DNA from: a virus
Length of the DNA: 36,809 bases
Virus record (IMG/VR): IMGVR_UViG_3300025646_000148
Coordinates: 1-36,809 of that record
Direction: 5' to 3' (one strand)
Shown here: positions 1-36,809 of the stretch, in pieces
Position numbering within the stretch: the stretch's first letter is position 1
How the letters are laid out: every line of letters starts with the position of its first letter
Notes under the pieces: model-generated
What the model saw: the letters and a program-made list of their open reading frames with translations, nothing else
What the model was told of the DNA's origin: nothing
The model's database searches: none
Translations under genes and position numbers: made by a program

Positions 1-90
1 CCCTGCGAATTGCGCATACCGCAAATTCCATGCGGTGTCTACATTCTGACTGCCAGCGGCTAGCAGAAGTGCTCGGCTTGAAGGATCCAT
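1..90 (-). CDS. Start of a further tail-region gene (partial)
   Basis: An ATG at 90 opens a frame that stays open to the window edge, giving 30 residues that begin MDPSSRALLLAAGSQNVDTA. The ATG lies 6 nt after the stop of the preceding fibre gene, which is the tight spacing seen across this operon. No good ribosome binding site is visible. The product is not recognised. Its position after a run of fibre genes suggests another virion or tail protein, but that is inference from context only. It is truncated by the window. Confidence 0.55.
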   Translation of the reverse strand, partial: MDPSSRALLLAAGSQNVDTAWNLRYAQFAG

Positions 91-96
91 TTCGGG

Positions 97-651
97 TCAG
101 TTAACGTAATCAGGCAGAGCTGCACCACGCCAACGCGAGCCTCCATCATCCGTGACAAACACAAATAAATGAGTTGTACCCGTGGTCAGCGTAGGAGCAT
201 TGTCCGCCGGCCACTTTACCGCTGTAGGCCAAGTAATCGTTCCAGATGTGTGGGTAAGCTCCAGCACAAAAGAATATGCTCTGCTTACAGGAACGCTGCC
301 GAAAGTAAATGTGCTGTTAGCAGAGATGGTTTTTGTGAAGTAGTTTCCAGCGCTGCAATCAATGTTTAGCGCGGCGACTGAAACAACATTCCCTGAATAT
401 GCTCCAGAGACATCTAGCGTCGTATTTGTCTCAGTGCTAGCTAGACCAATCGCAGCAGAGTCAACGGCGATGTCTCCACTAACGCCGCCGCCTCCGGCGC
501 CAATTTCAATAATAGTTGCAGTGCCATCGTCTTTTTTAGTGTAGAGCTTGCCGTCGTAAGTATTGAGGGCAAGCTCCCCTAGCTGGAGATCTCCAGTGGT
601 AGGAACTCGCCCTTGTACAGCGCTTCTTTTAAGCTTGAATGTGTTTGCCAT
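97..651 (-). CDS. Short tail fibre protein
   Basis: This 184-residue protein is probably a virion fibre or fibre-tip component. The N-terminus (MANTFKLKRSAVQGRVPTTG, then an LGELALNTYDGKLY segment) is the fibre head module also found in the 489-residue fibre just upstream. A short glycine run (about residues 52-56) links it to a beta-rich C-terminal domain from about residue 95 with the core TITWPTAVKWP and the end GGSRWRGAALPDYVN. I recognise that domain from cyanophage fibres. The N-terminal module probably docks the fibre and the C-terminal domain probably binds the receptor or caps the trimer. No chaperone or enzyme motif is visible. Confidence 0.85.
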   Translation of the reverse strand: MANTFKLKRSAVQGRVPTTGDLQLGELALNTYDGKLYTKKDDGTATIIEIGAGGGGVSGDIAVDSAAIGLASTETNTTLDVSGAYSGNVVSVAALNIDCSAGNYFTKTISANSTFTFGSVPVSRAYSFVLELTHTSGTITWPTAVKWPADNAPTLTTGTTHLFVFVTDDGGSRWRGAALPDYVN

Positions 652-692
652 TTGGCGGTCCTTGTAGTGCTATGTAGCAGGACGGTTACAGT

Positions 693-2162
693 TTAGAACG
701 TACCACCATCAAGGGATATACCATCAATAGAGCCACCAGTAATGTTCACATTGCTTGCATTCTGGGTAGCAATAGTGCCAAGACCCAAAGTGGTGCGAGC
801 AGCGGAGGCGTCAGCATCATCCACCAAGCTCCGACCGAAGCTTGTAATAGTGCCAGTGGTAAACGTATCGCTAGCAGTGGCGTAGATGTACTTGTCCGCC
901 GATGTGGACAGCCCCGCAAGGGCTGTCAACGTTGCATCGAGCCCTTGGGCATCAGTGATGCCATAGCCAGCAAGTGTGGTGGGGTTGGAACCAGCAGTGA
1001 CGCGACCATAAGCATCAACAGTGATGCTTTGATAGGTGGAGGCGCTTACGCCAGTGGTGGCAAGGTCAATACTATCAGCGTTGACAACAATGCGCCCTGC
1101 GTCAGCAGTAACCACGTCAATTGTGTTACCAGTCTTGGTAAGACCATCGCCAGCGGTAATATTGCCAGCACCAGAAAATTGAGTGAAGGCAAGATTAGTG
1201 GTGCCGAGAGTGATAGTGCCATCAGTGGTGAGCACCCAGCCACTATCTGCGTTCGTGGTGCCTTCCTCGACAAACACGAACATTCCGCTGGTAACTTCAG
1301 CACTAATGTTGGCATCGGCAGAGCGGGTCCAAGATCCGCCACTTACCACGTCGTAAATACCGTTCGCAGATGCCGTGCTCTGGTTCTTAACCAGCACTCG
1401 ATCACCGGCAACCAAGCTGATGCCATCAATGGTTTGAGTGCCGCTTAGTGTGATATTACCAGTAGTGGCAACACGCACGCTGTCCTTAACGTCAAGACCT
1501 TGCTTGGTGGCGTCAACGTAAGCCTTGGTAGCAGCATCCTGTGCGCTAGTCGGATCCGCTAAGTTGGTGATCTTCTGGCTATTTAGCGATACGCTGGCTG
1601 TAGGGTTGGCCAGTTGATCCAGACGATTTGTCCGCACCTGTGTATCGAAGTCGCTGATCTTCGATGCAGTGAGCGTTGGGATGTCGCTGGCGCTCAGCGT
1701 TGTGCCAGCAGTGGCGCGACCCTTGGCATCAACAGTGAGCTTGGTGTAAGTGCCAGCACTGATGCCAGTATTGGACAGCGTGAGCGTGACAGATGTAGCG
1801 CCCGTGCCAGTTACATCACCGCTAAAAGTGATGGTTTCGTTGCCCGTCAGATAACCTTGAGCCTTCACAAAGGCTGTTGTTGCAGCTTTTGTGCTGCTAT
1901 CAGACGTTGCCTGAGTGGGGACAATAACGTCGCCACTGAAAGTTTTGTTGCCAGAAACTGTCTGCGCTGTGCTCAGCGTCAGATATGCACCGCTGCCGCC
2001 AATGGCTTCAATACTGGATGCACTACCCCCAGTGCCACCAGTGCCTTTTCCGTAATAAAGAGTATTATCTACTTCGTTAAAGGCCAATTCGGCATTGGCG
2101 AGCGAAGTAGGGGCACCAGGCGATCCCGAAGCTCGCCGTTTAATGCGCAGAGTGTTGGCCAT
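693..2162 (-). CDS. Tail fibre protein with modular repeats
   Basis: This 489-residue fibre opens with the same MANT / LAFNEVDNTLYYGKG head module as the 184-residue protein. The shaft has a short repeat of the type YTKLTVDAKGRATAG (about residues 139-153) and YQSITVDAYGRVTAG (about 377-391). A domain at about 205-345 begins TKAYVDATKQGLDVKDSV and includes GDRVLVKNQ and NGIYDVV. A divergent copy of it sits in the 615-residue fibre encoded at 6388-8235. The C-terminal part (LTALAGLSTSADKYIY, FGRSLVDDADASAARTTLGL) is a common phage fibre segment and ends in DGISLDGGTF. The likely role is host attachment. The start is the ATG at 2162, 3 nt after the upstream stop. Confidence 0.9.
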   Translation of the reverse strand: MANTLRIKRRASGSPGAPTSLANAELAFNEVDNTLYYGKGTGGTGGSASSIEAIGGSGAYLTLSTAQTVSGNKTFSGDVIVPTQATSDSSTKAATTAFVKAQGYLTGNETITFSGDVTGTGATSVTLTLSNTGISAGTYTKLTVDAKGRATAGTTLSASDIPTLTASKISDFDTQVRTNRLDQLANPTASVSLNSQKITNLADPTSAQDAATKAYVDATKQGLDVKDSVRVATTGNITLSGTQTIDGISLVAGDRVLVKNQSTASANGIYDVVSGGSWTRSADANISAEVTSGMFVFVEEGTTNADSGWVLTTDGTITLGTTNLAFTQFSGAGNITAGDGLTKTGNTIDVVTADAGRIVVNADSIDLATTGVSASTYQSITVDAYGRVTAGSNPTTLAGYGITDAQGLDATLTALAGLSTSADKYIYATASDTFTTGTITSFGRSLVDDADASAARTTLGLGTIATQNASNVNITGGSIDGISLDGGTF

Positions 2163-2165
2163 AGC

Positions 2166-2450
2166 TTAGAAATTTCCCCCGTCGGAAAGTGTGAGTGCCG
2201 TAATAAGACTATCTGCCTTAAAGGTGTCACTGTTTCCATCATAATAGACCAGTGACTTGTCTACTTTGCTGCCTGCATCTACGTCTTCAAGCGCTGCAAA
2301 AGATTCTGACCTTTCCCTTGGTCCTGCAGTAGAAAGTGAAACTAGCGTTTCATTTCTAGTGATAGAAACAAAAGTTTGATCTTCAGGATCAACAAAAACA
2401 ATGGTAGGGCGCGTAGGTGTAATCTCAACCTTGGCAATAGCATCCGTCAT
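2166..2450 (-). CDS. Small virion protein next to fibre genes
   Basis: This 94-residue protein of unknown function sits between the IQQG-module tail protein and the 489-residue fibre, with gaps of 2-3 nt. No signal peptide or membrane segment is visible. The C-terminal stretch (LVYYDGNSDTFKADS, then LTLSDGGNF) resembles the DGGxF end of the adjacent fibre, so it may be a detached fibre end or a fibre adaptor. The family is not recognised with confidence. Its position argues for a minor virion component. Confidence 0.75.
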   Translation of the reverse strand: MTDAIAKVEITPTRPTIVFVDPEDQTFVSITRNETLVSLSTAGPRERSESFAALEDVDAGSKVDKSLVYYDGNSDTFKADSLITALTLSDGGNF

Positions 2451-2452
2451 AA

Positions 2453-2791
2453 TTACCGTCCAGTGAAGCCAGGGCTGACAAATACTGTACCCTCAAGGAT
2501 GTAAAATTTATCGCCCGCTACGTCAGTAATTAATACGTCATACTGTCCTTGCTCCGTAAGCCCTACTGTGCCAGATGCGGGAATGCGAAGTTTAAACAAC
2601 CCACTCGCTTGCACGTCCCATGGCGTTGAAAATTCCGCGAGTTCTGCAGTGCCAAGTCTATTGTAAATTTTGGAAGCAACGGAGTAACCAGTCATATCTA
2701 CAGGTGCACCAGTGCTGTCCTTGTACTGCACCGTCATCTCAAACGTTGCACCCTGTTGGATCGTGATATCGTAGCGGCCTGGCTGTATCAT
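2453..2791 (-). CDS. Tail protein with IQQG-type N-terminal module
   Basis: This 112-residue protein begins MIQPGRYDITIQQGATFEM and continues with a VDMTGYSVASKIY segment. The pattern of IxQGxxF followed by a polar turn and DLTGY is a small beta-sandwich module common in phage tail and baseplate proteins (BppU N-terminal-like). The product of 12731-13408 starts with a related REGDSF module, so the tail contains at least two. It is probably a tail-tip or fibre adaptor. It is the first gene after the hairpin at 2841-2866, and no convincing promoter or Shine-Dalgarno sequence was seen in the 49 nt between them. Confidence 0.8.
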   Translation of the reverse strand: MIQPGRYDITIQQGATFEMTVQYKDSTGAPVDMTGYSVASKIYNRLGTAELAEFSTPWDVQASGLFKLRIPASGTVGLTEQGQYDVLITDVAGDKFYILEGTVFVSPGFTGR

Positions 2792-2840
2792 ACCCCGTCA
2801 GTGTCCTGTCTCTTAAATCTAGCAAGCGTAGCACGCATTA

Positions 2841-2866
2841 AAAAGGAGGACATAAGCCCTCCTTTT
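2841..2866 (-). terminator. Rho-independent terminator-like hairpin
   Basis: A perfect 9-bp inverted repeat (AAAAGGAGG, 8-nt loop, CCTCCTTTT) is followed on the minus strand by more T residues. It lies two nucleotides past the stop of the 43-residue gene. The A and T ends make it near-symmetric, so it could act in both directions. Only five of the nine pairs are G-C, so termination may be partial. The genes further along presumably depend on readthrough or on a promoter I could not identify. Confidence 0.65.
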
Positions 2867-2867
2867 G

Positions 2868-2999
2868 TTATTTACCTTGGCCACGCAATTTTTTGCGGCC
2901 ATGAGAAGCTTTACTGTTTAAACCATTACCCTGACGTGTGCGCTTTGGTTTTGATTCAATGCGAGTGGTTCCTGTTGGGCTTTTCTTTGGTTTGGCCAT
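2868..2999 (-). CDS. Small basic protein (43 aa), conserved-looking
   Basis: The ATG at 2999 opens a 43-residue frame starting MAKPKKSPTGTTRIESKPKR and ending in a HGRKKLRGQGK tail. It is lysine- and arginine-rich throughout and contains a TRQG motif. I recall similar tiny basic proteins ending in a GQGK-like tail from cyanophage structural regions, but this is memory and not a search. It starts 32 nt after the stop of the LamG fibre and ends just before a terminator hairpin, which supports it as a real cistron. It could bind nucleic acid or an acidic virion surface. The function is unknown. Confidence 0.7.
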   Translation of the reverse strand: MAKPKKSPTGTTRIESKPKRTRQGNGLNSKASHGRKKLRGQGK

Positions 3000-3031
3000 T
3001 TGTTTTTTTAATAAAAAGACGTGCTCATGGG

Positions 3032-5908
3032 TTACCTAGCGCGGGCGTATTTAAAGGGGTTCTCAGCGAAGGCGGCGTAGATGTAAATACCACCTGCTGC
3101 GTTAAAGGCACTTGAAGTGGATCCAATCTTCCACCCGTTAGAGAGGAAATCGGAAGCTCCACCGTTAGATTCAGCATTGACAGTATTCGGCTCTAGATAG
3201 GATTCAAGGTAATTGTACGTGTTCCGTGCAGAGTCAATAATTGTCCAATTGGTAGTACCGTGTACTTGTTTGAACATTATCCACCTCGGCCTAAACCCGG
3301 TATAAATAAACGGCCCATCTGCGCTGCCATTGCCGGTGTATATGCCGAACGCGCTGTAGCCTTCGACGGGAGCGAAACTATACATCACATAGTTACGATC
3401 AGTTAACCAAGATCCGGTGTCGCCATAAACAACGGTGGAGGATGGATCTTGGCTTCCCCAGAAACCACTATTACTGGAAACAACAGTACTGTTTAGGACT
3501 ATGTATTGATATGGTCCTACGGATTTGTGGTAGGTATACCAGATGGCGGTTGTGAGAGCTTTAACGATAACCATGGCTGGGCTAGCATTTAGGCCATGCC
3601 CGACTGTAAATGCGCCACCACTGGTTGGAGTTGTGAGTGTTGCCACGCTAAACCCCGCACTCGGATTAGCCCTTACCTGAGAAGTGACGGAGCCATCGTT
3701 GTTGGTGACGGTTGAGGATCCGGCGTCCCAGCACCAGGCGGCATAGGTAGCAGACAGCCCGTTCTCGCCATCATTGTTTTGACCAAGCGTGAAGCCGTCT
3801 GAATTGAACGCAGTTAAACCGTAACCAGCGGTAGCGGTAGTTTCAGGGGCGTTGGAATTGCTTTTTAGGTATTTACTTGCGCCGCGAACCGTGTCGTACA
3901 GCAAGTGTTCGCTTGAATTACTTCGACTTTTGATCCACACAAGATCTGGCGAGAATTCAATCCCAGTAATGTCCAGAGTTGCGTTTGTACCGGTGTAGAG
4001 CTTCACGTCCATCGCCGTGCTGCCGTCAACAATCGTCGGCTCAGGCAGGTTCGCTGTGCAGAGTGCCTTGTAGCCGCTGGGGGCGGATGATACAAAAAGT
4101 CTCTGCCCAGCATTAAGGATTGAGGTTGCTCCAGCCCCACCCGATACATACGGGAAGTAAGGCTCAGTCAGCCCAACATTTGCGGAAGTGAGCCAGTTTG
4201 TCCACGAACCGTTGTCTGTAATATTGATGTATTGAACAGAACGCGAGCCAGTCCTGAATCCGTAGGTTTTGCCGGGCGCAATGGTGATTGTATTGGCATT
4301 ACCGTCCGCTCTTTGAACACCAGCATCTGTATAACCTCCTATTGAGGTTATCTCCCAATAGCACTGATAATCAAAAATGTTCTGAGTACCACGTGCCTGA
4401 CCACCTGATACATACAAGTTGCCATTGGATAAAGTGCTGCTGTAGGCAAGGGGATTCCAGGTGCAATAGTTCCCCCTCACCTCTCCACCAAGCCCCGTAT
4501 CTTCGCCGTAGTTGGTTGGGGTGTCTGCGAGGGAGTCATTGTTTTCAAATAGCGAGGTGTTGACCAGGCGCGTACCGTTAATGTTAAAACCTGCAATATA
4601 CCCACGGTCAGAAGTACCACCGGACCTGAATATTTTCAAATAGCGAGGCGAGCCAGACACAGGTACTGTGTTGTCCGACATAACTTGGGCTAGAGTTATA
4701 GTACTGCCTGGTATAAGGGTTTTGCTTGAATCTAGTAATTCTGCTTTATATGGAGTGTAACCGCTACCGTTTAGTGCATAACCGCGAACTGAAACACTTG
4801 TTACTGTAGGGAAGTCTCTAAGATCTACTAAAAAAGAGTGCGTTGACCGGTTGACATAATCATTTACGAGGTAGGCATCACTATCCGTGCCGTCAAACAT
4901 ATTATCCAACGAGCCGGTGTAAGCAAAAGTTGGATGCGTGATGTTGTAGTCGCCTGTTATATCGATCACATAGGGACTGGTAGCAACCTCGTCTTTATAC
5001 GCCAACGGCGCAGTAGCGGTTGACGTATCCCACGTACTTCCGGTTGCGTAAACAGTTCCGCCGCCCACTTCGATATTATTAACCGTCCAATCATTCCCAT
5101 TCCCACTCGTATCCGTACCTATCGCTGCAGACGTGCTGTTATCAGCGAAGTCCAGGTGGAAACCATTGGCGCCGTAGGTGCCAGTGTATTCCTTGGGTTG
5201 CCACACACCGTTGTAGTCAAACTCACCGAAGCTGGTGTGGTCTAACGCTTGGCCGTCGATAAAGTGGATGTCAGCGAGGTAGCCACCAAAGTAGTAGCTA
5301 GCTCGCGCTGCTTCCCTCCCTATATTATGGGTACTTCCGTCATTTAACTCAAGCTCCCCATTAAAGGGGGGAAAGGTTGAAGACACAACGTGAGGGCTCT
5401 GCTCTCCATTAACGTAGAATCTAACCCTGGAGCTTGTAGTTGCTTCGGTAGAGTCATATGTTACAACTAAGTGGAACCACGCTGCTGGGTCTCTGAACAA
5501 GGCCTCTGTAGAGACATTCACCCCTAACTGTGAGTCATGAAGTGTGATCTTATGACTATTAATCCAGATACGTGTACCAGCAGATGTTACCCCGCCTGAG
5601 AATAGGCTGTACTCAGAGTCAAGAGTTCGCTTTACCCACCCCGCCCAGGTCCACGTCTTCCTGTTGCCCGCAGTACCGAAATTACGACTGAGGTAGGGCG
5701 AATCGCCTGGGTTGAAGCGCAGCGAGCGTTCAATCTTACGAACAGGGCTTAATGTCCATACATTAGCCTTGCGTTCTACATATTGCCCTGAGCTTGACCA
5801 TATGCCAGGGTATGACTCTGCTCTTGCCACGCGAACGGGCTGTTCACCGATGTATCCTGCTTTTGGTTGCCTTGGTGACTCGCCACCAATATATCCACCA
5901 GGAGCCAT
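3032..5908 (-). CDS. Large LamG-domain tail fibre / adhesin
   Basis: This 958-residue protein is the largest fibre in the window. After a short N-terminal segment with GYIGGE / GYIGEQ repeats comes a LamG / concanavalin-like domain (about residues 62-256; motifs KTWTWAGWVKR, WFHLVVTYDS, RVRFYVNGEQ, GGYLADIHFIDG) that probably binds glycans. The remainder is a beta-rich region with WNPLAYSS and a C-terminal part (FIYTGFRPRWIMFKQ, ending AFAENPFKYARAR) common in large phage adhesins, probably the DUF7483 type. The start at 5908 has a good Shine-Dalgarno (AGGA about 7 nt upstream). The gene lies between two terminator-like hairpins, so its level may be set separately. The role in host binding is inferred from domains. 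Confidence 0.9.
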   Translation of the reverse strand: MAPGGYIGGESPRQPKAGYIGEQPVRVARAESYPGIWSSSGQYVERKANVWTLSPVRKIERSLRFNPGDSPYLSRNFGTAGNRKTWTWAGWVKRTLDSEYSLFSGGVTSAGTRIWINSHKITLHDSQLGVNVSTEALFRDPAAWFHLVVTYDSTEATTSSRVRFYVNGEQSPHVVSSTFPPFNGELELNDGSTHNIGREAARASYYFGGYLADIHFIDGQALDHTSFGEFDYNGVWQPKEYTGTYGANGFHLDFADNSTSAAIGTDTSGNGNDWTVNNIEVGGGTVYATGSTWDTSTATAPLAYKDEVATSPYVIDITGDYNITHPTFAYTGSLDNMFDGTDSDAYLVNDYVNRSTHSFLVDLRDFPTVTSVSVRGYALNGSGYTPYKAELLDSSKTLIPGSTITLAQVMSDNTVPVSGSPRYLKIFRSGGTSDRGYIAGFNINGTRLVNTSLFENNDSLADTPTNYGEDTGLGGEVRGNYCTWNPLAYSSTLSNGNLYVSGGQARGTQNIFDYQCYWEITSIGGYTDAGVQRADGNANTITIAPGKTYGFRTGSRSVQYINITDNGSWTNWLTSANVGLTEPYFPYVSGGAGATSILNAGQRLFVSSAPSGYKALCTANLPEPTIVDGSTAMDVKLYTGTNATLDITGIEFSPDLVWIKSRSNSSEHLLYDTVRGASKYLKSNSNAPETTATAGYGLTAFNSDGFTLGQNNDGENGLSATYAAWCWDAGSSTVTNNDGSVTSQVRANPSAGFSVATLTTPTSGGAFTVGHGLNASPAMVIVKALTTAIWYTYHKSVGPYQYIVLNSTVVSSNSGFWGSQDPSSTVVYGDTGSWLTDRNYVMYSFAPVEGYSAFGIYTGNGSADGPFIYTGFRPRWIMFKQVHGTTNWTIIDSARNTYNYLESYLEPNTVNAESNGGASDFLSNGWKIGSTSSAFNAAGGIYIYAAFAENPFKYARAR

Positions 5909-5935
5909 AATCTTTCCTAAGTCGTAATCAATTAT

Positions 5936-5960
5936 AAACGGCCCCTGAGGGGGGCCGTTT
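5936..5960 (-). terminator. Strong GC-rich terminator-like hairpin
   Basis: A perfect 10-bp stem (AAACGGCCCC / GGGGCCGTTT) with a 5-nt loop is followed on the minus strand by TTTATAATT. It starts right after the stop of the 130-residue gene and lies 28 nt ahead of the LamG fibre start. This fits a Rho-independent terminator. The T-rich tail also contains a perfect TATAAT (5931-5936, minus strand) that could serve as a -10 element for the LamG gene, but no -35 element is visible. Confidence 0.8.
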
Positions 5961-5961
5961 C

Positions 5962-6354
5962 TTAGTAGATGTCCAGTGCGCTCACTGTGATTTCACAGTC
6001 AGTAGCCGCCGATGCGTAAGCACGAAGTTTTTGGCCGTGCTTCAAAACCACCTTGTTCGCTACAAACTCCAGCGATGCATCAGCCGGAATAGTAATCGTC
6101 TTGGCAAGATAGAAGCTAGTAGCCTCGCCCTCCACGGTGGCCACTGTTGTCGATGTGGAACCAGTGGCAGTGACAAGCACGCTCACAGATACTGCACTAG
6201 CGCCATCGGCGTTAGCACCAAGAATAGACAACACTACTGAACGATCATCGCTACTGTCTAGTAAGCCATCTGCTCCACTGGTGGGATTGTAGATGTCAGT
6301 GACGCTGTTAGCACTGCTAATTTTTGTGCTTTTTGCCTGGAAACGCTCGGCCAT
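5962..6354 (-). CDS. Small beta-rich structural protein
   Basis: This 130-residue protein has alternating short hydrophobic strands (VVLSILGAN, VSVSVLVTATG, TSFYLAKTITIP) and the late segment LEFVANKVVLKHGQKLRAYA. That layout is typical of small beta-sandwich virion proteins of cyanophages. The protein of 14235-14639 has a similar size and style and may be a distant relative. Its position between a fibre and the LamG fibre suggests a tail collar or fibre cap. No enzyme motif is present. A strong terminator follows it directly. Confidence 0.8.
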   Translation of the reverse strand: MAERFQAKSTKISSANSVTDIYNPTSGADGLLDSSDDRSVVLSILGANADGASAVSVSVLVTATGSTSTTVATVEGEATSFYLAKTITIPADASLEFVANKVVLKHGQKLRAYASAATDCEITVSALDIY

Positions 6355-6387
6355 GATCGTTTGTGTGCTTTGTTTAGTATAAAAGGA

Positions 6388-8235
6388 TTAGCCGAGTGCA
6401 ACGGCCAAAGCGAGACTGACGCCTCCTGCAGTTGGTGCAGGCACGTTAATCACCACATCAATTTCTTCATTACCAGCATCATCTGCAGCACTAATTTCTG
6501 CAATGCCGCTGGGGATGAAATTGATTGTACGGCGAGTTCCGGCAGTCACGCCAGTGACGCTCACTCCCACTCGTGCGTTGCCATCCAGCGCACCAGTGAT
6601 GGTCACGCGAGATTGATCAATGGCAGTAGTACCACCACTGTTAACAATCTCAATAATTTGATCCGCCGTCAGATCTTGCGGCGTGCCGCTAACAACAGCG
6701 CCCTTAACGCGCAATGCTGGCATGTGTTCCAGCTTCGCATTAGAAATACTATCGTCTGGAATGGCTAGATCATTCAGCACTGTAAAGAGCAAGCCATCAG
6801 TGTCAAGCACTGGTGACTGAACAGTCTGTACATATTGCTTACCAGCGTTTGTGGCGCCACTCAGAACGAAAGCAAAACTGCCAGCTTCAATTTCAACGTT
6901 ATTGTTGTAATCAACAGCGCGAGTGAAGACAGCACTAATACCAGCATTGCCGGAAGTTGTCAGCTCGTAAATGCCGTTCTCGCTAGCAGTAGCCTGATCT
7001 TTAAACAACACCCGCGTACCAGTGGCGGTAACGCTCACGCCATCAATGGAGGGAGTGCCCGTAGCTGTATAGGTGAAGGTTTGACCACCACTTGCATACG
7101 TGCCAACTTGCCCGCTAACCGTAGCAAGCAGCACAGCCTCCTTAACAACTAGACCCTGCGCAACACTGTCCACATAGTCCTTGGTAACCGCGTCGGTAGA
7201 CGACACAGGCGTGCCAATATTGGTCAGTTTGTAACCATTGAGATTGACATCTTGCGTAGCACCAGCAAGAATCAAATCAGAATTGGCATTGATGCTAATG
7301 TCATTACTGACCACTCCAACGGTGATCTTGCTGCTACCAGCGCGAATGCCGCGTAGTTCAGCTCGATAGTTACCGGCAACAAGCGTAGAGGCATTGGCAA
7401 CAATGCTCTGTCCAGCAGTGGCAACGTTTGCCACGCTGTTCAGGCCCTGCAGGTTACGCAGTGCCACTTGGGCAGTGTTGCCGCCCGTGCCGCCTTGATT
7501 TACTGACAGAGCAGTAGTCAGGCCAGACAGGCTTGTAATGTCTGTATTGTCACCAGCCTTAGCCGCACCAAGATTACTCCGTGCATCCGAGGCAGTGGTG
7601 GCATTTGTGCCACCAATGCCAATAGCAAGAGGCGATGCGGTGTTCAGATCGTTAATGCTGATGCCACTGGAAACAATGTCAACCGTGACAGAATTGCCAC
7701 CATCGGCCAATCCAAGTAATACCTTCTCGCTGCCAGCCTTGAGAGTACGGAAGCGTAAATCTTGCGTGCCATCACCCAACGTTGAAATACTGGACAGTAC
7801 GTTATACGTGGTGCCAGAGCCCGCAAGATTACTGGCAGTCGAAACTGCATTCGTGCGAATAGCAAGGTCAACGCGATTGCTTCCAGGATTATCGGTGCCA
7901 GAAAGCAGGATTGACGCGCCAGGAATAAAATTGATTTCGCGCCGCGTACCAATAGTGGTACCGCCAGACGAAATAACACTTTGCTGAACAGTAGTGTCAG
8001 CAACAACCGACAATGTAAGAGTGTTACTGCCGTCGTTATATGATGCATCGATGCCCGTGCCGGCAGACACGAGCAAATCAATCATGTCCTGAAGGCCTTC
8101 CTTCAGATTGGCATAAGTGATGCGCTTTGTAACAGAAAGCGAGGGGTTGGTCGTATTATCTACAACGACAAACACATCGTCATTGTTGGGCGTTACAAGC
8201 TCAACAAGATCCGAAATCAATCGCGTTTGCGCCAT
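6388..8235 (-). CDS. Tail fibre protein with repeats
   Basis: This 615-residue fibre has an N-terminus (MAQTRLISDLVELVTPNNDD) different from the MANT fibres. The shaft holds the GIGGTNATTASDARSNLGA and VNQGGTGGNTAQVALRNLQG type repeats common in phage fibres (about residues 206-264). A TKDYVDSVAQGLVVKEAV domain (about 338-500) is a paralogue of the one in the 489-residue fibre. A segment with GTRREINFIP near residue 97 recurs as GTRRTINFIP near the C-terminus, so the ends appear to carry copies of one module. The expected role is receptor recognition. The start codon lies 3 nt from the upstream stop. Confidence 0.9.
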   Translation of the reverse strand: MAQTRLISDLVELVTPNNDDVFVVVDNTTNPSLSVTKRITYANLKEGLQDMIDLLVSAGTGIDASYNDGSNTLTLSVVADTTVQQSVISSGGTTIGTRREINFIPGASILLSGTDNPGSNRVDLAIRTNAVSTASNLAGSGTTYNVLSSISTLGDGTQDLRFRTLKAGSEKVLLGLADGGNSVTVDIVSSGISINDLNTASPLAIGIGGTNATTASDARSNLGAAKAGDNTDITSLSGLTTALSVNQGGTGGNTAQVALRNLQGLNSVANVATAGQSIVANASTLVAGNYRAELRGIRAGSSKITVGVVSNDISINANSDLILAGATQDVNLNGYKLTNIGTPVSSTDAVTKDYVDSVAQGLVVKEAVLLATVSGQVGTYASGGQTFTYTATGTPSIDGVSVTATGTRVLFKDQATASENGIYELTTSGNAGISAVFTRAVDYNNNVEIEAGSFAFVLSGATNAGKQYVQTVQSPVLDTDGLLFTVLNDLAIPDDSISNAKLEHMPALRVKGAVVSGTPQDLTADQIIEIVNSGGTTAIDQSRVTITGALDGNARVGVSVTGVTAGTRRTINFIPSGIAEISAADDAGNEEIDVVINVPAPTAGGVSLALAVALG

Positions 8236-8238
8236 GGA

Positions 8239-9048
8239 TTAGGAAGCCCCGCTAACTTTAATTTCCTTGAATACTGGTATCGTAGCACTATTGCTAGACT
8301 CTCTCGTCCAGAAAAACGGTCTCAGAGTTGCAGTGGTGCCACTAAATGCATAGATGGCAGCATTGTTCCTGTATAGATCAACAGCGCCGGTAATGCCATC
8401 GCGACGCAGCTCAAACACATCGTCACTCTTTAAATAGACAGGACCACCGCTCACTGTAATGTCAATGCCACTACCTGCCAAAGCATTGGCTCTTGTTGAT
8501 GCCAGTCGAATCTTGTTAGTGCCAGAAGGAATGGCGTAGTAAGTGACGCCACTCTGCAATGGAGTAGGAGTGGAACCGCTATAAATAATCACTGCATCGC
8601 CAGTGGCATAGCCATGCCCAGAAATGGTCAGTGTATCAAAAGCGATATCAGTGGAAGAGCTAACAGTGTTCTTCACTACTGATGCAATGGTACTGCCAGC
8701 GCAACACACGTTTACCTTTCTGTTGTTGCTGGTGCTTTCGGCAAAACTTACGGAATAGATGCCGTAGTTGGAACCATTGTCCCTAATCTCGTTAGCAGCA
8801 GCCCACGTAGACACCGCTGAAATGTTGGTCGAAGTGGCAATGCCAATGGCAGTGGTGCCTACGGCATTACCGCTGACTGCCACGTCAAATAATTCCGGCT
8901 CAATCTTGAAACTGAACCTGCCATTTCGCGGTTCTTGCGATGGGTTTTGAAAGATTTGCGTGCCAATGCAGAAGGCATAAGCACGATCTTCCAGCTCCAC
9001 GGGGAGACCGCTAGGAGACGTGTTGATAATGGAACTGCCGTTTGCCAT
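8239..9048 (-). CDS. Tail structural protein, beta-rich
   Basis: This 269-residue protein sits between a paralogous-pair member (694 aa) and the 615-residue fibre. The N-terminal half has strands such as GRFSFKIEPELFDVAVSG and YGIYSVSFAES, consistent with a jelly-roll. The middle contains LTISGHGYATGDAVIIYSG followed by GVTYYAIPSGTNKIRLAST, a short all-beta module I recognise in many fibre and tail proteins. The C-terminal region (FELRRDGITGAVDLYRNN) again looks lectin-like. A binding role at the tail tip is likely, but the family is not named with confidence. Confidence 0.8.
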   Translation of the reverse strand: MANGSSIINTSPSGLPVELEDRAYAFCIGTQIFQNPSQEPRNGRFSFKIEPELFDVAVSGNAVGTTAIGIATSTNISAVSTWAAANEIRDNGSNYGIYSVSFAESTSNNRKVNVCCAGSTIASVVKNTVSSSTDIAFDTLTISGHGYATGDAVIIYSGSTPTPLQSGVTYYAIPSGTNKIRLASTRANALAGSGIDITVSGGPVYLKSDDVFELRRDGITGAVDLYRNNAAIYAFSGTTATLRPFFWTRESSNSATIPVFKEIKVSGAS

Positions 9049-9057
9049 GCTTTTGCT

Positions 9058-11142
9058 CTATCGCAGCCCGTAATTCAAGAACACTCGCGTTTCGGGCGCT
9101 GGGCTAACCACATTATACGTGTTTGTGGTAGTGCAGTTATAGAGCTTCATCCATTGAGCATCCTTCTCGGCTAGCGATACTGTCAGCAATGCATCATCAA
9201 CGCGACGTGCGGCAAATACAACAGCACCTTGGTCAATGGGGCGAGCGCGAGAAGCAATGGCTTGATTAATTACGAGGTCGTAATAGGCAGTACCAAAGTC
9301 CCCTGTAGCGACGCCAGCGCCGGAGAAGCCAGTAAATACTGCCCCTCCACGAGATGTACTAATGCGAATGGTATTTACGCCTGGCGTTGCAACAATGTAA
9401 TAAGTGGTAAGTCCAATGACAAAGCGGAAGCCGATTTCAAGCGTGTGCTTACGGCCCAAAGTCAGCGTACCATCGCCACCAATGTTTGTAATTTGATATT
9501 TTTCATTGACAATGGGGAAGTCAAATTTACTGTCGTATTCAGTGGTAATAGCTTCGCGTACTAAGCTGTAGATTTTCGTCAGATCAACACGCTCTGGCTT
9601 GTTTGCTGCCACGAAGAACGTGCCAAGCTTCTTACCGTTGACCGTCTGCTTGAGAACAAAATTACCCTCAAGGGTGCCCATGTCAGTGGCGATATAAGCA
9701 TCCTCCACTGATACGGGAAGCTCCTCTGGCGCTTCTGTAACCAAATCAATCACATCGCCAAATTCATCCAGACCCTGCAGGATGGATTCGGCCAACCCAT
9801 AACCGCCCTCGCTGCCAGTGGGGAGTGTGCCATTGATATGACCCACTTCCTCATCCATCGAGCCAAACTGAGGATCACGAATGACGGCTAGTTCGGTGCG
9901 GCAATTGCTCATTACATCCATGGACTTAGGTAATCCCTGGAGTGTGTTGAGAATGCGTCCTGGGGCAAAGTCTTTTGCTCTCAGTGCAAACAATGGAAAA
10001 TAGTGGGCGGCTTCAGAGCCGCCCAATACAGGGCCAATATCGCGACCTTCTGAAAGGTCAAGACCATGCATATCAGCCTTTTCACTTTCTCCGCCATCAA
10101 TTTGCAGGCTCAGTCCATATTTGATGATGTACTGAGGCTCAACGAGGTAGCCACTATTGCTGATTTCAATAGTAAAAGGCAGGGCGGGAGTGCCAAGGCT
10201 GGGGGCATCCAGGCTGTCGGAGATCAGCAGCTCGTGCATCAGCACCCAGCGCCCGCGAGGGATGCCTGAGATGGTCGAGGGGAGGTCTGTGGCTTCGTCT
10301 ACGACAAAGGCATAGAACCGAGCAGAACTGGCGCCATACCAGCCCCACTCCACCAGATACATACAGTTCTTAGTGAAGTCAATAGCGGCATTGCTACTGC
10401 CAGTACCATCAAGCTTGTCACCATTGAACAGGCTGCGAGGAACGATGGTTTCCTTGGGAAGACCATCGCCGGAAGAGCGTCGATGGACAATGCGGAAATT
10501 ATCTCCACTACCATCAGAAATAATCTGGAAGAAGAAGCCGTCCAGAGTGTCGCCAATTCCCCATAGCTTCTCACAAGCCGGCAGATCTGCCAGGCTCATC
10601 TGCAAACACACAGAAGAGCGAATAACGCGACCAGTTTGATAGCGGAAGCGTTTCTTCGTGCTAATCCTTACACGCTGGAAGCCACCGCCTGCTTTTGCCA
10701 GCTCAATGCGAACGGCGCGACGGTCAGGATCATGCTGAATATAGCCCGTTGGTAGCGGGCTATATTCCACCAGTACATCTTGAAGCTGGCTCCACTTAGC
10801 GCTTTCTAAATCGTCTTCGCCAGTTTCATTCAGACCTTGAATTTCGCTGACATAAATGTCTTCACGGAGATCGTAGTCGTCCGTGTAGTTGAACAGGCTA
10901 AGCGTTTGCTCAACTCTTTGATTGCCAAAAATATCGCTCCTGGTTTCAGTGGGCTTCTCTTTATAAAAGCTCACTGCCATGTCGCCACCAAGTCGTGGCA
11001 GAACAATTGGAATGCCTGATGCCTTTACGTCCTGACCGAAAGGAAAATCACCAGCCTCCTGAAGGACTGTACCTGCATTAGAGCCACTGGCAACGACAAC
11101 TCGTCGTTGCCCCACCTCATGGGGAAGCTGGTAATAAGCCAT
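9058..11142 (-). CDS. Tail protein, paralogue A of a lectin-like pair
   Basis: This 694-residue protein shares a long core with the preceding 516-residue protein. The shared landmarks, in order, are a YQTGRVIRSS-type segment, ETIVPRSLFNGDKLDGT, WGWYGASSARFYAF, RGRWVLMHELLISD, PSLGTPALPFTIEIS and a final IDGGE. The core (about residues 165-370) looks like a beta-sandwich glycan-binding domain. The C-terminal extension (about 430-694) is absent from the paralogue. It may be a tail-tip side fibre or plate protein. A 12-bp perfect hairpin (10737-10767) lies inside the coding sequence. The start is the ATG at 11142. Confidence 0.85.
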   Translation of the reverse strand: MAYYQLPHEVGQRRVVVASGSNAGTVLQEAGDFPFGQDVKASGIPIVLPRLGGDMAVSFYKEKPTETRSDIFGNQRVEQTLSLFNYTDDYDLREDIYVSEIQGLNETGEDDLESAKWSQLQDVLVEYSPLPTGYIQHDPDRRAVRIELAKAGGGFQRVRISTKKRFRYQTGRVIRSSVCLQMSLADLPACEKLWGIGDTLDGFFFQIISDGSGDNFRIVHRRSSGDGLPKETIVPRSLFNGDKLDGTGSSNAAIDFTKNCMYLVEWGWYGASSARFYAFVVDEATDLPSTISGIPRGRWVLMHELLISDSLDAPSLGTPALPFTIEISNSGYLVEPQYIIKYGLSLQIDGGESEKADMHGLDLSEGRDIGPVLGGSEAAHYFPLFALRAKDFAPGRILNTLQGLPKSMDVMSNCRTELAVIRDPQFGSMDEEVGHINGTLPTGSEGGYGLAESILQGLDEFGDVIDLVTEAPEELPVSVEDAYIATDMGTLEGNFVLKQTVNGKKLGTFFVAANKPERVDLTKIYSLVREAITTEYDSKFDFPIVNEKYQITNIGGDGTLTLGRKHTLEIGFRFVIGLTTYYIVATPGVNTIRISTSRGGAVFTGFSGAGVATGDFGTAYYDLVINQAIASRARPIDQGAVVFAARRVDDALLTVSLAEKDAQWMKLYNCTTTNTYNVVSPAPETRVFLNYGLR
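10737..10767. repeat. Perfect 12-bp inverted repeat inside a coding region
   Basis: The arms GAATATAGCCCG and CGGGCTATATTC are exact reverse complements separated by 7 nt. No T-tract follows on either strand, so this is not a standard terminator. It lies in codons for YSPLPTGYI in the 694-residue tail protein. It could form an mRNA hairpin or a cruciform. The function is unknown. Confidence 0.8.
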
Positions 11143-11151
11143 GTCTTTTAA

Positions 11152-12702
11152 TTAGCGTTCGCCCCAGGTGATGGAGCCGGCGACAGTGTTGCCACTATCG
11201 GCAACAGATTGAGCAGTCAGGACGAGAATGTCTCCACTCTCGCCGGTATCGTTGGAGATGGGGCGAGTAAGGAATTCACGGTTGTAACGGAAGATTTCTT
11301 CAAGGATAATATTTTGACCATCATCATCACCAGTGAAGAACGTAGCAACAGGCTCACCACCAGTTAAACCAGTGGCAGTGGTGTTGTATTCAATGGCAGA
11401 TAGCGATGCCGTTGATGTAAACACACCAGATGCAGTGGCCGGATTAACAGAGCTTCCGCCAATCAAAAGCGATGTGGGATTTTTGACAAGGGCAAACTTG
11501 GCGCGATATTGCGAGGAAAGGTTGGCCATAAGCGGCACCACTCGCATGATGTTTTGCTTGCTATTGCCGTCATCGTTGGTAATATTTTCCTTACAACGAA
11601 TGGTCAGTAGCGGACGTGTTGTTCCAGGATTAATACTGGCAGCAGCGCCTTCCTGAGAAAAGATGTCGTACTTACTGGCATCACCACCATCGATTTCAGC
11701 CTTGGTGCCATACACCTTGAGATAGACGGCTTGCGAAATGCTGCCAGTCTTTGTGACTTCAAAAGTCATGGGCAAATTAGGATTGCCCAGGCTGGGGAAC
11801 GGAATGCGGTCGCAAGTGTTGAGCTGGTGAACGGTCACCCACCGTGCATTCTTGGCAGTAGCGCCAGCAGGTAGATTTTCATCCACTGGCACATAGGCCA
11901 TTAGACGCGCCGCAGAACCGCCATACCAGCCCATCATGATGCGGAACATCGTCACGTTAGACAGACTCAGCGTATGAACGCTGGGGGCTGTGCCATCGAG
12001 CTTGTCACCATTGAAAGCACTACGCGGAACAATCTCTTCCATTACGGAAGGATCGGAAGGCAGCACACGATAACGATGGTTGTTATACAAGCTGCTGGGG
12101 TCGCTAACAGTGAAATCAGTGCTACCTACTGGAGCACCATGATTCTGAGGGCTTTCACCGGAATTAGTGCGACGAACAAAATACAAATCATCGCCAATAA
12201 TGCGAATGATATAACCATTGCTGCCATCAAAAATGCCAAACTCAATAGTGGCATTAGTGTTCTTCAGCATGCTTACGCCAAAGCTGGCGTCAGTAATGCG
12301 TCCAGTCTGATACGGAAACACCAAACGGCTCTGCATCCGAGCAATGGTGCTGTTCGGCGCGTTCGTATTAATCAGCAACTGCGCACCGCTTTCCTGTGGC
12401 AGGTGCGTCACGCTGGAATAATCAGGCGTGCCTGTGTCGTCAGCAGTGATTTTCCACGCTTTTGGATCGATGGCAAGAATGTTGGTGCTGTCCCACAGTT
12501 GCAGACTGCTCTGCACACGAGGGTTGCCCAGCAAGTCATCATGCACCTCTGAAGGTGCGCTGAGGTTGTCCAGGATGGGTACTGGACTTTGATCGCTCGC
12601 AATTACAACCGGCAGCGAGTTGGCCATCGTGGCCTGACCGGCAGCAATCGGCTCACTGCGGCCAACTGTTACTACCTGTTTACCTTCTTCAATGTCAGGC
12701 AT
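11152..12702 (-). CDS. Tail protein, paralogue B of a lectin-like pair
   Basis: This 516-residue protein is the shorter member of the pair with the 694-residue protein. Shared landmarks are YQTGRITDASFGVSM, EEIVPRSAFNGDKLDGT, MGWYGGSAARLMAY, NARWVTVHQLNTCD, PSLGNPNLPMTFEVT and AEIDGGD. After the shared core comes a unique C-terminus with LLTIRCKENITND. It is probably a beta-sandwich tail-tip component that binds host glycans. The function is inferred from the fold impression and gene position. The start at 12702 has a usable AAGGAA just upstream. A gap of about 28 nt separates it from the preceding gene. Confidence 0.85.
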   Translation of the reverse strand: MPDIEEGKQVVTVGRSEPIAAGQATMANSLPVVIASDQSPVPILDNLSAPSEVHDDLLGNPRVQSSLQLWDSTNILAIDPKAWKITADDTGTPDYSSVTHLPQESGAQLLINTNAPNSTIARMQSRLVFPYQTGRITDASFGVSMLKNTNATIEFGIFDGSNGYIIRIIGDDLYFVRRTNSGESPQNHGAPVGSTDFTVSDPSSLYNNHRYRVLPSDPSVMEEIVPRSAFNGDKLDGTAPSVHTLSLSNVTMFRIMMGWYGGSAARLMAYVPVDENLPAGATAKNARWVTVHQLNTCDRIPFPSLGNPNLPMTFEVTKTGSISQAVYLKVYGTKAEIDGGDASKYDIFSQEGAAASINPGTTRPLLTIRCKENITNDDGNSKQNIMRVVPLMANLSSQYRAKFALVKNPTSLLIGGSSVNPATASGVFTSTASLSAIEYNTTATGLTGGEPVATFFTGDDDGQNIILEEIFRYNREFLTRPISNDTGESGDILVLTAQSVADSGNTVAGSITWGER

Positions 12703-12730
12703 TGTTCCTTAAGTCGTTGTAATGCGAGGC

Positions 12731-13408
12731 TCAGATTGAAGTGATGCGAGGCTTCACTTGCAGTGTTCCTAATACAATCGTATCCTCTTTCAACACTTTT
12801 AGAGTGCCGCCAGAGGCAACGGAACTAAACAAGGGAGTACCACCACTTGGCACCACCTCAAACACTGTGTTAGAAACAATGTTCAAAGTGTTAGCAGTGT
12901 AAGTGAGATTGTAGCCAGAAACGCTAGTCCCAGAAAGGCGAACAATGTCAGTGGAAGACAAGTTATGGTTGCCGCTAGTTGTGACGCGCATGCGATAGGT
13001 GCCCAATCCCACGTCCACGACAGTACCTTGAGTGATGGAAGCAATTCCGCTACCCTCATCGACGTAGTACAGCTCTTTTAGATCCCACAAATAAAGAGCG
13101 CCAATGTCGGCCGGATCTGCAGCCTGCCGGCCCACGTCATAAGTAATGCTGCGCTCGTCATAACCACTACCAACGTTACGACGAAGTGCTTCGGTTTGGG
13201 AAGCTGTAAGAGCAAGCTTTAGATGACCCGTTGTCGCAAGCTTTGTAATGCCAAAAGTATCAATAACACTACCCCCGAAAGTTTCTTTGATTTGAGCAAC
13301 AACTTCGCTGCTCGTAAAATCACGAGAAGTGCCAACTGGTTTCTGGAAAGCAAGATACAGCTCGTCAAAGCTGTCCCCTTCGCGAACTGTGACGTTAATG
13401 CTTTCCAT
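12731..13408 (-). CDS. Tail protein with REGD-type N-terminal module
   Basis: This 225-residue protein starts MESINVTVREGDSFDELYLA, a beta module related to the IQQG module of the 112-residue protein at 2453-2791. The second half contains YRMRVTTSGNHNLSSTDIVR and VFEVVPSGG, a small all-beta segment that also resembles part of the 269-residue protein. It is probably a tail-tip adaptor that links the central fibre to side proteins. The start ATG overlaps the stop of the coiled-coil gene by one base (TAATG), implying translational coupling. Confidence 0.8.
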   Translation of the reverse strand: MESINVTVREGDSFDELYLAFQKPVGTSRDFTSSEVVAQIKETFGGSVIDTFGITKLATTGHLKLALTASQTEALRRNVGSGYDERSITYDVGRQAADPADIGALYLWDLKELYYVDEGSGIASITQGTVVDVGLGTYRMRVTTSGNHNLSSTDIVRLSGTSVSGYNLTYTANTLNIVSNTVFEVVPSGGTPLFSSVASGGTLKVLKEDTIVLGTLQVKPRITSI

Positions 13409-14232
13409 TAGCCGTTAGTTAATTTGTCGAGGTTTGCAATGGCTTCACTGCGCAGTGAAGACGTGGTACGCATGGGCGCCTTCAGCTCTTCAATGCGAAG
13501 AAGAAGTTGCTGCTTCTCATTGCTCAGTCTATCAATCTGTGCATGCAGGTTCGCAAAATGAGTGCTAAGAGAAATCGTCTCGTTAAACCCTTCTGCTAGA
13601 CGCTGGTTTTCTTGTTCTAGCAGTGCAATCTTTTCCGTGTAGCTTGCGATTTCTTGTGCTCGCTCGCCGTCCGACTTGATGCGCTCGACAACACGCTCAG
13701 TTTCAATAACTTGCGGCTTGGGTGCCACAGCCAGTTGCTGTTTTACTTTGCCAAGCTCTGCAGACAGCGAAGCCGCCTGCGCTTGTGCTGCGGCGGCCCC
13801 GCCTTGAGATTGACTTAGCTGACGAAGGAGAGAGCTGTTTTCGCCTTCAAGCTCAGCCACCCTGCGCTTAAGCTCTTCCGCTTCGTTACGCAGCATTGCC
13901 GCCTCGATCAAATCCCCTTTGCTTGCTCTGGCAACACGCCGGCCATCCGCTCTGATGAGCCCACGAGCCTCGCCAAGGCTCATCTCCTCTACTGGAGCCA
14001 CTCTCCATCGTTCTACATAGGAGAGACGGCGCGTATCGCCAATAGCACGCCAATCAACGGCATATGGCATACCCGCCGGACACGGGGGAAGCTCAATGTC
14101 AACAATGCCATCAGTAATCTTGAATACCAGATCGCCAGCAGGGGCGCCAATGAAGGCGCCCCCCGCCTTGATAAACAAACGACCCTCTAGAGGCCCCTCA
14201 GGACCGTCCAGCCTGCCGACAATACGTGTCAT
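13408..14232 (-). CDS. Coiled-coil tail structural protein
   Basis: This protein of 274 residues has a compact N-terminal part (TRIVGRLDGPEGPLEGRLFI, about residues 1-70) followed by long heptad-rich helices (about 100-260; LRNEAEELKRRVAELEGEN, IEELKAPM). It probably forms a trimeric or dimeric rod in the tail tip or fibre. The ATG at 14232 is chosen over an upstream GTG at 14238 because a good Shine-Dalgarno (GAGGTG) lies about 6 nt before it and the product then begins MTRIVGR. An 8-bp GC hairpin (14141-14162) lies near the 5' end of the coding sequence. No enzyme motif is seen. Confidence 0.85.
   Translation of the reverse strand: MTRIVGRLDGPEGPLEGRLFIKAGGAFIGAPAGDLVFKITDGIVDIELPPCPAGMPYAVDWRAIGDTRRLSYVERWRVAPVEEMSLGEARGLIRADGRRVARASKGDLIEAAMLRNEAEELKRRVAELEGENSSLLRQLSQSQGGAAAAQAQAASLSAELGKVKQQLAVAPKPQVIETERVVERIKSDGERAQEIASYTEKIALLEQENQRLAEGFNETISLSTHFANLHAQIDRLSNEKQQLLLRIEELKAPMRTTSSLRSEAIANLDKLTNG
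14141..14162. repeat. 8-bp GC hairpin in the coiled-coil gene
   Basis: The arms GGGGCGCC and GGCGCCCC with a 6-nt loop encode part of KAGGAFIGAPAGD. They use the same 8-mers as the hairpin in the K gene (18061-18082). Confidence 0.7.
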
Positions 14233-14234
14233 GC

Positions 14235-14639
14235 TCACACCTCGCGATAGGTGACGAAAGCCTGGTAGTCAATTCCGCTGCTCACCACAGTCTGAAGAGC
14301 TTCTCCTGAAGTGGTCGAAAGAATCCCCATCGGATTGGCCAAGATGAACTGACCAGACGATGGAATAAGGAACGGAGGTGTAAGTGTGGTTCCTGAAGCG
14401 CCGCTACGGAATTGAACAGTGCCGCCAGTGGTGGCAGTAATTGCAATGTTCAGCACTCGCAGTTGCTTTGTCGCAACACCAGATACAATCACCTCTCCGC
14501 TTGTGCTGGCCACCCACGCGCTCTTGATGCCAGAAGGCAAAATATCGTGCTGCAAGATATAGGGAGTTTCTTCTGCGCCATCGCCTACGGCCTGCACATA
14601 GGCAGAGTTACCAGCGGCATCAAGACCAAACAGTGCCAT
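14235..14639 (-). CDS. Small beta-rich tail-tip protein
   Basis: This 134-residue protein has short strands (LRVLNIAITATTGGTVQFRSG, split by a GG turn) and the hydrophobic loop LTPPFLIPSSGQFILANP. The composition and size match small decoration or cap proteins of phage tails and resemble the 130-residue protein at 5962-6354. It follows the FnIII-like gene by 2 nt and precedes the coiled-coil rod. It may therefore form the knob to which the rod attaches, but that is inference from order only. Confidence 0.8.
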   Translation of the reverse strand: MALFGLDAAGNSAYVQAVGDGAEETPYILQHDILPSGIKSAWVASTSGEVIVSGVATKQLRVLNIAITATTGGTVQFRSGASGTTLTPPFLIPSSGQFILANPMGILSTTSGEALQTVVSSGIDYQAFVTYREV

Positions 14640-14641
14640 GA

Positions 14642-15037
14642 TTAAAAAAGCAAAAACAACAGACGCTGGTTCAATTTAGAGGAGCCATCGGGAAGCCGAA
14701 CAGAGTTTGGCGTCGTGAAATCCATCCTCAATGGCGATGCAATGAACCGTTGGCTATAAGACCAAGGTGATTGCCGTCTATTTACCCCGATTGTAGCAAT
14801 CCTAATCTGATAAGAAGTTCTAATATCATAATCGCCAGTGTCGATCTTCACGTAGTCGTTAGTTGTGTGCCCAAGGTCTATCCATTGATCATCCTCCTCT
14901 CGATATAGCTCCACTGCAAATTCCTTGATCAAAGGATTATTGCGAGGCTCTTGCCAGCAAATAGCGGGATTGATGGTGTTTAATATTGAATAGCCGCTGT
15001 ATTGCGGCCACTCCCAACTCACGTCAATCTGTGCCAT
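14642..15037 (-). CDS. FnIII-like tail tip protein downstream of J
   Basis: This 131-residue protein has the features of one fibronectin type III-like domain: an early tryptophan pair (VSWEWPQYSG), FAVELYREED in the middle strands, and SYQIRIATIGVNRRQSPWSY towards the end. In lambda, FnIII domains lie inside the long J protein. Here J is short (672 aa) and this domain is a separate gene starting on the last base of the J stop (TAATG), so it may be a detached part of J. It ends in a hydrophobic LLFLLF. A tail-tip role is inferred. Confidence 0.8.
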   Translation of the reverse strand: MAQIDVSWEWPQYSGYSILNTINPAICWQEPRNNPLIKEFAVELYREEDDQWIDLGHTTNDYVKIDTGDYDIRTSYQIRIATIGVNRRQSPWSYSQRFIASPLRMDFTTPNSVRLPDGSSKLNQRLLFLLF

Positions 15038-17055
15038 TACGTTGTTTGCAAGACGATGCTTCCGGCGCTTACCGTTGGTGTGACAGCAAGTCCAGCAATG
15101 GAAGTAGTTTGTGATGACAACATTGTCGAATCGTCAACAATGTTGTATTTATCTTCATAGTAGGCAGACGCCAAGACTGTCACCACGCCATCGTCTTCGT
15201 TTAGGCCGATTACGCGATACTTTCTAGGCTCGGCGCCGGTTTCGCGAATGATCCACGCTGCCGGCAGTTCTGGTTCTGTTGTAAACGATGGGGAGAAACC
15301 AATGTTATCGGTAGAACCAGGACTGCTCGTGACGGTTGCAGCAAGGTCAATACCATCTGCGGTGCGGATGATGATTTCGTAAGTCTTGTTTGCCGCCAGC
15401 GCCACTGGCCGATCAAGCACCACAGCGCTTGTTCCTGCTGCTGCCAAGGATCCAGCGTAGATGCCAACGCTCTTATAAGGATCGGCAATTTCAATGACCT
15501 CGCCCGGCATCAGGAAAAATCCTTCCGCCGCCACCCTGAATGTAACCGTTTCCGTTTCATTTAAGTTGGTAATCAGCGCCCAGCGCCCGATGCGCTGGGC
15601 TTGTCCTTGCGATGTACAGCCAAGCGCTCTTACTTCCAATTCCCGATAGCCATAGCGATCAATGGCATCACGGTCTTCCACGTATTCAATCTTGCCTCTG
15701 TAACGGTCTTTCTTGTCGTTCCACGACACAAGCGCCACTGTCTTGCGAGCCTTGAGACCAGTTCCTTCGTAGACGAATGCAGGCTTTGTCAGTGTGCCAT
15801 TGTCGCTAACTTCTACGATCACATTGGCGGGAGAAAATTGCTTTACCACGGAAGCAGGGCGATCTTGTGTGGCAACAATTTGTCCCTGTGCGTAATAAAT
15901 CATCCCCCGAAACGCAGCGGCCAGTGTATTCAGCACTTCATACGCTTCACCGCGATTATTGATGTAGGCGTTAAATGTGAAACGCTTCTCGGTGCCACCT
16001 TTTCCATTTGGGACCATTTCATCGCAATACTTTGCAATGGGGAGCAATGAATAGATGTCTATATCGTCCTTGACTATGCCAGAAATTTCTTGCACTTCAC
16101 TGGTTCCAGGCTTGTATTGAGCCCCGCAACCGTAACGAGGATTGGTGAGCAAATCGTAAAACACCCACACTGGATTATTGTTGTATTCCGTTTTAAATTC
16201 ACCATTCCAGACTCCTGCATATGTATTGGATGCACTGTCGTAATTCACTGGCACCTGTATTTTTGCTCCTAGCAATTCCGCAGAAATAGCCGGAACAGTA
16301 TCAAAAAATTCTGACGAAACATTGAAACCTATCAGTGCCGAATTGGGATAGCGCAGGGTTTCCTGAATAATGCCAACAATGGCTTTGAAATAGAAATCAT
16401 TATTAACTTTGAGGTCTTCAGGATCTTTTGTAAACCTCTTAACTTTGATTGTCCACGGACCAGTACCAGAAAGATTGAAGTTGTATTCAACGTCGTATGG
16501 CCCACGAGACTTACCTTTGATCTTGTCGTCTTTATCGGCAATTTGAACACCAAGAGAATCGATGATTTTGATATTAAACTCAACCTGGCCACCTTTTACA
16601 TCGCCATCTTCTTCTGCCGTAAACAGAGAAGCTACACCCACGCGAACATTAAGTCGATCAAGGTCCGCGCTACTGGTCGTCGCAGATACAACACCGATGT
16701 CCTTTGTTACTTTTGTACCAATAGATTGCTCGATGCGAATCTCATTAAATCCTTGAAGAGACGACTGCCCTTGCGTTCCGCGTGTGAAAACAACATCGAC
16801 ATCTTCAAAGTTTTTCTTCCCATCCTTGCCTATCAACGCAGTGTCATTTAAGAAAATACGTTGATTTCTTTCTTCTGCAGTAAAATCATCTGGAAAACCT
16901 TGAATTTCACCTTCGCAGAACAAGGACAACACGCTGGCTTTAGCCTTACTGCGCAGTGAGTCAGGATCTTCTGTTGGCGCCTGGCCGCCATCTTTGCCGC
17001 CACCAGCGCCGCTAAGAGACCAATACTGAACGTCGCCAGTGAGCTTCTCTTCCAT
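15037..17055 (-). CDS. J: Tail tip attachment protein J homologue
   Basis: This 672-residue protein matches the N-terminal two thirds of lambda gpJ, the central tail fibre and host specificity protein. Landmarks are an early glycine-rich GGGKDGG segment, KASVLSLFCEGEIQGF, ERNQRIFLNDTAL, and NNPVWVFYDLLTNPRYGCG (the highly conserved J motif), then LAAAFRGMIYYAQGQIV. Lambda gpJ is 1132 aa, so the distal receptor-binding part is missing here and is probably replaced by the separate downstream genes. The ATG at 17055 is preferred over a TTG at 17061 that would overlap the gpI stop. A 9-bp GC hairpin (15578-15600) lies in the coding sequence. Confidence 0.93.
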   Translation of the reverse strand: MEEKLTGDVQYWSLSGAGGGKDGGQAPTEDPDSLRSKAKASVLSLFCEGEIQGFPDDFTAEERNQRIFLNDTALIGKDGKKNFEDVDVVFTRGTQGQSSLQGFNEIRIEQSIGTKVTKDIGVVSATTSSADLDRLNVRVGVASLFTAEEDGDVKGGQVEFNIKIIDSLGVQIADKDDKIKGKSRGPYDVEYNFNLSGTGPWTIKVKRFTKDPEDLKVNNDFYFKAIVGIIQETLRYPNSALIGFNVSSEFFDTVPAISAELLGAKIQVPVNYDSASNTYAGVWNGEFKTEYNNNPVWVFYDLLTNPRYGCGAQYKPGTSEVQEISGIVKDDIDIYSLLPIAKYCDEMVPNGKGGTEKRFTFNAYINNRGEAYEVLNTLAAAFRGMIYYAQGQIVATQDRPASVVKQFSPANVIVEVSDNGTLTKPAFVYEGTGLKARKTVALVSWNDKKDRYRGKIEYVEDRDAIDRYGYRELEVRALGCTSQGQAQRIGRWALITNLNETETVTFRVAAEGFFLMPGEVIEIADPYKSVGIYAGSLAAAGTSAVVLDRPVALAANKTYEIIIRTADGIDLAATVTSSPGSTDNIGFSPSFTTEPELPAAWIIRETGAEPRKYRVIGLNEDDGVVTVLASAYYEDKYNIVDDSTMLSSQTTSIAGLAVTPTVSAGSIVLQTT
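15578..15600. repeat. 9-bp perfect GC hairpin within J
   Basis: The arms GCCCAGCGC and GCGCTGGGC are separated by a 5-nt loop and lie in codons for AQRIGRWA of the J homologue. There is no T-tract, so termination is unlikely. It is one of several coding-region hairpins in this operon. Confidence 0.75.
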
Positions 17056-17057
17056 GG

Positions 17058-17699
17058 TCAAACAGGAATAGTTTCAGTGCTAATCGCAGAAGAAATGGTC
17101 AATGGAGAGACGGCGAGATAGCGACCGTACAACAATGGAATGGGATAGCCCTGTGTTGTGAGTTCAACTGCCCGGTCAAACATAAAGCTGTCCTTTTTCT
17201 TTGAGTCGGAATCTGGCGTTTGTACGGGAGGGGTGAGGAGGCCGGCAATTCCAGTGAGCACCAGGCTGGCGCCCAAGCTAAACAAAAATGTTCCAGTGGC
17301 TGTCATGGCGCCAGCAGTCAGCGCCGCATTCGCCGCCGCTGCCGAAGCTGACACCACGCCAAGACCCGGCACAAACGCAAGGCCGATTAACAAGGCTCCA
17401 ACGAGAACCTGCCCAATTGACATACCCTTGCCGCCAGATCCACTAATAACAGGAGCAATAATCAACTGCTTACAACTCATCATCACCTCTTCATAATTCA
17501 TTCCAGTCGGGTCGCCGTCCACCAACTTGAAACCAATTCCGTTCTCGTGAGCCCCGCAAAAATATTCCTTAAACCCCTCAATCTGGTTTGACAATGCCGA
17601 AATCACGTCGCGTGGATTACGCACCATAAAACTATACGAACGCCCAAAACGACGCCCCAGCTCCCCCAGGAGCTTCACATGAACCATTCGCCGCTTCAT
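17058..17699 (-). CDS. I: Tail tip assembly protein I homologue
   Basis: This 213-residue protein matches lambda gpI, required for tail tip assembly. The N-terminal 80 residues look like a beta-grasp domain (VHVKLLGELGRRFG, GIGFKLVDGDPT). A long glycine- and alanine-rich hydrophobic stretch follows (about residues 90-155; VLVGALLIGLAFVPGLGVV and FLFSLGASLVLTGIAGLL), typical of this family. The C-terminus ends with YPIPLLYGRYLAVSP. The start overlaps the K stop by 4 nt (ATGA). The M-L-K-I-J order is that of lambda. Confidence 0.92.
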   Translation of the reverse strand: MKRRMVHVKLLGELGRRFGRSYSFMVRNPRDVISALSNQIEGFKEYFCGAHENGIGFKLVDGDPTGMNYEEVMMSCKQLIIAPVISGSGGKGMSIGQVLVGALLIGLAFVPGLGVVSASAAAANAALTAGAMTATGTFLFSLGASLVLTGIAGLLTPPVQTPDSDSKKKDSFMFDRAVELTTQGYPIPLLYGRYLAVSPLTISSAISTETIPV

Positions 17700-18403
17700 G
17701 CTCCCACGTCCTTATGCCGCAGCACCTTAGCTGTTACTTTAGCCCAATATCCTCCGTAAACACTTTTCTCTGACAGCCTTCCCATTAAATGGTGGTAGAA
17801 ACAGTTGTCTTCGCCAGTCATGACGCCAGCATGATTAGGAGATGGTGCTCCAACTTGCATCAATAGAAAGTCACCCTTGCGCTCTGGCCTTTCCACTTCA
17901 TAGAAGCCCTGTTGAGAATAATTATCAACGAACATAGTCCAGCTCTTGCTTTCCCATTCGTTTTCCTCCCCGCGCTCAAAATCGTCTAGCTCAATTCCAA
18001 ATTCGCGCTTGTAGAAATCCCGCAAAATGGCATAGCAATCATGGATGCCATAAATCCATTGGCGCCCCTCATAGGGGGCGCCGCCAGTCGGATTGGCATA
18101 GAAAAAATCTGCTGATGGAGAATGAAAAACAATCCAGGGAATATTGCTCTGCTTGCAGGCCGCAACATCAGGCAGTGAAAAGCCTCGTGTACCATTGACG
18201 TGCGAATGATACACAGCCTCTATCTCCCCTATAGCAGAGGCTCGCACGTGGTCCTCCGCTGCAATTGTGAAGTAATCCTGGGGCGATGGAGACGTGTTTT
18301 GACATGGCACCACCTGGCCGTTGATAACAAAGCCGCAGCATTCTTCAGGAGAAACTTTGCGAGCTTCTCCTGCAATTGCTTGTTTAACGGAAAGGCTGAT
18401 CAT
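17696..18403 (-). CDS. K: Tail tip protein K: JAMM plus NlpC/P60 peptidase
   Basis: This 235-residue protein has two enzyme-like domains, as in lambda gpK. The JAMM/MPN metal-peptidase domain (residues 1-105) has ECCGFVING and the motif HSH at 66-68 with Ser76 and Asp79 (HxH-x7-SxxD). The NlpC/P60 domain (117-235) has the probable nucleophile Cys123 in GIHDCYAILRDF and His191 in PNHAGVM. It may cut peptidoglycan or process the tail tip. The start is the ATG at 18403, which overlaps the L stop as ATGA. An earlier in-frame start would overlap L by about 90 nt and adds non-family residues. A GC hairpin falls on the linker between the two domains. Confidence 0.93.
   Translation of the reverse strand: MISLSVKQAIAGEARKVSPEECCGFVINGQVVPCQNTSPSPQDYFTIAAEDHVRASAIGEIEAVYHSHVNGTRGFSLPDVAACKQSNIPWIVFHSPSADFFYANPTGGAPYEGRQWIYGIHDCYAILRDFYKREFGIELDDFERGEENEWESKSWTMFVDNYSQQGFYEVERPERKGDFLLMQVGAPSPNHAGVMTGEDNCFYHHLMGRLSEKSVYGGYWAKVTAKVLRHKDVGA
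18061..18082. repeat. 8-bp GC hairpin at the K domain boundary
   Basis: The arms GGCGCCCC and GGGGCGCC with a 6-nt loop encode residues 108-115 of K (GGAPYEGR), between the JAMM and NlpC/P60 domains. No T-tract is present. The same 8-bp arms occur in the hairpin at 14141-14162. Confidence 0.75.
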
Positions 18404-19800
18404 CGAGTGAGGTTGGCCCCTGGAAATCCACCAAATGGAAGTGCTCCCTTTAGGCCAAAGCGTAAACGACAGCTCTGAAGACGTTTCCCGCATTTATCAC
18501 GCTTCCTTACCTCGTCATCAGCGGGAAGAGCCGCGTAAGCTGCGTTAAGCGCCGCCAAGGCATCATTGTATTCCACCACAGCGTCGTCATAAGTAGTCAC
18601 TGCATTGCCATAGTTGGTTGTCAATACGCCACAGCGCGGATTGGTATAGTCCAATTTGGCAATGCTTCTCATTGGAGAAAAACCATCGCTGGCATAATTG
18701 CCAATGTCATAGCCGGCAGAGGATGAATTAGGGCGCACAGGAACAATGCTTCCATTGACGATCAAAATTGAACTGCCATTGGCATCTTTAATTGCAAAAG
18801 TAGAGCTGCTAAATCCTAAATTTATTTTGTCCAATCCACCACCTGGCGCGGGCACCCATTGCACAACTTTATACGCTGGTCCGGTGCCATTCTTTCCAGT
18901 GCCAGGCCCGCGATTTGTCCTCTGCTTTAGATCTGGACGGTAAGGAGGTCGGTCCCCGGTGGATCGAACCGCAACGCCATCCCACACTGCAACAATGGTA
19001 TTGCCATCACCATCTTGAATGACGAAAGAATAGCTATTAACCGCATCTTCTTTAAAGACAAATAATACCTTTTCAGTGTCCGCAGCATTAGGGTCGCAAG
19101 CTGACTCTTTTTGCCCGAACAAATTATTTTTCTTAGCTTCCGTACTAGCAAGCCTTGACTTGGCCGCACCAAACGCTTCATACGCCGCTAAATATGCCTG
19201 CCCTGCCGCAGAAGAAGCTCCACTGATCGTGATAGTTTGATCGTATTCGTTTGCAACCGCCGGCCCCGTGTAGCCGCATTCAGCGCCGCGATATCTCCAT
19301 AGGCAATAGTTCTGCGTAATAATTCTCTTTGGAAGTTGAAGCCCCTCTAAATCAATCTTGCTAGCAAGTTGCCACGTAATAGTAATGCTGCTTTCGGCGA
19401 CTTTACGCTCGATGTAAAACACATCGTCGGGAAATTCTTGCGATGGATCAGGAGAACTGCCGCCATCAAGATATTTCATCAATGTGCGACGTCTCGTCAC
19501 CTTTGCGCCAACAAGATCGTCCAACGTATTAACCACTGAAGCCAACGTCCCTAAGACGTTGGCCACTGTTAGTTCTGGCGTAGGAATTTGCCCTTTTGTA
19601 GTACGCTCAAAACCTGCTGCCTGAATTGGCAATGGCTCATACGTTTTTGTTTGCCAGACAATTTTTGTATTGTCCGGCATTAAATTTGCCGTGAAATAAT
19701 ACTTATCACTGGCACTACCAGTAATAGATTCCAGGTCTATTTCAAATAGCTCAATGATGGCGTCATGCCACGTTTGCGATACGTCTTGTTGAATCGTCAT
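18400..19800 (-). CDS. L: Tail tip protein L homologue with large insertion
   Basis: This 466-residue protein is about twice the size of lambda gpL (232 aa). It keeps the family core (FTANLMPDNTKIVWQTKTYE, ITWQLASKIDLEGLQLPKRI) and four cysteines in lambda-like spacing: Cys166 and Cys175 (9 apart, NYCLWRYRGAECGY) and Cys437 and Cys444 (7 apart, DKCGKRLQSCRLRFG). In lambda these cysteines bind an iron-sulfur cluster. Here about 260 residues separate the two pairs, against about 23 in lambda as I recall it. The insert contains two similar beta segments (FVIQDGDGNTIVAVW, FAIKDANGSSILIVN). The ATG at 19800 is chosen because AGGGA lies at good spacing. A TTG at 19806 would have none. Confidence 0.9.
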   Translation of the reverse strand: MTIQQDVSQTWHDAIIELFEIDLESITGSASDKYYFTANLMPDNTKIVWQTKTYEPLPIQAAGFERTTKGQIPTPELTVANVLGTLASVVNTLDDLVGAKVTRRRTLMKYLDGGSSPDPSQEFPDDVFYIERKVAESSITITWQLASKIDLEGLQLPKRIITQNYCLWRYRGAECGYTGPAVANEYDQTITISGASSAAGQAYLAAYEAFGAAKSRLASTEAKKNNLFGQKESACDPNAADTEKVLFVFKEDAVNSYSFVIQDGDGNTIVAVWDGVAVRSTGDRPPYRPDLKQRTNRGPGTGKNGTGPAYKVVQWVPAPGGGLDKINLGFSSSTFAIKDANGSSILIVNGSIVPVRPNSSSAGYDIGNYASDGFSPMRSIAKLDYTNPRCGVLTTNYGNAVTTYDDAVVEYNDALAALNAAYAALPADDEVRKRDKCGKRLQSCRLRFGLKGALPFGGFPGANLTR

Positions 19801-19802
19801 GA

Positions 19803-20156
19803 TCAATCCCTAGAGTCGTACACGCGCTTGCAAGAAAACGAAATAATGTTCACATCGGGACCAAGGCTTTCCCACGCCCATTCATTGGGATCGAGTCTGT
19901 ATTTATACACAGCATTGTCTTGGAAGAACTGTGAATAGAAGAAGTCGCCAGACAACGCGGAAAGGTCATCGTCCAACGCCTCTGCTTGCGCGTCTGTGAT
20001 GGGCACCGTTCGGATGTCGTAGCTCCTGATGTCAGTGTTCGCCCCATCGGGTACCACTTGCTCATAGCCATCACCGAATTGCACACGCCTAACGCGAGTG
20101 CCACGGCGGGCCGTAAGACCATATTCAACTTCAAGGGTGAGAGTAGGTTGTGCCAT
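19803..20156 (-). CDS. M: Tail tip protein M homologue
   Basis: This 117-residue protein belongs to the phage minor tail / gpM family. The conserved part is GTRVRRVQFGDGYEQVVPDG near residues 19-38, followed by the distal-tail-like core LSALSGDFFYSQFF and the closing strand VNIISFSCKRVYD. It probably joins the tail tube to the tip around the tape measure end. It lies 5 nt downstream of the tape measure stop and 2 nt before L. The length is normal for the family (lambda gpM 109 aa). Confidence 0.92.
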   Translation of the reverse strand: MAQPTLTLEVEYGLTARRGTRVRRVQFGDGYEQVVPDGANTDIRSYDIRTVPITDAQAEALDDDLSALSGDFFYSQFFQDNAVYKYRLDPNEWAWESLGPDVNIISFSCKRVYDSRD

Positions 20157-20161
20157 GGTGA

Positions 20162-23100
20162 TCAGCGTCCGCTATAGATGAGGCCGCCGGGGCGGGTTTC
20201 TTTCATGATGACATTACGAACAGCGCCTTCGATTTCGCGACCCAGTGCCTGACCGCCGCGTCCGCTCACCTGAGAGGAAGATTGACCGTTGTTCATGTTG
20301 ACAACAATGTTAGTAGAAATGTTATTGCCAGCACCCTGTCCAAGGTCCACTGGGATGCTCTTGCCGTTGGGCAGGGGCACTACAGCCTCGTTAAATCGTC
20401 CTTCGCCCACAAGGCCCAGCGTGGGGCCAGTTACAAGGCCTCCGGTTGCAAATTGACGAATACCAAAGTTTGGGCCAAATGTGCCAAATCCTTGGTTTCC
20501 AGCATTTTGAATGATGCCACCGCCAGCGCCAATGCCCACACTTGAAGGCATTGCTACCGATCCGCCAAGCTTCGTTCCACCAGCAAAAGTCCCTGCACCA
20601 GGCAAGAACATGCCAACGATTTGCATAAAAGCCCATTTGGCAAGCATTTGAGTAACCATGTCAGCGAACATGCTGGCCACGCTTCTGAACGCATTGCCAA
20701 GCCCTTCTTTCCAGCTTTGTGCGCCTGTAATGATGTCAGTGAATGCTTTGCTAAACGCATCACCAAAGCCCTGCGCGGCGCTAGTGATTACGGTGGTTCC
20801 ATCCATGAGCAATTCAAGCTCATCCTTCGTCTTTTTATAGGCTTCGCCAAGGCTTCCAACCACTGGAGTGACTGCTTGCAACTGCTCCAATCGCGCCACC
20901 TGTTCCGGCGTTCCATTCTTTTTGGCCTCTGCTAAATCTGTCTCAAATCCCCTTTGCTGCTTGCGGCGAGCAGCTTCTAAAGGACTTAGCAGACCCGCAG
21001 CAACTTCAGCATCTTCGATAAGTTCAAGAATCTGCATGCGCTTTTGCCTTTCTTTCTCAAGCTCCCCCTCTCTTTTCTTTGCGGCCGTAATGGCATCGGC
21101 AGAATGCTTTTGGAAAATAGTGGCAACCTCCCAAGCAAGGTCTTTGCGCTTCGCTTCAAGATCAGCAAGCTTTTCCGTAGGATCAATGCCGTTTGCAATC
21201 AATGCTGCAGCCTGCTCCCTAACCCTCTTAATTGTTTCATCAATCGCCAAAATATTTAGCGAAGCCTTCTGATATGCGCCCGCATATTTAATCATGCGTT
21301 CGGCGTCTTCTTGATTTTCCCCGTACTTAATTTGTCCTGTAGGATCTGTTCCGCGAACGACGTTAGCAAGCTGCTCCTGTATGCCATACTCCAATGCTGA
21401 AAGGCTATTGTCAAGCCATCTCGCAATATCGCCACCAATCAAGTCTGCCATGCTCTTCGTCTTGCCATTCTTATCTTTTCCGGGCTCAAGAGTTATTTTT
21501 TCAAGCCTTTGATTTCGCTCGCTTGCCTTAATCGCCTGTCGCGATGCTTCCGCTTCTGCTTCGTCTGCATCGCCAAGTTGGTTAAGCAGCGTAATCCTTC
21601 TGCGCTGGGCAATCTCAAGATTTGCCTGGATCTGTCCTTGCCCGCCCAAAAGTGGCGACATAACGGACTTGGCCACCCCGCCCACGTAAGAAATGCCGCT
21701 AGCTGTACCAGTACGCTTAAGCGTTTCGTAATCTGCTTCACTAATTCGCGTTGGCCTTTCTTTTATTTTTTCAAGAATTCGGACTGCTTTTTCAATGGAT
21801 TGAAGCTCTGTTTCTAGGAGCTGCTTTCTTCCTTGAACTTCAGCAAGCTGGCCGGCGGCGGCAAGAGAATCAAGATCTACTTTTGCTCTTCTGGCTTCTG
21901 CCGCCACATCGCGAATGGCGCTACCAACATTCATGAATCGTTGAACCAACGCATCAATAGCGAACAAAACGCCAGCACCAACCGCCCCTAGTACAACGGT
22001 CTTAAAGCCAAGTACTGCAACTTTTGCAAGATTTGTCGTATTGATCAAACTAAGGAATGCACTCACCATCGACATAATGCCTGCGATGTACACGCGGAGT
22101 TGCGCGATGTTCAGAGTGGCAACAAAACGCAACATTGCTACTGTTGCGGGAATAATCCCAGATGCGCTAAGCAAGCCCCACGCCGCCGTCAGTAAACCCA
22201 CTTCAATGGCAATTCGCGTTAACCATTGACCAAGACCAGTATTGAACAAACGAGCAATGTATTCGGTTGCCGTCAATAACAGACCACCAAGTCGTATCAG
22301 TGCAGTGCCAAGCTCTCCGGTAATAATTCCTTCTAAGGACTTAGCGATTTCAGCGACTTGACCCAGGGCGTTGTACATCGCCAGTCCATTGGAACTAAGT
22401 TCGGCAGTCGGATTGGCGGCCCCATTCATGCCAGCGGTAAAAGCCTTCACTGCTTCTGCCGCATCGACGACGACAGTTTCAATCTGCGGGAAGAGGGTGG
22501 AGGCGACAACGCTCACGAGCGGCTCAAAGCTTTCGTACATCAGCTTCACCGCCGTTGTCAGACCATTCAGCGCCCCCTGCAATGTGTTGGCAGCGTTGGC
22601 AGCAGCACCCCCGTACTCAGTGTTCAGCAGCTTACCCACGTTGCGAAGCACCTGCCCCATTGCCTCGGCCTTAAAGGCCCCATCTTCCATGGCCTCCAAG
22701 AACGTTCCGATGTCCATCTGCGCGGCCCTTGCGAACAAGGACAAAGCACCAGGCATTACGTCGCCAAGCTGGTTCTTCACCTCTTCTGCCGACAATTGCC
22801 CCTTGCTTGCCATTTGAGCAAAGGCATTCGTCACGCGATTCACCTCGTCGGTGCTCATGCCAAAGGTGGCGGCAGCCTTGGAGACGCCGATAAATAGATT
22901 CTCAATATCGCCCTTGGCAATTCCTGCTGGCTCCATCGAGGCATACATCCGAATAAAACCGGCGCGTGCGCTTTCCAGGGGGATATTTAACTGCGAAACA
23001 ACATCGCTCACAAATGCGAACGCTTGTTCAGCCTGAGCTGTTCCTCCGGTAACAGCTTCAAGCTGGTTTCTGAATGTCTGGAGAGCCGTTGCCGCGTTTA

Positions 23101-24919
23101 GTGCTTCTCTCGGCAGATTAGTTACAAAAGCAAGAGCCTTGTATGCAGTGCCAAACAACAGCACTTGCTTAACGGCACTGCCAAATTCTGCGCCAAGCTC
23201 TCTAATCGCGCCAGTTAATGGGAACTTTGATTGCTGGAAGAAGGAAAAGTCAATCGGCGAGGCGGCAGAAGACCTAGATGGCTGGGGTTGATATGGGACA
23301 ATCGCTCCTCCCTTTGGTGGCTGAGCAAAAGGCCTATAAGGTCCAGCAGGGCCACTTCCTCCAGCTCCCAGCGCAAACCCTTGCGGGCTCTCAGCCATGA
23401 CACTCGCCCCACGCAGGGCCGATCTCGCGTAGGCCTGGGCAATGCGATTTTGGATGAATGACCCCCTATCGGCAGGGCCTCCGTAAGTGGCCGGAGTTCG
23501 ACCAACGGCGGAAGGCAACAGACCACGGATCATTGAAGGTGGCAAAGCCTGCCGCCCTATCTCCCGGACGTTTACTTGACGAATACGTGCATTTAATGAA
23601 TCAACAAAAGTGAAGGCCGCATTACGGAGAATGTTCTGAAGGTCTTGCCCAATCTGTGGAGGGAGAAATCCTCGCGCTCCAAACGCTGTCCCTGGCAGCG
23701 CCCCAGGAATAGCGCCAGCAGGCAAAGCTCGACCAGTCCCGGAAGGTCCAATTGAAACCCTCGATGGAGGAACTGTGGCTGGAAAATCCACGCCAGGCAA
23801 CGCTCTGCGTTGCGCAGCTTGACGTTTTAAATATTCAGGATCAACACCAGCCATCCAAAAGACGGCACGCGCAACTTGGTCGAGGAAGCCACGTTTGACC
23901 CGCCTGGGGTCATTCATGTTCATCTGCAAATTGCCAAGCACGCTTTCCATTGCAGCGTCATCTAGCTGCATTAAGCGCTCACGCATCGCTGCGCTGCTTC
24001 TTATGCTGCTGCGACCCTGGACTTTCGCCCGGCGCATCATGTCCTGCAGCTCTCTATTAGAAGCCTGCGCAACTGCTGCTTCAAATTGAGTGCGGCGACC
24101 AGCCTGTGCGGCTCCGGGCACGTTGCCACCCGAAAGCCCTTGGGTCCGCATGTATTCATACAAACCAGCGGCACCAGTCTGTCCTGATGCAAAACCGGCT
24201 TGTACGTCTGCCTTAATTTTGACGCTAAGACCTGAGAATTTTTCTTCTACAGTTCTCTTGAATCCGGCAATGTCTGCATTCGTAATTGCAGGCTTGATAC
24301 TGAGTCCAACGCGGAGCTTACCGCTGCCTTGCTTGACTGCTTGATTCTGATTTATTCGGCCCCTGATTCCAGTGATGATATCTGCAACATCCTTTCCACT
24401 AGCGGCATTTTTAATGCTGATAGACACATCAGCCTTATTGGTTATTCCAGCAAATTTTTCTTTGACTGCATTCTTGAATTTTGCAATATCATCATTTGAA
24501 ATGGACGCCTGAATGCTGACGCCAATACGCAGCTTCCCTCCGCCTTGTTTAACCGACTGATTCTGAGCAATGCGTGATCGCAGCGCCGTAATAGCATCGG
24601 AGATTTCTTTGCCAGTGGCAGCATTTTTAATGCTGACAGGCACTTCAATTTTTTTGCGCTGACTAATAGTGTCTAAACGCCCTTGCAGCTCTTCAAAGGT
24701 TTTTTTGCTTAAATTACCGGCAATATTTAGCTCGATATTGTATTTCCGTCTTTTTATCGCCTTTTGTAAATCATTCAGTTCTCGGTCAATAACCTGCCTG
24801 TCAAGCTTGATCTTGATAGGCGCAGTAAATTCCGACGCGGCAATTCGGCCAAGCTTTTGAAGCTGCTGGCGAAAATATACAAGATCAAACGATACGCCAA
24901 GCCGGAGTTCCGCCGCCAT
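20162..24919 (-). CDS. Tape measure protein
   Basis: This 1585-residue protein sets tail length and is probably carried inside the tail tube, with delivery into the cell on infection. The N-terminal region has a 72-residue tandem duplication (about 91-162 and 163-234; SIKNAATGKE and SIKNAASGKD). The tape measure domain (about 590-760) has LPREALNAATALQTFRNQLE, FIRMYASMEPAGI and LSAEEVKNQLGDVMPGAL. Hydrophobic segments (about 915-1010, LLTAAWGLLSASGII and VVLGAVGAGVLFAIDAL) could enter the host membrane. A charged helical part follows, then a glycine-rich C-terminus with LGLVGEGRFNEAVVPLPNG. The start is the ATG at 24919. Confidence 0.95.
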   Translation of the reverse strand: MAAELRLGVSFDLVYFRQQLQKLGRIAASEFTAPIKIKLDRQVIDRELNDLQKAIKRRKYNIELNIAGNLSKKTFEELQGRLDTISQRKKIEVPVSIKNAATGKEISDAITALRSRIAQNQSVKQGGGKLRIGVSIQASISNDDIAKFKNAVKEKFAGITNKADVSISIKNAASGKDVADIITGIRGRINQNQAVKQGSGKLRVGLSIKPAITNADIAGFKRTVEEKFSGLSVKIKADVQAGFASGQTGAAGLYEYMRTQGLSGGNVPGAAQAGRRTQFEAAVAQASNRELQDMMRRAKVQGRSSIRSSAAMRERLMQLDDAAMESVLGNLQMNMNDPRRVKRGFLDQVARAVFWMAGVDPEYLKRQAAQRRALPGVDFPATVPPSRVSIGPSGTGRALPAGAIPGALPGTAFGARGFLPPQIGQDLQNILRNAAFTFVDSLNARIRQVNVREIGRQALPPSMIRGLLPSAVGRTPATYGGPADRGSFIQNRIAQAYARSALRGASVMAESPQGFALGAGGSGPAGPYRPFAQPPKGGAIVPYQPQPSRSSAASPIDFSFFQQSKFPLTGAIRELGAEFGSAVKQVLLFGTAYKALAFVTNLPREALNAATALQTFRNQLEAVTGGTAQAEQAFAFVSDVVSQLNIPLESARAGFIRMYASMEPAGIAKGDIENLFIGVSKAAATFGMSTDEVNRVTNAFAQMASKGQLSAEEVKNQLGDVMPGALSLFARAAQMDIGTFLEAMEDGAFKAEAMGQVLRNVGKLLNTEYGGAAANAANTLQGALNGLTTAVKLMYESFEPLVSVVASTLFPQIETVVVDAAEAVKAFTAGMNGAANPTAELSSNGLAMYNALGQVAEIAKSLEGIITGELGTALIRLGGLLLTATEYIARLFNTGLGQWLTRIAIEVGLLTAAWGLLSASGIIPATVAMLRFVATLNIAQLRVYIAGIMSMVSAFLSLINTTNLAKVAVLGFKTVVLGAVGAGVLFAIDALVQRFMNVGSAIRDVAAEARRAKVDLDSLAAAGQLAEVQGRKQLLETELQSIEKAVRILEKIKERPTRISEADYETLKRTGTASGISYVGGVAKSVMSPLLGGQGQIQANLEIAQRRRITLLNQLGDADEAEAEASRQAIKASERNQRLEKITLEPGKDKNGKTKSMADLIGGDIARWLDNSLSALEYGIQEQLANVVRGTDPTGQIKYGENQEDAERMIKYAGAYQKASLNILAIDETIKRVREQAAALIANGIDPTEKLADLEAKRKDLAWEVATIFQKHSADAITAAKKREGELEKERQKRMQILELIEDAEVAAGLLSPLEAARRKQQRGFETDLAEAKKNGTPEQVARLEQLQAVTPVVGSLGEAYKKTKDELELLMDGTTVITSAAQGFGDAFSKAFTDIITGAQSWKEGLGNAFRSVASMFADMVTQMLAKWAFMQIVGMFLPGAGTFAGGTKLGGSVAMPSSVGIGAGGGIIQNAGNQGFGTFGPNFGIRQFATGGLVTGPTLGLVGEGRFNEAVVPLPNGKSIPVDLGQGAGNNISTNIVVNMNNGQSSSQVSGRGGQALGREIEGAVRNVIMKETRPGGLIYSGR
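24218..24649 (-). repeat. Two tandem 72-codon repeats in the tape measure gene
   Basis: Codons 91-162 and 163-234 encode matching blocks with identical or conservative residues in most positions. Examples are KNAATGKEISDAITALRSRI against KNAASGKDVADIITGIRGRI, and KLRIGVSIQASI against KLRVGLSIKPAI. The repeat is at protein level with partial DNA identity, which suggests an old in-frame duplication. Confidence 0.85.
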
Positions 24920-24971
24920 TACTGCGCTTACAGCATTCTTCTATTAAGTGTAGCTTTAACGGAGCATGATA

Positions 24972-25439
24972 TTACTCATCACCTCGCATTGAAGCATTTT
25001 TTAGTTCTTCTGCCAGCATAGAAACCACTCTTGCATCCATCTTGCGCGTCTTCATTAGACGCTTCAGCACTGCAGCGCTTTCTTCCGTGATGCCAGTTTC
25101 TTTCTTGAGTTTGCGAGTGTCAAATGGCAAAAAGTCGTCGGCAGTCACTGACACCTTCTTGCCTCCCAATGCATGAGCGACCATTGCAGCCATCTTGGCC
25201 ACTGAAACGCTTTGCAAATTAAACTGCGTGTGATCGTGCCGCTCTAGAAATTTCAGAGCGGCTAGCACGTCCTTCACTTTTTGCTGAGAGAAATTCTCCG
25301 GCCCCCATCGATCATCCTTCAGACACGATGCGTTGAGCCGGAAAAAGATGGCGTTCCAATCAGTAAGTCCCTTTAGGAACGCTCTTGCCTTCTTCTCTAC
25401 TCGTTCGGCGAGGCTTCCTGCCTCGCCTTCCTCTTCGAT
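24972..25439 (-). CDS. Tail assembly chaperone C-terminal part, made by -1 frameshift (T-like)
   Basis: This frame encodes the second part of a lambda GT-like chaperone fusion. It has no good start of its own (only a GTG at 25277, inside the domain), but it is open from the slippery A AAA AAA (25439-25445) of the upstream gene. After a -1 shift the sequence continues IEEEGEAGSLAERVEKKA, then LTDWNAIFFRLNASCLKDDRWGPENFSQ and the KVKDVLAALKFLERH segment. It adds 155 residues, giving a fusion of about 323. By analogy with lambda GT it recruits the tail tube protein to the tape measure during assembly. The gene lies just before the tape measure, as expected. Confidence 0.82.
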   Translation of the reverse strand: MEEEGEAGSLAERVEKKARAFLKGLTDWNAIFFRLNASCLKDDRWGPENFSQQKVKDVLAALKFLERHDHTQFNLQSVSVAKMAAMVAHALGGKKVSVTADDFLPFDTRKLKKETGITEESAAVLKRLMKTRKMDARVVSMLAEELKNASMRGDE

Positions 25440-25942
25440 TTTTTTGCTTGTGCTGCTTTCACCTCCGCATCTTGCTCTTCTGCAATAAATTCCAGCATCC
25501 TGGTTTGCATCTCACGGGTCATGGTCTTAGTGTCTTCGATAGACCAATCGTCAAGGCGCTGCCAATCATCACCGATCTTGCCTTCACCACGGCAACGCAT
25601 GAATGCCGTGATCAGCCTGGCATTGCCAAGCTCTGCAGAGCCACCAGAGGTGACCATGGAGAGAGTTTCTTCAGTGTATTCCGACAGAAGCTCAGCCTCA
25701 GAGAAGCCACCGCCACCCTGCAGCATTTCAAAGGCTTCATCCAGGGGGATATCCTTGGCCGCTGCAATCTTCTTTGCAAGCTGCACTGCCTTGATAGTGC
25801 TCTGGCTTTGAGACTTAGAAATCTCCTCTTGCTCAATGCTTTCAGCAACGAGCCAGCCACCATGGCGCTGCAAACGCAGCGTCGGAGTGAGTTCAAAGTA
25901 ACTGACTTCTTCAGATGCCAGTAGGAAGCTGTACTTGCTCAT
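25397..25942 (-). CDS. Tail assembly chaperone (G-like)
   Basis: This 181-residue protein starts MSKYSFLLASEEVSYFELTP. It is acidic and helical in the middle (AFEMLQGGGGFSEAELLSEY) and ends in a lysine-rich tail (AAQAKKSKRKARQEASPNE). Its size, its position just ahead of the tape measure, and the slippery A AAA AAA near its 3' end identify it as the lambda gpG counterpart. Most ribosomes should make this short form and a minority the fusion. It is not expected to remain in the virion. The start overlaps the upstream gene by 32 nt. Confidence 0.88.
   Translation of the reverse strand: MSKYSFLLASEEVSYFELTPTLRLQRHGGWLVAESIEQEEISKSQSQSTIKAVQLAKKIAAAKDIPLDEAFEMLQGGGGFSEAELLSEYTEETLSMVTSGGSAELGNARLITAFMRCRGEGKIGDDWQRLDDWSIEDTKTMTREMQTRMLEFIAEEQDAEVKAAQAKKSKRKARQEASPNE
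25407..25445 (-). promoter_or_regulatory. Programmed -1 frameshift site of the tail chaperone
   Basis: The slippery heptamer A AAA AAA (25439-25445, in frame as GCA AAA AAA) is followed after 11 nt by a perfect 8-bp hairpin (GGCGAGGC, 5-nt loop, GCCTCGCC; 25407-25427). A -1 shift moves into the frame that runs open to 24972. The zero frame ends at the TAG at 25397-25399. Confidence 0.8.
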
Positions 25943-26177
25943 AACTCAAAATTGCCAATGGCACATTAAACGCTTTGAGACGTTCGCCTTTTGTTCGCAC
26001 GTCTTCCGGCAGCTCAATCAAAAAAGAGTGTTGCTCGTTTGAGATTCTAATGGTCGTTTCCTGGAAAGATATCACGCACAAAATGCCGGCTTCCAGTGTT
26101 GGCCCGTCAACGCTGGCGTTAATTACATGAACCTCACCAGCATCGCTTTGTAAATAGTCAATGGGGCCGTCAACCAT
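25911..26177 (-). CDS. Small protein between tail completion and chaperone genes
   Basis: This 88-residue protein starts MVDGPIDYLQSDAGEVHVIN. It is mostly short strands (VHVINASVDGP, GILCVISFQETTIRIS) with no enzyme or membrane motif, and the family is not recognised. The ATG at 26177 is chosen; the frame extends five codons further up to a TTG at 26192, which would lengthen the overlap with the preceding gene. The end overlaps the chaperone start by 32 nt, implying coupled translation. It may be a small tail-tube or tail-terminator accessory. Confidence 0.75.
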   Translation of the reverse strand: MVDGPIDYLQSDAGEVHVINASVDGPTLEAGILCVISFQETTIRISNEQHSFLIELPEDVRTKGERLKAFNVPLAILSYEQVQLPTGI

Positions 26178-26622
26178 TAAGACTCTGATCAATGCGAGCC
26201 ATCAGTCTACCTTTGATCTCGCTACCTTCAAACAAGTATTCGGAAGCCAGTTCGTCTGTCCATCGACGTGGATAGCCACGGCTTGGGCCTTCTTTTGCTT
26301 CATGAACATACCAAGCATACTCTTGGTCACTGCTGTTTTTCGCGTCCCAGTGCCAATCAGCGCGGGCGACAGCAGTGTTTGCGGAATAATCGTAGGATCT
26401 CACCCCGCTCTCGTATAGTTCTTCTGTATCAAGGATGTCACGAGGATTTTTGGCGGGCGGTTTTTCTTTTCTGACCGTAATGCGATCAGCGTAGGGATAT
26501 TTCTCTTCAAATCGCTCCCTCCAATACTCCCCATTCACGTCATCCTCCGTCCATTGTTGGAAGGCGCTTAGTAGCGCCTTCTCCAATGCCTTTGCCCCAA
26601 CAATCCTGGCAGTGCCAGCCAT
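26170..26622 (-). CDS. Tail completion / head-tail joining protein (gp10-like candidate)
   Basis: This 150-residue protein has an N-terminal helix (ALEKALLSAFQQW), then RDILDTEELYESGVRSYDY and DQEYAWYVHEAKEGP, features of the HK97 gp10-like / lambda gpZ-type tail completion family. It probably caps the tail and docks to the head connector. The start at 26622 has the strong Shine-Dalgarno AAGGAGG. A 9-bp hairpin with a 4-nt loop (26560-26581) sits in the first codons and could tune expression. The family call is from pattern recognition. Confidence 0.8.
   Translation of the reverse strand: MAGTARIVGAKALEKALLSAFQQWTEDDVNGEYWRERFEEKYPYADRITVRKEKPPAKNPRDILDTEELYESGVRSYDYSANTAVARADWHWDAKNSSDQEYAWYVHEAKEGPSRGYPRRWTDELASEYLFEGSEIKGRLMARIDQSLNG
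26560..26581. repeat. 9-bp hairpin in the tail completion gene
   Basis: The arms GAAGGCGCT and AGCGCCTTC with a 4-nt loop lie near the 5' end of the 150-residue gene, about 14 codons after the start. Both strands can form it. A T-tract is absent. Confidence 0.7.
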
Positions 26623-26631
26623 GGCCCCTCC

Positions 26632-27042
26632 TTATTCGTAAGCAGTGGGTCGATATTGCACTGCGATTTCAATGTCGGGAATAATAAATCTTGCATATTG
26701 ATACTCCCTATCACTCGATGGAAATCCTTGCAACGTAGCGTCCGGGAAGTGCCGCAGAATCCTCGTCACCGCTTCGTCCATATTTTCACTAGATGGATCG
26801 TATTGCGACAGCACTACTTCCCATGCTTTGCGCATTTCCACCAACGCCATCAAAGGGCGACTGCGACGCACCGGGTATTGCTTAATAGATGCCTCTAATC
26901 CTTGCACTTTCCACCCCTTAGGTACACCACTTCTACCATCCACCCATAAAGCAGGTGCTGTAGAGCTATTTGGAAGCGTATAAGTGCCCAGCAAATCAGC
27001 CAATAATTGACTGATCGTGCTCCTAATTTCCAGGATGTTCAT
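26632..27042 (-). CDS. Tail terminator protein candidate
   Basis: This 136-residue protein has an N-terminal helix (LEIRSTISQLLADLLGTY), a central segment with QGLEASIKQYPVRRSRPL and strands MALVEMRKAWEVVLSQYD, then a C-terminal ARFIIPDIEIAVQYRP. The alternating helix-strand layout and size suit a lambda gpU-like tail terminator that stops tube growth. It follows the tail tube gene after a terminator-like hairpin and has no Shine-Dalgarno, so its level is likely low. The identity rests on position and style, not on a clear motif. Confidence 0.75.
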   Translation of the reverse strand: MNILEIRSTISQLLADLLGTYTLPNSSTAPALWVDGRSGVPKGWKVQGLEASIKQYPVRRSRPLMALVEMRKAWEVVLSQYDPSSENMDEAVTRILRHFPDATLQGFPSSDREYQYARFIIPDIEIAVQYRPTAYE

Positions 27043-27053
27043 ACTAATAAAAT

Positions 27054-27071
27054 AGCCCCCTTTCGGGGGCT
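27054..27071 (-). terminator. Terminator-like hairpin after the tail tube gene
   Basis: The 7-bp stem AGCCCCC / GGGGGCT with a GAAA-type tetraloop on the minus strand is followed by ATTTTATT. It lies 25 nt past the tail tube stop and 11 nt before the next start codon. Partial termination here would give more tube protein than terminator protein. Confidence 0.75.
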
Positions 27072-27096
27072 TGTGAGAACGTCGCTATCTTGAAGA

Positions 27097-27675
27097 TCAA
27101 GCGTTAGGAGTGGTGGGCAGGATTGCGCCGGAGATGGTGCAGCGACCAGTACCGTAAGTGCTGCGGCTCATCAGGTCGAAGGTGGTCTCAACGAGGTTAT
27201 CAGCAGGATAGCTCTCGTTGTAGTTCATCACAGTAGCAGCGAAGCAGGTGAGGTCATAAGTTTGACCGCCCAGGAATTTGAAAATCTCAACGTAGATTTC
27301 AAAGTCCTTCTCGGTGCGACCGCGCAGAATCACGTCCATCGCTTCATCAAAAGCAGTCTCGTCAATAGAGCTGCCGTCCAGATCCTTCTGGAAATAAGAA
27401 GTGATGGAAGCTTGGCAACGCTGGGTAACTTTTACGCTATCAGCAAAGCCACCGCCACCAAGCAGGTAGTATTCTTGCTCACCATCGTTAAACGAAACGG
27501 TGGCATTGGTGACGCCGCCCAGGTAGTACATATTGGCAGGAACGCCAGATGTGGGGCGGGAAAGAACGCCAGCAGAGGCGGGAGTGATGACAGGACGAGT
27601 GGCGCCAGACAGGGCACCCACATACACGATGGTGTCCTGACTCTTAATGATCTGAGTGGGATGTTGAATGGCCAT
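27097..27675 (-). CDS. Major tail tube protein
   Basis: This 192-residue protein is the likely building block of the tail tube. The core has NMYYLGGVTNATVSFNDGEQ, EYYLLGGGGFADSVKVTQRC and the late strand NLVETTFDLMSRSTYGTGRC, a beta-barrel pattern consistent with siphoviral tail tube proteins. The cysteine and glycine content is modest. It sits at the head-tail junction of the operon, and a terminator-like hairpin follows it directly. This fits a protein needed in many copies. Confidence 0.87.
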   Translation of the reverse strand: MAIQHPTQIIKSQDTIVYVGALSGATRPVITPASAGVLSRPTSGVPANMYYLGGVTNATVSFNDGEQEYYLLGGGGFADSVKVTQRCQASITSYFQKDLDGSSIDETAFDEAMDVILRGRTEKDFEIYVEIFKFLGGQTYDLTCFAATVMNYNESYPADNLVETTFDLMSRSTYGTGRCTISGAILPTTPNA

Positions 27676-27698
27676 TGAAACAATGCGAAGGAGCGTGA

Positions 27699-28088
27699 TT
27701 AACGATTAAGGACACTTCCTGCTCCCACAACTCTAAAGTAGCCGTGGATAGGTGTGCCCAAAAACTGACGGTAGTGGTCAGTCATTTCGGTCGTAGGGAG
27801 CAGTTCAAAACGCCCCTCCTGATTTTCAATAGTGGCCTTGGCCACGCTTCCAGGGGGCACTCCCGAAAATGCTAATGGGCTAACAAGACGACCTTTCATG
27901 TAGATGGCAGTCTCGTCAACCCCAGGCCGCTGATCGTACCGAGGATCCCTACTCTGCTTCAATGTGGCGTAGTACGTGACATCTCCAGTGAGTTCCACGT
28001 AATTGCCAGTGGCCGAGTCTGTTGCATATCCACTCGCCACAGCGAACACCAGGGTGGTATTAGCAAGTGGCGGAGCTGGATTAGTCAT
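27699..28088 (-). CDS. Head closure protein candidate
   Basis: This 129-residue protein lies between the DUF4054 connector and the tail tube gene, the position of a head completion or closure protein (SPP1 gp16-like). It is strand-rich (TTLVFAVASGYATDS, VTYYATLKQSRDP) with an IYMKGRLVSPLAF segment, and ends IHGYFRVVGAGSVLNR. The start overlaps the upstream stop by 1 nt (TGATG). The role is inferred from position. The family is not recognised by sequence. Confidence 0.75.
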   Translation of the reverse strand: MTNPAPPLANTTLVFAVASGYATDSATGNYVELTGDVTYYATLKQSRDPRYDQRPGVDETAIYMKGRLVSPLAFSGVPPGSVAKATIENQEGRFELLPTTEMTDHYRQFLGTPIHGYFRVVGAGSVLNR

Positions 28089-28399
28089 CAGACAACAAAA
28101 CCAAGCAGAGAAGATGATGCCGCTTCAGTGAGACGCTTAAACTCCTGGCCATACATAGTGGCATCCAGTCCATTGCCGTACACTTTGCCATCTGTGGCAC
28201 CAATCATGGCGCCCATTTGGGTGAGTTGAACAGCAATGATGTGAGCAGCGAGAAAGCGTACAGCTCGATCAGTCTGATTTCCAAAGATGTCAGATGACAC
28301 GTCTGCAGATGCACTTTCAATAGCGCCATTCACAATCCCCGATGGATGAGGACTGAATTCAGGGAAACGCTCAAGGAATCCAGAGTAAGTGACTGTCAT
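28088..28399 (-). CDS. Head-tail connector, DUF4054 family
   Basis: This 103-residue protein begins with the family pattern SGFLERFPEFSPHPSG, then VNGAIESASADVS and the IFGNQTDRAVRFLAAHIIAV helix. DUF4054 proteins are placed at the portal as an adaptor ring between head and tail. The length is normal for such adaptors. The start overlaps the upstream stop by 4 nt (ATGA). Confidence 0.87.
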   Translation of the reverse strand: MTVTYSGFLERFPEFSPHPSGIVNGAIESASADVSSDIFGNQTDRAVRFLAAHIIAVQLTQMGAMIGATDGKVYGNGLDATMYGQEFKRLTEAASSSLLGFVV

Positions 28400-28782
28400 G
28401 CCTTTCCTGTGCGAATGGCTTCAAGGCGACGGTTAATCGCGTTGCGTACCCTCACGCGACCTTCAATCTTCTTCCAATCCCCGAGTTTGTCCTCATCGTG
28501 GAGAAGTTCGATGGCCTGGATGGCCTGACTAAGAGGAAGTTGTGAAAGATTCTCGGCGGACTTGGGAATGGTCTCAATCTCCACCCGCTCCTTCATTTCC
28601 TCGATGGCCCCAATACGAAGAAGACTCTGAACCGTAGGATTCAATTTCGCTTCTTCCCATTGTTCATCAGGAATTTCCTGATTAAGGCCGGGAGCGAGGC
28701 TAATCATGCCTCGCTTTGTAATCACTCCGAAACTGGCCTCTCGCGGCGGATTCTCAAGTTCAGGGCGGTAAGCAATAAGCAT
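28396..28782 (-). CDS. Small head protein with FluMu-like N-terminal segment
   Basis: This 128-residue protein contains GLNQEIPDEQWEEAKLNPTV followed by LLRIGAIEEM, which resembles the Mu-like prophage FluMu N-terminal domain. The C-terminal half is helical and charged (LSQAIQAIELLHDEDKL, VRVRNAINRRLEAIRTG). It sits between the major capsid gene and the DUF4054 connector, a common place for small head-assembly proteins. The function is unknown. No Shine-Dalgarno is visible. Confidence 0.78.
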   Translation of the reverse strand: MLIAYRPELENPPREASFGVITKRGMISLAPGLNQEIPDEQWEEAKLNPTVQSLLRIGAIEEMKERVEIETIPKSAENLSQLPLSQAIQAIELLHDEDKLGDWKKIEGRVRVRNAINRRLEAIRTGKA

Positions 28783-28850
28783 TGTGTGTTCAAAAAGAAC
28801 TGCAAATTAGCTTAACCACCCTTTTCTTGACGAACTACCTAGGGGCTTCC

Positions 28851-29765
28851 TCAGGGAGCCTGAACGTAGATGACGCTCTTGGGATAGTACAGAGCGACAC
28901 CACCCACGCGAGCATGGGCGGGAACGATGAACTCAAGGCCACGCTGTTGGGGCGGGAAGAGTTCTAGGGGCTGAGGAATGTGCAGTTGCACTTTGCCGGG
29001 ATCACGCTTGTAGATGACCATCCGGTTTTTGGTCAGGCTGCTCTTGTCAGCATCGAGCTGGTTAATAGGCTCAACGTTACGGATGAAGGGGTTGGTGCGC
29101 AGGAAGTACTCCAGCACAGTCACATCCGAAGAGTCAGAATTACGGGTGGTAGAAACCACGTTGTAATCTTCCCAAGCCATCAGGATGGTGTCGGGCTGCT
29201 CCTTCATGTTGGAGCCATTGATAATGGCAGTAACACCCTGGTTCAGCAGCTCCAGCATGTCTTGAGCAGTGGTGCCAGTGGCGGTAGCGCCAGTGAACCA
29301 CTTGTCAGCAGCCAGCACGTCAACAGTCGAGTTGTTGAAGAAACCAGCCAGGCCCACCGAAGCCTCACCGAACAGGGCAACGCTCTCCACTTTCTCTTCG
29401 TAAGCGCGACGCACGGCGGCGGCACGACGCTGCTCAAGAGCCACGTTGGCCATTTGAGCGGCACGCAGTTCCTGCACGGTATAACCGAAGGAACCACCGA
29501 AGGAGCGGATGTTGAGGCTCTTCTCGATTTGGCTCACATCAGCACGCGGCAGATCATCTGCAGCGTCAGAGATGAGCTTAAAGTCACCGGTCGCATCCAT
29601 GATGCGATAGGTGAAGGTTTGTGCGCCAGGGCCAGCTTCGCTGGTTACGGGCAGGATTGTGGGGTATTTGATGTCGGCATATTCGACTTCAAACACTTGA
29701 GGGCGGATGTACTCAAGCTGGCGCTCAAGAAACAGACCCGCTTCATCCATACGAAATTCGCTCAT
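28851..29765 (-). CDS. Major capsid protein, DUF2184 family
   Basis: This 304-residue protein forms the icosahedral shell (HK97 fold). DUF2184 landmarks are RPQVFEVEYADIKYPTILPV at about residues 21-40, YRIMDATGDFKLISDAADD, then SFGGSFGYTVQELRAAQM and VALFGEASVGLAGFFNNS. The C-terminal part has FIVPAHARVGGVALYYPKS. The start at 29765 has a perfect AGGAGG Shine-Dalgarno 6 nt upstream, the strongest ribosome site noted here, as expected for the most abundant virion protein. There is no long N-terminal delta domain, in line with the separate protease/scaffold gene. Confidence 0.95.
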   Translation of the reverse strand: MSEFRMDEAGLFLERQLEYIRPQVFEVEYADIKYPTILPVTSEAGPGAQTFTYRIMDATGDFKLISDAADDLPRADVSQIEKSLNIRSFGGSFGYTVQELRAAQMANVALEQRRAAAVRRAYEEKVESVALFGEASVGLAGFFNNSTVDVLAADKWFTGATATGTTAQDMLELLNQGVTAIINGSNMKEQPDTILMAWEDYNVVSTTRNSDSSDVTVLEYFLRTNPFIRNVEPINQLDADKSSLTKNRMVIYKRDPGKVQLHIPQPLELFPPQQRGLEFIVPAHARVGGVALYYPKSVIYVQAP

Positions 29766-29777
29766 GGTGTCCTCCTA

Positions 29778-30347
29778 TCAGGAATCAGCGTCAAGGGTGA
29801 AGCTGGGGCCATTCAGCTCCAGCAGGGCGATGCCAGCGCCAGTAGTCTTGGACACCCAACGGGCACCGCCAAGACGGCGAGTTTTGCCGCTCACATAAGC
29901 GTGTGAGAAGCGGCCAGGATGTGCGCCAGCGGTAGTACCAGTATGAGTGGCGTAGTACACGCGCACAGGCGAAGTGAGATCAACAGCGCCGGTCACATAA
30001 ACGGCAACCACGCCCTTGTTCATCACATTCAGAGCCTGCTTGTCAGAGGCAGCGGGACGATTGTTTGCATCGAGAGCTTTCTCTTCGATGTAGGTGAGAG
30101 CGTTAACGCCCACCACAGTGTCGCCAGTGGCAGCCACAGTCTTAGCGGAGTTGCCCACGGTGCCAGCAGTGTTAACCACCAGTAGGTCACCAAAAGCAAC
30201 GCCAGCGCCAGTCTCGTTAACGAAAGTGGCAACATTGTTGTCTGCAATGTCAGCAAACTGACCCTCAAGAGCGGCAGTCAGTTCCAGCTCGTAGCTGGAC
30301 TGCACGCCACCCGCAGCGCCAGGAGTGGAAGTAAAAGTTACGGCCAT
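29778..30347 (-). CDS. Structural cement / capsid decoration protein
   Basis: This 189-residue protein lies between the scaffold and the capsid genes. It is beta-rich with GVAFGDLLVVNTAGTVGNS, VVGVNALTYIEEKAL, KGVVAVYVTGAVDLTSPVRV and a C-terminal GAGIALLELNG. I recognise this pattern from phage structural cement proteins that sit on the capsid surface and stabilise the shell. It would be one of the exposed proteins that the upstream sugar-modification cassette could target. The family call is from pattern only. Confidence 0.83.
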   Translation of the reverse strand: MAVTFTSTPGAAGGVQSSYELELTAALEGQFADIADNNVATFVNETGAGVAFGDLLVVNTAGTVGNSAKTVAATGDTVVGVNALTYIEEKALDANNRPAASDKQALNVMNKGVVAVYVTGAVDLTSPVRVYYATHTGTTAGAHPGRFSHAYVSGKTRRLGGARWVSKTTGAGIALLELNGPSFTLDADS

Positions 30348-30350
30348 GGA

Positions 30351-30971
30351 TTACTTAGCCTCCTTAGAAATGGAGAGAGGGGACTTCCAGGCATTCTGCA
30401 GCTTCTCCATATAGGAAGAAGGAGCAGAAGCAGGGGTGGCAATCGAAGCCACTGCCTTACGCAGATCCTCAGTGGAATCGGCGCGGTTGGCAGCGTCTTC
30501 AGAGATGGTGTCAAACATTGCCAGAACGTAGTCGTCGGAACGCTCGTCCAGGGCAACAGAATCGCCGCGAACTGCCTTGATGGAATCAACCATCACTTCG
30601 CGGTCGCTCTTGCCGCTGAATTCATAAGCGGCATCTAGTACGGGCTTAGCCTTGGAGATGAGGGCCAGGCGCTCTTCAACGATGGAATCAACGTTGATTT
30701 GTTTGGCCTCTTCCAGTTCAGCCTTCAGGGAGTCAACTTGCTCGGCCAGAGCATCGGCCCGCCCTTCAGCGGAATCCATTTTGCCCTTCATTTCCTCAGC
30801 CATGGCGTCCATTTCGGACTTCATGGAATCAGCAGCGGCCTGCAGCTCGTCGTACTTCTTCTTCATGTCCTCATAGGACATCTTGGCGTCTTCTCGTTCT
30901 TTGGTGATCGCCAGAGCAACGCTCTCGCTCACCTCAAACTCAGCGCCGTCAAAATTGACTTTTGCGCTCAT
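30351..30971 (-). CDS. Nested in-frame scaffold protein (predicted)
   Basis: A second start (ATG at 30971, beginning MSAKVNFDGAEFEVSESVAL) in the protease/scaffold gene is preceded by a Shine-Dalgarno-like GAGGA. It would yield the scaffold domain alone (206 residues, mostly coiled coil). Lambda Nu3 and similar phage scaffolds are made in the same way. The existence of the separate product is inferred from the ribosome site and the domain boundary. Confidence 0.55.
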   Translation of the reverse strand: MSAKVNFDGAEFEVSESVALAITKEREDAKMSYEDMKKKYDELQAAADSMKSEMDAMAEEMKGKMDSAEGRADALAEQVDSLKAELEEAKQINVDSIVEERLALISKAKPVLDAAYEFSGKSDREVMVDSIKAVRGDSVALDERSDDYVLAMFDTISEDAANRADSTEDLRKAVASIATPASAPSSYMEKLQNAWKSPLSISKEAK

Positions 30972-31547
30972 GGTTTGGTTTTCCTCAGTGGAAATTAGAG
31001 ATGGATCAGCGGCATCTAGACGATCCAAATGCAGCCTCACCTGCGGGCCAGCTCGGCCTCGGCGAACGATAGCAACGTGATTACCACTGATCTCCTTTTG
31101 GATACCGTCGTAATGCTCACCGTTATCGGTAACGCCAGGCGTCGGATCATAATTGACCCTATAGCCAGCGCTCACTTCACGAACATCGCCGCGCATCACC
31201 CTATCAATAGTTTCGCGGTCAGTCACGGTCATGACGGCTTTAACAAAGCCATTGTCATAAACGATTTCCGAACCAGTAAAACCGATTTGGTAATCCTTGG
31301 TGTTTTCGCTGTCCAAAAGAACAGGAGGATGTTCCATCGTGATTGCCTTCCCCGCAAATGAGGCAAGGCTTTCTGGAGACGCCACTTCAGTCTCAGGACG
31401 GAATTCCTTCCTGATAGAACCGTCAGCATCGGTGTAATGCTGAATGCCAGTACGAGCAATTGAAGCCCACACCCGAAGATAACCTTCAGGTGTCATTTCA
31501 TATTTCTCGATAGGAGAAACGTCGTACCGACAAGATGTGGTGCTCAT
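30351..31547 (-). CDS. Prohead protease fused to scaffold (DUF2213)
   Basis: This 398-residue protein combines an N-terminal protease (about residues 1-180) with a C-terminal scaffold (193-398). Likely catalytic residues are His73 (MEHPP), Ser126 (EVSAGYRVN) and His157 (GNHVAIVRRG); which of them act is inference. The scaffold part is a long charged coiled coil (MKKKYDELQAAADSMKSEMD and following heptads). Met193 (ATG at 30971) is preceded by GAGGA, about 10 nt upstream, so a separate scaffold of 206 residues can be made, as in lambda C/Nu3. It is the first minus-strand gene after the divergent regulator. Confidence 0.9.
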   Translation of the reverse strand: MSTTSCRYDVSPIEKYEMTPEGYLRVWASIARTGIQHYTDADGSIRKEFRPETEVASPESLASFAGKAITMEHPPVLLDSENTKDYQIGFTGSEIVYDNGFVKAVMTVTDRETIDRVMRGDVREVSAGYRVNYDPTPGVTDNGEHYDGIQKEISGNHVAIVRRGRAGPQVRLHLDRLDAADPSLISTEENQTMSAKVNFDGAEFEVSESVALAITKEREDAKMSYEDMKKKYDELQAAADSMKSEMDAMAEEMKGKMDSAEGRADALAEQVDSLKAELEEAKQINVDSIVEERLALISKAKPVLDAAYEFSGKSDREVMVDSIKAVRGDSVALDERSDDYVLAMFDTISEDAANRADSTEDLRKAVASIATPASAPSSYMEKLQNAWKSPLSISKEAK

Positions 31548-31572
31548 ACATATACTGTAAGGGCTTCAATTC

Positions 31573-31598
31573 AATAGTATAGTAGTAACTATGCTATT
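31573..31598. promoter_or_regulatory. Inverted repeat, likely operator for the XRE regulator
   Basis: An 11-bp inverted repeat with one mismatch (AATAGTATAGT, 4-nt spacer, ACTATGCTATT) lies in the 60-bp gap between the divergent regulator and the protease/scaffold gene. Possible -10 elements overlap it: TATAGT (31578-31583, plus) and TATACT (31576-31581, minus). No good -35 element is seen on either strand. An HTH dimer site that controls one or both genes is the simple reading. Confidence 0.6.
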
Positions 31599-31607
31599 CT
31601 GCATGAA

Positions 31608-31898
31608 ATGACGCAAAAAAGGCTAACGGCCCGTAAAGTAAAAAGCCCGCAAAGTTCCCTCTCGGAAGCCAAGATTCTCATTGGTTCCCGAGTGCGGGAA
31701 GCTCGCCTTGGCTGCGGACTTTCGCAGCGAGCCCTAGCAGAAATTCTTTACTGCGATCAAGCAACAGTGTCCCGTATTGAAAACGGCATCCTCGCGCCAG
31801 ACATCGCTCAAATCAAAGTAATGAGTGGCGTGTTTCAACTCAGCGTGCTGTGGTTAATGGGCTACCCATCATTCGTAGTCCACGCCACACAAGATTAA
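31608..31898 (+). CDS. XRE-family transcriptional regulator
   Basis: This 96-residue protein is the only plus-strand gene in the window. Residues about 26-80 form an XRE / HTH_3 domain: IGSRVREARLGCGLSQRALA, then a CDQATVSRIENG recognition segment, and LQFSV-like residues (FQLSVLWLMGY) at the end. The first 20 residues are basic and probably disordered. An inverted repeat lies 10 bp upstream. The gene converges on the small acidic protein gene and overlaps its stop by 4 nt. It probably regulates itself and possibly the divergent head genes. No Shine-Dalgarno is visible. Confidence 0.85.
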   Translation: MTQKRLTARKVKSPQSSLSEAKILIGSRVREARLGCGLSQRALAEILYCDQATVSRIENGILAPDIAQIKVMSGVFQLSVLWLMGYPSFVVHATQD

Positions 31899-32206
31899 TC
31901 TTCGTCGTCCTCGTCTTCGTCATCACGAATCGAAGCAAGCTGTTCCTCAATGCCTTCCATGATGTAGGCCTTAGCCATAGCAACTGCCTCAAAAATCAAA
32001 AACTTGGCAGGTTCAAATTGCGAGTCGGGCATTTCATACACGCTTTGTATGTATTCATGCGTCTCCTCCAGGCGCCCATTCTTAAACACCTGCTTCTCAA
32101 CAAGCTCCCACCGAGAAGTATTTCGATGGGCGTTGCGCGACAGAATCTGCAGCGCTTGCATCACACTGATGCCATCCTCTTCGCGCACAGTCCTAGTCTC
32201 TTCCAT
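31895..32206 (-). CDS. Small acidic protein of unknown function
   Basis: This 103-residue protein has a mixed helical body (SVMQALQILSRNAHRNTSRW, AKFLIFEAVAMAKAYIMEG) and a C-terminal run of acidic residues (DDEDEDDED). The family is not recognised. It is the last gene before the divergent regulator, and the gene ends tail to tail with a 4-nt overlap. The start is 2 nt after the preceding stop. The acidic tail could bind a basic partner or mimic nucleic acid, but this is speculation. Confidence 0.72.
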   Translation of the reverse strand: MEETRTVREEDGISVMQALQILSRNAHRNTSRWELVEKQVFKNGRLEETHEYIQSVYEMPDSQFEPAKFLIFEAVAMAKAYIMEGIEEQLASIRDDEDEDDED

Positions 32207-32208
32207 CG

Positions 32209-32562
32209 CTATTTTGAGCGCTTTTCCAACATCTTAAGCATGCGTTTTGCCCAGGCTCTCCCGGCATCGCCTCCCCATAGTTGCCAAGCGATGTAACCGG
32301 CATCATTTTCACCGCCACTCTTGTTCTTTTCGTGGCGCGAAAAGAACGCAACCATGCGACGAAGAGTGGCCTCGCTCACTTTCATGCCATTGGCCAGGCT
32401 CGTAGCCCTAGCCACGCCACTGCCAATCCCTTGTTTCCCGGCCTCTCCAGTGGTGAGACCTCCCTTTCCGTGCTTTCGACGCAGCTCAAGGCCGCGCCGT
32501 GCAGCATTTCTTACTACCTGGGGAGGGGCGAAGCCTTCAGCGTCGCCCCTTAGCGCTTTTTT
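32209..32562 (-). CDS. LWGGDAG-motif domain, likely made by -1 frameshift fusion
   Basis: This frame has no ATG. The only in-frame near-starts are a CTG at 32484 and a GTG at 32415, both inside the conserved domain. The open frame encodes ALRGDAEGFAPPQVVRNAAR, then RGLELRRKHGKGG, SEATLRRMVAFFSRHEKNK, and AGYIAWQLWGGDAGRAWAKR. That set (PP-x-V, GLELR, RRM-x-FF-x-RHE, IAW-x-LWGGDAG) is a module I know from phage head-region proteins. It follows directly from the DUF6496-like gene by a -1 shift at A AAA AAG. The fusion would be 201 residues (86 + 115). The function is unknown, but position favours a head-maturation or packaging factor. Confidence 0.78.
   Translation of the reverse strand, partial: KKALRGDAEGFAPPQVVRNAARRGLELRRKHGKGGLTTGEAGKQGIGSGVARATSLANGMKVSEATLRRMVAFFSRHEKNKSGGENDAGYIAWQLWGGDAGRAWAKRMLKMLEKRSK
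32524..32562 (-). promoter_or_regulatory. Programmed -1 frameshift site (A AAA AAG plus hairpin)
   Basis: The in-frame heptamer A AAA AAG (32556-32562, as GAA AAA AAG) is followed by a 5-nt spacer and a perfect 8-bp hairpin (AGGGGCGA, 11-nt loop, TCGCCCCT; 32524-32550). The zero-frame stop TAA overlaps the start of the stem. The layout is that of E. coli dnaX. A -1 shift enters the LWGGDAG frame with no stop. Confidence 0.8.
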
Positions 32563-32813
32563 TCACAAGAACCATCTTCCATCTCTTCCTCTTCTTCCAT
32601 TCCTTCCTTGCTCATCGAACCACACATGGTGTCGATGTAGGCATCCCAATAAGCATCGCTCTTGCCCTTCTTTTCCATGCCAGCTTCGCTCATCGCAATG
32701 GCGATGGCTTGCTGGCGGCTCTGCACCGGCTTTCCGTCGCTGCCCTTCAGGGTTCCAGCCTTGAACTCGCGCATCACCTTGCGAACCTTCGCTTGCTTTT
32801 GCTTAGCGGTCAT
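32550..32813 (-). CDS. DUF6496-like small protein, zero frame
   Basis: This 87-residue protein begins MTAKQKQAKVRKVMREFKAG and has the SRQQAIAIAMSEAG motif of a family that I recognise as DUF6496-like. The end is acidic (MEEEEEMEDG) and reads EKKR before the stop. The ATG at 32813 overlaps the methyltransferase stop (ATGA); six further codons upstream would overlap more and are not used. The main product may be this short protein, with a minority fusion via the frameshift. The family function is not known to me, though it is frequent in phage head regions. Confidence 0.8.
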   Translation of the reverse strand: MTAKQKQAKVRKVMREFKAGTLKGSDGKPVQSRQQAIAIAMSEAGMEKKGKSDAYWDAYIDTMCGSMSKEGMEEEEEMEDGSCEKKR

Positions 32814-33352
32814 TTCTTCACAAGCCCCCAAAAATACAAATCGTGACTACTTGCATTCACACTAAAACAATAGTCAGAAAACATGCTGTTCAACTCAAAT
32901 TCTTCGTGAAAATCATCCTCCGTCAAGTTGCAGTAGTAGTCCCACCCTTTACCAACGGTCAAGGGACTACTGCCAGCATCTGTCCGTGAAGTGCCATGCT
33001 CTGGGCGCCCGGTAGTGGCGCAGGTCATCACCACCAGTCCGTCATCACGAACCATTCGCGTCATGTTGACAAAAGTCTCCTTCCAGTAGGGATTGTGCTC
33101 AAAGCATTCAGCGGAAATAGCCACGTCAAAACTGCCAGTAGCCCCGTCGTAATCCTGACCCTCGCACACCACGTCAACACCACGACCAGGACCAACGTCT
33201 ACTCCCACGTATTTTCGTGGGGCCTCAAAAAAGCGTCGCACGCTGCCATTAATGTCAAGGCTGCCAATTTCGACAATTCGACCACCATTGAAAAACGATG
33301 GGAAGGAATTTTTGACGCTCTCAACAAATTGCTGCTGCTCAAAATGCGCCAT
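32810..33352 (-). CDS. SAM-dependent class I methyltransferase
   Basis: This 180-residue protein has a complete Rossmann-type methyltransferase signature: motif I at about residues 27-37 (VEIGSLDINGS), the acidic loop at 49-62 (VGVDVGPGRGVDVV), motif IV at 75-86 (FDVAISAECFEH) and VRDDGLVVMTCATTG. It resembles methyltransferases that modify sugars or small molecules (Methyltransf_11) and not DNA methylases, since no DPPY or target-recognition part is present. It lies directly after two glycosyltransferases, so methylation of a virion glycan is the simplest inference. Confidence 0.87.
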   Translation of the reverse strand: MAHFEQQQFVESVKNSFPSFFNGGRIVEIGSLDINGSVRRFFEAPRKYVGVDVGPGRGVDVVCEGQDYDGATGSFDVAISAECFEHNPYWKETFVNMTRMVRDDGLVVMTCATTGRPEHGTSRTDAGSSPLTVGKGWDYYCNLTEDDFHEEFELNSMFSDYCFSVNASSHDLYFWGLVKK

Positions 33353-33354
33353 GA

Positions 33355-34041
33355 TTATTTCCCAAATGGTTTCGTGAACTGCTCATGACCAGGCAAGCCT
33401 CCCCACTTGGTTTGATAGTAGGCCTTGTTTCGCTCAAAGCAACACCAATGCATGCGCTTGTAGCGATCATCTCCACCGTGCAGAGTGCTACTGTTGTCAT
33501 GCGACCATGATGGTAAATTCACTTTTACCACAGGATTTTCCGCCACAAGCAGTCTCCACCTGCAATCATTGTCTTCAAAATAAGCGGGCGCAAATAATTC
33601 ATCGAATCCCCCCATTCCCAGCCATCGTTCGGGGCGATTCACATAGAACGTAGAAAAACCACCCACTGGATGATTGGTTTCCAGCAAGATGCTGTCAGGG
33701 TTTTCATCAGCGGCGTCTAAAAACGCCGCTATGTCATTAAGCCCAAACACCACATCATCATTGGCAATAATACATTGACCAAGCTGATTGATTAAATAAT
33801 TCCAGGATTTAGACACGCCAAGATTGTACGGCGGCACTGCTACTTTCCATTTTGACAAGTCGCAACATTCAGCAAGTGCATCCACTGCTGAACTGTCTTT
33901 CATCCGCCCACCATTGTCAAGAATGAGCACTTCTGCCTCAATGCAGGGGTGCTCATCATTCAACAAATGATTACACAAACGAATGAGCTTGTCGTAACAA
34001 GAAAGCGTGGGAATTCCCACGCTGATGCGACGCTTAGTCAT
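33355..34041 (-). CDS. GT2-like glycosyltransferase
   Basis: This 228-residue protein has a GT-A fold signature: SVGIPTLSCYDKLIRLCNHL at the start, AEVLILDNGG, PPYNLGVSKSWNYLI, and the acidic motif IANDDVVFG (Asp95-Asp96, DXD-like) that would bind the metal and nucleotide sugar. GFSTFYVNRPERW and GFDELFAPAYFEDNDCRWR follow, the acceptor-site pattern of this family. It likely transfers a sugar from a nucleotide donor to a virion protein or a glycan on it. The ATG at 34041 is preferred to a TTG six bases upstream. The start overlaps the preceding stop by 8 nt. Confidence 0.87.
   Translation of the reverse strand: MTKRRISVGIPTLSCYDKLIRLCNHLLNDEHPCIEAEVLILDNGGRMKDSSAVDALAECCDLSKWKVAVPPYNLGVSKSWNYLINQLGQCIIANDDVVFGLNDIAAFLDAADENPDSILLETNHPVGGFSTFYVNRPERWLGMGGFDELFAPAYFEDNDCRWRLLVAENPVVKVNLPSWSHDNSSTLHGGDDRYKRMHWCCFERNKAYYQTKWGGLPGHEQFTKPFGK
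33709..33730. repeat. 8-bp hairpin in the GT2-like gene
   Basis: The arms AGCGGCGT and ACGCCGCT with a 6-nt loop lie in codons for FLDAADEN. There is no T-tract. Confidence 0.65.
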
Positions 34042-35230
34042 CACCAAAACCCTTGCCAGCAGTGGATTCCTCTAGTGTGCGCTTAATGATTCCATTCACC
34101 AACGCGCCGATATTTTCCCACTTATATTCGTCCGCCTGCAGGCGCTCATAGCACCATCCAGCTACTTTGTCTAAATCTTCACGATTGTTGTAATAGTGAT
34201 TCAAAATTGTCACCAATCCTTCAACGGAAGGCACTCCGCGATCAAGACCGTAATTGCAATCAACCTCCCAGCCTTCAATAGGAATGCGCGGGATTTCATT
34301 GAAGATTTCCTTGAGCGATGTATGGTCAGGTACAATCTGCGCAGTAGCAGTGGCGGCGTGCTCAAAATTAACCAACCCCCAACCCTCGCCAATACAAGTA
34401 TTGATACCTACATCGACTGAGTTGTAAACAAGATTAAGCCGATCAACTGGAAGGCAATTGGTCACGTCAAAATCTTTACTTGTTAGTACCAATTTGCCAG
34501 TGGCGTCATATCCCATGTCACGCGCAATTCGCTTGAACAATGGAATCAAATCCCACCCTTGATCCTTCTTTCCCATGTTCAACCATAGGCGAGCATCGGG
34601 CTTATCAAGCGCAAATTCAATGAATGCCTTGATCGTCAAGTCAATCCGCTTACGCGGCTGATTGCGATTGCCATTAAACACAAAGAACACATCCTGTGGG
34701 AGGCCCATAGCCTCCCGCGCCTCTTCCTTCTTCACTGGAAAAAAGATGTCTGCATCAATACCATGCGGAATTACATCACACGGCATCTCACAGCCAGCCT
34801 TTCTCACTTCTTCAAGGCCAAATTGCGTGTAGGTGGCCATACCATCCCACTCTTTGCAATCTTCAAACACCTCAGGGAAGAAGCCATAGCTGTCCACCGG
34901 GAAATAACCATACCACTTAAAGCCAATCTGCTCCTTCAACGGCTTAGCCACCTGCCAGAGCTTATTCAAAATCCAAATATCATTCACCGCAAACACAAGG
35001 TCAGGGCGCTCCTTGACCAGTAACTCCTGAATACGATGAGAGCCAAACGGATCGTGGCCGCCCGCGTGTGCAGGATACATTTTGTACGGCAGCTCATGGG
35101 GATCACCCCACCAGTTGACGGCAAGAACAATCACTTCATGTTCTTTTGCCAACTCCGGCAACAGGTTTTCGGCCACACGTCCGAAACCTGTTTGTACTGC
35201 TGCGTCCCCGCAGTAAAGAATCTTGGCCAT
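34034..35230 (-). CDS. GT4-family glycosyltransferase
   Basis: This 398-residue GT-B fold enzyme has ILYCGDAAVQTGFGRVAENL at the start, the N-terminal Rossmann half to about residue 170, and a C-terminal GT4 half opening with FFVFNGNRNQPRKRIDLTIK. It contains the E-x7-E donor-binding motif in GEGWGLVNFEHAAT. It would use a nucleotide sugar to modify a virion component. The ATG at 35230 is chosen because family members begin at the first beta strand (KILYCGD). A GTG at 35272 would overlap the preceding stop as GTGA and is the alternative. Neither has a Shine-Dalgarno. Confidence 0.88.
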   Translation of the reverse strand: MAKILYCGDAAVQTGFGRVAENLLPELAKEHEVIVLAVNWWGDPHELPYKMYPAHAGGHDPFGSHRIQELLVKERPDLVFAVNDIWILNKLWQVAKPLKEQIGFKWYGYFPVDSYGFFPEVFEDCKEWDGMATYTQFGLEEVRKAGCEMPCDVIPHGIDADIFFPVKKEEAREAMGLPQDVFFVFNGNRNQPRKRIDLTIKAFIEFALDKPDARLWLNMGKKDQGWDLIPLFKRIARDMGYDATGKLVLTSKDFDVTNCLPVDRLNLVYNSVDVGINTCIGEGWGLVNFEHAATATAQIVPDHTSLKEIFNEIPRIPIEGWEVDCNYGLDRGVPSVEGLVTILNHYYNNREDLDKVAGWCYERLQADEYKWENIGALVNGIIKRTLEESTAGKGFGDD

Positions 35231-35268
35231 ACAAAGCGCAATGTCTTGCGCAATGTTAGGCCCAGTTT

Positions 35269-35931
35269 TCACACAGGACTTGTCGGTACAGCGCCGCGTT
35301 TGTATTCAACGGAACAACGACACCTTGCGCGACACTCACAGCGCTGCCCCGGCATCGGCAGGCTCCCCATCGCCACCAGACCAGCCCTCGCATAACGAAT
35401 GCAGTCGTCGCAATGCTGCGCTTGTGGATCAAGGATGCGGCGCATCAAGGAATATCCTTGTTTTCCTTGACGAAGACTGGCACCTTCCCAGTAAGAGCTT
35501 CGCACGCTTTCAGCATATAGGCGAACGCGAGCAAGAGCCATGGCAGTAGAAACGCGCCCAGAAAGAATATCCCTAGCAAAATTCTGAAGATAAGAATATT
35601 CCGCACGAAGCTTCTGACCGATGCGGCCGTATTCTGCGCTGCCCATGCCGTCCTTACCACCATGCCCAAGCACTGTTGCTTGAATATGAGCAGCCTTAAT
35701 TGCCTCGCGGACACTCCCTTGCCACTGATCAATCGTGATGTTTCCATCGGCCAGCATCTGCGTGAATCGCCTCAGATTCTGACCGAGCTTGTCGATGCGA
35801 CCATCCACTAGCGCCATCACGGCTTTCTGGCTCATGAATTGCCCCGAGGGGCGCCTGTAGCGCCCCAGATTGGCGTCATAAGCCCACTCAGCATCAAAGC
35901 GGGGCCACGGATCACTCAGTAGGCTCAACAT
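35269..35931 (-). CDS. Head morphogenesis / minor head protein (SPP1 gp7-like)
   Basis: This 220-residue protein belongs to the phage Mu F / SPP1 gp7 class. The C-terminal signature is a cysteine-rich knot: Cys174, Cys177, Cys198, Cys200, Cys204 and Cys206 in HCDDCIRYARAG and LPMPGQRCECRARCRCSVEY. A few copies sit inside the head near the portal. The gene overlaps the portal stop by 20 nt, which is usual for this pair. A GC hairpin (35848-35866) lies near the 5' end. The length is shorter than in gp7 proteins (about 300 aa), so part of the N-terminal region is reduced. Confidence 0.88.
   Translation of the reverse strand: MLSLLSDPWPRFDAEWAYDANLGRYRRPSGQFMSQKAVMALVDGRIDKLGQNLRRFTQMLADGNITIDQWQGSVREAIKAAHIQATVLGHGGKDGMGSAEYGRIGQKLRAEYSYLQNFARDILSGRVSTAMALARVRLYAESVRSSYWEGASLRQGKQGYSLMRRILDPQAQHCDDCIRYARAGLVAMGSLPMPGQRCECRARCRCSVEYKRGAVPTSPV
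35848..35866. repeat. 7-bp GC hairpin in the head morphogenesis gene
   Basis: The arms GGGGCGC and GCGCCCC with a 5-nt loop lie near the 5' end of the gene. The arms share their core with the hairpins at 14141-14162 and 18061-18082. Confidence 0.65.
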
Positions 35932-36809
35932 TGCCGGCCTCCAGAATGTCCTTGAAGCGCTCAGGAGCCTCTTCCTTCCACTGGTTCAGCGCTGCATCAA
36001 TATCAGCCTGCGTCACCAGTGAAGCTTCGTCAATATCGCCAAGAATGAGCCCTTCAGTCTTGAGCGGCTCGATGGCATCCTTCTTGAAATACTCGGCAGT
36101 CTGCTTCTTGCCCTTAAAAGCGCCGGCCATTCCGCCGTGCTTCTGCTTATAAAGCTCCTTGTACTTCCGCGTCACGTAAGCACCGGCCACAGCGCTCGGC
36201 CAAGTTTTGAACTTGGCCTTCGCTGCCGCAATTGCTTTTTTGTGTAGCTCCTTGTCTTTGAATTCCACGTCGTCGCGCTCATGCTCAAGGTCGCGAGACA
36301 TATAGAGCCCTGCTTCGTCCATCTTTTCGGCCTCAGCCCCTTCAGATGCTTCACGAGTGCCGTCCATGGGCAATGTGCCATTCTGTTGATCCATTGGATC
36401 GCGACCACCTGCCGGCACTTTTCCTGCTGCTGCTTTCTCAGGCAGCTCTCGCTTAATCGATGGATCAATGGTGGTCTCAATGCTGTATTCACTCTTTCCG
36501 AATCGCGAATCAGCCACCTCCTGTGGCGTCAGCACACCCACCTGGATGTAACGAGCATCCACCGCAGCCACACGCGCACGCACATCAGCCAGCTCACGCT
36601 CGTTCATTTCAAACAAGGGCTTGAAGCTCACGCGCCAGTTGTCAGGAACTTTTCCGTTAGTAGGACCACTCTTGCTCAACATGATGTATTCCATCAGCTT
36701 CGTCAAAGGCTTACGGAAATTAGTTTCTTGATAGTGATGGCAAGTCTTTGCAAAGTCACGCTCTTCACTACGGCCCGTAGCGCCTAAGCCAGACGGCGAC
36801 TGACCAAAG
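35912..36809 (-). CDS. Portal protein, DUF1073 type (C-terminal part, 5' end off window)
   Basis: The frame is open from the window edge to 35912. The first residues seen are GQSPSGLGATGRSEERDF, the SP-x-G-x-x-ATG portal signature, then LTKLMEYIMLSKSG and NERELADVRARVAAVDARYI. An ATG-based reading would start too late; the protein continues beyond the window. After the portal core, a C-terminal extension carries AAAKAKFKTWPSAVAGAYVT, a WPSA-type motif found in other phage proteins. It forms the vertex channel for DNA. The overlap of 20 nt with the head morphogenesis gene is typical. Confidence 0.9.
   Translation of the reverse strand, partial: FGQSPSGLGATGRSEERDFAKTCHHYQETNFRKPLTKLMEYIMLSKSGPTNGKVPDNWRVSFKPLFEMNERELADVRARVAAVDARYIQVGVLTPQEVADSRFGKSEYSIETTIDPSIKRELPEKAAAGKVPAGGRDPMDQQNGTLPMDGTREASEGAEAEKMDEAGLYMSRDLEHERDDVEFKDKELHKKAIAAAKAKFKTWPSAVAGAYVTRKYKELYKQKHGGMAGAFKGKKQTAEYFKKDAIEPLKTEGLILGDIDEASLVTQADIDAALNQWKEEAPERFKDILEAGNVEPTE

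Follow-up and report, generated by a model that had tools for sequence, protein, structure and literature searches.

How does a phage make a protein domain whose reading frame has no start codon ahead of it; namely, is the LWGGDAG domain translated from a separate gene, or is it reached from the preceding DUF6496 gene by ribosomes that change frame? The question arises in a viral sequence of 36,809 nucleotides (IMG/VR record IMGVR_UViG_3300025646_000148; analysed over its whole length and referred to here as the window), for which a sequence-only reading had proposed a −1 frameshift that fuses the two domains. Sequence evidence from the window and its relatives leads us to predict, with high confidence, that the pair uses programmed −1 ribosomal frameshifting.

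Two reading frames beside the head protease gene

The upstream open reading frame (ORF) matches DUF6496 above the gathering cut-off of 24 bits (Pfam PF20106, E = 1.6 × 10−9, score 38.4 bits), and homologues of its protein in viral contigs reach 94% amino acid identity. It lies on the minus strand and ends in TGT GAA AAA AAG CGC TAA, the last five codons of which the sequence-only reading had given as the end of a DUF6496-like gene. The heptamer A_AAA_AAG, 5-nt spacer and perfect 8-bp stem named in that reading were recovered as well, with the heptamer in the right phase (Table 1). In the −1 frame a TGA abuts the heptamer on its 5′ side, so that the two frames overlap by just 13 nt (the shift window) and the −1 frame can be entered solely at or after the heptamer. 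A −1 slip made in silico yields a fusion with the sequence ...SCEKKALRGDAEG... that meets no stop and continues via ALRGDAEGF through the 114-amino-acid LWGGDAG domain to position 32209; translation thus reproduces the claimed 201-amino-acid product. The further claim that the downstream frame lacks an ATG stood in part. ATG codons do exist in this frame, solely inside the conserved domain (NGMKV, RRMVAFF and KRMLKM), and no ATG, GTG or TTG lies ahead of the domain core in the window; the earliest possible start of any type is a GTG at 32415, within the domain.

Table 1. Features of the predicted frameshift locus and the nearby protease gene in the window
Feature	Position	Strand	Basis
Head maturation protease (DUF2213, phrog_530)	30351..31547	−	Profile matches
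DUF6496 zero-frame ORF, 87 aa	32550..32813	−	ATG at 32813, TAA at 32552-32550
−1-frame TGA, immediately 5′ of heptamer	32563..32565	−	Sequence
Slippery heptamer A_AAA_AAG, zero-frame phase	32556..32562	−	Sequence and conservation
Zero-frame TAA stop, one codon past heptamer	32550..32552	−	Sequence
Stem 5′ arm AGGGGCGA, spacer 5 nt from heptamer	32543..32550	−	Fold and covariation
Stem 3′ arm TCGCCCCT	32524..32531	−	Fold and covariation
−1-frame ORF with LWGGDAG domain, heptamer to TAG	32209..32562	−	Reading frame and substitution bias
Predicted frameshift product, 201-aa DUF6496–LWGGDAG fusion	32209..32813	−	Translation; single-frame natural versions

The genes of the window contain 30 in-frame X_XXY_YYZ heptamers, just three of which are followed by at least 100 open −1 codons: the site at 32562-32556, a tail-chaperone site at 25445, and a site at 18451, where the overlapping gene downstream has an ATG of its own. 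The second of these is a separate −1 candidate of the tail-chaperone type, formed by ORFs at 25397-25942 and 24972-25445 (both minus strand), in which A_AAA_AAA is followed by 157 open −1 codons that lead to an ORF with no ATG to start it; the tape measure gene (20162-24919) lies immediately downstream.

A methyltransferase gene lies to one side of the pair and the head protease gene to the other. Among relatives with enough flanking sequence, the DUF2213 head protease and a small intervening gene lie downstream of the pair in 84 of 84 clusters, which bears out the head-region placement suggested earlier. The methyltransferase and DUF6496 genes of the window overlap by 4 nt (32810-32813) and the HNH endonuclease gene that separates them on the opposite strand in Synechococcus phage S-CBS4 (L161:2140-2655) is absent. 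A small regulator-like gene (31608-31898, plus strand) lies between the head protease and the pair on the opposite strand, in the same place as the transcriptional regulator gp021 of S-CBS4.

Conservation of the junction across relatives

The comparative set of 402 loci was gathered by scanning IMG/VR four times and GTDB genomes once, and counts the window and four annotated-phage loci. In profile searches of these loci, the two halves were offset by −1 in 237 cases, 123 of them with different sequence, and shared a single frame in 11. Clustering of the shifted junctions at 92% nucleotide identity over 182 nt gave 98 clusters. The carriers are aquatic phages related to S-CBS4, the nearest cultured phage, which shares 82% nucleotide identity with the window over an 8-kb region. 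One frameshift pair sits on a contig of a Rhodobiaceae metagenome-assembled genome (MAG) in GTDB (L323, NYTN01000090.1); this contig is probably viral and was co-binned with the MAG.

All 98 clusters carry an in-frame X_XXA_AAG heptamer at the junction (A_AAA_AAG in 78, G_GGA_AAG in 16 and C_CCA_AAG in 4), and all three forms are reported to be highly shift-prone in Escherichia coli (PMC5009743), in keeping with the earlier statement that the heptamer of the window is among the most efficient bacterial slippery sites. Conservation or loss of the heptamer had been put forward as a check; all 98 clusters, those of close relatives among them, have either kept it or exchanged it for another shifty heptamer. 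The preceding codon varies in the amino acid that it encodes, and its third base equals XX in every cluster: AAA follows GGA, AGA, GAA, GCA or TCA; GGA follows CTG, ATG, GAG or GCG; and CCA follows TCC, CCC or GGC. GGA precedes A_AAA_AAG in 54 clusters, and elsewhere in these ORFs accounts for 86 of 720 glycine codons. Against 98 of 98 junctions with X_XXA_AAG, the motif is found at 5 of the 8116 codon positions elsewhere in the same ORFs, and none of their 158 other Lys–Lys dicodons takes the A_AAA_AAG form. On a tree of the downstream domain, from which the junction columns were omitted, the heptamer type changes about 15 times among four states; several of these changes are forced by well-supported branches, and some may be due to recombination at the junction. 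The zero-frame stop occupies the same place in most of the 98 clusters and follows AAG immediately in some; two apparent exceptions (L059/L252 and L138) have it further downstream. One locus has one A fewer than its near-twin (L005 and L006), probably a sequencing error. Upstream of the related junctions, purine-rich 4-mers resembling a Shine–Dalgarno element occur at many distances, with no fixed one.

The stem of the window lies within the minimum-energy fold (z = −2.0). Across clusters it starts 5–6 nt past the heptamer, and it is fully paired in 92 of 98 when G-U is counted, the other 6 having a mismatch. At alignment columns 18–34, the 67 distinct rows comprise 34 C-G, 26 A-U, 6 U-G and 1 G-U pairs and none that is broken; counted over 68 sequences, C-G has given way to A-U in 27. 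At two neighbouring pairs, G-C is also replaced by A-U. The covariation score of 0.213 compares with a mean of 0.119 for shuffled alignments and 0.020–0.105 for slid versions of the stem, and RNAalifold gave the same picture. We acknowledge that the stem falls within a conserved peptide, RGDAEGFAPP, so that its conservation is partly at the protein level; however, the A-U pairs combine a silent glycine change (GGC to GGA) with replacement of alanine by serine (GCC to TCC), which argues for selection on the RNA. The stem is present and covaries, and is a putative stimulatory structure close downstream of the heptamer. In one locus that retains C_CCA_AAG (L182, 2480-2524), the stem at the usual place is gone, and a different structure may substitute for it.

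Downstream of the junction, 5831 of 9169 substitutions across relatives affect the third codon position in the −1 frame; by this measure, the frame is under protein-level constraint. A search for relatives in which the two domains share one frame, a check that the sequence-only reading had suggested, found eight distinct fusions (L056, L077, L133/L282, L175, L304, L317, L320 and L322), most of which adjoin the same head-region genes. The heptamer is lost in seven of the eight. The remaining one, a single contig represented by L133 and L282, retains the A-run, extended by one A; this fusion may have arisen recently or reflect an error in sequencing. The arginine codon is AGG in 96 of 98 shifted clusters compared with CGN in six of the eight fusions, and the stem is broken in five of the eight, with the protein retained.

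The LWGGDAG domain and its partners

The LWGGDAG domain matches PHROG 2859, a family whose function is not known (E = 4 × 10−17); it has no match in Pfam, and its best score in NCBIfam is at chance level (E = 0.08). In other phages, the domain lies at the ends of head proteins: it is joined to an XkdF-type protease in Limnohabitans DC31, to a protease–capsid polyprotein in Roseobacter CRP-811, to a MuF protein (L326) and to a lambda-type portal (L211), and further matches fall within ORFs annotated as prohead protease (HGTV-1) and major capsid protein (S-CBS1). Many bacterial chromosomes (those of Mesorhizobium, Xanthomonas and others) encode the domain by itself. It recurs at loci L162, L164, L211, L326, L403, L404 and L405, and on one viral contig it shares a 1105-amino-acid ORF with a phosphatidylserine decarboxylase domain (L194:1208-4522). 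A role in DNA transactions, raised by a topoisomerase IB gene beside a free-standing LWGGDAG gene in Brevundimonas, was dropped, as this arrangement was found at 1 of 80 genome loci.

The fold predicted for a natural fusion of 216 amino acids has a pLDDT of 87. Comparison of this model with solved structures gave no clear match (best Foldseek E = 0.62; in a further comparison, best Z = 3.8), and a sequence search of the Protein Data Bank gave no convincing one. The predicted viral structures that matched were mostly other phage proteins bearing the LWGGDAG domain, and are uninformative on function.

Expression, role and relation to known systems

We infer a slip from the heptamer and the stem, both of which are shown by sequence and conservation. 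Most ribosomes would stop at the TAA and release the 87-amino-acid DUF6496 protein; the stem would hold up a fraction of them, which would slip back by one base on A_AAA_AAG and continue in the −1 frame to give the fusion. The pair could instead be two separate genes, with the LWGGDAG domain starting itself at a GTG or TTG or being reached by termination–reinitiation at the DUF6496 stop. S-CBS4 is annotated with two coding sequences, the domain stands alone in many bacterial genomes, and the stretch of the −1 frame that was searched contains a GTG or TTG in 79 of 98 clusters; however, no start position is common to the 98 clusters, 19 have no ATG, GTG or TTG in that stretch and none has an ATG there, which answers the earlier suggestion to look for relatives with an ATG in front of the domain. 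Two genes would also leave unexplained the invariant heptamer, its exchanges among A, G and C, the stem and the natural fusions, and we consider this arrangement very unlikely. Runs of A are prone to slippage, and the window has seven in a row, at which a polymerase might add or drop an A to yield an altered mRNA that is translated normally into the fusion. Yet 20 of the 98 clusters have G_GGA_AAG or C_CCA_AAG with the same layout and the stem retained, and the lack of a long homopolymer in these forms argues against transcriptional slippage, which moreover needs neither a downstream stem nor the zero-frame phase; we regard it as slightly less probable still. The least credible alternative is that the locus is in truth one fused gene broken by sequencing error or decay. 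Single-frame fusions do exist and homopolymer errors are probably present in the set, as in the one-A difference between near-twins, but the same break with a shifty heptamer is common to 98 clusters and to the cultured S-CBS4, and the downstream frame is constrained as protein. The cultured phage and the number of separate contigs refute this explanation in practice, and programmed ribosomal frameshifting is by far the best account of the junction.

The head-protease neighbourhood of the frameshift pair, together with the fusions of LWGGDAG to head proteins in other phages, suggests that the pair most likely serves in building the head or within the virion, either as an assembly component or as cargo. 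The shift would then provide fewer copies of LWGGDAG than of the DUF6496 part, whether during assembly or within the virion. The frameshift could also be real and its product an injected or cytoplasmic effector, with LWGGDAG as a head-loading tag or as part of the effector. The position of the domain at the ends of MuF, portal and protease proteins fits this idea, given that packaging is presumed for phage polyvalent proteins fused to MuF or portal proteins (PMC5512222), as does its occurrence alone in bacterial chromosomes; against it, no effector domain was found and LWGGDAG has no Pfam match, and we hold it to be possible but doubtful. We offer as speculation, and with comparably little confidence, a wider proposal: that frameshifting in the head module fixes a low copy number of a head-loaded LWGGDAG fusion, such that ribosome slipping would count components of heads as well as tails, and that LWGGDAG serves tailed phages generally as a procapsid-docking domain that still lacks a name.

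No open-access paper that we found names DUF6496 or reports this frameshift, in agreement with the earlier statement that none was known for this pair of domains, and the PRFect paper makes no mention of cyanophages. The locus appears to be new for this gene pair, and the predicted mechanism is of a known kind. It is well supported and widespread, in viral contigs and in one cultured phage. With its three interchanging heptamers, covarying stem and recurrent fusions, it is well suited to testing what phages require of a frameshift signal. It also draws attention to a domain, as yet without a name, that is found repeatedly in head protease, capsid, portal and MuF proteins and whose role is now directly testable.

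Among known systems, the lambda G/GT pair shares with this locus the X_XXA_AAG class of heptamer and, on the prediction made here, a −1 slip towards the 3′ end of a short late gene by which a minor part of the product gains a second domain; G_GGA_AAG, as in 16 of our clusters, also serves the g–t pair of virus HCTV-5 (PMC5009743). The genes here are different (DUF6496 and LWGGDAG, in the head-protease region), and the pair does not lie just upstream of the tape measure gene, where the window has its separate G/GT-like site at 25445. E. coli dnaX has the identical A_AAA_AAG and a GC-rich stem close downstream, but its shifted product is the short one, whereas the long one is predicted here, and it has an upstream Shine–Dalgarno-like stimulator, whereas no element at a fixed distance is found here. 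Capsid genes also shift frame, as in T7 10A/10B. For the major head protein of phage A2, a capsid-gene frameshift is cited in PMC10885494. As predicted for this locus, these cases involve −1 shifting where a head gene ends, with a minor, C-terminally extended product; the base protein here is the small DUF6496 protein and not the major capsid protein. The closest counterpart is S-CBS4 itself (HQ698895), which has the same gene pair, heptamer and stem but in which gp018 and gp019 are annotated as two independent hypothetical proteins, with no frameshift marked and with gp019 starting at a GTG 14 codons in; this annotation of the pair is probably wrong.

Follow-up and report, generated by a model that had tools for sequence, protein, structure and literature searches.

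The DNA analysed here is the IMG/VR record IMGVR_UViG_3300025646_000148, positions 1-36,809 (hereafter the window, 36,809 nucleotides), from a virus of cyanobacteria. All the features described below lie on its minus strand. At one end is the C-terminal part of the portal protein (35912..36706; PHROG 146, portal, E-value 6e-18), found at the same place as gp012 of Synechococcus phage S-CBS4; the portal gene extends beyond the window, with a 5'-open frame to 36808. It is followed by a portal-adjacent gene (35269..35931; PHROG 24776, 4e-99), which we call gp13-like after S-CBS4 gp013 and use as the upstream anchor, and then by three enzyme genes: a GT4 glycosyltransferase (34034..35230; PHROG 2170 'glycosyltransferase', 5e-68), a GT2 glycosyltransferase of the GT-A type (33355..34041; PF00535, 4.7e-5; PHROG 29879, 1e-127) and a class I SAM-dependent methyltransferase (32810..33352; PF08241; PHROG 32762, 2.5e-100). 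On the other side of the trio are a small DUF6496 protein, the downstream anchor (32550..32813; PF20106, 1.9e-9), two small head-region genes conserved downstream of the enzymes (68 a.a., 32209..32415, PHROG 2859; and 103 a.a., 31895..32206), a DUF2213 head maturation protease (30351..31547; PF09979, 6.8e-44; PHROG 530, 1.8e-105) and the major capsid protein (28851..29765; PF09950, 1.3e-56; PHROG 264; 97% identical to that of S-CBS4). The initial annotation had GT4, GT2-like and methyltransferase genes overlapping or abutting at 32810-35230, and its coordinates, overlaps and families are borne out; it had also named a head morphogenesis gene upstream, which is correctly placed beside the portal gene, but the label is not confirmed: the protein has no Pfam match, and PHROG 24776, all that it matches, is a family of unknown function.

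The junctions between these genes, read directly from the DNA, are tight: GT4 and GT2 overlap by 8 bases, the GT2 stop is followed by 2 bases and then the methyltransferase start, and the methyltransferase and DUF6496 genes share an ATGA overlap. The four genes are thus linked by stop/start overlaps, which fits expression together with the head, and the arrangement supports probable translational coupling of the enzyme genes to the head gene. Predicted promoters (6, versus 6.7 in shuffled sequences) and terminators (9, versus 7.7) gave no excess that would indicate an internal transcription start and no internal stop that could be claimed. The portal-to-capsid order is identical in S-CBS4 and recurs in many IMG/VR loci (collected by script), so that, judged by gene arrangement, the conserved order of the trio is far above chance expectation. 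None of the three enzymes has a membrane helix (the highest Kyte-Doolittle mean over 19 residues is 1.32).

The mechanical frame of GT4 (34034-35272) begins at a GTG, but its true start is likely the ATG at 35230 (MAKILYCGD...). Its match to Glyco_transf_4 (PF13439; E-value 4e-6) is slightly under the curated cut-off (27.4 versus 28.5 bits), and its PF00534 match is also under the cut-off. In the alignment, residues E296, E304, H170, R203 and K208 (the glutamates numbered from the GTG at 35272) are invariant in 95 out of 95 GT4 rows, and we take E296/E304 to be the EX7E catalytic motif; one row (L219) contains a stop and was omitted from the later alignment. The AlphaFold model (pLDDT 86.6) has the double Rossmann fold of GT-B enzymes, with 3oy2 as its best match (VIA Z 40.4 over 369 residues, 2.6 A; the runner-up has Z 34.0). 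By this VIA score, by profile (E-value 4e-32) and by Foldseek (TM 0.79/0.83), the nearest solved structure is that of the chlorovirus protein B736L. Together these observations support GT4 as a predicted retaining GT-B glycosyltransferase that looks active. B736L is reported to bind GDP-mannose best, and the same report describes the capsid glycans of NY-2A as being without mannose, which leaves the capsid as a putative target even for B736L (PMC9614988). T4 alpha-glucosyltransferase is absent from the five PDB sequences matched by the GT4 profile and from the best 50 Foldseek and VIA matches; a relationship with it may exist all the same.

Relatives of GT4 (45-49% identity) also occur in S-EIV1-like phages, where they lie beside a primase-like gene and away from the head genes; in 30 of 37 loci of this group GT4 adjoins a protein cluster whose tested member is a mannose-6-phosphate isomerase (PF01050, 5e-22). 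A genome scan for a host origin of GT4 gave six loci: three (46-48%) come from short MAG contigs, where the neighbours, judged by eye, are of the S-EIV1 type in at least two cases, and the other three are distant (31-37%).

The GT2 gene starts at its own ATG (span 33355-34041), and its PF00535 match is above the cut-off (23.8 versus 23.3 bits). Counting from the TTG at 34047, residues 96-98 of the protein read NDD and residues 158-161 read EDND; D98, E158, D159, N160 and D161 are invariant in 28 aligned rows, and we take them to represent the DXD-like and ED motifs. Its model (pLDDT 93.3) finds GT-A/GT2 enzymes in Foldseek. The methyltransferase is likewise above the curated cut-off of its family (Methyltransf_11, PF08241; 24.1 versus 21.2 bits), and its relatives adjoin glycosyltransferases in other phages.

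We gathered IMG/VR relatives through the portal-adjacent protein, that is, independently of any glycosyltransferase (L242 and L243, with matches of 46 residues, were excluded). GT4 follows the portal-adjacent gene in all 48 non-redundant units with room for it, and in 44 of the 48 it lies at most 59 bases away. The stretch that separates GT4 from the following head gene is highly variable: among 51 complete blocks there are 24 raw gene strings, an approximate count (e.g. the GT2 gene of L208, 49% identical, is missing from its string). The glycosyltransferases of the block belong to GT2, GT25, GT32 and a CAP59-like family, the last weakly matching the GtrB-like PHROG 841; the other contents are O- and C-methyltransferases, a sugar aminotransferase (DegT), an epimerase, an oxygenase and HNH nucleases. 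In several relatives HNH genes border the block, and four further block families received no name in a PHROGs search. Close relatives can differ wholly in this stretch while their flanks align at 72-98%. For example, L007 and L013 align at 85% up to base 9202 and again at 85% from base 10493, with unrelated DNA in between; the replacement is equally sharp in the pairs L034/L039, L208/L237 and L024/L099. L237 has a single frame of 629 a.a. that covers both GT4 and the enzyme after it. For the tree, we grouped the block types by hand into 16, disregarding HNH genes and frames on the minus strand and joining L025 with L237, and six of the 51 complete blocks were left out (L085, L097, L028, L099 and L100, which are without the upstream protein, and L037, in which it is short). 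By these comparisons GT4 is the one enzyme that stays the same throughout the lineage, and the remaining sugar enzymes are exchanged between relatives. This polymorphic block behind a constant GT4 is new relative to the initial annotation, which could not see it. In the open literature that we searched, which covers few subscription papers, no phage turned up with a polymorphic glycan locus among its head genes, a result short of proof of absence.

Shell genes that stay constant while sugar enzymes are repeatedly swapped suggest, short of proof, changeable virus sugar coats. We favour, with a probability of roughly 0.6, a locus that acts like a serotype determinant and adds a variable glycan to a candidate virion protein. 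The order of the genes, their overlaps, the conserved catalytic residues, the ever-present GT4 and the exchange of the other enzymes are established; late expression, the donor sugar, the acceptor protein, the order of steps and the benefit we infer. The locus would be a virion glycan-building station whose enzymes are made alongside the late head proteins. GT4, with GDP-mannose or a comparable nucleotide sugar of the host as its probable donor, would act in the cytoplasm and place the first or core sugar onto a virion protein; GT2 would extend it and the methyltransferase would cap a sugar hydroxyl. Relatives would swap the extending and capping enzymes through recombination, always at the same borders, and the result would be near-identical heads with differing, serotype-like coat glycans, which might hide the particle from, or attach it to, surface binders of hosts or grazers, or reduce clumping. 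A more specific version, in which the S-CBS4-like siphoviruses have true coat serotypes made by a constant priming mannosyltransferase and a recombining outer-sugar cassette, perhaps aided by HNH nucleases, is tentative, and we give it slightly less than an even chance.

Genes for virion glycosylation usually, though not obligatorily, lie within or beside the structural operon, and the enzyme genes here are within it (48 of 48 units, and the overlaps), but head-operon position by itself is insufficient to prove a virion target. The protein targets proposed in the initial annotation (capsid, cement or fibre) accord with active-looking, head-coupled enzymes and with a GT4 gene that lies in the head operon of all 48 relatives tested; a search for the acceptor by sequence singled out none, Ser/Thr content giving no clear candidate among the window's 23 virion and head-region proteins (the capsid C-terminus is poor in these residues, 0.03 over the last 60).

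The same enzymes could instead add sugar and methyl groups to modified bases in the phage's own DNA, protecting it against restriction and CRISPR. A 2024 title in Cell Reports reportedly has viral glycosyltransferases making diverse DNA glycans, and the GT4 relative that S-EIV1-like phages carry close to a primase-like gene points the same way. GT-B-fold phage enzymes are described as acting on DNA in T4, with a similar proposal for RB69, and GT4-fold enzymes as remotely homologous to DNA glucosyltransferases (PMC6024577 and its Table 3). DNA modification, however, rarely comes with exchangeable sugar-tailoring enzymes and a place in the head operon. The search for DNA-hypermodification genes suggested in the initial annotation also speaks against a DNA target: PF00303 (thymidylate synthase/dCMP hydroxymethylase) is found in none of 11 long relatives (its control is positive in 9 of 14 genomes, some records being possibly fragments), PF00145 (C5-methylase) is found in none either, with a working control, and no base-modification gene is named among the 105 annotated features of S-CBS4. 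An ordinary ThyX is present in eight of the 11, and Tet_JBP in none, an uninformative result as its control was silent. PF00535 also scored 0 of 11 in the same records despite the GT2 of S-CBS4 being there; such whole-record family searches miss divergent members, and the other results of 0 of 11 are weaker than they appear. The suggested search for nucleotide-sugar synthesis was mixed: the epimerase family PF01370 is absent from the 11, but an epimerase occurs in blocks of the L034/L036 type, none of which is among those 11. On balance we regard a DNA target as highly improbable.

Another reading is that the enzymes alter the host surface polysaccharide late in infection, freeing progeny from debris or excluding other phages. 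The block does resemble O-antigen or capsule gene sets (GT25, GT32, DegT aminotransferase, epimerase, C-methyltransferase). O-antigen converters, however, are membrane proteins, those of the Gtr type being a membrane-bound transferase with GtrA/GtrB partners; our enzymes have no hydrophobic helix, no GtrA/GtrB is named alongside them in the window or in S-CBS4, and the annotated block families include no membrane-bound GtrA/GtrB/flippase partner, although the CAP59-like member weakly matches the GtrB-like PHROG 841. S-CBS4 has no annotated integrase, which makes lysogenic conversion unlikely, and a host-surface role would not need a fixed site in the head operon. This reading therefore seems unlikely to us, even with marine pelagimyophage glycosyltransferases interpreted as host-surface-altering by their authors (PMC7029224). 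The region might also be a mere hotspot for unrelated accessory genes, driven by HNH nucleases and without a single pathway, as the HNH genes at block edges and the widely different cargo would allow. But apart from HNH the family-matched members are glycosyltransferases, methyltransferases, sugar-nucleotide-type enzymes and an oxygenase, GT4 is never absent, and the fused frame of L237 ties it to the next enzyme; we consider a mere hotspot very unlikely.

If a variable virion glycan is indeed built here, phages with near-identical capsids would differ in the glycans that they display, much as bacteria differ in their O-antigens, and a lineage-wide constant glycosyltransferase with continual exchange of the outer-sugar enzymes would suggest that open water selects for varied coats. 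It would also offer a rule for naming enzymes of this kind on many marine contigs, where they now count as auxiliary metabolic or host-surface genes. S-CBS4, on Synechococcus CB0101, is a cultured member in which the question is directly testable by mass spectrometry.

S-CBS4 is also the closest known system: its gp012-gp024 resemble the window (GT4 83.5%, GT2 90.9%, methyltransferase 79.4% and capsid 97% identical), but it has an HNH gene between the methyltransferase and the next head gene, and the annotated start of its GT4 is an internal one. Pontimonas phage phiPsal1 has GT4, methyltransferase and GT2 genes between capsid and neck genes (methyltransferase 53% and GT2 31% identical), but in a different head module and with the methyltransferase on the opposite strand; its GT4 is not among the matches to ours at an E-value of 1e-5. 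Microcystis phage Mae-JY09, with an unrelated head, has a glycosyltransferase one gene past its capsid gene. Bacterial O-antigen and capsule loci share the design of constant flanks around an exchanged block of sugar genes, but in the phage locus no export or polymerase genes are seen. Antibodies are not the normal enemy of phages, so the natural advantage of virion glycosylation in a few mycobacteriophages is puzzling. In Che8, Corndog and Myrna, phage-coded glycosyltransferases are reported to modify capsid and tail tube (PMC12363180, PMC12619734); our candidate locus differs in having an entire interchangeable tailoring block, always at the same position among the head genes, which also includes methyltransferases, an aminotransferase, an epimerase and an oxygenase. 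The chloroviruses PBCV-1 and NY-2A are described as having a constant core with virus-specific outer sugars and O-methyl caps added by viral methyltransferases (PMC9614988). They infect eukaryotic algae and have different capsids, but at the level of gene content the window and its relatives are like them, with a constant core enzyme, variable outer enzymes and predicted O-methyl capping.

Every virion gene discussed here is carried on the minus strand, in the 5'→3' order portal C-terminus, portal-adjacent protein (35269-35931, 220 aa), GT4 (34034-35230), GT2 (33355-34041), methyltransferase (MT, 32810-33352), DUF6496 (32550-32813), two small genes, DUF2213 protease, a 189-aa virion structural protein and the capsid protein. 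The identities of the two glycosyltransferases and the methyltransferase proposed in the initial annotation are borne out. As read from the sequence, GT4 (whose start is probably the ATG at 35230) overlaps GT2 by 8 bases, a 2-base gap separates GT2 from MT, and an ATGA is common to the stop of MT and the start of DUF6496; promoters and terminators are not in excess in this region. No end repeats are found in the 36,809-base record.

The closest isolate is Synechococcus phage S-CBS4 (69,420 bases). Its portal-to-capsid gene order is identical to that of the window (identities: GT4 83.5%, GT2 90.9%, MT 79.4%, capsid 97%), but an HNH gene separates MT from the head gene that follows. A frame on the opposite strand within the window's head operon (31608-31898, plus strand) looks by eye like a helix-turn-helix repressor, and at the same position in S-CBS4, also on the opposite strand, lies a gene annotated as a transcriptional repressor (gp021). 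Two adjoining minus-strand genes of the window (9058-11142 and 11152-12702) each match virion structural family PHROG 1645, likely a tandem duplication; S-CBS4 likewise has two adjoining virion structural genes there.

We queried IMG/VR with the portal-adjacent protein, a bait independent of the glycosyltransferases, which reaches only relatives of ~55% identity or higher in that protein. Loci with at least 1 kb in common at 98.5% identity were merged, giving 48 units with at least 1.3 kb downstream. GT4 is present in all 48, at 0-59 bases from the portal-adjacent gene in 44 (563-588 in three and 3,175 in one). What lies between GT4 and DUF6496 (the block) varies: 51 complete blocks show 24 raw gene strings, a count that falls if HNH and minus-strand frames are left out (hand merging for the tree gave 16 types). 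Pfam names among the tested block members include glycosyltransferases (GT32-like PF04488, GT25 PF01755, CAP59-like PF11735 and GT2 PF00535), methyltransferases (FkbM PF05050, rhamnosyl O-methyltransferase/CmcI-like PF04989 and C-methyltransferase PF08484), DegT aminotransferase PF01041, epimerase PF01370, 2OG-Fe(II) oxygenase PF13640 and HNH PF13392; part of the tested members obtained no family name from Pfam or PHROG. In one relative (L237) GT4 is fused within a single 629-aa frame, and in L013 and L022 the GT4 frame reads on in much the same way. A recurrent block protein of ~400-435 aa, starting MTTSWDCFDTLV (L013, L200, L207, L228, L236, L240 and L241), is HAD-like by eye; the member tested, from L229, has no Pfam or PHROG name.

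These differences reflect exchange rather than slow drift: pairwise DNA comparisons show collinear flanks around unrelated middles. L007 and L013 are alignable at L007 7665-9202 (85%) and 10493-10937 (85%); L034 and L039 match upstream (87-98%), through GT4 (84%) and downstream (93%), with nothing matching between; L208/L237 and L024/L099 show the same pattern, with flanks of 72-86%. L024 carries a GT2-MT block like the window's (92% and 83% to it), yet the head genes further downstream in L024 are closest to those of L099 (DUF2213, 96%), whose block differs. Mapping the 16 block types onto a 46-row tree of the portal-adjacent protein requires 19 changes, against a possible minimum of 15 and a shuffled mean of 31.2: block types follow clades yet have switched, even inside the window's clade (L013, L182). 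GT4 itself has sometimes been replaced: in seven of 133 pairs the upstream protein is at least 90% alike but GT4 less than 70% alike (about three events), compared with 0/93 and 0/67 pairs for downstream control genes. HNH nuclease genes of two families (one member of each Pfam-tested) sit at the block edge in six units (L181, L182, L183, L188, L228 and L240), and L189 and L199 have an extra frame between the portal-adjacent gene and GT4; these could be drivers of the exchange.

GT4 residues E296, E304, H170, R203 and K208 (numbered from the GTG at 35272) are invariant in all 95 aligned rows. The best PDB sequence for its profile is chlorovirus NY-2A B736L (E 4e-32), followed by the GDP-mannose enzyme PimB' (2e-6), and its structure model (pLDDT 86.6) is also closest to B736L (Foldseek TM 0.79/0.83; Z 40.4, next 34.0). 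For B736L, GDP-mannose was the best-bound donor and the acceptor was not settled (PMC9614988). GT4 relatives in an S-EIV1-like group (L043-L081; 45-49% identical) lie outside any head operon, and in 30 of 37 loci a mannose-6-phosphate isomerase cluster (one member tested) adjoins GT4. Given these matches and neighbours, GDP-mannose may be the GT4 donor, a reasonable guess and not a result. In the S-EIV1-like loci GT4 comes after a large primase-like gene and is mostly followed 3' by the isomerase-like gene with HNH-like and unnamed genes. A 37% GT4 relative in an Arenicellales MAG (L359, 6850-12869) marks a possible cellular counterpart; next to it are large proteins, possibly of the cell surface, and a frame that by eye resembles an FkbM methyltransferase. 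The GT2 model is GT-A (pLDDT 93.3); a Leptospira GT, WrtF and AvpGT are among its best Foldseek matches, with modest scores, and therefore its sugar is not inferable. MT is class I, with frequent relatives in other phages (a GT2-like match within 6 kb in 16/73, a CmcI-like one in 13/73).

The constant place in the head operon, the coupling to a head gene and the soluble enzymes (no membrane helix in GT4, GT2 or MT) suggest a virion protein as the target, as do two further phages whose capsid gene has neighbours of this sort: Pontimonas phage phiPsal1 has a GT4-MT-GT2 set between capsid and neck genes, and Microcystis phage Mae-JY09 a glycosyltransferase one gene past the capsid. The Ser/Thr content of 23 virion or head-region proteins of the window singled out no acceptor. 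A 615-aa protein among the tail-side genes (6388-8235, minus strand), partially matching head decoration PHROG 2647 (E 4e-20), is a candidate acceptor worth checking. Action on the host surface, the reading given to pelagimyophage glycosyltransferases by the authors describing them (PMC7029224), is possible. That the enzymes modify phage DNA is improbable: among 11 long relatives, whose records may be incomplete, PF00303 and PF00145 were found in none, with good controls, nor was Tet_JBP, though its control was silent, and these zeros are weakened by a PF00535 search of the same style that missed the known S-CBS4 GT2. The S-CBS4 annotations include ribonucleotide reductase, ThyX and dCTP deaminase, and no base-hydroxymethylating or base-glycosylating gene.

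Virion glycosylation by phages is already known from mycobacteriophages (PMC12363180, PMC12619734), and in chlorovirus glycans the core stays constant while the outer sugars vary and carry methyl caps (PMC9614988). Among the entries listed by searches of the open-access literature, none reported an exchangeable glycan block at a fixed phage head-operon site; what looks new is one such block, kept at a fixed site in the head operon across a phage lineage.
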